In this document: positions 1 through 64,000 of the stretch, one piece after another
Layout: each line of letters begins with the position of its first letter
Numbering within the stretch: position 1 is the stretch's first letter
Assembly (NCBI RefSeq): GCF_037975245.1
Contig: NC_092579.1
Coordinates: forward strand, 17,012,178-17,076,177
Length of the DNA stretch: 64,000 nucleotides
From: Apostichopus japonicus
Lineage: Eukaryota > Echinodermata > Holothuroidea > Aspidochirotida > Stichopodidae
Reading direction: 5' to 3'
Made by a program: the position numbers and the translations under genes
Notes under the pieces: model-generated
Databases searched by the model: none
Told to the model about the DNA's origin: nothing
Seen by the model: only the letters and a program-made list of their open reading frames with translations

Positions 1-36
<36 letters not shown>
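1..36. repeat. (TA)n microsatellite at window edge
   Basis: Alternating T/A dinucleotides run from the first base of the window to about position 34. Nothing else is readable here. The tract may continue beyond the window. Confidence 0.9.
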
Positions 37-37
<1 letters not shown>

Positions 38-3000
38 AAAATACATGCCCGGTCTGCATGTTGGTGAAGCTTTAAGTTCCAGGCTTAACTCGATCTGCAG
101 CTTTCTGCTTTAAATCTCTATAATGTGAATGAATGATACTTTTGCGACATGGCTTAATCCTTGACAACTGTAATCTGAGCGGTTTTGGGTGTGAATTACG
201 GCATGTTCCAATGTTTTTCACGTCAAATTATAAGCACTTTTTTGAGTTGCTAGACTAACAGTGAAGCACGATCTAATTAATTTAACAAAATACATCATAT
301 ATCTTTCAATTTCCAATATATTGAAATGCTTGAAACCGACTTTGATAATGTATTCGCGAAACCAGAAAAGCCCCCTTATATGCAGAGTTTATAGAGAAAA
401 TGATCTACATACAAATATCTATTTCTATATCAACGTGAACATGTCCATAAATAAAAACAGCAAAGTCGTAAATCAAATTTGTGTGACGAAAATGACGTGT
501 CTGGTTTTATTTAATTTGCGAAGTTACGAGACTGGCATATGTAGTTTTCCATCGAACTACATGACCAAATGTTCGTTTTAAGTAAGGTATCCCTGTTTTC
601 TGTCGCTAGAAGTTTAAAGTGACACAGTCATTTGAATAACTACTGGGTGGTAATGACTACATCTCCTGAATGTCCTTTTATATTCACATTGGTTGATTTT
701 GTATAGTGAATTATATGTATCTAATACCGGTATGTAAGAGATAACCTTAATATATATATATATATATATATCACACAATTACAGATCCAGTTATATTCTG
801 ATCAAGAATAGGAAAAACCAAAAGCGAAAAAAGATACATAGTTGACAAAGTATAGGAATACTGATTTTTTTACAATATGAATCGGAATTTTCGGTCCCCC
901 TGGAACCTTCTTCAGTAATGACTAGCGTTGATGTGTCAAGTTATAAAAAAGTGAAATGAACATAGATGTTTAAGGATTGACAAAAGTACAGATTATCTGA
1001 GAGCATCAACCAATAAGGAGATAAATAAAACAATCAACTGTGGTGAGTCTGTGAGTATAGAGGACAGGGGCTGGGTATGGGAGGACAGGAAGCGACATTA
1101 ACACTTGTTTGTAAAAGTACGGTGACTTTTCCTATAAGTATTTGTTGAGTTAATTAAGTTGTGAATAATTGATACAGAATATTCAATCTATTTTCATTTC
1201 GTTTATGTTCTTAAGTAGATTTAAATTGATAATTTTGACTGAGAGAATAGGAAATTGTAGGGCCCAGTCACGGGATATCCCATGACATTGTCCAGGTATA
1301 TATTTCTTATGATTTTTGAAACTCAGTCGTGCCTGTGTCACCTATACGTAACTATACCATTACCATTATTATTCATACAAGTGTTGGCATAAAAACACTT
1401 TATATTCTGTTGCGAAACTGAAAGTCCTGATAACTTCAAGGTTAAACTTAAAAACTCATCTTTAAAACATATAATATTTGTCTCGGCATCTCCCGGATGT
1501 TTGATCACCCCACTTGCCCCTTAATCATCTCCCCGCCTATGTGTACGGGGTAAACCATCGATATTGTGATGTATTCCTTTAAATATGGCAACTTAAACAT
1601 GAATGCCAACATATTTATAAGTAATCAGATCTTCTCTAGAAGTCACATAACATGACTGCCATAGTACGATGACACACGCATCCGCAGCCGGAATGTAAAA
1701 TGTAGCTTTATCGATTTCAAGTCCGCGTGCTAATTGTGAACCCGACAGTCTTTGTACGTTGAGGTATATATATAGTACATGAGTTATTATTACTTTAATG
1801 AAATGGGGAAAATGTTGCACAAACAAACATCGATTGTGATTCCTGATATCAAGGCGAACAAAATATCACATAATTTCTGTCATATTATTCTACACTATAA
1901 ATCAAAGAAGAATTTGTAGATATAAAGTAAACAGTCTACTGTAAAGTCTAATTGTCATTTGTATGTAATATAAATATTTACATTTTATGCATAATTTCTT
2001 CACAAAGTTATTAAATTATCAATGAAGCAATATTCAAAGGAAAAAAAAATCCAACTATCGTTTTCATGTAATGGAGATGCTTGTGATCATGAACTCTTGA
2101 TCCCCCTACTCCTCTTCTCCCCACCCACCCCTTAGAATATAGAAAGATATACAGAGGATCCCGACATAAGATACATGACGGTCGTTTTGTTAATGTATGA
2201 TGTCAGAACACTATACTAGGAGTTGAATATTGTGTTTGTTGTGTCTTTAGCTACCGATTCGTATAGCGGAATAGTCACTCAAATCAATGCAAGTACAGTA
2301 TTAGGTAATGCTAGAAAGATTTACGGTAGTAACATTTCTAAATAACCCCTTGTATATTATACAAAGAAGTATACTCATATAGTCACTGTTTTTAAAGTAT
2401 TAATTTGCTGAAATCATTATAAAGCTGTTAAACGTTCGAAATTAAGAGACAAAGGTGTGTGTGGAATGGGAGATTCAAGGGGGAGGGGCGTGGTGGGGAG
2501 GGGAGGGGAGGGGTGAAGGTAATAGCTAAGGGCGTAGGGAAACGGATTGATCAAGAGAGATGGGGGAAAGGGTACAGGGTATAGGGGTAAAACATGTATT
2601 TGGAGGATGGTCTGCATTATCTCTTGTTATAGATATAAGCGTCGAAAACCTTCCCAATCTGAAGAATGTTATGCTGTCACATATACACATATATCATCAT
2701 TTTTTTCAAGCAAACGTCCAGAAACAATGCGAATCTAATTAATTATCAATCTCCTTCATCAATTCTCAGACAGTCATTTGCTTAATGAATTATTCTGCTT
2801 CAGAAATACCTCCAACCTTGACCTTCCTCTTTTGACGTCTATTTGAGCCTAGATAATATACTGAGCAAAGTATATTAGTTTGTCTGACATGACGAGACAG
2901 TTTTAACGTTTAACTTTCTACATTAGGAAAGATATTACCGTAGTCTGTACTTTAATCAAAGTAAGACGTCAGTTTGAATGGATCACATTCAAATTTCTGA

Positions 3001-5975
3001 AGGCTATACTTGAAGGAAATCCCACCGTGGACTTCCGACAAAAAGTTTCTACAGTTAAAGAATTGTCCCCATTTTATTACTCTTTTTATTTTAACGAAGA
3101 CTGAAAAAGAAAAGACGTATAAGATCATCTATACTTTTCAAAAGCAAAAGAAGGAAAATGGCGCTTAAATTATGAATGATTCAACCTTCTAACCAATTTT
3201 TATCTAATTATGAACATTGTCAATTAAAGCACATAATACCATTTCCTTTCTGTTTCCTGGATGTTGTTGGAGTCTGTACGACTCCTCTCCTCCCCTTCCA
3301 GCCCCTCTCCAACACATTTACCCCCGTTTCCATTCATACATACACAGAAAGAACAAACCAGTTTGTCTTGTTTCAGATTATGTGCTATTGTTCTATTGTT
3401 AGCCATTGGTATATATATATATATATATTTGGATGTATATTTAGCAAATGGTAGTGCATAAACCATGAACAATGCAATGAAGCTAACATGTACCATCTGT
3501 CTATCAACAAACCGCCGTCAACATACCATAAGTAGAAATATCCACACATATCCCGTTGTTTTCGTTGTTTTCATGAGGAGGCGTAAACATGTGTTGTTTC
3601 CTCAATGTTGTATTCTATACAGTTTTCATATTGCCCAGGTAAACAGTAAACAGTAAAAATCAATAAAATTGAAAGTGGCATTTGAAATATCGTACATTAA
3701 GCTTTAATCGATATGGAATTCATCGCGTTCTTTACATCCTTATTTTATTCATTTGAAGGAGGACTTTTTGTTCCTATATGCCTACATAGGTTAAAAAGTA
3801 TTTTATTTGAATGTTCAAAACGCCAACAGCATGTTATGATAATCATATAGGCACTGGTTCCGCGAACTTAAGATAAAGATCAATGTACACACTTTATGAG
3901 CTTAACATTTTGTAACACAGACGGTATTGACGTGTGTATGGGATGATCTTTCGATAACTCCTTTAAGTTATTTATTATGTTATTAACTTATTCAAACTTC
4001 GTTAATAAATGACACGACATTGACGCATTTATAGACATAGTTGAAAAGAAAGTAGGCGAATGATATACTTTATCCACCACGTTGCATTTAAATACCATCA
4101 TTATCTGTTTAATTATCTCGTCTTCCTGAGCAACAACACGCTGTTGAACACGAAAATCTTATAGGCGGCTACATTAAACAAGTATAATAAAACAAGCATG
4201 CATAGTTAACTAAGCTTGTCAGACTCACACGCAAATGTTGGACGGGAAAGTCCCTACCAATCTGACCTGCGTCTCAATAAAAGTTAACAGATGCATTACA
4301 TGATAACTGTACAACAGCGTAATAGTGGACATTTTGATATAACGTATAAGCAATTTGAAATTTGTCCAAATTATAGCAACACAGAGAGAAGCAATTGTGA
4401 CAACGAACAATGGACTAATTTGGATTAATAAATCAAGATACCTCTCTTATAGTGCTTCAAAGTTCTAGACATAACAGTTACAAAAAAAGATGTATCTTCG
4501 TGAAATGATAAGATATATCAAATTGTAAAATATGCCCCTCCTCCACCTCCTTATCCCACATGGAAGAGGTTCGTTACGCCACTGGTATAATAAGTTGTTA
4601 CTTTCAGTGATAAGCAGGTGTCTTTGATGGATCAATAGTCAAATCGGACTAATTGCGACTTTAAAAGAGAAACAGCAAGTCACTGGACTTAACATAATAT
4701 AGGTCGGACAAAGCGCAACAAGCAAGTCACATGCGGCCCGCGCCCAAATTTTCTTCGGCCACCGAGAAAGTTTTAAAAGGTATATTTGGTACCGCATGTA
4801 GACCCCAATATCAGAGCAATATTTTATCTAACCATAACTACAACTGAAACAATAAAATAATTGAATGACCGGAAGGAGAAACATGAAAAAAAATTAGTTT
4901 ACAAATACAACTTATAGTTATGATAGGATATTTCGACATTCCACATTATGAGCAATGCGCTAGTGGAAGTATGTGATCTTTTAGTCGCCATTTTTTGAAA
5001 CGTTTTCGTTCTCGTCGGGGAATATTGGTACATCCGTAAATGTTGCGGTTGGATACATAAATTTTCACTGTGGCCAGCCAGATCAAATCTTTCGTGCCCA
5101 TCCACATTTTACAGAATATTTAATATATTTGCTTTACCGCAAAATAAACCGTATGTTTTCTACATAAAGTGCCTTGGGCGTTATATGTGTCTTTTGTTGA
5201 AGCGCGTTATATTATATTTTAATACCACTAACGGTAGTCGTGTAGTCGTTCCTTGTTGACGCAAATATATGACGATGTTTCATTATCTTGTTCACTGTCT
5301 CCAACGGCGATTATATATATAATGGTACATTATAGGAATCATATAGTGTATATATGCTTTGGTTTTAACTGCGCGTGCCTTTTGCTCCATTTAGCTTCAT
5401 GTTGTTGGTTTATTAACTTGTTTGTCACCATAGCGACAAGTCATAGAGCACCCTGGTCATTGTATTACAGCGCTTTTCGCGGGAAAATAATATATAGAGA
5501 AATAAAACTGTGAGAAATAAATGTTAAAAGCTGCAAAACTATACACAACAAAACGACTGGAGCTTGAGAAATGACACAATTTATTGACAAGAATAGATGT
5601 TAATTTAATCAGTCTATAGCTTTTCATCTTCAGTTTTACTTGAAATATATTGAAAATAGAAAATATAACTTTTTTTTTTAAGAAGTGACTAACCATCGAT
5701 GAAGCTTTCATGGTATATTATAAAGTTATATACCATGCATCTCGATTCCACGTTGCGTGAAATAAAACCCTTAATTAAATATATCAGGCATCATTCTACT
5801 ATATATATAAATGCCATAGTCCAATAGAAATGTTGGGCAAAAATAGTTCAATGTGTCTTTATTATTCCGGTTTTCAATATTTTTAAAATATGTTAAATAT
5901 CTCAAATTTTCCTTTAAGATTACATTGATGATGACGTATGCACTTCAGTACAGGCATAAATATAAAAGTTAATCC

Positions 5976-5981
<6 letters not shown>
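37..5981. other. gene-free AT-rich stretch
   Basis: I see no credible coding exon on either strand. Open frames are short, low-complexity and without recognisable domains. It holds short (TA)n tracts near 751-771 and 3411-3428, and a run of G-tracts at about 2479-2515 that could form a G-quadruplex. It may be intergenic sequence or part of a long intron of the plus-strand GTPase gene whose last exon lies at 16.4 kb. Confidence 0.6.
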
Positions 5982-6036
<55 letters not shown>

Positions 6037-6042
6037 TATATA
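5982..6042. repeat. (AT)n microsatellite
   Basis: About 50 bases of perfect AT dinucleotide repeat are followed by a slightly interrupted tail. This is a simple sequence repeat with no coding meaning. Confidence 0.95.
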
Positions 6043-7237
6043 GTATGAAAATCCCATATTTTTTAATTATAAATAAACAGCATAGCACCAAAGGACATCA
6101 TGATAACCTATACACAATTGTCCATAACAAATTTGTAAACCGTTGTAAATAACCATATTCAAAGCCATGAAAATCTTGTCTTCTCATTTTAGGATTGCGT
6201 TGTACTTGAGCAACTGAACATATGGTGCTTAAACTGTAACTTCTTATCATCTAAGAATTGGTATTGAAATATTATCTAGACTGATCAAACTGATAACTTT
6301 TGAGAGTCTATGACACATCAAGCTAAACGTTTTCACCCCCCCCCCCCCTTTGATTTTGCAGTAATGACCTAACTGGCGTTCCATATCATTATACTTCATC
6401 TTTTGCATTACCCAGCTCCTTTAAGATTTCTCCTATTTGATCAACATGTAATTATTGTCATCAACTTCAGTGACAATTTGCCTCAGTCTCTTTCTGTCCT
6501 GTTTTCATTTACGATTAATTGCGACAAGACAGTTGACACAAATATATGTATATAGATCCCCATGATTATACCCCGTTCAACTCGTAACAAGAAAATTATA
6601 TATAAATATATGTATATATATGTATAAGTCAAATTTTATATATTTTAATCAAAGAATCACTTTACAACCACAGGGTTGTATGAAATAAATATTATAATAA
6701 TCAGATGTAATATTTATGTTTTAAACAAACAACGTATCGCATAGATATTTATTTTTCAACGGTTTCTATGCATGTTAATCATCGGATAATTGACGAAAAC
6801 CCTAGGCAAAATACCTGAACCTATCACTCAAACACGTTTTGACAATCTCAATAAATGCAATATATATAAATACATATATAATTCATAAAGAAGACAAAGA
6901 GGCGAGATATTTCCCAAGTGGCGAAAAATATTAGCAGAAGCGTTATAAGATTTACAGGTAAATATGCAACTATATCGGCAAAGAAATATGTGTACGAGGG
7001 GAGTATATTGATTTAAGAAAAGTCATCATTTTTAGTTTTCACTTCTAATATCAATAAGGGTCTTTTTTTTTGCTTTTCATTCCAGACAAGATTACCAATT
7101 TTGGATTCAATTATTTTAACTGCATTGCGTTGCCATGGAACCATGACATTTTGAAATGTGATATTGTGCATAATTGAAGTGCAGAGATGAAGATGTATAG
7201 AATGAGTAACATCATCATTGTTCCAAATATATCTCTT

Positions 7238-7239
<2 letters not shown>
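6043..7239. other. gene-free AT-rich stretch
   Basis: I see no coding exon, RNA gene or bounded repeat here. It contains a poly-C run at about 6337-6349 and short TATATA patches near 6600. Confidence 0.55.

Positions 7240-7313
<74 letters not shown>
7240..7313. repeat. (TA)n microsatellite
   Basis: A perfect TA dinucleotide repeat of about 73 bases, the longest in the window. Open frames reading Ile-Tyr repeats across it are artefacts. Confidence 0.95.
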
Positions 7314-7316
<3 letters not shown>

Positions 7317-7834
7317 CGTTGCAAACTATACAACCAAATGCATCAATAGCCAAAGAAACGTGAAGGATACCATCGGGTGTATTGCTAATGGCCCTTCTCC
7401 CACCCCCTACAACTCTCCTACAACATGTCCTAGAACAGAGATTATAAAGTATAGAGAACACTGCGAGGTTTACCAGAAGCTTTATGACTGAAGCGCGCAG
7501 AACCTTGTGTATGACAAGGAGAGTCATGGAACTTGTATATACTTTGGGGAGTTTGTAATAAGATATATCAACATTACAGATGAACTTCCTGGACTTTTAA
7601 ATGACCATAACGTTCACGTGAGTTGTACTCTTAAGACACAAAATGTACGTGTGACCCGCAATATGTATTTAGTGCCCCCATTAAGTGTCCTGTTTTTATA
7701 AAGGGTGTGTATTTATATATATATTCGCTTTCTCCCTGACACTGCACTGTATAAGCAAATATATGGTTGATAAGAGAAGGTTTTCATCGAAAGAATATTT
7801 CAGTTTCTTTAGGACATGTGGATTTGTATTTAAA

Positions 7835-8183
7835 CAGTGGCGTAGGAAGGTACTTTTGAGTGGGGGGGCTGAAGACTGATGGCTGGCCTGGGGGAGGGGT
7901 CTAAGGGGAGGGAGTGTGAATTTTTTTGCATTTCCAGGTGGCCTCAGATGCAATTTGGTGCAATATAGCACACTTCAACACCCACTCCATTTTGTAAAGA
8001 ATTTTACATTTTCACCTGGCCTTAGATGCAATTTGGTGCTTCAAATGAGATTTTTTTCTCATTTGGAAATGAAAAAGGGGTTTTCTGACTTGCGGGGCGG
8101 GGGGCGGAACGATACTTCCGCCCCCCCATATTTTTCACTGGGGGGGCTGGCGCCTCCCAGCCCCCCCGGTTCCTACGCCCTTG
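7835..8183 (+). mobile_element. hAT-type MITE, copy 1
   Basis: A 349-bp non-autonomous DNA transposon. It starts with CAGTGGCGTAGGAAGG and ends with the near inverse complement (CAAGGGCGTAGGAACC on the other strand), giving terminal inverted repeats of about 16 bp. An exact 8-bp duplication, TATTTAAA, flanks it at 7827-7834 and 8184-8191. Eight-base target duplications and CAG-starting ends are typical of the hAT superfamily. There is no transposase; short open frames inside are chance. A closely similar copy lies at 39366-39729. Confidence 0.9.
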
Positions 8184-8191
8184 TATTTAAA

Positions 8192-9232
8192 GGTCACCAA
8201 TGGTTCGAATATCGTGTCAGTACATGATTTCGTTGGGCTTTAAATAGTTAATGGTTACAGTATCGGCCACCATTCGTGTTACTTGAGGTCGATTCTTCTC
8301 TTAATTATGTCAAGTTACTTGCATAATGATAAAGGTCACCTATGCCGACGTGGCTACGACATCGATATAAGTTCGATTTTATTTTTCAATTTCGCCGTCT
8401 AACGACAGGTTTAATTTTCCCTTGCATATGGTATATCGTAACAGCTTTCTTGAAAAAGAAATGAAGTAACATATAGGCATCTCGATTTTAAAGATATCAT
8501 CACTCTTAAATTTCTTCCACCCCTTTCTTCATTCCCCCATCCCCTCCGCCCCCTCCCCCAGTCCACGGCACGTTTCCTATCTTTTTCTATATGGAAGTAT
8601 AATATATTTTCCGTAGCCGCATATTAACAAAATATTCACTCATGCTTTCAATTCTGCACGCCGAATCTAAACATTGTTGATGTGAAACCTAGGGAGGGGA
8701 GGAGAGGGGGGGATATGAGCCATGGTGAGGGGTTTTCATATTACAATAACTGTTACAGAGAGCAAAATGCATGCGATATGTTGTTTCACTGATCCCGAAT
8801 ATATGAACAAACATGTTTTCTGACGTCAATGTACACATTGATCAATAATCAATTCCCCCTGAGCACTTCATGTAATATTTTGAGAAAGCTTTAGTTTCGC
8901 CACTATTTACTTTTTAATCTAGACACTTTTCCTTCCAGCTGGCTTTTCGACAGAATAAATCGGAGCGATTTCCGAAAAACAAGACTGTCGGCTTCTTTGT
9001 AAAGCATTCTGTCCTTGAACAAATGCTGCCTAAATATAGAGTTGTCATATGCGGATTATTACATCATCTTTCATATCTAGAGGGTTCAAATATATTACAT
9101 TGTTTGTGTATATATATATATATATATATATGCAAACAATACGAAGTAAACAAAATGGCGCAATCAAGACAACTTGATACACATTCACATGATAATCTCA
9201 TCATTTCTTGTTTGTGTATGCTTACATTATGT
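8192..9232. other. gene-free stretch
   Basis: No coding exon is recognisable. It has a C-rich patch around 8515-8565 and a G-rich patch around 8693-8712. A (TA)n tract of about 22 bases lies near 9110-9131. Confidence 0.5.
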
Positions 9233-9925
9233 ATATATAACAGGCGCGTATCCAGGATTTTCTAACCCGGGGGCGCGAATTACTATCTAAGCGGAGCGCC
9301 ACCATCGGTTGGCGCGCAGCGTACAAGAAAATTTCTGGTTTTGATACCCCCCAGATCACCGGAAACGGCACTTCTCGGGCTTGAAATGACCAACCAGATG
9401 TACACTTTTGGCCTGAGAACCAAGTATTTCCTAATAGTTTTTTGTTTCCATCCATAACCTTTTTGAAGATTGTCAACCCGGCACAGGTCATGTTCGACCT
9501 GATCGCATGTCCTGTGGGTCTTTGCTTTTGTAGGTGATTCTACGTCGCGGCCCACAATACCCGTCAGCTCCACTTTTCAAGGTTTTAAGCCCCAAATTTG
9601 TTCAGAATTTGAAAATTCACATTTCTCGTGAATAAACTCATTTCAAAACATACCCATAATGTTGTACAAAATTTCATCTATGGACAACCAATATAGAAAA
9701 ACTACCTCCAACCCCTAACAGACCGGTCAAAATTGCACGAGTAGAGGGAAGTGTGATGCAGAATGTTGGTCAGAAATTTTCTAAAATTCAAACACAGTTA
9801 ATCTATTGGTGTACAAACATTAAACCTCTTATAACGGCTATTATAAAACTTGGTTGAAGGAAATGAAAAATAGCAGATATTTCCGAAACCGAACACTACA
9901 CACATAGGCGTAGGAGGCGCGGCGG

Positions 9926-10301
9926 CAGTGGCGGAGCTAGGGGTATTGGTCAGGAGGGGCGAGAATGGTCTGTAGGGGCGCTTTCGACACTATCTAAGCG
10001 GAGCGCCACCACTGGTTGGCGCGTAGCGCACAGACAAATTTTGAGTAAATATACTCCCTAGATCGCCGGAAATGACCCTTTCAGGGCCTGGCTAATTTGC
10101 AGATAAACGAAGAATAGGGTGTCATCGCCAAATTACACCAACAAAATGTGACAAATGTCAATAAGTAGATGAGAGCGCAATAAAAAAGTCAATAATCTAG
10201 AATAAGTAAAAAGTGGTAAAGAGCTGAAAAAGGCGCCAGCAGTCCATTTGAGTCCGTCAGGTGGCGCATCCGCCCCTGACCGTATGGACGCTCCGCCACT
10301 G
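9926..10301 (+). mobile_element. hAT-type MITE inserted inside the mosaic block
   Basis: A 376-bp element beginning CAGTGGCGGAGC and ending GCTCCGCCACTG, which are perfect 12-bp terminal inverted repeats. Flanking 8-mers are CGCGGCGG (9918-9925) and AGCGGCGG (10302-10309), a 7/8 match to a target-site duplication. It therefore looks like a separate later insertion into already repetitive sequence. It shares an internal core with its neighbours at 9283 and 10707. Confidence 0.75.
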
Positions 10302-11232
10302 AGCGGCGGGGGTGCAGCCCCTAATTCGCCATTACTAATATAAAAGAAACTTTTGACATAATTGGACCTCCATGCTTTTTATACATCTACATGAGACATG
10401 TCGTTGTTTACATTAGCTTCCCACGGTATACTGCGCAATTTTAACGGACCGTACGGTACATGATGGCATGTGATGTAATAACCGATGCTTGCTTATATGA
10501 TATTGACATTGGCACGTTGAACGCGCGCTTCGCGCTCGAAAATTTTTGGTTATTTTTTCAGGCAAGTCGGACAGTTTTGAGGATTTTCATCCTGGAACGC
10601 CATTTTCATGCTCACTGATATGATGTGATATCTGCTGTTTGCGTTACAAATTCGAACAGGCGTGTAGCGAGGAATTTGCCAAGGGAGGGGCGAAGCCTGT
10701 AGGCAAATTATCTAAGCGTAGCGCCACTATAGGTTGGCGCGAAGCGTTCAAGAAAATTTTGGCCGAAAATGCCTCCCAGATCGCTGGAAATGGCACTACC
10801 CAGGACCATTTGTTAGCGTGAAGCGTACAAGCAAATTTTGGCCGAAAATGTCTCCCAGATCGCTGGAAATGACACTTCCCAGGCCTTGTAAGTTGCATCT
10901 AAGCACTTTCTATTTTGAAATTACTTAGCGATATCATTTAAAAAAATGCTGAATGGGGGGGGGGGGCGGTCGCTCCATCCCAAAATGCGTCATGTTCCCC
11001 GACGACACGGTCGAGCTCGAGACCAGCCACAGTTGGTTTCATAGCACAATTCTACACACGCGTTATGATAGACCATATATAGTATATATATAGATCATTA
11101 GTGAGAGAGGAAAATGGAAACGTCAAAAAAATGGAGTTGTCGGTGTAAGGGGTAGGGTGAGGCACACTTTTACGAAATCATTGATCCGTCACTGCATGGC
11201 TACCCTTCAGCGCTGTAATGATGTCACTGTTC

Positions 11233-11392
11233 CTCTTTCTCTTCTCGGTGTCTTCGCGTTTTTCTTTTACCCCCTCCTTTTCTCCTTCTTCTCTCTTTCT
11301 TCTTTTTCTTTTCCCTTCCTTCCTCTCCTCCTCCTCCTTTTCCCCTCTTTTTTCCTTTTTTCTTCTCTTTTTTTCTCTCCTCTTTTTCTTAC
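11233..11392. repeat. polypyrimidine tract
   Basis: About 160 bases are almost entirely C and T on the plus strand, in irregular CTT/CTC/TTTC runs. The long Lys/Arg/Glu-rich frame on the minus strand is a by-product. Such tracts can form triplex (H-) DNA, but no function is shown. Confidence 0.85.
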
Positions 11393-11438
11393 CCGGGGGG
11401 CGCGCGCCCCCAACGCCCCCCCCCTGGATACGCACCTG

Positions 11439-14400
11439 TATAATAATGATATGTTTACAGAAGTTTACATAAGTAGGTTCAATCGCTTTTACACTGAAAG
11501 AAAATGCTGAAAAAAAGATAGCGAAACGTTTAGAATTCGAACATAAAAGAAACCCCCACACAAAATGCACTCGTTTTAATTTAAAATATACTTATTTGAT
11601 ATTAAATCTTTTTTTTATATTTTATACATATATATTTTTTTGTTAATCGAGTTCTGCCTTAGTTGCTAAGGTAAACCTTAATATTTCACGGTTTGACCAT
11701 AAAGGCGAAAATGCTATTGGCTAAATATCATTTCTATATCCGCCATTATTGAAACGAGGAAAAGATGACCACGTGATAAAGGGCAAATGGAAATTATTGA
11801 TTTCTTAGACATATTTTGGTATTATTTTGCTCTCATTGCCTGCGGAGTTTTGTCTTCTAGGTAAGATTGATCGTATGTCCTTGATCATTTCTTCCCGGGT
11901 CAATGTTTCTCATCACCTTTAAAGGGCCTCCTTGCTAGACTAAGTTCGCGTATATTTCCCTTTATTTCTAACATTGTATGATCCCTGGATACATCATTCA
12001 TTGTAGCTAAACAAACTCAATATTGCCCCCATACACTGGTATATGTGAACGTACCGTATAGATATGAAACAGTAATGTTAATGTTAAGTTCACCCATTGT
12101 ATAGGCTCTAAATTATTTTTTAATAACCTAACGTGTTTTCTTTTTCATGGCAAAGAGAACGATCGTCCAATATGGTATATGCAAATTAGGTGTCATCTGT
12201 ATGTGATGTTGTGAAGCTATTGCAGGGCTATGTCAAATAAATATTTCAACAAAGTGACATTTTTGAAGATTTATTTGGCAGACGTTGCGAAAATAATCGA
12301 AGAAATTATATTCTTCTCACTCTGTTTAGTTGCGATGTTGTTAATACATTTAAGTTAGAAACAGCTATCTTGTGTATCCAGTTTTGAATAATTTCTAAGT
12401 AATTATATGAAGTTATAAAAAAAATAGCTGACAAGAAAACCCCGCACAAGTTCAATGTGAATCTAGCATCTATATACATCTTATGTACTCACTACTCACC
12501 ATTTGATTTTTAGAGATTTTAAATTTCAGTTTAACACGTACTCAATTATTATTATTTTTTACTTTGTTTAGATGTTTTCAAATTAACAGTCATGTTAATT
12601 GAATTGGGATCACAGCCTGGTCCGAGTGTGATCTGAGGTAGAAAAAGGTTATATGAAAAACAAAAATTATCACATAATAAATTAGTCTGTTTGATATATC
12701 TGGATGAGAAATGTCCAATGACGTCAGATTATAACATCTGATCTGCAATTTCCTCAATAAACAGTCCCTATTCCTTCTTCTTCCTTCCCCTACCCTACCC
12801 TACCCTCCCTTACCCTACCTTATCCTCTCTCCCATCTCTTCATTACTCATCCACTTTTCTCTCCTATTTCCCTCCCTCTACCTCCCTAATCCCCCCCCCC
12901 CCCCTCCCCGTTTCCTTATTCTACCGTTACCCTAAACATAACCTTCCTTTCCACCAAATACTTTCGCGACGTATACACCAAACGTAATATCAAAAAAGTC
13001 GCTATAATTACTGTAAAAGGAAGGGCTTCACTTTAAGCGGTAGGGACCATATACCATACACACTTATCCTTGGAGATATAAGTATGACGTCATCTACCAT
13101 AGCCACTAGAGGCTAGATAGTCTATCAAGACGAGTGACAGGCGATTTCAAGAAACGTAACACAAATGGAGCTTGTCTTCCTAACCGAGTTATTCTGCTTT
13201 CGCAATACTAGCGTTGGTTCATCACACGTTAGGTCACTTAATCTTTCCCAAAGAAAATCGATTTTTAGATATTTCTCTGTTTCCAATCATTTTTGAGAGC
13301 GCCGGAAAAAATATATATATATTTACCAATGAAATTCAGCCGTGTCTTGGTTGTTACCGCAATATCCGATGATTTTATGCAATAGTTTTGCGAACTATTT
13401 GCAAAGTGCGGTATAAATAGTTTTGTTTTACGTCTTGAAATGATCGTGTTAGACTAAGACAATAGTACAGGCCTACAAAATGAACTGGATTCGTAGAGAA
13501 ATATATTTTGACAACAAACTCAATACAATGGATCAAAATTGATTTGCACTTAAAATTCATTTTTGGTTTAACATGTTCGTGTTACATTGAGACTTCTCAG
13601 TACATATTTCATCGGTGAGAGACGGTCTGTTTATAACATCTTCTACCAGTTTCATCCCTCATGATATGTCAGCATATACTGGACGTATGAATAACAAATA
13701 TGATTTGCCCAAATAGATGGAGCACTAATAGATTCGCCTCTAAGAGTGAGTAAGGCTGCTTTCAATTATATGTAAAGCATATCCAGATGCATATGTGTAT
13801 ATCGGTGCAGTGTTACGACGATAGACTCACCAATTAAGTTATTAAAATAAATTTGATGTATTATTATTTTATTCGTTGAAGGGGGAGAGGTGAAGATTGG
13901 GACATAAGCAGTTGCCTTTGGGATGTACTACAACAATGCTGATAGTCAGAGGCGAAACTCTGCATAATCACTACCATCACCCCAACAATGGATATTGTTC
14001 TCCGTTGTTTCCCTTTGTTTTTCAACACTTTCGCCTCGACGAAAGTCACAACGTTGGGGCAAGGAGGGTGGGCGGTGAGAAATTTTTCCTACGCTCGCAC
14101 TACGTCCAATTTAGAAGTTATAAGTGGCAGCGCGCAATTAACAATCTAATGGAATAGGCTTTGGGGACGGCGTTGTGTTGTTCAACCCCACCCAATCCTC
14201 CTTTTTCACCGGTTTGATTTTGTCAAGTCCGTTTATCCGACGACAAAATAAGGAGGAATTCTCACAGGAAACTATAACCATTTCTGTTAGTCGCCAGTTA
14301 CGTTTGATAAAAAAGAAGAGGAAAACATGCTTCACCATTTGACAGGCATGTGTGGTGGTGATGTTCGACAGAAACTATAGTCAAAAATAGCACATTGGGA

Positions 14401-14910
14401 GCAAAATCTATGATTCTGTGACCTTCTAAGGATAAAAAACAAAAATAGTCTCCCACGCCTATGCAAATCATCACACATACTGTCATTGAAAGTTTTATTT
14501 CACACCTTCACATATTAAGTGCAGGTCCATATGTTTATAAGTACGTGAGATCGCACTTTGGCGTCAGAAAGGAAGTAACATTAATTGCAAATATCCGTCG
14601 ATCGAATAATCGATAAAGCGAGATAACTTCTGAGTCTGGTGTTTATACCTTTATAGAACATTAATCTGACTTCAGGCCTTACAGATCATTTACGGTTCGT
14701 AGAAGTGGCCGTACGCACCAATCTCCGGAATGGAAGATTTCTGTAATAACAGTAAAATTCATAAAATCGAACCTCATAAATGTGTCATAAGGTACAAGAT
14801 TTCTCTCTCTCGCTTTCTCTTTATCTCTCCTGTCTTCTAAGGTTCTTACTCTTGTGTTGGTGTAAATTAAGCAATGTGGGAATGACTTTATGAACAGACA
14901 AAGGAACGCG
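11439..14910. other. gene-free stretch
   Basis: No convincing exon on either strand. It includes a C/T-rich stretch at about 12768-12910 with CCCTA repeats and a 16-17-base poly-C run. Short open frames near 13.4 kb and 13.9-14.5 kb have no recognisable domain. Confidence 0.5.
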
Positions 14911-14911
14911 A

Positions 14912-15104
14912 GACATGAATGTGTGAACATACGAAAGATTGAATGAGTAGATGAATGCATGAACAAACGAAAGATTAAATGAGTCATTGAATGAATGAAC
15001 AAACGAAAGATTGAATGAGTATATGAATGAATGAATATACGAAAGATTGAATGAGTAAATGAATGAATGAACATACGAAAGATTGAATGAGTAAATGAAT
15101 GTAT
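14912..15104. repeat. 36-bp minisatellite
   Basis: About five imperfect copies of a 36-bp unit containing ACATACGAAAGATTGAATGA and GTAAATGAAT. The unit is a multiple of three, so the minus strand stays open and reads a 12-residue repeat with HSFTHSIFR. I treat that frame as a by-product, since it has no family resemblance and no flanking exon signals. Confidence 0.85.
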
Positions 15105-16419
15105 TTGTCGACGTGACAAATACAGCTTTAAGTAGACCTAGTTTACTCGTTTATATAACGTTCATTTGGTATAGTAACAAACCTGTAGTAAGGCAGGTTC
15201 GGATCCAGATGGTCAGTGGGGTATACACCGGCTCCCACATCAACCTCACGTAAACAAAAAGTCAAGGTAGTTATTAAAAAAGCCTTGGGCCAGGGCCTAG
15301 TTATAGATATAATTTAAAGTCTAAATCAGAATGCACCATTTGACAAATACATTTTGTTCTCGGAAGGATGCTTCCAGACATATACTAAAGATTCATTTCC
15401 AACGATCCCAGTGCCCCTCCCCCCCCCTCCCCCACCCCTCTCACCACCTCACATTTCGTAAATCCTGGCTCTGCCCAAGTGAAGGTGTTGTAGTTTGATT
15501 AATTGTTATCAATCTTATATTCATCAATAATGTATACATTTGGTAAAGTGGTATATAAACATAAAAACTATGGTAACGAACGAACGAACGCACAGGCTAC
15601 AGTATGATGGCGCTACATGTAAATTATCCCTGAATAACTCTGTAACTTCCCGTTTGTGACGAAGCTTTCTTCACTTGAATACCGCCTTAGGCTTGCTTGC
15701 TAAATATAGCAAAGATGACAAAAAAAGTATCGACCGACAAATGAGTTGTCGAATCTTCTCGAGTGAAAGAGTCATCTTCTGGTGGTGAGCTTCAAGTTTC
15801 AATTGTATGGTCACCTACAGCCATATCCGTTCGTCATTTCCGGAATGTAGTAAAATAGCATTATGCCTTCGGGAAGCAAGGGATATTATATTATATTTCG
15901 CACAGGAACCATTGAGGTACCGTACAGCTCCCATACATAATGTATGTAACCCTCGCGTACTACGGACCAGTTGTAACCTATAACAAAGAGTTAATCACAA
16001 GTCTTTTACGCGAAAGATTTACACGAAGCGTAAAGTTATACCCATTTGTCAAAGTCTTGTTTCTACTGTACAGCAGTTAAAAGGTTCGACGTTTTATACA
16101 TTAAAAGAGTTAGAAAAGAACAGAGGGGTTTGTCTAGAACGGTTTTAGCCAATAGAAAAAGATCTATGCTCTTTTTTCATTGCTTTAAATTACCCAGGTT
16201 TCCGTTGTTCTGTGACATATAATTTGATATATATATTTATAGTCTATATATACATTAAACAAAACCATATTAGAATCCCTCCCCTTCTTTGCGGTGGATA
16301 AACGGATAATTTGAGTGTCATAACTTTCTATTAATATTGTGTTTTCACAGTCCGGTGATTTGATCATATGACTGCAGAGAAACTAAATGCTTTTTTTTTT
16401 ATCATCCTCTTTTCTATAG
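15105..16419 (+). other. intron or upstream sequence of the RASD-like gene
   Basis: No coding exon is seen. It ends in a pyrimidine-rich stretch and the acceptor TTTTCTATAG at 16410-16419, next to the GTPase exon. I searched here for an upstream exon with a Ras P-loop (GxxxxGKS/T) or a DTSG-type switch II motif and found none. Confidence 0.6.
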
Positions 16420-16988
16420 GAGATGTTTTCCTGCTAGTCTACAGTATCGAAAGCCGAGAATCTTTCCAAGAAGCACTTCGTTTACGGCAGCTCATCATCG
16501 AAACGAAAAGGACCGCCAGAACCAAATCCGTTCCCATGGTGATAGTGGGAAATAAATGCGATAACGTAAACCAAAGAGAGGTAGACCTTGAGAAAGCGAA
16601 ACGAATGATCTCCGTCGGGAAAAGGTGTTCGTTCATTGAGGTCTCTGCCAAAGAAAACATTCAAATTGTAGAAATGTTCAGAATTCTCTTCGAGCACGCC
16701 CGATTACCGAACGAAATGACACCCGCCATGCATAAAAGCATGAGTGGTTCTACTTCACCGAACACTTCACCGAAAATGGGGCAGAAAGGAGGTATCGCTC
16801 TACGGAAGCGTATAAGTGACGCGTGTGGAGTCATATCTCCTAATGCGAGACGACCGAGTTTGCGCAGTGATCTATTACAAGTGAGAGACAACGCTCTGAG
16901 AGGAACTACTAAAAAAGGTGACGATGAAGATGATGATGTATTTGATGATAATTGTTTACAAAAGAAAAGAGGTTGTGTGATACAATGA
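16420..16988 (+). CDS. RASD1/RASD2-like (Dexras/Rhes) Ras GTPase, terminal coding exon (partial)
   Basis: This is the C-terminal half of a small Ras-family GTPase, about 189 residues to the TGA stop. It starts right after a splice acceptor (TTTTCTATAG) with the last two bases of a Gly codon, giving GDVFLLVYS. Visible motifs are the G4 guanine-specificity motif VGNKCD, the G5 motif EVSAKEN, then a long C-terminal extension with ARRPSLRSDL and a terminal CVIQ prenylation box. The GDVF start, the extension ending in ARRPS.HSDL-like sequence and the CVI(S/Q) terminus are characteristic of the RASD (Dexras1/Rhes) group, which acts at membranes in G-protein and adenylate cyclase signalling. Gln at the last position favours farnesylation. 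A very acidic stretch (DDEDDDVFDD) before the CAAX box looks distinctive. The P-loop and switch regions must lie in upstream exon(s) not visible here. The in-frame ATG at 16368 lies in the intron and is not a start. Confidence 0.9.
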
Positions 16989-17234
16989 TGATCGCTTCAG
17001 CCTAGTGTTAATTTACTAACGTACCTAAGCAGTTACAATTTCTTTTCTTTTTTACACAATTCTTCCTAAATTTTGATATGGTTGATTTCATAAAACTTTA
17101 CACGAAACTTCCTGTACACGCAATGTCTGATGTCTGGTGTTTGTTGTATGCTTCTTATTTTGATTTTAATTTCTTGTATTTTATATGTAGGCATGCATGA
17201 AAACGAAAACTTTTGATGAAATCGACAATTTCAT

Positions 17235-17240
17235 AATAAA
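17235..17240 (+). promoter_or_regulatory. candidate poly(A) signal of the RASD-like gene
   Basis: AATAAA about 250 bases after the stop codon. It is the first canonical hexamer I find downstream on the coding strand. Position is the only support. Confidence 0.35.
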
Positions 17241-19234
17241 ATATGGCGGTATGCTGTTCGATCTTTTCATAACATGTGATAAAATGTTTAGTAGGCCTAT
17301 CCATCGAACGACAACAGGCAAGTAGACGGAGCAAAAACAACAATTTCAGCCTACACCAACATAAACCAGCCTTTATTTCTGCATTATACACCAATCACAC
17401 GCGCGTCATCAAAATATGACATACAAATATATTTATTACTTTTATTTAGCCACGACAAAAATGAAGATTAGATTATAAACTTAATATGTCAAAATGACAT
17501 TTTTTGAAGTGCTAAGATAGTTGGTGTGTGACGTCCTGTTTGAAATATATCTTTATTTTCCACAAATTAATATTTTGTAGGAAGAATTGCAGCTCATCAT
17601 TTGATATAGGTTTGCCGATAGGACTAATTTATAAATTAAACTTAAATTCAAATTGAACCCTCCCTGAACTGTTATTTTACTTTCCCTTTTCAACCCCCCC
17701 CCCCCGAAGGTGAGTCAATGAGGTAGCCATCCAGGTGTCACGTGATTAATGTTAATATCCTTATATACCCATAGTGATGTGATAACGATATGTCATTTCG
17801 ATTCTATATCCCCTTCACTTCTAGCCGTTCAAATGTATTATCATCTCGTTAAACACCTAAAATTGGGAAAAATGGGTTCTATATGCAAAGAAATAATAGG
17901 GACATGTTAAATCCTCTTTGTCATGTATCATAAGTATAATGTTACAGTTATTACCAATTCCGGATAATTACCAGCTATGTTTATAATATTTGTATGGTGA
18001 ATGGCGAGAAGACTTCATACTTCATATGGCTTTACATGGCGTATAAAACCTAGTTAAAAGTTCAGTTCAGTTCAGTTTATATATTTCGCATATATATAGA
18101 CATACAAAAACAGTGCAGTAATGGTATATGCAGGATACTAGAAAAAACATAAAATGTTTATAACAGCTAGTTACCCTAAAGAAAAAGAAAGAAATCGGAA
18201 AATGCATTCATTCCATTTTGGAGAGGAAGCAGTTGCTGTAGCTAAGCGTCCGGTAATAACTGTTTATTGTAGGCTGCGTATTTTCCCCGTATATTGACAA
18301 TACTTGGAAAAGAGCTTTGTAAACAAACAACCATGAGCAAGTGATACCGTTTCCAACTAGATTCATGCTCTTGAGTCCTGGCTCGATTTATGCTCTTGAT
18401 ATACCAACAAAGGTTGAGATACGACGCAGTTATTAAGTAAATAAATCGCTCTAAGAGGGGATTTTCCAAATCGACAAACGAAGATTAGATTACAGAGAAT
18501 TTGAAAATGATGGATGGACTTTCAAGGAATAACAGATTTGGCGAGTGACTATAACTGACAAAGATCTTTGGGTCAGTGATGAAAAGGTTTTTTTTCTCAG
18601 AATGGACTCAATATTTATGTATGTTCATCTAAACGTTTGTTTACTTCTTCTTCTTCTTCTCATCTATTTTCTCCAAGAGATTATACAATCGACTTGAGAA
18701 TGGCTTCCTAAAAGATTATATATTTTGACACGCCCCTAACTTTAGGTATATGTTAAAGTTGCTATAAGTTTTAAGGTTGTTATCTTCTGCAGGGGTTCTT
18801 CGGATATTGATGAGAGCTTGTGTTAGTGACCTTTGCTGGACTTTGTAACATATTTATGGACAATAACTGATGACCTTTTAAGAATAACGAAATATAACTG
18901 ATGAATCGAAATATACCTGATGGATCGAAATATCTGTTTATTATGATCATTGTCCTACGATGGACAATTGACTGACAAGGGTGAAGGGGTGGAAAAGGTA
19001 GGGGAAGATTATATTAGGCCTATCTTGACAAGTTAATTAGTAACAATAAATAAATCAATGATTTGGGATTCCGGGTTTTCTTTATAGTTGCTCATCTCTC
19101 TGTATAATTCTGTTTTGTTTGCGTCGTTTACCGGGCAGACGACATATCCAGTATATCTTAACCAATCATCTTCACTGAGCTTCCATTGACAATGATTGTG
19201 AATATTCATTGCGGTCATATCTCTCGCTACTTAT
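17241..19234. other. gene-free stretch
   Basis: No exon is recognised. It holds a poly-C run near 17694-17705, a short TTCAG repeat at about 18060-18075 and a (TTC)n tract at about 18644-18660. Confidence 0.5.
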
Positions 19235-19580
19235 TAGTGATATCCCAAAGTATATATACTCAGTGATATATCTTGGTGTATAACATAAATTTGTATATAT
19301 CCTAGGATATATCCATCATAAGGATACATATTGTTTAGTATGCATGTATATCCTCCTTATCAAATTCAAAGGTATATACTCAGTGATATACCTATAGAGG
19401 GATACAAATCAGTATATATCCCTTAATTGGTCTATATCCTATAGGATATACCCATCAGAAGGCTACATATAATTTAATTATCCCTGAAATTTTCTTTCTT
19501 TTCAAATTCAGGTACCTATATATTTTCAGTGATATACCTAGGTATATAATTTAGTGTGTAATCCCCTAAGTAGTGTACAT
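19235..19580. repeat. three diverged ~130-bp tandem repeats rich in TATATCC/GGATATA
   Basis: The phrase TATACTCAGTGATATA recurs near 19254 and 19374, and in a diverged form near 19522. Each copy is followed by GTATATATCC..AGGATATA pairs that form small palindromes. Copies are diverged and the spacing is about 120-145 bp. It may be an old satellite or fragments of a hairpin-forming element. Confidence 0.6.
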
Positions 19581-22500
19581 CCTCAGTGGCATGCGTATAT
19601 GATTTTCAAGATACCAACTTTACGTTTCGCTATTACTTCAGTTCTTCACTGTTTAGAATATAAGCAATTTGTTATATCTTCTTGTTAAGCATGTTCTTGA
19701 TGTATATCAGTATCATTTATGCAACACGATACTATGTGCCTTAATGTTGGGTTATGTATACAATGTTCACTAGTATATTACGAAATACGTTAGGAAAAGG
19801 TGCAACGATCCCTATCATAAAAGATAACGTTGATGAATGTGACATGGGGTGGGGGGGAGGGGGAGGGGTGAACAAGCCTCATCGAGCTGTGCGGAACACA
19901 ACTCCTGCAGGATGGCAACAAAACTATACAACTTTGACCTGATGGTGGGCTATTAACTGCCAAAACTGTATGAAATAATAACCCCACTCTTCTCTTTCAG
20001 CTTTCCTAAAGATGAAGGCAGCTTTCTCAATTGTCTGATTAATATGAACAACTAATATTTGCATAAAAATTAAGAATTATACAGCAATTATGACAAACAA
20101 CGAAATATCGAGCGATTTAATCCCTCCCACCCAAACCCCTCGGCGACTCCAAACGCCCTCATTTTTTAAAAATTATTTTATGGTTTCTCCATATATTGAT
20201 AGTAATTCCATAATATTTGCTAAAAGTTCACTAATAAAAGTGTAGTACTGTCTATTTAGTCAAGTTATTACTATATCATAGTAATAGAGAAGGGTACCTA
20301 GGAAATCAGTGAGGAACGATTCCGTGATGTTCTCTAACTATGATTAGTCACGTGAAACCGTGCATGGCGTGTCGTTCTAACACACGCTAAATTTACAGCG
20401 CCTCTGGTTTCTGCGACACTGTGTTCCGTACCTAGAGCCGCATAATGCCGGTATTCATATAGTTGGCGTCAATTTCACTCTCTGGAGCCCTGGAAGTATT
20501 CAAACTTATTTGCTTAGTAACCCCAGTTTTCACCTTTATCATGTTGGCGACCCTCCAGTGAAGGATGCTCTAGGCTAGGGAAGGAGCCGAGGGGGGGGGG
20601 AGGGGAGTCCCCCCACCTTTGAGGGATTTTGCCACTTTTTGCCACTTTTGAAGTAAAGTTATGTTCAAGCTTTTTGCACTTTTGGCGACCCTAAAAAGGG
20701 CCACGAACACTATTCTGAATATCAGGGCTCTAACGTATATGGTTTCTACCTTTAACGTGGTGTTTGTGTCCTTGGCGCTGATCTGCAGGAAATCGTTGAT
20801 ATAGGAATACATAGCGTAAATAAGGGACACAGTTACTGGTATCTTCTCCAACGGTGGAGAGATACGAAACTTGTGTTGATATCATTGCATTAAAACATAT
20901 ATTCTGCTCGTATAGTTAACCTGTATTCCCCCTCGCATGACGTACTGTTCAGCCCAGGCCCACATATTAGACTGAATGTAATACACAATGTACAACCTGC
21001 TCCTATTTTGTGTATGACACACAAAATACGTTGTCTTGCTTCCAGTCGTTTGTTTTTGTATGACGCAACTTTGTAATTTTGCTTGTGCTTTGTCCCAAAC
21101 AGACGCTGCCTGATGATCAAGAGGTGGTATAGTGCTTATACATTTCTAACTTACTGACAAATCTCTGTACTGCGAAATGACAATGATTAAGATAAAAAAA
21201 ACATGATTGGAACGTGCAACAATCAGAAGCGTAAATTGTGTATAATACACACTTTAATCATTATTTGTACATTGTGAATCGTACAGTTAATGTCAGAGCC
21301 TAGGTTTTCTTTGACGATTGTGACATTAACAAAAGCCTTTTAGGAAAACATGTTTATGCATAGGCTACGGTAAAAATGGGCATAATGCTCAATTGGATGG
21401 TTAAGATTTACACAGTATCACGTCATATCGTTTACATAGGCTTCCGTCAATCATGCATGCTACTAATTTGAATGTTAAGATGCTATGACGTCATATTTAC
21501 GTACTGCTTACGAGTAAAGTATGGTGGTGCCATGCTACCCTGGATTAAGCATGAACACCGTACTACCTTAATGGTTATCATTGTATAATGCAAGCATGTG
21601 ATGGCGTCAGATTTATGTATAGGACTATGGTAAAGCAAGCATGAAGGCTGCTTATGTGATTGTGAAACCATTAATTAACGTCAAATGTACGCTTTAAACA
21701 CAGCCGCCTGCTTTTAATACGACGGCTTCATGCGTTTGTTCAAGCCTCGATCCTTCTTTCTGTGATATTATTTCAAATTTTTGACTTTTTTTTAAAATTT
21801 CTACAAACTATGTGAATTTTCTGGAGATCAGAACATAAAGTCCTACAAATTTATATATTATGAAAGGGAAAGATCATAAAATTGATGAAATAAAATTATT
21901 TGCATAATTGTAAAGCTTTATATTTAAGAACAATTAAACAATACATCAGTGATTTTATTTTTTGACTGAAGAAATTAAGGGGAAATAAATATATTTCAAT
22001 TCCATGCATGCTCGTTTCATGCAAAGAACTTCAAAGTGTTATTTACAATCCGAAAGACATGTACACCATAATTTTTTTTTTAAACCGTTATCTGATTTCT
22101 ACATCATAAATATTCATATTTCATTTTAATGCATTTAACAATTTTTTTCGTATAGAATATTTGAATAATACATTTTTGCCTGAACTTTGTCGCGTAACGA
22201 TTTTCACTTTTTGCTCTCTTCGTTTATATGACCTACTTATTGGTAGAGTTGCTGTCAGCAGTTGATGTATGTCCGGGGTACGCGTGTGTTGCGAGGGACG
22301 GGGAGGGGACGGGGACAGGGGACGGGGGACGGGGGACGGGGAGTGGTGACATGCATAGGATCTTAAAGTCAATATTTCCCGACTGATTTTGTTAAGAGCA
22401 TAAACCTTTATGGCTGGGCCGTTAGCGGATCCAAACGTTTGAGAGTAAGGGGTGGGGCTTGGTTTCGTTGAATTTCTATGTAGGGGTCTGGAGTTGTCCC

Positions 22501-23720
22501 CCCGACGAAAATTAGACACTTTCGACGGCCAATGGGGTTTTCTGAGACATATTAAACTATGCATTAGATCTATAAGTAAGTCTAAGCGCTAAGCTGCTCT
22601 AATAAGAAACTTTTGCATTTTGAAAATATTTTCCACCTCAACCCCGCCCCACGTGACTCAGCTTCCTTTTGCTATAATAGAAAGGAGAATTTTTTCTTCA
22701 TCAATTTTTCTAACTATAGTAAATCCTCCACCCCCACCCTTATTTACCAATATGCAAACACAAACATTTAATAGAGAAAATAAAGTAGTTTAGACGGAAT
22801 CATGCAGTATCCATCACCGCTTGAATGGTCACACCTTCACGCCCCCTCCCCTCTCCTCCCCGCTAGGAGTAAACGCACGGTACACACAAGAGAGGGAGGG
22901 GTAATGCTTCTCATAATCCCATAATCCCATATCCGTGTGATGACCTTGATCAATCTTCACGGAATTCATGAAGCATTTCCTGTTCGACGAGGTAGGGCTA
23001 CCTACTTCTGAAAAGGATCGAACTTTTCCGGCAATTTTATTTTTAAATGTGTAGTGGCGTCAACTTTCGAGCATGTCGATCAGATCTTCTGTTGTCAAAA
23101 AGTATCACCCTACCCCTCTCTTTCCCCCTCCCCTCCCCTCCCTCAAGCATCAAACAGAGTTGATCTCACCCTTTACATCTATTTATCCGATTCAATACAG
23201 CGCAACATGCCCAGTCATCTGATGGTATTTCTATAGGATTAACTAACCATGCAGTATTTCGGTATTATGATAAAACATATATCATTTCCAAGTTCACAAT
23301 TACCTTAAACCTACCGACGACACCGGAAGGGTACCTACCTTGGCTATGGATGGGTAAACTCTAGCATGCAGCACCCTGCATGCCTTCAATTTAAAAATAA
23401 TTTACTCTTCATCATACCACATGCCAAAAATGCTGCTTTTTAGAAATTGTAATATTTATTCATTATAAAGTAACGCTTTTATACTTCTTTCCTTTCTGTT
23501 GTCTTCCCACATAATACATAATATAGTAACATCAGGAAGATGTCAGTAACAGCTCCCTGGAATCTTATATTTAACCTCTTATAGACGATATTAACTCCAA
23601 GGGATATTTCTTGTGACGTCACAGTTTGTTTCCATGGAGATCATCCCGTCAACGAATCCCTAGGACATCATTATACTTCGTTACATATTTCCGTTTAGTT
23701 TTTACAATACTTTTACATTC
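19581..23720. other. gene-free stretch with a G-rich tract
   Basis: No coding exon is recognised on either strand. At about 22294-22344 there is a run of GGGAC/GGGGAC units (G-quadruplex candidate on the plus strand). C-rich patches occur at about 22840-22862 and 23108-23142. Open frames here follow the low-complexity tracts. Confidence 0.5.
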
Positions 23721-23723
23721 TGC

Positions 23724-25140
23724 CGTGACGTCATTAAACTTTTATTATCTGCTAGCACGTTTACGTATATCTAGAAATTATATCAAATATCATTCTGAAT
23801 GTCTTATTGACCGACTGTATTATTGAGATCTTTTCATATCAATTTTTATCCCCATTTGACATAAACTGTAGCTTCCTAATCTCAAGTAGAACATAATTAA
23901 GAAGAAAAAAACAACTTTTATTGATCTTGGTAATTCTATTATCGTCGTTTCTCATAACTAATGATGAATGACAGATCCAACCCTTCCAAGAGTAAAGGCT
24001 TTTAGGTAGGTACTGACTGGAATACTGAAATAACGTTGTTTGATAACTTCAAGAAAGAAATACGTTGACAGCTATTACTTTAATATACAAAATGAAAAAT
24101 GGTGGCATATTTGAAGGAATCTGCATGGACAGTTGCAAACATTTTGACCACTTATGAATGCATGCATTAATATTAAATTTTAGTTTAAAAATTTTAGTTA
24201 TTAAATTTTAGTGACGTCATTCAACTCTCATTTTATCTGCTAGCACGTTTACGTATATCTAGAAATTATATCAAATATCATTCTGAATGTCGTATTGACC
24301 GACTGTATTATTGAGATCTTTTCATATCAATTTTTATTCCCATTTGACATAAACGGTAGCTTCCTTATCTCAGGTAGAACATAATTTAGAAGAAAAACAA
24401 CTTTTATTGATCTTCGTATTCTATTATCGTCGTTTTTTATAACTAATGATGAATGACAGATCCAACCCTTCCAAGAGTAAAGGCTTTTATGTAGGTACTG
24501 ACTGGAATACTGAAATAACGTTGTTTGATAACTTAAAGAAAGAAATGCGTTGACAGCTATTACTTTAATATACAAAATGAAAAATGGTGGCATATTTGAA
24601 GGAATCTGCATGGACGGTTGCAAACATTTTGATCACTTATGAATGCATGCATTAATATTAAATTTTAGTTTAAAAATTTTAGTTTAAAAAATTTAGTGAC
24701 GTCATTCAACTTTCATATTACCTTCTGGCACGTTTTTGTATATCTAGAAATTATATCAAATATCATTCTGAATGTCGTATTGACCGACTGTATTATTGAG
24801 ATCTTTTCATATCAATTTTTATCCCCATTTGACATTAACTGTAGCTTCCTTATCTCAAGTAGAACATAATTTAGAAGAAAAACAACTTTTATTGATCTTC
24901 GTAATTCTATTATCGTCGTTTTTCATAGCTAATGATGAATGACAGATCCAACCCTTCCAAGAGTAAAGGCTTTTAGGTAGGTACTGACTGGAATACTGAA
25001 ATAATTTTGTTTGGTAACTTAAAGAAAGAAATGCGTTGACAGCTTTTACTATCATATACAAAAAAAAAAATGGTGGCATTGTAAAGGGATCTGCCTATGA
25101 TGGTTGCAAAAATTTTGACCACTTATGAACACGTGCATAA
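23724..25140. repeat. ~487-bp tandem repeat, three copies
   Basis: Three highly similar direct copies, marked by GTGACGTCATT at about 23725, 24211 and 24697 and by TATCTAGAAATTATATCAAA about 40 bases later in each. Copies 1 and 2 are nearly identical; copy 3 is more diverged towards its end (to about 25140). Each carries the same short minus-strand open frame, which I regard as non-coding because it has no recognisable domain. Confidence 0.9.
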
Positions 25141-25149
25141 ATATAATTG

Positions 25150-26340
25150 TAGTTTTCTGAAACAGGACACGTTTGTTGCTAGCTCTTCGAATAACCTTTA
25201 AGAGCGACAAGATTTTGGTTCAGAATCGTCATGTAGTTGCTTTTGTGCAATTCCTGTGGTTATATATTGAGGAAGTATTCGCAAAATAAAATATGTAGTG
25301 TACTGCTGATGTGAAACTTTTCCCCCTTCTGTTCCCCCCCCCCCCACCCCCCCTCCCCTCCGACCCAAACTTCTCTTTCCAAGTAAGTTTGTGGTCAAAT
25401 AACAACAACGAATGTATGGGGCGTGGGACAGACTCATCGTCTTCCTATGGTCATGATACTCGATAATCCTAAAGTATATAGGCTATATACCAAATAAATC
25501 GGTATAGTATTTATATTGTCTCTCCTATTATTTCTTAATGCCGCCCTCGGTATTCAATTATATTGTTTCAGTTGAAAAACAATTCAGAAGAAAGTAATAC
25601 ATTGCAGTTTGCATATTGTATGCTGTATACTTGAAAAGACATATACTAAGGACTATAATGTCACTGTTCGTTTAGCTTTTAATGAAATATTCGTTTTATT
25701 ATCTCTGATTAACTAAAGCGAACCCATTACGTATACGGCTAATGATCATATATGCCTTCATTAATATCTGTATGGGCCAATCTCATTTTAAAAACAATTC
25801 TCGTATATGAAATAGTTTCTGTCTGCATAACAGCATAATGATATCATATTTCCGTCTAGCAATTGTCGAAATGAGTTTTATTGCCATGAATTCATAATAA
25901 AAACAGAATATAATGATCTTTGGAATAAATTGGCTGTTATTTGTTCCTGAAATTGTTACCACGCGTGACAATTTTTGTTATGTGTTTATTGCTAATACGT
26001 TACGGTAGTACGGTTCCTGATAACACGTGTCTCCGGTATAAATAGAGATCATCATTAGCCCAATGGCTGTTGACAATCGGGTGCATTTGCCAATTCTAAA
26101 GGGGTCGACGTAAACTGATCATAAATCTAATATATAATATTACGGAGAAAAAATGTAAATCTCTCCTGAATTTTCTTACCCTGGGAAAATCGACTGATTA
26201 ACAGCTGGGTATATATGCTATATGAATAGTTTTTAGTGCAGGTAATACGTATGCATGTAACAATACACAACTAACTTATAACTATTAGATCATATTTTTT
26301 GCAACCAAAGATGATTACTCAGTTTCCACTTATATGCTGA

Positions 26341-26374
<34 letters not shown>

Positions 26375-28800
26375 CTTCTTCATCCCGCTAACTGATCCGT
26401 GATGATGATGTACCTAACGTATTCAAAGTTACAGCAGTTCATTTTTTTCATTCTTTTTTTCTACAGATCGTAAAGTCGTCTGTGTATGGATAGAAGGCCA
26501 CCTTAGCTATCGAGTACACGATTCCCAATCTCGTACATATTTTATGATAAATGTTATAGTTTATTGCTAAATTAGGGGAGCCATTGATAACACACCCGAT
26601 ACTCATAGCTAGTACAGTAACTATACTACTGTTCATGTTCCACAACCGTGCATCACTTTAACTACTGCGCTGTGTTCGCAACACGGTAACATGTGTTACA
26701 GGTTACTAGCTATGAGTATCGGGTGGATAACACCATAAATCGTTTACATAAATGAGCTGTTAAATGTTGTGTTTATTTATCTCAACAGGTCAAGGTCCGT
26801 TCACATTATCTTTTTCAAAGCTTATGATCCATTAGCTTTATTAAAGATAAGGAATTATGCTAATACACTAGAGGTAACACGGTCACCTTTAACCTAGTCA
26901 GTATCGCTGACAAGTATTTCTCTAATGATAGCTAAAGCCGCACGAAACGTAAATGATATTTACACTGACGGGAGGGAGTGGGGGGGGGGTGGAAAGGTAG
27001 TATACCCCAAGTCTTCCCAAGACATTATCAGCGTAGCCTTCAAATTTCATTATGCTAGGAACTGCTATAAGTTTGCAAAATAACCTTCCAGGAAACATGA
27101 ACACCCCCCCCCCATCATACTCCTCCTCCTCCTCCCCCTCCTCATCCCCTCCCCACCTCTCCTCCCCTTTCACCTCAAATAGTTATCAGACGTCGATAAA
27201 GGTTGAAATTAGCAAGTTCTTCTCTTAGAGAGGTATATATGCGATCCTCAATGCACGAGGTAGTAAAACGAGAATTCAAGGTTGACAGTATATAGCAGAC
27301 CAGATTTGTTATTTTTTAAATTATTTTCTAGCATATTTGGGGAACATACTTATGTTCGTGGTTTAGACTCTGAATGGAGCTCGGAGATTTACAATAAACT
27401 TCTAACCTGAATTAGCATAAAAATTGAATTCAAAAGGAACTTCTTTGAATGTGACCATTGACTTTCAGGTCCTGGCTTTGATATGTTTGGTTTTAATAAT
27501 GAAACTTTCAGAATGTTTTTTTATCTCCAATTCTTAAATCTACGTGAGAATGTTTGGAATGTTCTTAATCTAAAGATTTGGAAGTACGCGAAATTAATCT
27601 ATGATCTGTTTTGCAATTGGCTCGATATAAAATCTTTAAGCAGGCGCAAACAAGATTCACTGTTCCTCTTCGATAAAGTAGTCTGGGTCTAAGCTCTGCA
27701 ACATAATACTACTTTAGCAGATAATCTATACCAATGTTAGTTAATTGTCACATTCATATCAAATCTCGTATTGAAATCTAATATCTCGTTTATATTGATT
27801 ATTATTACTAGCTTATTACAGTTTCCCAGTATTTACCATTTTCTTCATTTTTTCTTTATTATTTTTAAGCCTTTTGTTAAAGCTTGACTCCCTCCATTTT
27901 TAGAGTAATGTCGTAAAGGAACGCAACAGGTCCTCATAGTACCTGATCACACTACATTATCAAAGAAGATATGTGTCTATGTGACATTCTAAATTGGCCG
28001 GAAATACACGTTTAATGTTTTCCTTCATGCACACATCAGACTGATAACGACTTGAGCAAGGCTTAATATGACATCATCGAGCCACAAATGCTTCAATGTT
28101 GATTTTCTGTAACGGAGATATTTAATTTACATATAGGCTAGTTTCACATTTTTTTGTTTTATAAAAGACTGGGAAGACTACGGGCGCACTTATATCAGTT
28201 CAACGAGAGACCGTCCTCGGAATAACGGTTTCGTCTCGACCAACTGTTTCCCCTTTCTTAGCACTTTACAAACTTGAAATGTTCAATTTCAGTGCCGTAA
28301 CTGTTTCTCAAGCTAGTGAGTGCATGGCAACAACAGGAACAACAGAAAAAAAAAGTGACAACAATAAAGTTTTTGTTTTTTCAATTTATCAACACTTTCT
28401 CACAAGTTAAGAACAGAAGATAAAGAAAAAACATGAATCTTTCAGAAAATTCATTGCTCAGAAATGAAATGAATGATGGTAATCTTTACGAACATCTTAC
28501 ATTCCTTTATCTCGTATCTATTATTTGCTTTCTTACGTACTTACTATAGAACACAATAACATTTATTGTTTCTTGGTAGCTTTTATTTGAATGTAATTAA
28601 GTGTAACAGTGCGCAATTGTTTGAACAATTTCACAAGAAAACAGTTTAGACTTAAGCAACATGTGAGAATAAACGACACAAGAATATCTGATGTCACAAA
28701 GTTGATAATGAAACAACTGACTGACCATAGTAAATAATATTTAGAAGGAGAAGAGCATGCATTTTGAAACATAACTTAGTAACTTACATCAATACCACCG
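25150..28800. other. gene-free stretch
   Basis: No exon is recognised. It includes poly-C runs near 25337-25348 and 27105-27113, a C/T-rich patch at 27118-27170 and an interrupted (TA)n tract at 26340-26374. Short frames, such as one at 27483-27692, show no family features. Confidence 0.5.
26593..26725. repeat. perfect 22-bp inverted repeat with ~89-base loop
   Basis: The left arm at 26593-26614 (starting CACCCGATACTCATAG) is matched exactly by its inverse complement at 26704-26725 (ending GAGTATCGGGTG). A perfect 22-bp match at this distance is not expected by chance. It could be a fold-back relic, a local inverted duplication or a hairpin-forming transcript. Confidence 0.75.
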
Positions 28801-28811
28801 AATATACATTT

Positions 28812-28819
28812 AAACACAC

Positions 28820-28878
<59 letters not shown>
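28812..28878. repeat. (AC)n/(TA)n microsatellite
   Basis: A short AC repeat runs into about 40 bases of TA dinucleotides. Confidence 0.95.
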
Positions 28879-28882
<4 letters not shown>

Positions 28883-29579
28883 AGTGAGAAATACGACATG
28901 GAAGAAAGAAATGAATGAAAATGTTACAACCAAGTAACTTTCTGGACAATACTTTAATTATTTAAGCAGTATAGACTGTTGCATAGTCTAGACTTCCTAA
29001 TATCAAACATCTGATAAAAATAGAACAGCAAAATATACAGATTGCAGACTTATCTTTAGCTTATTTGTTTTCCTTTTTTAATATTTTTTTTATTGCATTT
29101 CAAGTATTTACTACACTTTTTTCAAAATGAAAATGGTCCGATCCGTTGGCAACAATCTTTTCAGGACGTCATCACGTTCCGCAAGACGTTTGATTTTTGT
29201 AAAGCAAAAGAAAATAGTAAACATTAAAAATAGCTTCTTACTTTTTTTTCTACAGCAAAATCTAAGTAAGCACATTAAACATTCTTCTCTTTACAAAGCA
29301 AGTTAGAGAGATTACTGACTGCACATGGTTTAGAAACAACATGTTTTAACATTAATACTGAAATTCCGTATTCCATTATTCAACAGCAATAAAATGATCA
29401 TAGCTATATCCTACATAGAAAATTAACGATATATACAGATATGTTGAGCAAATATATTGGCCTATCTATCGGTTTTTCATGCATTAACTCCCTCACCACT
29501 AATGGACTGATTGCGGGCTACGGGATTCATCAGCGCAGCAGATTCATTCATGCACAACAATCTCAATTCGCGGGTTAAC

Positions 29580-29585
29580 TTTATT
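29580..29585 (-). promoter_or_regulatory. candidate poly(A) signal of the SANS/ANKS4B-like gene
   Basis: TTTATT on the plus strand is AATAAA on the coding strand, about 120 bases after the stop codon of the ankyrin-SAM gene. It gives a short, plausible 3' UTR. Position is the only support. Confidence 0.5.
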
Positions 29586-29705
29586 TCAAACTTTCCAGAC
29601 GGCTCCAATGCCCCACTTTGGTGCATTTGACGGATCCAATGATGTTACCTTTAGGGAAATATTTGTTCCTCTTGTATTTTGTAGGATATCGCACGTCTTT
29701 ATTTC

Positions 29706-30708
29706 TCAGACAAACGAATCCATCATTGGCTTTTCCTTAGCTAGAGCCATCTCCCGATTTCTCATGGCTTGTAGTAATTTCTTACGAGGACCTAGCGGTA
29801 GAGATAATTGCTCGGTAATCTCTTGCTCCGTCAGCATCATGAGCGACGTCAAGTCGACATCTTCATCAACGAAGAACATCAAGTAATCCGAAAGGTCATT
29901 GACCGCTAAAAACAGTTCTAACGGCGACGAGACTTCATCACCGACTTCGTCTACAAATTCGGTAGCGAGCCCTGTAGAGATCTTTGGAAGTCCATTTTTG
30001 AGTCCCTCGGAAGGATTTTTGCCAAAGGTACTCAAGTAGCCATCGAGAACTTCATCATCATCCGTTGTCGATTTCGCGAATTGCATTAGACTCATAGCAG
30101 TATTCTTGAACGTGTTTGATTTGAACTCCCCTGATCGCTGTTGGTCAGCTGTCGGAGGTGCCTGGCCCGTGTGGTTGTCGTATAACTCACTCGCGGGTCC
30201 ATAAGAAATGTTGGGGTCTCTGTCGCGGACACTTTGGCTGCTTCTCCCCTGTGTACCGACTAATACAGTTGGGTAACCGGAAGTTTTTCGACTTGTAGGT
30301 GCGCCAGAAGAAGAGCCCTTCCGAGATGGAGGATGTTTAGGGTCGGTTCCATCACCATTCGGGATGGAATACTTTTTGTTTTCCTTTCTCTCCTTCTTAA
30401 GAGTTTTCTTCCATTGTTTTTCGATTTTTTTATTTCTCGCTTCAGCTTCCTTGATTGCCGTTTTTCGCTTTCGTAAAACCTCGCTCTGGTTCTTGGCCGA
30501 CTGTTCGTTGTATACGTCATCGAGCATATCGGCAATTTGATGATGTTCGTTCTCCTTGGCGAGCTGGAAAGCATTTCTGAGATCGTTCGTCAACGCCCAG
30601 ATGTTACATCCAAATGACACAAGGAACGTCACCACACTAATTCTTCCATTCATAGCGGCGAAGTGAAGAGCAGTGTATCCCTGGTGGTCACAAACGTCAG
30701 GTTCTCCA
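29706..30708 (-). CDS. SANS/ANKS4B-like gene, exon 2
   Basis: It follows the acceptor TTGCTCTTCACAG. Its first base T completes the Gly codon begun in exon 1, and translation continues GEPDVCDHQGYTALHFAA. Exon lengths 167 + 1003 sum to 390 codons including TGA. It carries the remaining ankyrin repeats, coiled coil, SAM domain and PDZ-binding end. Confidence 0.92.
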
Positions 30709-33438
30709 CTGTGAAGAGCAAGGAAATGACGTTAAAGAAGAAACAACATCTGCTTAAATACAAACATATACATTGATGATGATATATATATAAAAGACGT
30801 CGGTTTGATTGGTCAAGATCCATCTATACCGACGATGATCACTGATCGCTTCTCCTTGCAAATTGAGCATGTCAACTAATACAATCCATGCGGTAGGCTA
30901 TATAAGCCTATGTTTGCTGTCCTCTTTGATCCATGTGAAAATGTGGTTGATCAAGAACTGTTATATATACTACTCATATCAACATCGTGTAAATAGAACA
31001 TTCTTGTATGTGTGTGAGTGTGTGTGTGGTGGGAAGTTTTCGGCCACGCAACATGAATACAACGTGAATTATTGTTTCATTTTGTCGTTAGAACTGTCCT
31101 CGCGATTTTATGAAGACCAAATAAATTAACAAAAAAAAATACAGAAGAACGAAAGATCTCTAAGAAGACAAATCCACTCTCTGTCGGATGGATACCTCAA
31201 TGCGCATCTGTTTCCACCGAAGCTTCCCCCAAATTGTCGCTAGTTCCAAGCTGGGATTTATTATAACCTAAGCATTAGCTTAGTATATGTTATTGACTAT
31301 ATTGACGGATTATCATTAGAGCCAAATAAATTCCCAGGGGCAGGGGGGGGCATAATAATACATTTAAGCGACCCAAAGTGTGGCCTTCAATTCAAGGCTC
31401 CAAAACCACAAACAGTGTTGTTGGGCGCAAACTGCATCATTATCCCCAATGCAAAAAGTGGCATACACCCAGCATTTTCTGAAGCCGCGTTATCTATTCT
31501 AAGCTCTAACACAGTGTTACAGATAACCGTCTTGTCTGCGAAAAACATGGTAGTCCTATGCCTATTTATTTCTTCTTTATATGACATCACCCTGAGTTAT
31601 AACAACGAATGGCATGTTACGTTATAACCCTTTTACCTGGGTCCTATACAGCAGACTGCATTTACCTTGTCTATCGCAATCCCATCTTTTGAGGGCAAAG
31701 GTCAATTCCTTTCAATATTAGCAGGCAACCTGCGATAATCTAAATGGTTGATAAGAAAATTTACCCTCAGGGACAAAGTTTTCGCGACACCTCCCCGTTT
31801 AGTTCTATTGACATTGTCATCAAAGGTCTATTTATCGTGTTAGTGTAATTACGTTACTAACTGTGTAATGCATGCCACATGCAAACAGCATTCTCAGTAC
31901 AAGCAATAATAATAGATCGGTTTCTTTCAAAACTACAGGTCGTAAAATCTTCCCAAAGTGGAATGAAATGGGTAATTACCCAATGTACAATGATTATTAC
32001 AGACTACCATATACACGGTGATATTAATTTTAACTCTGCACGCTAAAATAATATCCAGTTCAGTTCAGCCGCCTAGTCTGGTTGTATGTTGGCCTATAAC
32101 CCTACGCCATGTGTTGGTACACACGGACTGCTGAATGCCGTCAGAGGGTTAGTTCAGTGGGTAAATGTAACTTTTGGCAAATTATCCGCTCGATATCAAA
32201 TACTGAAATACTGAACTCGTTTATCGTGATACAGTGATACTTCAGCACTTACAATTCAACACTTTAACTCTAATTTGGAATCTTTCAAATTAGAAAGTCA
32301 TTTCAGATGGGAAAACCGTAGATTGCTCTTGGATGAAAAACCCACCTTACTATGACCGGCCGAGTATCAAACCCGAAACCTCCCGATTGCTATAAGCCTC
32401 ATTGCTTCAAATGCAACCGCCTTTATCCACTAGGCCACGCCAGTTATTACGTTAGCTAATGATACATTTAGTCATGGATAAATGAGGGGCCTTAATATTT
32501 CTCCCCTCTACCCGCTTCTCATTGGAAACAATTAAAGTGAGTGGCCAGATGTTTATAATTCCACAGGTATGATGACATATATAAAATAGCCAGTTCTACG
32601 AAAACAATACTAAATATACACACTCCGATTAAAGAAGTTTCTAATTTCCTGAGCCTAATGTTATCGATTATAAACATAAAAATACCACACACCATCCAAA
32701 AATAAAACGGCATTTGCTTAACCTTTTGAAAGAAACATTCCTAGTAAGTATAGGTCTACTCAGATCGCCTTCCTAGCTCTCAACACGATTCCATTTACAT
32801 TTGCTACAGAATAACGACCGAAAAGGTCCTAACCAATATTGGCTATAGCTCTTTGACGAGGACGAATGTGATCATCTTGCTGCACCGATACAACATTCTC
32901 AAATTTTACCCAGCTATATCAAAACATGAGTGTTTTAATATATGTCCCGGGCCTGACGAGTTAGTCTGCTTGTAGTGTTGTTATACTAGAACCAGTTGTA
33001 ACCAATAAACGGTCATAGGCATTCATGTGATTCTACAGGTAGTTCTCCCACGGCCGAGACATTCAATGGCAACTGAAGGAGGTTATTGACTCTGCGTTCC
33101 TGAAGAAACAGTCTAACTTGACAGACTTCGAATTTCTTAAAATCGAATTCCGTTTGGAATTATATATTTATGCTGTCATTGAGCTATGGATAGGCCTTTA
33201 CTCTAAGCTATGGACTTTCATAGAAAGCCTTGAAAAGTAACATGACAACGGTACATATTTATAGTTCTTACCCTCGACTAACAAGCAGACGTAAGGCCTC
33301 CATATTGCCTGTTCTGGCGGCGATCAATGTCGGTGTCATACCAACGTCATCCTGTCTATTACAATCTCTCTTCGCCGTTTGTCGCAAGACGCTCATCTTG
33401 CCTTCTTCAGCGGCGACATGGAACCGATCTTCCGCCAT
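29706..33438 (-). CDS. SANS/ANKS4B-like ankyrin-repeat SAM-domain scaffold (two exons, complete)
   Basis: Exons 33272-33438 and 29706-30708 join into a 389-residue protein, close to human ANKS4B and SANS/USH1G in length. Order: N-terminal ankyrin repeats (residues about 1-110; note MTPTLIAARTGNMEALRLLV and GYTALHFAAMNG), a Lys/Arg/Glu-rich probable coiled coil (about 120-170), a Ser/Pro-rich low-complexity middle, a SAM domain (about 316-375, with SLPLGPRKKLL) and a C-terminal DSFV. The VSRGG.PD.CD sequence across the junction and LGPRKK in the SAM domain match the SANS family closely. In vertebrates these proteins link harmonin and MyTH4-FERM myosins at the tips of stereocilia or microvilli. 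DSFV fits a class I PDZ ligand (S at -2, V at 0), the kind of end used to bind harmonin. Which paralogue it is cannot be settled, as the vertebrate split may be later. Confidence 0.93.
32050..32442 (-). mobile_element. tRNA-derived SINE in the intron of the SANS/ANKS4B-like gene
   Basis: Read on the minus strand from about 32442, the sequence starts GGCGTGGCCTAGTGGATAAA, which fits a pol III A box (TGGCCTAGTGG). About 45 bases on comes GGGTTTGATACTC, close to the B box consensus GGTTCRANNCC. The tRNA-like head (about 32345-32442) is followed by an unrelated body ending near two CTGAA units at about 32055-32066, a possible SINE tail. It is not a functional tRNA: the cloverleaf does not close cleanly. 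The 3' boundary is approximate. Confidence 0.7.
33272..33438 (-). CDS. SANS/ANKS4B-like gene, exon 1 (coding part)
   Basis: The start is the ATG giving MAEDRFHVAAEEGK, which aligns with the family N-terminus; the upstream in-frame Met (MFYVLPVK) lies in the probable 5' UTR. The exon encodes 55 full codons and two bases (GG), then the donor GTAAGA at 33271-33266. It contains the first ankyrin repeat and most of the second. Confidence 0.9.
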
Positions 33439-34975
33439 TTTCACCGGTAGGACATAGAACACAGAGAATGGAAGCCGTCAATGTATTTTTCCAATGACCA
33501 TAGAACGTAGTAGATGCAGACATACATATGTCTTTTCGCGCTCTGCAGTGTGTAGATGGGCGTGCAATCAGCTTATTGTCATCATGAGGACGGACTTTGG
33601 ACTCTATATAGGCTAAAGGGCCTATACCTATACTTTGATCAACACAACTTTGTGACGAGGTTTCCAGAAGATCATCTATGCAGGCAAGATTCGAAAGCTC
33701 TCCGTTGGCAAACAATTAGAGAGTCAGTTTGTTTTTATAGATAGATCACTCTACTAAATAATACCATATGGTAATTATAGTTAGTGGGAGCGTCAAGTAT
33801 AGAGTAAAGTCCAAGTTGTTATATAAATTTTATGAAATTATTAGGTTGTAAAGATCATGAATGTTACAGACACGGTACACCAACCTACAGACAGATATTA
33901 AGTTATCAAGTTATGGTGTGATGCCCATGCATGTGTCTTAGTTATACTGTGAACCAAACGTTATCAGATACTAAAGGAATAAAAGACAGCTCATATTTGC
34001 TGAATATGTTCTTTAGATGCCGTTCCGATCATAAACATATTCCTTTCAGTTTGTAAAGTATACAAGTCACAAAATGTTATTATGAGGATGCATATGATAT
34101 TGTTTGAGTATACTCAAATGGAAGTGCAAAAGAACTGTTATTCTCCCGATTTATGTCAAGATTTTATTTTATAAGATCTCCATAACGTCGTTCCTCCCCA
34201 CCCCACCCCCACCCCCTCCTCCAACCCGAATCCATCGGAATATTTGTCTAGCGCATGGATTGGAGTTTTCATATATAAAGCGAAGTTAAAATTAAAAAAT
34301 ACATATCCCGCAGACTATCAAAGGGCCCATTCTCAGACAAGCTGTCTGTGTCATTGACCACTGGACTATAAACTCCCGGTCTATTGAGCATGTCTCCGGT
34401 AGGTCTATAAGAAACTGATAACCAGTTACGCAGGCCACTGAATATATCTGGATTCTTGGTCTTTATCGTTAAAGCTTTAAGCTGGTTTGACAGACATGTC
34501 TTGCGCTCCCATCAAGATGAAAGACAAAAATAACACTGCAGACTGGCGAAGAGCATATCGATATATAGGAGATGCAACACCAGGGACGCATAACGCATAT
34601 ATTAGTTCGTATAGACATATTCACGCTGAATCATTCATTTACGTTGTGCATTAATGCGAACGAGTATCAAGCTACTTGTAGTTTCCAAAACATTGTGTAG
34701 ACTTGTTACTATGCCAATTAAACTGTATCCCCTATCCCTCGTTCTATCGGACTCCGATGGTATACCTGTCGATAAGTCGTAACTATTTTGTATTTCATTC
34801 TCACTGTTTCAGAGTGATATACTTTGGTTTATTTAACTGTTCTATTTTTGTACCAGGTTATAGAAGCGTCTACCATCCTGAGGTTGCCTCTTCAGCACTT
34901 CCTCACTTTATTCGTGATCTCTATTTCCTCTTCATCTTACCATGCCACAGAGTCCGTTCTTATACGGATCGCTAA
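33439..34975. other. 5' flank of the SANS/ANKS4B-like gene, otherwise gene-free
   Basis: The 5' UTR and promoter of the minus-strand gene should lie in the first few hundred bases, but no TATA box or upstream exon can be assigned. Beyond that I see only a C-rich patch at 34195-34220 and short frames without features. Confidence 0.45.
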
Positions 34976-34985
34976 AGAAGACTAC

Positions 34986-35612
34986 AGATGACAATATTAT
35001 TTATACGATGATAATATAAAACTACACGATGATAATATAACAGTACACGATGATAATATAAAACTACAAGATGCTGATATAAAACTACAAGATGATGATA
35101 TAACAGAACACGATGATGATGATGATGTAAAACTACACGATGATGATATAAAACTACACGATGATAATATAACAGTACACGATGATAATATAAAACTACA
35201 AGATGCTGATATAAAACTACAAGATGATGATATAAAACTATACGATGATGATATAACAGAACACGATGATGATGATGATGATGTAAAACTACACGATGAT
35301 AATATAAAAGTACATGATGATGATGTAAAACTACAAGATGATGATATAAAACTACACGATGATAATATAAAACTACACGATGATAATATAACAGTACACG
35401 ATGATAATATAAAACTACAAGATGCTGATATAAAACTACAAGATGATGATATAAAACTATACGATGATGATATAACAGAACACGATGATGATGATGATGA
35501 TGATATAAAACTACACGATGATAATATAAAAGTACATGATGATGATGTAAAACTACAAGATGATGATATAAAACTATATACGATGATAATATCAAAGTAC
35601 ATGATGATAATA
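34986..35612. repeat. 21-bp minisatellite with higher-order structure
   Basis: About 30 copies of a ~21-bp unit (ACACGATGATAATATAAAACT and variants with ACAAGATGATGAT or ATGCTGAT). Blocks of variant units recur: the series AACAGTACACGATGATAATA then ACAAGATGCTGATATAAAAC recurs starting near 35039, 35169 and 35389, a higher-order repeat. The ~200-residue frames of His/Tyr/Leu/Val or Ser/Cys on the minus strand exist only because the unit is a multiple of three. Confidence 0.9.
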
Positions 35613-35714
35613 ACAAATTACACAGTGAAAGAATGAAACATGATAGGCCCGACTGTTGTCAAAAGCAAAGAATTAGGTGTATATATTGGGTGTTTTGTGT
35701 AATAATAAGAATAA

Positions 35715-35862
35715 AAATATATAAAATATATATATATAAAATATATATATATATATATATATAAACAAAATAATAATAATAATAATCATAATCATAATCA
35801 TAATCATAATCATAATCATTATAATAATAATAATAACGATAATAATAATAAGAAGAAGAATC
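35715..35862. repeat. compound microsatellite (TA)n and (AAT/AATC)n
   Basis: (TA)n at about 35717-35762 is followed by AAT triplets, AATCAT units and more AAT triplets to about 35862. Confidence 0.9.
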
Positions 35863-35869
35863 GACACTA

Positions 35870-37500
35870 TGGTGCCAGTTTCTTCAATTGAGTTCCCTAC
35901 GTTTATCCCAAAATGATTGTACGGTACTTAAGCGTAGGCTAGCCTGCGGGATAGGGATGTCTGGAATGATTGAAGTACAGCTGTAATCCATTCCATGCTC
36001 TAAAACAGTCGCAAACAGTATATTTCAACTTGATAAAGCCTTGCAAACAGTCGACTCGATACTTTGCTATCGATGTTATTTGACTTCCACCTCATATATC
36101 TGTTAGTTTATAGTTTCTGTCAATATTAGCAAAGTTGACTTTTTCGATGATAAATGTTTGTAAAATGCATTGGAATTTTAAAGCTCTCTACAAACAAGTA
36201 CATATACAGAGGCAACAGTTTAACTTTACAGCATCGCGGTATATTAATATCACTGACTCATTGTCGCCATTACTGAGTTTTGTCCGTTAGTTCGCGCCAC
36301 GCAAATAACTGTAAAACAATAAAAACTATCAGAATAGATCAAAACTCGATTATTCTGTCGGTCGGATAAGTCCCGGGGTCAAATCGATCGCAGCGAAAGG
36401 AGTGAAAACAGTTTGCACTTCTGCACATTATAATTAACGTACAGCTACGTAATTGTGCTGAATTATTACAAATCAGTCAGATTTCTAACTATGAAGACAG
36501 TCTATGTTTTCAGAACGGATAAAGGAATGAGCAAATACTCTACGTATTCGAATCACTCCAAGATTAATGTATGTCGTCCAGTTACAGAGTTGTTCACAAT
36601 TGACAATTCATGATCATGGACGTTAAAATATGCCAGTGAATCTAAGAGACTGACTTCGGTCAGCTTGCGGCTTTGATAAGCCAATGATGGCTTCTTCGCG
36701 AGCTTGCAGGAGGATCCAAAATACATACACACATACACACATACACACACACACATACGTAAGGACCGTTAGGCAAAAGAATGACAGAAAAGGCGGTAAA
36801 ACTTCGTGGCACATGGGTTAGGTATTGTAAAGTTAACGGGAAGTTAATATTTGTATCGCTCTTTCTTGCTCGTATGTTACTGAATTATCGATTACGTGAA
36901 TCATGATGTACGCTTTGTACTGATTAAACCTTACTTAGCATACAGAATGAACGAAATTCACGATCTTCGTGAAAACTTGTTGAACCATTTCGTATTTACA
37001 CAGGTGCAAATCACTCCACACTATATCATGTTTTCACGCCAGCCATATGACGTAATGCAAATTTTACAGAAAGTGACGACCGACAGAATACTGGCATTTA
37101 TCACATATCGAAATTTTAATATTTTGAGACAATTCATTACACTTTAAAATACTGAAACAAGCATATAACAGGGTAATCAGGGGTATAAGGAAAGGAGCCG
37201 AAGAGAAACGCTGAGGGGCATATTTCTGGTTAAATGACCAAAGTAAGATCTGACGTTTTTTTTTGGGGGGGGGGGGGGGGCTTAGATGTTGTAATGCATA
37301 CAAGGAGTTATCTGTTATGGGGAATTTGCGGGAAACTTTGAGTGAAGGGGTTTAGATTTACTGACCAAATTTTACGTCTCCACTGGCAAATAGGCTGCAG
37401 TGTCACGGTACGGAAGATTAAACGTGCCATAGATAGGTCAATGAGGAGATCATACAAGACACCTGCTACCACTTCTCGGTCTTCTGGCTAAGATCATGTA
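35870..37500. other. gene-free stretch
   Basis: No exon is recognised. It contains an (ACACAT)n tract at 36720-36757 and a poly-G run at about 37266-37280. An 83-codon frame at 36896-37147 (+) has no recognisable domain or exon context. Confidence 0.5.
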
Positions 37501-37503
37501 ACT

Positions 37504-37537
37504 ATAATCAGTACGTGTATAATTACGTACTGATTAT
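37504..37537. repeat. 13-bp perfect hairpin with 8-base loop
   Basis: ATAATCAGTACGT and its exact inverse complement ACGTACTGATTAT are separated by eight bases. A third part-copy (GTAATCAGTAC) follows at about 37544-37554. It lies about 70 bases before the fold-back element at 37607 and may be part of another small inverted-repeat element. Confidence 0.7.
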
Positions 37538-37606
37538 ATACGTGTAATCAGTACACAATATATGGCTCACCAACCTTTAACTTGATCATGTGTAGTATCT
37601 ATTTTC

Positions 37607-38066
37607 TACGGAAGCGTAGGAGGGAAATGTCAATTGACGTTTTGATGAGATGCAACAATTATTCGTCAAAATGACAAGAATCTGAACTGACATTTTGTCG
37701 ACCAATACCAAATCAATACCAAATCATCAAACTTATAAAAATTTGAAAATTGACATTTTTTCGAGGTGCAATAATTCGTCAGAGTGACCAAAATCTCGTC
37801 AAAATGGAGAATATCTAAAGATTGACGTATCAACGACATTATACCAGATTTTTCTTAGTTTGCCAGATCTGGAAGAGTGCAAGTCGGGAATTGTCAGGTT
37901 TATGTCATTTTGACGAGTTGATGTATCTCGCCACAAAAAGTCAAATTTCAGATTTTTGACAAATATATTTTCGACAAATTTAGGATATGTCGTCAAAACG
38001 TCAGTTTTCAACTTCTGGTCATATTGACGAGTATTGTCGATTACATGTCCACTCTACGCTTCCGTA
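37607..38066. mobile_element. fold-back MITE with TACGGAAGCGTAG ends
   Basis: A 460-bp element that begins TACGGAAGCGTAG and ends CTACGCTTCCGTA, 13-bp perfect terminal inverted repeats that are themselves nearly palindromic. Similarity between the arms continues inward (both have AATGT or CATGT, then CGTCAA/TTGACG motifs many times), so the element could fold on itself. If the outer TA is the target duplication it would fit a TA-inserting superfamily such as Tc1/mariner, but this is uncertain. There is no coding capacity. Confidence 0.75.
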
Positions 38067-38599
38067 ATATTCCCTTTCCAAGCCACTCGTGACCCTAACA
38101 TCATGATCATATGGTTACAGTCTCAAGGGAGCGGAGTTGATAGTGGATCAAGTTGTTTGGTTTTCCCATGGAGGTAAATACCTCCATGGTTTTCCTGGCC
38201 AGGCTCTATCTCGGGAGACTGTTTTTGAAAAGTACCCGGCACTTGCAAGACTATATTTACAACAGTCATACATCGGGGTAGAGACCTGCTCATGTAGCCT
38301 ATATGTTTGTAGAGCAGTAATACAACGCAAGACAAGTGATCCATCTTAGATCATGATAAAATAAAAATGATAATTATAAATTATATTGCAAATTATTATG
38401 CAATGACAGGCATTTATTAGAAGGTTCTTTGTTAATCTTTGTTATCATCCATCTACAATAATCCGGGAACAACCGGTAGGTGCCAACTTGAGATGGCATC
38501 GGAGAAGAGGGAGTGGATTAGTGGCGCAAAGAAGGAGGGCATGGTCCCCCACTTCCGACCGGATCTTTGCATTCAATTCAGTCGGGGAAGAATTGGACC

Positions 38600-38705
38600 A
38601 TTGCTATAGAAAGGTCTTATGAGGTTAAACAAAGGGAGGGATACATCGGTATACCGATGCCTATCCCTCCCTTTCTTCAACCTCCTAAGTTTATATTAGC
38701 AAAAC
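38600..38705. repeat. long imperfect palindrome (hairpin)
   Basis: Centred near 38650. The core CATCGGTATACCGATG is a perfect 16-base palindrome. Outside it AAAGGGAGGGATA (38631-38643) pairs with TATCCCTCCCTTT (38662-38674), and the pairing continues outward less perfectly (GAGGTT with AACCTC, TTGCTA with TAGCAA). The whole could form a stem of about 45-50 bp with a minimal loop. It may be a palindromic MITE or a small-RNA hairpin precursor. Confidence 0.75.
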
Positions 38706-39365
38706 TTTCCGTTTAATATGCTACATGAATAGAAATAAATTATTATCTAAATATGCCTCAGAATACATTTGACGTAAAGGTGGGCGTCCAGACCCCCCCC
38801 CCCCCTCGTCATAGGAGTCGACTTCAATAACCCCCGTAGTCCCCCTATAAAATCCATCAATCACCTCTGGCCCTACCACAAAAGTTCAGGCAATCGGTTG
38901 GGGGAAATTATGAATTTACACCCCCCCCCCCACATTTGACATATACCGGAAGGCTTGTAACCATGTGGAAGCTATCAAAGGTAGCTCTTCTAAGTGTGGC
39001 CAGAAAACCGCTGAGTCCTAAGTTAAGGTTTGTAGAAACTACGGTGGCTCATTAGGAAGTCGGATGGTTCATCATTTGTCTCTTGAAATTTCGACTTGAT
39101 TTGACCACAATTAAACATTTTATCTCAAATAATTTCGGCAATTCCCTTCTAAATGGCAAAATCTTCTCAAAATGGTAGAGCTTTGCTATGACGTATGTTG
39201 AAATTTTCCTATTTTTTCCCCTCTATATATAACAAGTCAAGCAATTTTCCTCCACAGAATTTGCTGGCTCCACTATATGGGCTGCAAGTAACACAATATG
39301 TGTACGTGTGTGTGTCTGGGGTCGGGTGAGAAGGGGAGGGGTGTGAGTGCGATGGGGGCTGCATT

Positions 39366-39729
39366 CAGTGGCGTAGGAAGGTACTTTTGAGTGGGGGGCT
39401 GAAGACTGATGGCCGGCCTGGGGGAGGGGTCTAAGGGGAGGGGGTGTCCCCCTCCCCTTTGGATTTTTTGCATTTCCAGGTGGCCTCAGATGCAATTTGG
39501 TGCAATATAGCACACTTCAACACCCACTCCATTTTGTGAACTTAATTTTGTATTTTCACCTGGCCTTAGATGCAATTTGGTGCTCCAAATGAGATTTTTT
39601 TATCATTTGGAAATGAAAAAGGGGTTTTCTGACTTGCGAACCGGGGGGGGGGCGGAATGATACTTCCGCCCCTACACATTTTTCACTGGGGGGGCTGGCG
39701 CCCCCAGCCCCCCGGTTCCTACGCCCTTG
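39366..39729 (+). mobile_element. hAT-type MITE, copy 2
   Basis: A 364-bp element closely similar to that at 7835-8183 and in the same orientation, with the same CAGTGGCGTAGGAAGG start and TTCCTACGCCCTTG end. It is flanked by a different exact 8-bp duplication, GCTGCATT, at 39358-39365 and 39730-39737. Two copies with different perfect duplications show that the family moved as a unit here. Length differences are mainly in C/G runs and a small internal insertion. Confidence 0.92.
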
Positions 39730-39737
39730 GCTGCATT

Positions 39738-41999
39738 TAAGAATTGTAACAATTCTTATATCAATTGGTTAAACATGTTTATCTTTTTTTCCTTTTTAAG
39801 AATATAAAAGGATGTTTTATATCTGTTTATGTTCTCTGTTGATCAAAGAAAATGCATGACATAAAATATGGATTAACAAAAAGAACGAAGGTTCATTTAA
39901 ATAATGGACTGTAACAAACTGTTAATTATAGCGATAAAAAACATTTTATTTCGTGTTTTGAAAAAGCGCAACCACAGACTAAATTTCTGTTACTAAGAAT
40001 TTCCAAACCTCTTACCTTGAGTAAGAAGAATACTTCTTTTTTTTGAGTGATTACAGAGAAACCAAGAATTTAAAGAATGAAGGAAGAATATAAACAGACC
40101 AAATACAGATATAAACGAAAAACAGAAAGAAAAGAAAATGTACAAACTACAGATAGGTAAGGTTTTGATCATCACGACTACGTCACGTGACTAAAATTTC
40201 ATTCAGTAGAACAAATTTAAGTCAAATTTTATTACTTGCGTACAAAGCTACTGTACTAAACCAATTAAACCACTCTACTAGAAGGAATGCTCAATGAAGA
40301 AGTAATTATATACCAATGAAACAGTGTAATTGAGAAAGTACAGCAATGCATTATTACCTCACACACATGTGTTTCCCTTTTCAACAAAAGGCAATCAGAA
40401 AAAGAAAGAAGAAGAAATAGAGGATCTTCTAGAAATTTGGAGAACATATTTACTTGCAGGCAATCCCTTAAGTCTACCTACAGTCAATTTAAATCTGCAG
40501 CAGAAATGATCTCAAATAACCACTCTTCATTCCCACTGTTCCAGAGGTACCCAAATGTTGGGAAGTATTAGAATGGCTGGGGGGGGGGGGGCAGGGGTGA
40601 GCTAGAGTAAAGTACAGGAGAGAGGACAGGACCAGAAGTTGGCTAAATTGCATTTCGCTAGGGAAGTCCGAGTCCAGTCGGTAACGTGCGCTTCACCATC
40701 TTCAACCATCAATAAACCCTTTACCGCTGTCAACCCCCTCCCCTTCCCCCCCCACCCGATTCCACCTCTCTCTTCTCTTTGAACACCCAAGTTGCTCGAT
40801 TTATTATCACATGCAAAATGACACAGTTATGATTGTCAACCTCTCTTCCACATATGCTCTAACATTTTGATTATGCTACATGAACTAATTAAGAAAACAA
40901 TGAAAAACTTAAACAGAGTTGCACCCATAAGAATTTAATTATTTTCTTGTTAATTAATTTTCAATTCAACCAACTGCTCTGCAGGTTCTCTTTCAGTATA
41001 ACCAACATTCCATACATTTTTACAAATAGTTTTAATATCTGATTTGATCTCACAGACAAGATACAACAGGCTGTGAAGTAAAAAACAGTTACAGTGAACT
41101 CTGAAACCAATCACCGACGCAGAAAAACATTAAACTAATAACAGACATTCCAGTGAGGGTACAAAGTATGGTACTACGGGCATATGAAAGGTTAAAACTT
41201 ATACTACCTTCCTCCATGAAGAAGGCAAACGTCTTGAATATTGAGACACCCATAAAGTACAGCTCATCATTTAATACCAAAATATCATCAAAAGATATGC
41301 AAAACTGATTTAACAAACTTCATTTAATAATTATATTAAACAAATCCAAGTGTTTCTACTCCCAAGGTAAGAGATATTAATCATGTCAATATATATGAGG
41401 CGCCTTAATGTTAAAACAAAACAAATATGATTGAAGTTAATGATTCCTAAGGGTAGCTAAGGAAACTTGTAAACAACTAAAAAGATGACACCCACAATCT
41501 TTTCTGTACTTGCTTCGGCTCTATTAATGAGTCCAGATTGTTTGAACACACACCTTACCACATTACACACATGTCATCATTAGTCATCAGAGAGTAATGT
41601 TATCAAAGAAGAGAACAGATAATTATAATTATGTTCCTATAAATGTAAGTAATTTTGAATCACTTCTTAGAGGTATTTTAATTCCATGTGAACAAGAAAG
41701 AGATATAAAAAGAACCAATAAAACGTGATTTTTAATCACATGTAAACTACAGATATATGTACATACACAAAAGAGACTACCGTGATATAACAAAAAAAAG
41801 TTTTTATATAAAAAGTTTTATGATTTTAATCATCTTTCAAATTATTTGTGACATGATGACTAGCCTTATTGCAAGATAAAAAATAAAAAAAAGAAGCATT
41901 TATATGAATCTGATTATAATCGTTCAACGATACAATTTTTTTTACGGTAACAAAAATTTGAAAACCTGAAAGAACAAAATGTAGGGTTGGCTAAATGAA
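39738..41999. other. 3' flank of the fucosidase gene, otherwise gene-free
   Basis: No exon is seen. The 3' UTR of the minus-strand fucosidase gene must lie at its right-hand end; an ATTAAA on that strand (TTTAAT near 41824-41829) about 170 bases past the stop is a weak candidate signal. Poly-G/C runs occur at 40579-40591 and 40744-40754. Confidence 0.45.
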
Positions 42000-42246
42000 T
42001 TAATTTACATTATCCATCTTGAGTACCCATGCATAATCACAGGGCAGTTGAGGACCAGCCAAGACTGGGAACTGAATGGTCATACTGACACCAGACTGTG
42101 AGCCTTTGGACCACTGGAGTGCTGTGCTGACCCCCAGCATATGGACTGTGGTAGTTTCGCTGGTTACCGGTACACCAAGATTCAGTGTATTGTTCTCGGG
42201 CCAGTCCAGCACAATGGCATAGACGGAGGTATTTTTGGTCGTGTAC
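42000..42246 (-). CDS. fucosidase coding exon 8 (C-terminal beta domain and stop)
   Basis: Acceptor TTTTGTGGTAG; 247 nt to TAA. It reads [20 protein letters not shown] and so on, ending [13 protein letters not shown]. It forms the end of the C-terminal beta-sandwich of GH29 enzymes. Confidence 0.93.
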
Positions 42247-45200
42247 CTACCACAAAAACAGAAAGAAGATTGTTTTAAGTAGTGGTGTCAACTAGGAAAG
42301 CTTCAGACATTCGGCAACACGTCTAATTTTAACTCACAAACTTAGGAAAAAATATATTGTTCAAAATATACTGACACTGCTCTTATCCCCACTCGAATAT
42401 AGGATAAGTAAAGAACCCTTTTTAGAATGTTAGGCTTTGAACCTACACTCTGTCAGATGATATACAGATTTCATTATATCTATTGCTGCAGCTGTAACTT
42501 AAACCTCTCAACCATAGCAACAGTACAGAAACATGACCAGAGTGAGCAAGCTGGCAAAATGCTAGCTATTATTGTTTCTCATTAGAATGCTTTTGCCAAC
42601 TTGAAAATAACATCCAGGTAGTCTGGTGTCTCTAGTGTTTAGCATCGTCAATTTGACCAAAAAAAATAATAAGACCGGTGAAAAAGCAAAATGTAGAAAT
42701 ATTTACTCATAGTGCAATGGGTGTGGTCAATTGGTTCTACTACTGAAGGGGTTTGGGATTATGATAAATGCAAAATTGCCATTTCCAACGAAATGAAATG
42801 GTCAGACGAAGTAGTAATGTCTTTCAAGGCTCTTACCATACTCCAGGAGTAAAGGTGTCATTTTGAGATGTCCATGGGTGTGAAGCATAGATGCCTTCAC
42901 CATTCACCTTCAACCAGGCTCCAATCTGTCTCAACCTCTCTTCAAAGATGGGAATGATGCGTCCATCATGTGTAGGTCCGAAATTCATGAGCATGTTACC
43001 CCCACAGCTGAGAAAAATGGAGATCAAAACAATATTTAAGTACAATTCTTATAGCAAACTTTGTTTACACACAATGAAGGTTGACATGGTCACTTTTCTT
43101 GCTCATGGTAGCTTCTGTTGTGATAAATAACCTTAACTTTGTGTTTCTAATAAATCGTGTGGATTAACTGAAATTTAAGCCACAAGCATTAACCGTCTTA
43201 CGTGAACTTATGAGAAAATAAGTGCGTTTAATTTGAAATGCTTACTGAACATTGGTTACTAGAAATGAAGGTTATGGAAATTGCAACCCTGCAATGATTT
43301 GTTGAAGCAGAACCTTCTTCAGTTACAAGATGGCTTTGTTTCGTAATTTACAAAACTAGAAATGTCCAATAAAATCTTTGATATCAGTGCTTGCATTGAT
43401 TGTTCTCATTCATGCAACTTTAAGCCGAATGCTATATTCAGCTGTTTTAGTTATCTGCCACTGGTCACCACAATTAACCTTTTTACCTGCACACGGCAAG
43501 TACCACACATCTCACCAGGCTAAGGCTTGCACGAATTGAGATAACACTTGTACTGATATACACATTACATCCTAATTGTAAAGATCAGAAACTATAATTA
43601 CATGTATTCATACATGTAGGCTTCAAGAACACTAACAAGTTAGTTTTATGTTGCTTACAATCCAAATTTGCCAAGCAACTGTCGTAATGATGTTTTCCTT
43701 GTCTAAAAATGAATCACGAAAACACTCAAAGCTGGAAAATAATGTGAATCTTTGGATGAAACCAAACCAAAGAATTTATGATCTCATCTTCAACTTGATC
43801 ATCAGAAAAACTGTTAATGATTAGCAAAAGCTACTCAATCAACAGATACAAACAATGAAATAAATACGATACAAAACGTGCTTGGATCTCTGGTTTAGCA
43901 GTATACTCTTTGTAGTGTCTAGTTTAATAATATTGTGATGGTTTCATTTAAATTAATGAAAGAAAGAAAGAATGAAGGGATATTAATCTTAATATATATT
44001 TTAGGGGTATGATGTCAAAGGTCATTTGAGTCTAAATCTTTGATGCCGTATACAAGCGTTTTAATTTTCACAATGTATATTACAACATGTCTATAGGACA
44101 TCATCATTCAAGGTAGTAGCAAATTTAGAATTATTTCTTGCCATACTTAAGGATTTCAGGAAAGGTTATGACAGCCAAATAATATGGTTATCAAATCTAA
44201 TCTACTAGTATTGCTGCAGTTCTGTTGCAGTAACTCCAATAAAATTGTATATTACAAAATGGACATCATGATTGAAGTTAGTAAGCAAATATCAAATGAT
44301 TTCTTTGCCATGTATATTATGATTTCAGGTAAGATTGTGACACCTTAGCAATATATGGTTACTGTATGAATCCACTAATATTTTCTGCAGCTCTGTTTAA
44401 CTCCCTTCAGTATAACACTGTATATTAACACATGTCTATAGGACATCATGATTGAAGATAGTAAGCATATTTCAAATTGTTTCTTATTTTATGATTTCAA
44501 CAAAGGTTTCAAGTAATATGGGTAGCTATGAAACTATCTCCTTGTAACTCTCTTTGAGAGTTTGAGCTTTAATTATCACTTGAATTTGTAAAATGGCTTT
44601 ATACTCCAGGAAGTTGCCAACACAACTCTGCCATTTGTACTTGGACATTGATCAAACCACTTTAACCTTGACTGCTGGTATATGAGGAAACTGGACATGG
44701 AGGAAGATGTTACCCATGAAACCAAATCACCAGTCACCTGTTTCTCATACCTGCTGTCCAGGTTTCAAGTCTATTCCTAATCACTTCCTTATAAAATTAT
44801 CAAGAGGATGAATAAACTAACTCAGCAACATCCCTCCTAGTTGTGTTTTCTTTTTGAAGGGAAGAGGATTGTTGGGGGGGGGATGGGCACATGGAATGAC
44901 TAATTAAAATGAAAAACCATATTTAAGGAAGGGAATCACACTTTACGAGAACTGTTTACTAGCTGAAGCAATGTCTGACACCAGTCTAACATAGTTACTG
45001 TAATTGTTGCAGCAGCACACTATAACAACCTATAACAATATAACACTAACAACCTATTACACTAACAACCTATAACAGTACAACACTTACAGCCTATAAC
45101 ACTATCAAACTATAACACTATCAAACAGCCTATAACACTAACAAATTATAACAGTATAACACTAACAAACTATAACACTAACAAGCTATAACAATATAAC

Positions 45201-48200
45201 ACTAACAAACTATAACACTAACAAACTATAGCACTAACAAACTATAACAATATAACACTAAAAAACTATAACACAATAACACTAACAAACTATAACAATG
45301 TAACACTAACAAACAAAAAAACACTACCACTCTATAACACTAACAAACTGTAACACTAGAAAACTATAACACTAACAAACTATAACAACTAACCTACCAG
45401 AAAAAAATGGAACGTAGAAATACAATACAAAATCAGAGCAAACTGACCTGATGGTTTCTGCCAGGGTCTGAGTGATCTCATCCATGGTTAAGAAATCACT
45501 GTACTTAGTGTCTCGTCTGTAACCCCAAGATGTCTTGTCAATCGTCATGGCATTCTCCCATTTATGTTTCTGCAAGACACCTACACGTATCCAGGGAGGA
45601 GGAAAGTCAACATTTCTTTGGTTATCATCCTTTATTATTTCAACCAAGTACTCACCCACTTTTCTTCTCTGGTTAACTGTCGATATTTGCATTGACAGAA
45701 TGATTCATACATTAAAATACATTTTGTGTAAGACATAAGGCTAATTAAAAGCAGCACCAGGAAAAAGTCAAAACAGGATTAGTCTGGAGGTATAGATAGC
45801 AGTAGATGTCATTGTAGTAAAACTAATGATAAATCTTTAAAATCTCTACATAAAATCACAGCAAAAACTACTCAAAATCTCTACATACCATCACAGCAAA
45901 AACTCCTCAATATGCAGTACACTGGTGCAAGGTATACCTCATGTCATCATTTAGAAAATAACACAGCAAATAGCTTTGTTAAAATGTTTGGCAATCTCTT
46001 GTACTTTGCACATTTAACGCAAAACATTTTTTCATAGATTTTTACGTATTAATGAATTAACATATTTCAGACGAATGTGATGTGTATATTTGTCTAAATG
46101 CATGGCTATGATGCATTTTGCACGTACATGCAAATTTGAACTTTTCATTAAAGTAAACAGTCAAGATGTAATGATTACTTAATTCAATCATCTCCTTTCC
46201 TCGCATCAGTAACTTACCTTACAATTACTTTGTTGCATCATTAAAACACAATTTAATATTCAATAAAAAATAACATCAAGCCAAAAGAAAGAACAGAGGA
46301 GGAGGATAACAAAAGGCATTTTCTGATAAGACATTAAGTAAGTTACAACTCTGCTTATAACCTTTAAGGTTTTACCTCTCTTTAATAGGCTTACCACATA
46401 GAGTTAAAGCGACTTAAAAGTACAGTGTACAAGAATGGACTTTGGAAGTAACAACAATGGAACACAAAAGGTAGTGGAACGAAAATTAAACGGGTGGGGC
46501 CCTCTCAAGTTAATGACTTTCAGTTTTCTAACTTTGAGATTTTTTATTTCTTTACTTTAATCTTTACCAATTTGAACAAACATTTCTGTGTGTGTATCTT
46601 GATATTTATTATTGACACCCTTTGCAGGCGATCCTATGTAAGAAGGTAATATTCAATGTGATCCAGGCTACTTCAAATCTCGAAATATATTATTATCTCG
46701 CCCTTATTTTACCTTAAACGCTGTTGCAATTTCCCTTCACAAAGTTCTCAAATCTAATTGGTCAGAAAGAGACATTGTCGTCAAAAATAGGAAAGTTGTA
46801 CTGTAATATTTCAAAATCAACTTAAATGCTGAAAGGTCTATTTTGAAGGGATTTACTTTCCATTGACTTTGTGGTAGGGTTTTCTTAGGGATATGCCAAC
46901 CATTTGGTTTATATCTACAAGTTAATGCCATCTGCTATGTTTGCCTTTCTCCCTCAGCAGTGACATGGCCATTTAGCTACTCCAATTTTGAGCACAGAAT
47001 AGCAAATTAGCAATAGTAAGTCCTTCGATGATTCTAATCTTACAACACAAATTGTTTGTTAACTTCAAAGTTTATACCATTTCTATAAAGGTGTATTCAA
47101 ATTCATTTTTTAACCCTAAGTGGAAGGGGGCTAGCCCATAGCCTTACACTCCAACCCTTCCAGACACAATTAACACATAATCCTCCTTTCCATTCTCAAG
47201 GAAATTAATATGGTTTCACACTATGTCAATAAGGCTCCTCATTTGCAATTTTTTGTTTTGTGCAGTCATTTGTCTTTTATTTAATGTACAGTAATTGGTA
47301 TAGACTTTATGAATGCTTTGCAGTAATGAACGTTTTCTTAAGCACAATATACTTAAGGGATTGTTGAACTACACAGGTTACTATCACATATCCTTCCACA
47401 TAGTTTACCTCTCGCCACCTAGCCAAGAGATCAGTACAAACGAACTTTGATCCCGTCTGTATGAATAACATGTACAGAGACATCAGTCATTCTCATAACA
47501 TCGAAAGCCACTTCAACTGACTGTGCTGGTGGGTGTCGCAGACATCTGTTATATATATATATGACATTGCACGCACAATTGTCTCACACCGATTACTAAT
47601 ATCACATGTCGCTACACCTAGTTTACAAACTTACTTATCTATGCAAAAGATTATAAATGAACTTTGCTCATTAATGATTCAAAAGTATGTAAGACTGTAC
47701 CAAAGACATCAGATATCTTTAAAGCATACATAGGACATTTGCACTTGACACTGCCCTGCTCATAATGTTTAGTTTATTACATGACTGATATAACACATCT
47801 AGATAACACCCATGTGGTTAGTGCATGCTATGCAAACAGCTATCATCTAGATGCTTCTAAACCAATGTACATGTACAAACTGACTGTACGTATAATTATA
47901 GTACAAAACTGCCATTTCATCCCCATTCTTTTAATTATATGCAAACAGGTAAAGTGATGACCTGGATATGTTCTGTCACTTTATGCAAGACTTACTGTTT
48001 CTTGGACATTCACAGATATAGGGATGTAACTCAACTATCCACACAAACATTCTCATGTCACCCACCCTAATATCCAACCATCCTAATCATCTCGATCTAA
48101 TCTCATATTGCCACTCATCTTCATCCCAACTCATCCCTGATATTTGAAAGAGACAATTCCACTAAAAGTTCTATCAAACACTACTCGAAGTTACCCCATC

Positions 48201-51200
48201 TGCAGATTTTATCCAAATATTATCCACGCTCAGCAATCTTTCTTATTCAACACACCAGCACCACCCTTACATGACTGCACAGACAAGAAAAGCAACCAGC
48301 AAGGTTTACATGGAGCACACTTACATGATCAAAACTGAATAAAAGCGTGGACACCATGGACTAATTTTCAACAGTGTAGATGACTATAAACATAACAGAC
48401 ATGTGATCTGAATTTGACCTGCATATTGCAAAGTGACCAAAGGTACTGAAGCATGGTCCATAAAAAGACAAGACATTTTCAGGGAAGTCCCATTACTTTA
48501 CTGTTTTGACTGATCTCAATTCTTAGCTAATCTACGACATGGTATAAGCTCATCAGGATTAAATCTGTCAGCTAATCTACAACATGGTTTTTAAGCCCAC
48601 CGGGATTAAATCTGACGGCTAATCTACGACATGGTTTTTAAGCTCACCGGGATTAAATCTGTCCTGACATGTGTAGTAACCGCCGTGTTGACATCTTATG
48701 TTATTGCCACCCCAGCGGTCGTTCACCACAATGTAGTCTTTGACGGGGCTGTTTGTGATATAAAGAATGACACTGTGTGAATATGTTGACCTGCATGAGA
48801 ATACGACACTTGACACAGTGAAGATGTTGTAATGAACAATCATGAGTGGTTTCTTAATGTTGCAGCATGCAATGTGTGATGAGTTGAAAACAAAATGTGG
48901 TAATTGATGGAAGCATATCTCCCACAGACACACAACTACTGTATGGTATGGTGATTTGAAAGCCAGCAGATTTGAATGAAGAGAAACCCTGAGCAACAAT
49001 TGCTCCTGAAAATTACTCAATACTGGAGTAGAAATAAACCATCTCAAAAGTCACTAAAGCCTCCCTGGTCAAACATACCACAAACATTATGATTATAAAG
49101 GAGCTGGAGAGCTTCTGCAATACAATTTTTCTGCAGATACTTTCCACTTATGAACATTAAGTTGCATCTTTTGGAAAGTTTCTCCCATTTTCCTTCAGAC
49201 GTGTCAAGATGCTTCATGAGAGAATATTAAATGTAACCAATAGTGCAGACAAACGATTTTAAGTTTTGACAATTGCTAGCTGCCAATAGTTCTCAAGGTA
49301 CTTGTACTTATGTGGAAGGGTCTACAAGGGTTTTGCACTTTGATATGTATGGACCAGAAAGTCCTATTAAACAATAAAAACAATATGATTCTTGTACTTA
49401 ATACATGGATTCATATACCAAGTATGAAGTTCATCCATGCAGGCTTTACTTAATTTTCAAATTTTTAATCACGGATGAAGTTAACTGACCTTTTGCCTCA
49501 AAAACAATCATCAGGATTCTTATAATAACTAGAGTTAAGCTACCTATTATTAGTATGAAGGTCAAACGAGCCTCTCCTTTTAAATGTTATACTGTTAAAT
49601 TGGTTTACATAGTAAGTTGGAGGGGGCAGTGTTTACAAATGCTATACTGGATGTTGTTCATTTTGTTACCGGGCTGTTCCTACAATCACTACTTTTGCAA
49701 AGTCACTCGGAATGTAATTAACCTTTAACTTTTCAAAACTCCTAAAATATTTATCACACCAAAAGCCCAAGGATCAGTGCCATGAAGGCATAATCATGTC
49801 TGAAAGTTCACTAGTAAATGAGATTGTTATACGAAACTAAACTCAACTAGACAGGTTGGAAGTATTATGTTACCAATTTTACTGAAACACTGTACAACAA
49901 AGATCACTTTGGTTGTGTGGTGGGGATGTAGGGAGCACCTTATGATTTCACTTTGCACTGTTGTATTCACTTTATGCAAATATTATGCAAAATACAAAGA
50001 TGAACTGCATCCAAAGCAACCTTCCAATCTTATAATTATCTTAAACACAATGCCTTTTATTATCATCCCTCTCTGTTCTTTCTTTTGTCCCTGATATCTC
50101 AGGGACTCACCGGGGTTGTAACGGTCTGTGCATGTGTAGTAACCTCCGTGATGGCACGAGTCTCCCTGACCCCAACGGTCATTTACCACAACATAGTCTT
50201 TGACCGGACTGTGTGGACAGATGTGATGGATACAGACACATGAAACAATACGATGCTCGTTATTAATATAACGTTAATAAATTAAGGAAAAACCCCAACG
50301 CAAACTGTTTGAAGTAGAAATGTCATCATACAGCACAAAAGAAACATTGTTCGTAACTCCGCCAAAAAGTAAAACAAGAAAAGTTTAATGGAGAAGAAAT
50401 TATTTTCCAATGCAATCATGAGGTTAAAGCTGGTAAAAAAAGGAAAACCGAAATTATCTACAAAAATATCTCTAAAAGCTGAAGCAACCGCTTGAAAGGG
50501 CTACAACATTTTTGCAAGTATAAAATGCTTAAAGCAGCTGGTTGCCATAGCAAATACACATTAGCTAGCACAATGTTACTGAGTTTGACTTCCTAATTAC
50601 ATTAATGTGAAGTTTGTACTACAATGGATATTAAATAAGGACCAAAATATAGAAGTTGTCATTTTCTGTATCATTTCTCAATTTGAAATTGATAATTAAA
50701 CTATCATCTAAATATCAGGCAGTAATCACAAAGTAACACTATGCATGATAATGTAATATAGAAACAGAAGCATAGCAAATAATGAATAGAGAAGATAAAA
50801 AGGGGAATAAAACAATTTGAATAACAAGTAACTGAGAGTACAGTCAAGTCTTGCGAGTAGCAGTACCAGTTTAAAAAAGAATTCTTACTAAAGATGCTGC
50901 GTTATCAGAAAATTAATGGAAAATATTTTAGGAGTGAGCCGAAGAAAACCGTTTCAAATATTCAAAATTTCCTTAAAAGCAGTTTACTGATATCTTAGTT
51001 CACTCAATTTGTCCTAGAACGATCGGAGAAGCTGAATAAATAATCGGTCACTCCTTTTCAACTTTTTCTCTCTCTTCCTTTAATGGAAAATATTTTAGGA
51101 GTGAGCCGAAGAAAACCGTTTTGAACAATCAAAGTTCCGTTAAAAGTAGTTAACTGATGTCTTAGTTTACTCATTTGGTCCTAGAACTATCGAGGAAGCT

Positions 51201-54200
51201 GAATTAATAAATCAGTAATTCCTTTTCAACTTTTCCTCTCTCTTTCTCTCCATCTCTATCTCACTGTCAACATGAGAAATCAAAAAAAAAATTTAAAGAA
51301 GAATAAATCCCAATGACCAGGCTTTCATGCATGGATGTATTTACATCAGTATGTTAGTCTTTTTTAGATTTTTTGCCTATCAGAAATCTCTAACTTATTC
51401 AACACACCACCACTACCCTTACATGACTGCACAGACAAGAAAAGCAACCAGCAATGGGGCAAAAATTAGCCAAGCTAGGTGACATCAAAAATCCCTCTTA
51501 TCTCCCATTCTGTCAGCTGAACGGCACAGTTAATTACGTGATCTTTCTCCCTGCTGACCCAACGATCAAATGTCCAGCTACACTTGCTTGGATCTAATGT
51601 GTGATGTATGAATTACACTATTACAGAGCAACAAGAAAGTGGGGGCGATATTCAGAAAACAAGTCTAGCTGGCAAATGTGATGAAACAGTCTGTTAGACC
51701 AACTGATTTGAATATCAATATACTTACATGTCTCCATTCTAATCACAATACTTTACCATCTTCTGCACTACCCTCAACCCCCTCCTCCCAACTCACCCCC
51801 ACCCCCCTTCCTCCCATCAACTCACCCAGTTCCAGGTCACCACCCATCCCCTCTTCCTTGGAAATCTACTATTCATATCCAAAAACACCTGTGTTGGCAA
51901 CAAATATACCATTAATGCAATTGTTATGTATTTTGCAGCTAGGCTAGGTTACCTGTTATCAGTGAGTTGTAGACCAAGTTAACTTGAACATTTTTTAAGC
52001 ACTAAACAGCATCTCCATTAGTCTCCTAAATCAAGGGTCTTAGAATGAACGATGTCTCTGATTGGAAGTAATCTTGCCAAATGTGACATAAACTGCTCTC
52101 CTCAGAGTTTCATTTAACATCAATGTGTAATGGAAACGAAATAATGAAGTCAATAGATGAATTAAATTAAAAGTTTCCCGGTAAATGGAGAGCAAAATGA
52201 GAGAAATAAAAAAGAAGCCATGCACTTTTATTTGAGGTGCCAGATATTGCTTTCAAGCTAAATTTTTCAAACCTGTCATTGTAAAGCCAGGCAAGGAAAT
52301 CGGGGCTTTCCCAGTAGGTATCGTGGCCACCCCCTGGACCATCTGCCCAGATAAGACAAGGCTTGTAGAGATTGACTATCTCCTCTAGCTGTGGTCTCAT
52401 TACCATCTGTGAGGAGATATGAAAGAAAATGACAAACGATGAAAAAATGATGAAAGAACCAACCTTTCGTTAAAAAGCCAGGCCAGGAAATCGGTGCTCT
52501 CCCAGTACGTATCTGGGCACATCCAATCACCGTCCGACCAAATCAGGTGTGGTTTGTATTTGTTAACAATTTCATGCAATTGCGGTTTCATGACCATCTA
52601 CAAATGAAAAAAAATTAGATTTTCAAACACATTTTCCGCTTTTCTTTGTAATGGGGGGGAAGGGGGGAGGCAGTCTTTTCAAATCAGCTTCTTGGCCAAA
52701 GCCCTACTTGTTTTATATAGTTCTAATAACTAATATAAAATGCACCAGAAAACTTCATATTAAGGTCACTAATAAAAGAAATCATCATATGCCCTACACA
52801 AATTGTAATACATCTTAGTAAGCAAGTTATTATAACAGTCATTGTGTCGGCTGGTCAGCGGTCCTAACAGTCATTGTGTCGGCTGGTCAGCTATTCAGTG
52901 GGCAGGCACCCTAACAGTCATTGTGTCAGCTGGTCAGCTATTCAGTGGGCAGGGGCCCTAACAGTCATTGTGTCAGCTGGTCAGCTATTCAGTGGGCAGG
53001 GGCCCTAACAGTCATTGTGTCGGCTGGTCAGCTATTTAGTGGTCAGGGGCCCTAACAGTCATTGTGTCTGCTGGTCAGCTATTCAGTGGGCAGGGGCCCT
53101 AACAGTCATTGTGTCAGCTGGTTAGCTGTTCAGTGGGCAGGGGCCCTAACAGTCATTGTGTTGGCTGGTCAGCTGTTCAGTGGGCAGGGGCCCTAACAGT
53201 CATTGTGTCGGCTGGTCAGCTATTCAGTGGGCAGGGGTCAGTTGATAGACAAATATCCAATACTAGATCACGATGATAGAGTTGAGTCAGGTCATGTTGA
53301 TTTCAGGCCGTGTACCATTACCAGGTCTGGTGATATACACTGAACTGATGCATTCAGTTGGAACCGCAAAGTCAATTTCCTACAATTCAGCATGGTTCCA
53401 ATGACTGGTATACAAAGGGTATTTGCTTGCAGTTTGGATGGCCAAAACTATCACTGTAATAGAAGAAAAAATCTGTTTCCAAAAGTTATGTTAAGTGACC
53501 AACTTAAAAATCATAAGGAGTCGTCTTATGAGAGAGCTAGATATTAAGTTTTTCCCCTGATTTAAAATGTTATACAATCATATTAAATGATGAAGAAGGG
53601 AATAAAGGCAATTTAGGCGAGGATAATTCTGTCAGAACTTCCTTAAAGAGATATACTGAGATAAAATGTTCTAATACACTAGTACACATAAATGTATAAA
53701 TACTGTACTATATCCTGTTTGAATTAGTTACCTTCATGTAATCTTGAGTGGAGAAGTTATTGGCAGCATCTTTCAAATACAATGGATGAAACCACTCAAA
53801 TAGAGAGTAATAAAGACCAAATTTGATATCAGTTCTACTTCTGACAGCTTCTGCCATTTCCCCTGGAGAGAAAGGAAGGATTTAAAAAAAAAAACATGAA
53901 AACATATAAACAGATATCATAATCTAAGCTAAAGCTGTTTATTACAGGAAATATTTGAAAACCAATCAACAAAGTTTTCCTTTCCTTTGTAACATCTAGT
54001 ACTCATCTCATTTGTTTGGTGACAGAGCTTTCCTTTATATAAAGAAATAAAGTCACTACTAATTTTAGTGCTCCATTAATATCGTTGATTGTTTGATTGT
54101 TCACAATTGTTCAAGATATTTGTTAAGGAAACCTGTTTCAGGAGGTACATTATATCACCAGTGATTGTCTGTTTTAATGCTTTAGTGCTGTACATCATCT

Positions 54201-55876
54201 GTAGTTCTGTACATTTTGGTGCTCTATAATTATCATTGACTGTTCCCAATCATTCAATATTCTCTTAAAGGAAACCTGTTTCAGGAGGTATAGTATTTCA
54301 CAAGTGGTTGTCTGTTTTAATGCTTTTGTGCCAAAGAGCATCTGTAGATTATTGGTGCTCTATATTTATCATTCAATGATTAATTGGTTGATTGACTCAT
54401 GATGAATTGAGGCTGAACGATTATTATTTAAAACTAACCGAGAGTAGACAAAAAACAAGCAAATCCATAAAGGGTCAAACAATTTTTAGGACTTCATCAC
54501 AAAATCTACTTTTAGTTTCACTTGGGATAAGAACATATACCGAAACACACACAAAAGAAGGTGTTTACATGGATGTTACAACTTTCAACACTTTTAGAAG
54601 AACGTCAATGCACTGTAAGTACAGTACAGGTTCCAGTAAGTGCTAACAAGGAAACAAATTTCTCTGGTTTTACGATGGTTTACAAGTTAAACGTCTTCTA
54701 TACTGTAAGAATGAGAATGTTACAGACTAGATACAAAATTCATCTTAAAACATCTAAAATAAATCACATCAAACTATCATTTTGCACAAATCAGAGACAT
54801 TTCATTGAACTGAAATTTGAAATCCTTTTTACTTGACGGTGACTTTAATGGTTACTGAGGTAAAAAAGTGATCAAGCTAAGGGTGAAACATACCAACAAG
54901 ATCCCTGTTTGGCCCTAGATCAACTGAATTCCAGTTCCAGGAGAAATTAGAAGCATAGTTGGTAAACCCTTCATGATGCTTGCTAGTCAAAACAACATAC
55001 CTGTTGAAGGGAAAATTAAATTTCTTTGTCAAACATAAGTTTCACACAGTTAGACCTAAACTTTTTGCAAACATATGAAGTCCCTCATGTCACACAATAA
55101 CCTGTGCATTGATGCAGATTAAAGTATTTGAACATACATGTACGTATACTAAATGGCAATGCATCGAAGGTAACCATATAAAGCAAAAAGAAAAGTCAGG
55201 TTATCGAACAAACCCAACAAGCTGGCTTACAAAACTTTCTTTCCAAGTATATACTTACTGGACAGACTAAAATGCAATTGTTCCTGCTGTTTTGTAACCA
55301 AGTAATGAGTGTCCATTTTCAGTTTTTCTTCTTTTTTTTTCTTTCTTTCAATAAGTAACCAATTCTTGGAGATGACTACATAAGGATTAACAATGCAGCA
55401 AAGTGTAAATATGTTGCCATATTGTATGAGACGAAGAGGGTAAAAAAATAGATTAAAATAACTTACTGAGCACCTGACGCCTGCAGAACATCTGCGAAAT
55501 GGTTGGCATCGAACATTTCAGCGGTGAACTTGGGAGCAAAATCAGGGTACTGGAAATGGGGCGGGTAGTTTTCCTTCATGAAGTTTACATAATCTGGGTT
55601 GCCGGTCTTCCATTTGTACCAAAACCATTCATTCTTGAATGCCGGGACGGAGTAGACACCCCAGTGCATGAAGATACCAAATTTGGCCTCATCGTACCAA
55701 CCTGGAATGGGGCGAGAGTCGATAGATTCCCAGTTTGGCTGGTAAGGTCCCTGGTGGACCTTCTCCGATTCCTTGTGGAATTGGACGACCTTCGTTTCTG
55801 GCCGGAATCTTAACTTTTGAGCTTGAGTCACAAAGACCGCAAGACACAGAATGAGAGCTTTGGTGAGGATCTCCAT
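42000..55876 (-). CDS. alpha-L-fucosidase, GH29 (FUCA1-like), complete gene with two duplicated internal exons
   Basis: Secreted or lysosomal enzyme that removes terminal alpha-L-fucose from glycans by a retaining mechanism. Eight coding positions splice in frame into 476 aa (with 5a) or 477 aa (with 5b), close to human FUCA1 (466). Residues 1-20 ([20 protein letters not shown]) form a signal peptide. GH29 landmarks: [45 protein letters not shown] (nucleophile Asp238 in this numbering), [35 protein letters not shown] and a C-terminal beta-domain ending WVLKMDNVN. Sequons include NFS, NDT, NTS and NNT. The fourth and fifth coding exons each exist as two phase-compatible copies, so the transcript should use one of each. 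Exons: 55467-55876, 54894-55000, 53732-53862, 52464-52597 (4a) or 52273-52406 (4b), 50111-50208 (5a) or 48648-48748 (5b), 45448-45580, 42837-43007, 42000-42246. Every junction is GT-AG and phase-consistent. Confidence 0.93.
42837..43007 (-). CDS. fucosidase coding exon 7
   Basis: Acceptor TTTTTCTCAG, donor GTAAGA. It encodes [20 protein letters not shown] then [20 protein letters not shown] and [16 protein letters not shown]. It is 171 nt, the same length as the matching exon of the neighbouring paralogue at 63.4 kb. Confidence 0.93.
44070..44470. repeat. three diverged ~173-bp tandem repeats in fucosidase intron 6
   Basis: TGTATATTA followed by (C)ATGTCTATAGGACATCAT, or a diverged form, recurs near 44073, 44247 and 44418, with ATTTCAGG, TTCTTGCC and AGCAAAT-like blocks in the same order between them. 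Confidence 0.65.
45020..45390. repeat. 16-bp minisatellite next to fucosidase exon 6
   Basis: About 20 imperfect copies of ACTAACAAACTATAAC and shorter variants. The array begins about 60 bases downstream of exon 6 (minus strand), inside the intron. Confidence 0.9.
45448..45580 (-). CDS. fucosidase coding exon 6
   Basis: Acceptor ATACGTGTAG. It reads [20 protein letters not shown] then [20 protein letters not shown] and ETI, ending AG before donor GTCAGT. It matches the family KWE....SWGYRRD segment. Confidence 0.92.
48525..48663 (-). repeat. triplicated splice-donor segment of fucosidase exon 5b
   Basis: A ~48-bp unit containing the last bases of exon 5b, its donor and about 25 intron bases (AGATTTAATCCCGGTGAGCT, then AAAAACCATGTCGTAGATTA on the minus strand) occurs three times in tandem. 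The first copy is the real exon end. The second keeps CCCG|GTGGGC; the third is changed to CCTG|ATGAGC. Reading past the first donor meets an in-frame TAG within ten codons. Confidence 0.85.
48648..48748 (-). CDS. fucosidase coding exon 5b (alternative copy)
   Basis: 101 nt, same phases as 5a, acceptor ATATCACAAACAG and donor GTGAGC. It reads [20 protein letters not shown] then [13 protein letters not shown]. Compared with 5a it has one extra residue before the Cys, and CHHGG becomes CQHGG. The open frame and splice sites are intact. It lies about 1.36 kb downstream of 5a. Confidence 0.88.
50111..50208 (-). CDS. fucosidase coding exon 5a
   Basis: 98 nt after acceptor TGTCCACACAG; its first T completes Ser (AG|T). 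It reads [20 protein letters not shown] then [12 protein letters not shown] and ends CCG before a strong donor GTGAGT (phase 1). CHHGGYY is the form found in animal fucosidases such as FUCA1. Confidence 0.9.
50918..51240. repeat. ~166-bp tandem duplication in fucosidase intron 4
   Basis: GGAAAATATTTTAGGAGTGA at about 50918 and again at 51084 starts two direct copies, each ending in a CTCCTTTTCAACTTTT-like stretch followed by a CTCTCTC tract. The copies are diverged but collinear. Confidence 0.85.
52273..52406 (-). CDS. fucosidase coding exon 4b (alternative nucleophile loop)
   Basis: Also 134 nt with the same phases, lying 57 nt downstream of exon 4a. Acceptor CTCCTCACAG, donor GTTTGA. It encodes [20 protein letters not shown], then [20 protein letters not shown] and LYND. 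About 31 of 44 residues match 4a. The nucleophile Asp is kept, but the next five positions (GDWMCP in 4a) become GPGGGH, removing the conserved Trp and Cys. An open frame, intact splice sites and conserved flanking residues argue against a dead copy. Confidence 0.88.
52464..52597 (-). CDS. fucosidase coding exon 4a (conserved nucleophile loop)
   Basis: A 134-nt exon after acceptor ATTTGTAG, ending AG before a weak donor GTTGGT. It encodes [20 protein letters not shown], then [20 protein letters not shown] and LFNE. SDG(D/E)W.CPDTYW is the standard animal fucosidase nucleophile loop, with Asp238 the catalytic nucleophile. It begins in phase 0 and ends in phase 2, as exon 4b does, and comes first in transcription order. 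Confidence 0.9.
52833..53238. repeat. 47-bp minisatellite in fucosidase intron 3
   Basis: Eight copies of a 47-bp unit plus a truncated 32-bp first one, each beginning TAACAGTCATTGTGTC, then GGCTGGTCAGCTATTCAGTG. The start points 52865, 52912, 52959, 53006, 53053, 53100, 53147 and 53194 are exactly 47 apart. Copies are nearly identical, so the array is recent. It ends about 235 bases upstream of exon 4a. Confidence 0.95.
53732..53862 (-). CDS. fucosidase coding exon 3
   Basis: Acceptor TTTCTCTCCAG. It reads (G)[20 protein letters not shown] then [20 protein letters not shown] and YMK, ending in phase 0 before donor GTAACT. It matches the family [15 protein letters not shown] segment. Confidence 0.92.
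54065..54375. repeat. two to three ~150-bp tandem repeats in fucosidase intron 2
   Basis: GGAAACCTGTTTCAGGAGGT occurs at about 54128 and 54270, each followed by TTGTCTGTTTTAATGCTTT-like sequence. A third partial start (GTGCTCTATATTTATCATT) occurs near 54353. Confidence 0.8.
54894..55000 (-). CDS. fucosidase coding exon 2
   Basis: Acceptor CCTTCAACAG. The first base completes Gln, then [20 protein letters not shown] and [16 protein letters not shown]. Donor GTATGT. The KHHEGFTN motif helps form the fucose-binding pocket in GH29. Confidence 0.92.
55467..55876 (-). CDS. fucosidase coding exon 1 (signal peptide and N-terminal GH29)
   Basis: The ATG at 55876-55874 gives MEILTK and a clear signal peptide. 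An upstream in-frame Met (MQIGTN) would put six polar residues before the hydrophobic core, and a splice acceptor (TTCATCTTGCAG) ends at 55889, between the two Mets, so MEIL is preferred. The exon contains [19 protein letters not shown] and ends GCTCA before donor GTAAGT (phase 2). Confidence 0.92.
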
Positions 55877-58800
55877 ATTGGTTCCAATCTGCAAGATGAA
55901 TGAAGTGAGAAAACTATTGCAATCAGTTTTGAATAAGGGTTAAGAGCTCAGGAAATGGATTATCAATTTGAGCACCCCGTGCCAATTCAAAGAAAGTGGG
56001 TCAGAGTGGGTCATGACTGATGATGAAGCTGATAAGGTACATGTGATCTTTACAAGGTTACTGTTGTAATTTATATAATTATCGATAGTAGGATGTTAAA
56101 CAGACCACAGGAGTACAAGCAGACTGCTGGTGGTGGCCACCTGTTGTTGAAACACTTTCAACTTAACAGTTATTAAAGGATATAAATTTTTTATATCAAA
56201 CTGATGTGGGATGATTTTGTTACATGTAGAGTGATACTAGCCACCATATGGACCCTCATCTGCCTCAAGAGAATGCTAGGGGATCTCATTGACTCACTCT
56301 TCATTTGAACATTCAAAGTACAAGTTATACTTATATTGACCCTTGACATATCTGTTATTAAATTGTCGCAGATATATATTTATCAGACCAACAATGTCAT
56401 AAATGTATACCTTACCAACAGTATAGTAACCTTTCTAGGGAAAAACTTTCAATTAATTATTAATACAAAATTAGTCAGTCCAGAAAAAAAAGGCCAATAA
56501 TATCATACAGCTAGTAACACAGTACAGTACAGTATGTAATCAAATAAAGGTAGGGCCTTACAATGCATATGGCAAGGTCTGACATTAGTACCTTTTGCTC
56601 CTTCTTCAGAGAGAATTTAAAAACACTTGAGCTAGCACTCACAAAACTTTAATTTAATCAACTGTTGGTTTTCTCCTTGAATACCTTCTCCAGTACTCTC
56701 AGACTATGAACTTTGAATCCAAGGATCATTAAAACAACAGTGAGGATTGCATTCCTTGTTCCTATGACAAAACACTTCTGCTCTCTTTTCTTTGTAAATT
56801 GGGTTGAATTTCACAGCATCAGCGAAGAGGCTTTTTGCAAGATTTGGACTACTTATATTACAGACTTAAGTACGTAGCTATTTTAGAGCTGTTTGGGAAG
56901 CTTTTAATCACTTTAAGTGGCTCTACTGTATAATACCAATGAAAATTACTCAAATATCCTGTTATGAGCAGTATGTTATACAAGAATTCCACTTTAAACT
57001 TTTTGGTATACATGTACATTATTGCCTTCGGTAGGCAATTCTTTGTTTTCACATGAAGTTAAATAATTTAATGATTGTCATCTCATGACTGAAAACATGA
57101 AGCCAAATTACCAAAACTTGACTTCCTGAAGAGGAAACCAAGTCTCAATCTTTTGCAGGAATGGAAGGATATAGATCATTAAGAGGATCTTATATCCTGC
57201 ATGAAAAGGTCATGACCTCAAATAAACAATCAAATCGGGACAAAGGGTACAACAAATAGAGCAAGCTTGGCTCACATGATCTGTAAAACGGAAGCCGATA
57301 CTCTGGATCAATCGGAAGTAACTGTTGTAATTATAGTAACAGATCTTTACCAAAATATATTGGAGAGATGGGAGGGTTCGGCTAAAACTGTCAGAAAAGT
57401 ACAGTATCACTCATAAAGGTACTGTAACATTTGCTGGAACATTTTTTGACCTGTAGAAAAAAAATAGTGCAGGGTCATAAAGAACACTGAGAAGATTTTA
57501 CACGTGTCCTTCAAGAAGCAACAGAAAATGAGCTCATAAATGAGGAAGAAGAAAATTAGAATGACTGGTTTGATGACCAGGATGAAGAAATTCCTAAGGT
57601 TCTGGAAAATACAAAACTCCATAGGAGTGCTCTTAATAGTTTGTACAGTATACCGACATTAAAAGTATGATTTTGTTCAAGAAAAAGGCAGAAAAAGTAG
57701 CAGGATTTACTGAAAATTCACAGAAAATTAGGTACTTTTGTACAAAAAGCACTGTACCAATGCAGATATACAGTACAGTACTACTGTACATGTATTTGTG
57801 TGTTGAATTATTATGTTGATGCCTATTAAAGGGTGTGAAGACTTGCGCAAAAAGAAACGTTTAATGCCGGTAATCTGACCTAGTTTCGAATGAGGTGTAA
57901 CAAAAGTGTTAGACACCACCATCGATCCCAGAAAATACACACACAGCTTGCTACTGTCGGTAATTAGACAATATGTGTAAACGAAAGATAACAAGTTATC
58001 ACGTTTCATTACTGTCTGCATTTTGTAGGGACACGAACAAAACGTCACTTGCAAGCAACAGAAAGTTAACTTTTTCAGATGGCCGCACGCGGTTTGGGGC
58101 GAGTCTTCAATGCCTTTATAGCTTCTGTACCAAAGATTTCACAAGATGAGACGACCTTCAATGATCAGAATTGATAGGGGCACATTTTCATCTCGATGGT
58201 AAAATATCCAATATGACTAACCAGTGAACACTATGGAATACAATGAAACTGTACCGTACTGTTTTACTGTTCTACCAAACAGCAAATTTGTTTGCCAAAA
58301 AAAGGAGCAAAACAACAATGACATGTGAACACTGTAAGAGAGATGTGTAGGTTTGGTGGATAGCTTTGAGATTGATCCCAATTTATCATTTTACCTACTT
58401 GGTGATATACAACTGCAATGCAATCTGTATTTGATGTAAGTAACTAGTCTTCTGTAGGACTACGTACCTGTTCCTCCAAAGTTGATTTTGGTTATCCAAA
58501 TAGAAATTTGATGATCTAGTACAACTGGACGACCCTAAAAAATGTTTGCCCTGCACTACATATATACGCATGTTTCAAGATTTCGATTAAGTTCGTTTTC
58601 AGCCTTAAAAGTTCAAATTGAATTTATGCTATGTGAATCAACATTTAATTATACTATACATGTACATGCACCTTTCTGTAAATAAATCAGTGAAAAAAAA
58701 TCAATCAGATGAACTTCGTCAAAGTCAATTCTAAAATTCTAATACAAACCCCACCCTCCATAAAAAATTAAGACTGAGGATGATGTACTATACCAATTAA

Positions 58801-60440
58801 CTACAGCATCTAGCATAAAGTATCAAGTTTTGTGGATCTCCATGGCGACAACCTTTCATTGAGAAATTTGACCTTGGATGATCATGTTTTACTAGCCTGG
58901 AGACTTCCTTTGTACCAGGGTTGCCAAACTACTCAGATTGCACCACAAACATCACATGCTTCTGAGTTGAACTGTCAACAATAGTGAATGACTTCCTGCA
59001 TAAAAAACAACTACAGGCCAAGTGTTTTCATCAATCATGTCAGTTACAGATCAATATTTTGAAATGGTTGAAAACTGGTAAGTTGTCTAAGTTATGCAAG
59101 GTTCTTTTTGTATAACAGGCAGTATTGAACTGCTCAGTATGAATAAGTACTGGCAATTATTCAACAGTTGAAGTGGTTGAAAACTGATTGAAAACATAGC
59201 TTCCCTAGTTATAAAATACTACTGTTGACTATACAGTATATACAGTTTATGATGTAAGCACATTAGTACTGGTGCAATGTGTTTTATACCTACAGTATTT
59301 ATACTAGTAGTACTCGTTTCATTCTTTACAGCTTAAAAGCTTACCTACTAATACAATTACTTAAATTTTTTCAATTTTCTTTCAATATCTGTCACTGTTT
59401 TTCATAACAAACATGTGTGCCTAGCCATACTGTATGATATGGGGAGCACTTCTTCTGCAGACAAATGAATGCATATATTGGGCCAATCAAATTATTGGAA
59501 TTAGTATGTTGACGATTTACAGACAAGATCGTGAGAACAGCTAGGCCTGTAGTGAGCCCCCTGCAAGCGATTATATACATGAGTGCAGCAGTAACATAAA
59601 TTACTAAATTTATAAAGCTCCATACTTTGTTCAAAATTATGTAACAATTAAAGACAATCCATAAACTTCTGTCAGTCATACAGGTCACCACCTGTAACAT
59701 TATATGCATTATATCATTTGGCATGTATGGTCTATAAAAAATGGTTCAACAAGTTTCCAAAAAGACCATCACATTCCTTCATTCTGTATGTAATATTTTT
59801 GCCTGTGTTTCTTTTATCATGCGTCATGTCACAGTTGATTGATTGACAATGATATTGCAAAAAAAAACAAAAAACAACCCAACACTTGACTAAGCCTTCC
59901 ACATTAACACTACCTGCAGTAGGCCATTTATGGCATTCTCAATGCCTAGCACACTTTGCCCATTTCTATATTTGTTCTTAAAGTGTCTAAACTATCCTTT
60001 AGTTACAAAATCTCACAGAAACGCAATATTCAGGCACATTTACATGTATGTACTCGTACAATTAATGTGCACAAGTAAGTAGGACATGTATGTTTTCACT
60101 CCATTGTATACACATTTTCATGAAAACCCTGAATGTCTGAATCGAATGTTATGTCTCATCGCCATGCAAGCTCTTATTGAGCTACTTGATATCTGTATAT
60201 GGAAGATTTCGAGCTTAAAATATGCCATTTACTTAGACCTATATGACGTTATTTGCATGAGTAACATTGTGTCCTAGCCTAGGTCTAACGTTAATCAGTG
60301 ATTCAGCTATCACCGTATAATACTGCGGTAGTACCAGACTGGTACTTATGAAAAGTGATACATTGCGATGTTTAAATCTAATGGATTGTCTTTAAGAAAA
60401 ACGTAATTATAACAGAATGTGTAGCACATAGTCTACTTAC

Positions 60441-60530
60441 ATGTCGTGGAATCCACAATCTACAGCCAAAGTCCAGGTTCGCGCAGCTTCAGCACTTTGA
60501 TGTTGATCTGAAAGTGTTGAATAACTTTTC
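60441..60530 (-). other. candidate non-coding first exon and promoter of the fucosidase gene
   Basis: A strong donor (CGACAT|GTAAGTAGAC) on the minus strand, first intron base at 60440, is preceded by a less AT-rich, CG-containing stretch. Together with the acceptor at 55889 just before the start codon this suggests a 5' UTR exon and a 4.55-kb first intron. A TATATAGAG-like sequence at about 60607-60612 may be a TATA box. The upstream limit is a guess; support is splice-site quality and position only. Confidence 0.45.
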
Positions 60531-62194
60531 CGCTTCCGCCACTGATTGACGGTTTGTTTACAACACAACATGTGATCATGACAAGTTCACACTCCCCTTG
60601 TAACTCTCTATATGGAACGCCAAATGGTATCATTCTGAAATGTATGTCACTTTTTAACTTTCGGAAACATAAATTCAGATATAGCAGAACGAAATTTCTT
60701 TATACTACAATATAAATTGTAGCACTGAACATCATATCCAATCGAGCTATTAGCATCAGTGGCAAAGTTATGAACTTCAAAGCACCACCACATTTGCTGA
60801 ACTGTTTAATTGGCACACATCCAGACACTACAAATATGTTCTAAGTTACAAGGTTTATACTTGTCATATATACTAACAGCAAATCGATCCAAAAATGCAT
60901 ATCCTGTCATCCTTCACATATTTCACCGAAGCATCTACTTGATTTAATGTTTTTATGAGACATACACTTTGTTCAATGGGAAGGGGCAGGGGAAAAGTAC
61001 GAGTTAGGACATTGGGAAGAGTAGGGAGAATCGTGGAGGGGTGTGATGGGGGTTTGTTACTGAGTAATAAAAATATGATAAGATAACAAAAAGGTGGCAT
61101 CATGATAGTATAGCAATATCAATCTTTCCATTCTTGAAAAAGAAAGAGGCAAAAGATTACAATATTAAAGTACAACAAAATACAAAGATAAACAAAGATA
61201 CCATTTATTTTTCACAAATTTCCTACCTTCATGAACCAATATAGAGTTATATAACACACAAATGTAATACATTGTGACCATTTTATATTGAAGATAAAAT
61301 CGTTTTTTTTCCCCAGAAAAATCATGTAGCTCTGTCTTAAATTAATTAAAAATATGGGTACTTAAATATGAATTGCAAACACTCAGTCATAGTTATATGG
61401 GACAAACACAGATTATATCAAAAATTCTTTACCTAATTCTTAAACCATTTGGATCAAAATTTACGACATATTAATAACTGATAATCAGTAATACATCTAA
61501 GAGCACAATAAACATTGATCATGAATACTACATTTGGGAAGCAGAAAACCCCCCATAAAACAATTGACATTTAATTGACTGTCATGAAGTAACAAGATTG
61601 CTATTTTGTTCTTCCTAATTAGTCTCTTTTTTGCTGATTTTAGGTCAACTCAGAAAATAGCTCCCCTCCTCTCATTAAAAGAGATAATTCTGTGGCAGTT
61701 TAGAAAGACTGGGAACCAGACAGGTGCAAATATATCACTTTGGACCCTTCTTAACAGAAAAAGAGAGGCAACTCTTTTCTATTGCACTGTATTTTACCAA
61801 TTCGATCAACATATTTGTTTTGGGTTCTAGAGTTGCAGGAGGTGGGTGGGGTGGTGGGGGTGGTGGAGGTGGGATTAAAACTTTGGCATTTTTTTCTGCT
61901 AGAAATTTAGAATACTGCAAGTAAGAGTACCTCCAATGTGTACATTCTAATAAAGTTCTACAAAAGAATATACAAAAGGTGTGTTTTTTACGACATTAAC
62001 ATCCACAATGAACAAATGTTACTTTCAACCATGATACTCAGTTAACTTGTATTACTTAAGGCACAAAATGTATTATAAAAATAGAAAAACCATATCAAAA
62101 ATATTAATAAATGCTAAGGAAAACTTTACTCAAAAACAAAAGAAATACAGAATTAAAGAATGAAAGATTTCTGTTGACATCAGCCTGTCGTGGA
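60531..62194. other. intergenic region between the two fucosidase genes
   Basis: It holds the presumed promoter of the downstream gene and the 3' UTR of the upstream one. A G-rich (GGT)n-like tract lies at 61839-61873. No coding exon is seen and I could not identify a convincing poly(A) signal for the upstream gene. Confidence 0.5.
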
Positions 62195-62441
62195 TCAATT
62201 AACGCCATTCATCTTCAGCACCCAAGCATAGTCACAAGGGAGTTGAGGTCCTGCCAGTGGAGGGAACTGCACAGTCATTGTCACACCTGGTTTGGCACCT
62301 TTGCTCCACTGAAGAGGGGTCTTTACTCCCAACATAGTCACCACTGTACTTGCAGATGGTGCTGGCGCGCCGAGGTCCAGGGTGTTGTCCTTAGGCCAAT
62401 CCAGAACAAACGCGTATACTGAAGAGTTCTTCATGGTGTAC
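62195..62441 (-). CDS. second fucosidase, last exon
   Basis: 247 nt to TGA at 62197-62195. It encodes the C-terminal beta domain, with the same length and intron position as exon 8 of the first gene. Confidence 0.93.
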
Positions 62442-63559
62442 CTGAGATGGGACATCAAAATAATGATACAATTACAGAAGTCTGTGATGATCTCAAATAC
62501 AGATTTTTTCCTGCTTTTCCTCAGCCCCCCCTCCAAACCCTTCCACCCCCCCCAAAAAAATTCATATCAGCTTAATTGAAGATATCAAGAAAATCACATA
62601 GAGAAAAATAACTATGGAACAGATATACAGATTATTGACTCAATTTATGCTGCGTTAAGTTATTCTATTATTCTATTTTTTACTGGAATTAGATTTGTCA
62701 TTTGACAAAACTTTTTCTTTGTTTTACTGCAGCATCACATACTGTGAGAAAGTGGAAGCGTTTGATATCAAATAGGCATAAAAAGGCAGTACTTTTTTCA
62801 CTTGCTTTGACTGGAAATTATAGTCCTTTGCTAATAGACAAAATGCTTTTCAAAAATTTATGCCACTGCTCAAAAGATCATGTTATGCATTTTTAATTAT
62901 GTCACATGAGACACTTTAACTCAAGAAAGCTTGTTACTTTTCAAAATACATGTTCACATTTTGGCTAGGCTTAGAACACTTTCTGATGACAGGTACGTAA
63001 GCCTAGCCCCTACATTGTATATAGCATCATCAGAGATGATATCATTTCCTGTGATCAACTATCAACTCTGATTGCCAACATAATGTACCATTTTAGGCAG
63101 GAAAAAATATTTCAACAGATGCATAAAGGTGGAATATTTTCAAATTGATTTCATTTATGAATTTATTGGATGATAAGACCACATTCTGAAAAGTAGCAAG
63201 CAATTTTTATTAGGTACATTGTAAAACATGTGTTGCAACAGTAAATACAACCAGCTCACAATTTCATTTGTGTGTGACATGTGTGCTAGGGTAACAAATC
63301 AACTTACGTTCAAGTACAACAAACTTTTTTGGCTTCTTGCTTTCATTCCAAAGCATTTAATTGATTGCCACCATTTAGTTTATCTTACCATACTCCAGGG
63401 GTAAGGGTATCATTTTGAGCTCTCCATGGGTTTGATGCATACACTGCCTCTCCATTGACACCGAGCCAGGCACCGGTTTGTCGCAGCCTCTCCTCAAAGA
63501 TGGGAATAATGCGACCATCATGAGTTGGTCCAAAGTTCATCAGGAGGTTACCACCACAA
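62195..63559 (-). CDS. second alpha-L-fucosidase (GH29), last two exons only (partial)
   Basis: Tandem paralogue of the 42-55.9-kb gene, same strand, running off the right edge. Exon 63389-63559 (171 nt; acceptor TTCTTCAG, donor GTAAGA) reads [20 protein letters not shown] then [20 protein letters not shown] and [16 protein letters not shown]. Exon 62195-62441 (247 nt; acceptor CCATCTCAG) reads [20 protein letters not shown] and ends [13 protein letters not shown] before TGA. Exon lengths and phases equal those of the first gene and the proteins are very similar, so this is a tandem duplication. Whether it also carries alternative exons 4 and 5 cannot be seen here. Confidence 0.92.
63389..63559 (-). 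CDS. second fucosidase, penultimate exon
   Basis: 171 nt, entering in phase 2 (AG|T gives Ser) and leaving in phase 2 (TG|G gives Trp). It encodes the [10 protein letters not shown] segment at the end of the catalytic barrel. Confidence 0.92.
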
Positions 63560-63702
63560 CTGAAGAAGAGAAATTTTGAATAAAGAGCTTTTACTAAGAT
63601 GGTCTGAAATTATTGCAAAGAAAAAACCCCAGTGACTTACTGCCTCTTCTGCTCTCGAAACAAAGCAACATGATGAAAGTCACAGCCTCTATGAACCACT
63701 CA

Positions 63703-63800
63703 CTGGCAGATTAACAAACGTACCAGTTGCAGATTCACAAACGTACCAGTGGCAGATTCACAAACGTACCAGTGGCAGATTCACAAACGTACCAGTGATG
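63703..63800. repeat. 23-bp minisatellite in an intron of the second fucosidase gene
   Basis: Four near-identical copies of GCAGATTCACAAACGTACCA plus three bases, starting from a variant with ATTAACAAACG. It lies about 145 bases upstream (minus strand) of the penultimate exon. Confidence 0.9.
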
Positions 63801-64000
63801 TCATGTTAATACTCCAAAATTTGGCTTGGTTTGGGTATTTGTGAACAATAATACTGACCTGTCTCCTTTCACTATAAACAAATTAATAACCTTTTGTAGT
63901 TAGCTGTAACCAAGAAGAATGTCAACAGGGACACCTTCCTCTTCTTCCCTCCTCAACCAATTTGAAAAACTACAATTACTGGCGAGGAGGGCGGGTGCAG

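Follow-up and report, generated by a model that had tools for sequence, protein, structure and literature searches.

Two successive pairs of putative mutually exclusive active-site exons in one sea cucumber alpha-L-fucosidase gene

The stretch of DNA analysed here, 64,000 nucleotides from the sea cucumber Apostichopus japonicus (hereafter the window, whose numbering is used throughout), probably contains one working alpha-L-fucosidase gene of GH29 class A in which two pairs of mutually exclusive exons follow one another and would alter substrate use. Pair 4 would exchange the segment with the nucleophile Asp, and pair 5 the loop with the acid/base Asp; a mature mRNA would take one of 4a and 4b plus one of 5a and 5b, yielding up to four enzymes that are identical elsewhere.

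The gene lies on the minus strand, as do all features given below, and is intact from its ATG to its stop codon; its coding exons span 55876-42000, with GT-AG at all borders between them. Exon 1 (55467..55876, the coding part from the ATG), deduced from its donor site, frame, and homology, opens the catalytic domain, and its N terminus resembles, by eye, a signal peptide. Exons 2 (54894..55000), 3 (53732..53862), and 7 (42837..43007) follow from the exon model; exon 6 (45448..45580) carries the HKWE motif, with the counterpart of human Glu289, and exon 8 (42000..42246; exon model, Pfam) encodes the C-terminal fucosidase domain and the stop codon. All four combinations with one exon of each pair are open, giving 476 residues with 5a and 477 with 5b, stop excluded. 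Of these, isoforms a-a and b-b were scanned against Pfam: the catalytic domain Alpha_L_fucos (PF01120) scored 429.8 bits in a-a and 417.0 bits in b-b (cut-off 25.2), and the C-terminal fucosidase domain (PF16757) 94.5 bits in each, so that the domain content of both fits GH29 class A of the animal type. Among solved structures, human FucA1 (7pls) was the top match of isoform b-b (E = 1.2e-169). The intron right after exon 6 holds a degenerate AT-rich tandem array (45023-45393).

The original prediction had pointed to two versions of the nucleophile exon, and these are indeed present: exons 4a (52464..52597; nucleophile Asp codon 52534-52532) and 4b (52273..52406; nucleophile Asp codon 52343-52341) are each 134 nt long, run from phase 0 to phase 2, are open, and are bordered by AG acceptors and GT donors, with the predicted coordinates right to the base. 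Comparison of the translations also bore out the exchange of DWMCP, in the FucA1-like nucleophile loop of 4a, for PGGGH, in the Gly-rich loop of 4b, exactly as had been claimed, and the two stand as homologous, frame-compatible alternative active-site exons within one GH29 gene. They have 31 of 44 residues in common, the other 13 being changed, and are 67.4% identical over 132 nucleotides, with the 43 differences distributed 10/7/26 over the codon positions. Such likeness is not due to chance, since tblastn of one against the other, in a search of the loci, gave E = 8e-19; an assembly artefact as the source of the copies can be dismissed as well, given that they differ at 33% of their nucleotides. 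Upstream of exon 4a, the intron includes a 47-bp minisatellite of some eight copies with 93% matches (52852-53237).

Exon 5, which the original prediction had named without discussing it, is likewise doubled. Exon 5a (50208-50111) and exon 5b (48748-48648) measure 98 and 101 nt, have equal phases, and encode the acid/base loop, with the Asp codon at 50126-50124 and 48663-48661, respectively; 8 of 32 residues differ, and the extra codon of 5b adds one residue in the loop preceding the acid/base. The 3' end of exon 5b and its donor occur in about three tandem copies with a period of 47 (48525-48663), and a splice at a later copy of the donor repeat would read through an in-frame TAG.

When 4a and 4b are joined, the sequence NERW is followed at once by two stops, and skipping exon 4 (with 5a) breaks the frame and leads to an early stop. 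The same outcome, a broken frame with an early stop, was found when 5a and 5b are both included after 4a and when exon 5 is skipped after 4a. Among the double inclusions and skips tested, then, only transcripts with one exon of each pair encode a full-length protein, and each pair must therefore be used mutually exclusively for protein to be made. For pair 4, exclusion would come from the intron between 4a and 4b (52407..52463), which at 57 nt is probably too short for a lariat to form normally, together with nonsense-mediated decay. Across the window gene and its tandem neighbour, for which 17 introns and gaps were listed, the next shortest measures 161 nt. Counted from the donor, the branch-point-like adenines of the 57-nt intron lie at 13, 16, 24, 34, and 44 nt, the one at 34 nt being 23 nt before the intron end. 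Given both the length of the gap and these distances, a steric block to 4a-4b splicing is plausible. It would not operate in pair 5, since 5a and 5b are 1362 nt apart; exclusion there would depend on frame and decay, and on further regulators.

The donor of 4b is weak, with six of nine consensus bases, a score equalled by four other donors among the 17 scored, including that of the neighbour's sole exon 4. GTTTG is the exon 4 donor of 4b, of the neighbour, and of both distant paralogues described below, 4a having GTTGG, and this recurrence dismisses the weak donors as special regulatory marks. On the outside of pair 5 there is a direct repeat, with the 66-nt element R1 (51389..51454) in the intron between 4b and 5a and R2 (48237..48302), also 66 nt and 94% identical to R1, in the intron between 5b and 6; a genome search returned only these two matches. 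The repeat includes a polypyrimidine-AG, then TCAT and GTAAGG. We considered whether R1 and R2 could act as docking or selector RNA and rejected this, since the match of a partly complementary stretch downstream is at chance level (E = 0.32) and the layout of the repeat cannot choose between 5a and 5b.

Human FucA1 (PDB 7pls/7pm4), of the same family, has a loop, GEWECPDTYW, that resembles that of 4a. In the accessible text of the cryo-EM paper, D225 is the nucleophile and D276 the acid/base residue of FucA1; W223 and E289 are also named there, but not residues 226-231 of the changed loop (PMC9548408). Unlike the window gene, FucA1 has no alternative catalytic exons that we could find in that part of the paper (PMC9548408). 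In the alignment of 7pls with isoform b-b, chain positions 200 and 251 correspond to D225 and D276 (counted, offset 25), and the same offset also places E289 and W223 correctly. The Asp that matches human D225 is present in both 4a and 4b, and that matching D276 in both 5a and 5b; each of the four isoforms thus retains both catalytic Asp residues along with the Glu of HKWE in exon 6. Directly after Asp-Gly, the next five residues read EWECP in FucA1, DWMCP in 4a, and PGGGH in 4b, the last of these having lost Trp, Cys, and any acidic residue. Replacement of 4a by 4b would place the nucleophile next to a Gly-rich, His-containing loop instead of an aromatic and acidic one, and this may alter the choice of fucosides or the efficiency with which they are cleaved. 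The changed loop may also contact the leaving group, as the original prediction proposed.

To place the gene among its relatives, the genome (671,581,487 bases in 35 contigs) was searched with PF01120, which gave at least 22 matches, grouped into at least four genes, all on one contig (C19). Exon 4b and exon 5a, used as queries, gave five exon-4 matches (5/5 candidates scored) and six exon-5 matches (6/6 candidates scored), respectively, all on the same contig. A loose tblastn search for further copies of exons 4 and 5 yielded none that was convincing among the matches listed, and for a retrocopy of the 4b-5a-6 splice form the joined query returned eight matches, each to a single exon. Aside from the fucosidases, several pieces of COX1 were found on contig C29 (14745-31219) in addition to the mitochondrial contig C35 (16,099 bases); they are perhaps nuclear copies or a misassembly. 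Contig C35 is readable under more than one genetic code; with the echinoderm/flatworm code (table 9), Asn falls at conserved Asn positions of COX1, and the order of its genes looks echinoid/holothuroid. Two distant paralogues, at about 1.13 and 20.53 Mb of contig C19, have one exon 4 each, ADGDWEAGSEYW and ADGDWDAGSEYW, and one exon 5 each. A tandem neighbour (contig C19, 17082.5-17074.4 kb) stands head-to-tail with the window gene; its exon 7 (63389..63559) and exon 8 (62195..62441) form the end that falls inside the window (63559-62195), with exons 1-6 beyond it. The neighbour has two exon 5s and is complete with each of them alone, both together breaking the frame, and its sole exon 4, ADGSGRGPDTYW, is 77% identical to 4b versus 70% to 4a. 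Exons 2, 3, 4, 5a, 6, 7, and 8 are equal in length between the two genes.

In a nucleotide tree, the window 5b grouped with the second exon 5 of the neighbour in 92.8% of 500 bootstraps, which argues that the exon-5 pair predates the split of the two genes, or else was converted. For exon 4, the nucleotide tree (500 bootstraps) united 4b with the neighbour in 59.6% and 4a with 4b in 37.6%, and the codon model prefers 4a and 4b as sisters (lnL -538.73 vs -540.87). The neighbour, whose exon 4 is 4b-like, is itself very likely expressed, since published primers and siRNA match it exactly. The available portion of a study of A. japonicus describes siRNA knockdown of an alpha-L-fucosidase, AFU, checked in coelomocytes by qPCR, and a reduced saponin content (PMC13412492); its two AFU qPCR primers and its siRNA match exon 1 of the neighbour to the base (locus L014, 8335-8235). 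This was so in one of the eight loci tested, and the window gene has 4, 2, and 5 mismatches.

Are both exons of a pair in use? An open frame alone is weak evidence, since under neutral simulation the frame stayed open in 17% of runs for exon 4 and in 31% for exon 5. Between 4a and 4b, dN is 0.21 (dS being saturated and not computable by NG86), and 3000 neutral simulations of this divergence gave 19 or more residue changes versus the 13 observed; for 5a and 5b, neutral simulations gave at least 11 versus the 8 of 32 seen. In the codon model (seven tests with uncorrected p values, on short sequences with several branch lengths saturated), omega on the 4b branch was 0.038 (p = 0.0029) or 0.032 (p = 0.0038) under two topologies and on the 5b branch 0.28 (p = 0.48, neutrality not rejected); neither 4a (p = 0.074) nor 5a (p = 0.14) rejected neutrality, and the neighbour branches gave p = 0.035 for 5a and p = 0.66 for 5b. 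From these patterns, 4b looks to be under purifying selection and functional. It could still be argued that one exon per pair is used in practice, with 4b (or 4a) decaying or entering unproductive transcripts that lower expression. The weak donor of 4b would agree with this, as would the changes unique to the 4b lineage, distributed 4/3/6 over the codon positions without significant third-position excess (p = 0.24), and the failure of 5b to reject neutrality; yet neutrality of 4b is rejected in the codon model at p of about 0.003, the residue changes stay below every neutral run, 4b preserves its splice sites, length, and nucleophile, and an intact neighbour relies on a 4b-like exon as its sole exon 4. 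On balance, we hold such single use to be improbable. Less probable still is a two-gene unit, in which read-through transcripts of the upstream tandem fucosidase would splice into the exons of the window gene: the head-to-tail order and the matching exon lengths would permit it, but each gene is complete, with first and last coding exons of its own.

A closer competitor accepts that both isoforms are made and concerns what the 4b forms do. The loop that follows the nucleophile in human FUCA2 is Gly-rich and lacks Trp, like that of 4b; FUCA2, however, is a separate human gene, whereas the Gly-rich loop of the window gene sits in an alternative exon. According to the accessible part of PMC12427801, FUCA2 has its catalytic residues at matching positions, with spacing of 51 and 13 (which says nothing about the loop), and is inactive on pseudo-substrates; 4b could therefore confer a new specificity or yield a weak enzyme. 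If the latter, 4b forms would be poor hydrolases, either fucose-binding or active on substrates missed by standard assays, much as is suspected for human FUCA2, and the preferred explanation would be modified in its last step only. The loss of the Trp, acidic, and Cys residues from the loop and the inactivity of FUCA2 (PMC12427801, in part) speak for poor hydrolysis, as does the Gly-rich FUCA2 loop; against it, none of the four isoforms lacks either catalytic Asp or the HKWE Glu. We thus consider poor hydrolysis rather unlikely, and favour a working gene whose two exon pairs would alter substrate use.

Alternatively spliced active sites are already known (COQ-2, CYP4F3, ACSL1/6), and what differs here is a glycosidase with two pairs. 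Splice switches that rebuild the active site of an enzyme are termed rare in the available text of PMC7434440. As described there, in COQ-2 of animals that make RQ, C. elegans among them, mutually exclusive exons remodel the core near the active site and switch the substrate; this is one pair, in a membrane prenyltransferase, shown with RNA data and exon removal (PMC7434440). The window gene, in contrast, encodes a glycosidase and has two successive putative pairs, which involve both catalytic carboxylates. In CYP4F3, mentioned in the same part of PMC7434440, a splice switch similarly alters substrate specificity, although this is a cytochrome P450 with one switch. The Gate-domain exons of ACSL1 and ACSL6 are also a mutually exclusive pair that swaps a short substrate-channel motif, yet what is swapped there is a gate rather than the catalytic residues, and joint skipping of the two exons is reported as well in the portion available (PMC1543647), whereas the skips tested in the window gene break the frame. 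The original prediction knew of no alternative active-site exons described for an animal fucosidase, and none was found in the parts of the open-licence literature available to us, where one paper with frequent mention of fucosidase discusses splicing with regard to vitellogenin; nor did we find, in the same partial texts, a doubling of both catalytic exons of a glycosidase.

It is tempting, if tentative, to go one step further and suggest a combinatorial active site, where both loops would be chosen independently to give four active sites with substrates that probably depend on tissue, the FUCA1-like and Gly-rich loop types being splice forms of one gene; we regard this as possible, at somewhat less than even chances. 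The doubling of both exons that bear the catalytic carboxylates of a retaining glycosidase amounts to a natural four-way swap experiment, which could show how the specificity of GH29 enzymes depends on the nucleophile and acid/base loops, and whether a fucosidase with the Gly-rich loop type is active. Sea cucumbers produce fucose-rich sulfated polysaccharides. Given this, and the tie between saponin content and the AFU that matches the neighbour (PMC13412492, portion available), the physiological effect of tissue-specific isoforms could be a visible one.
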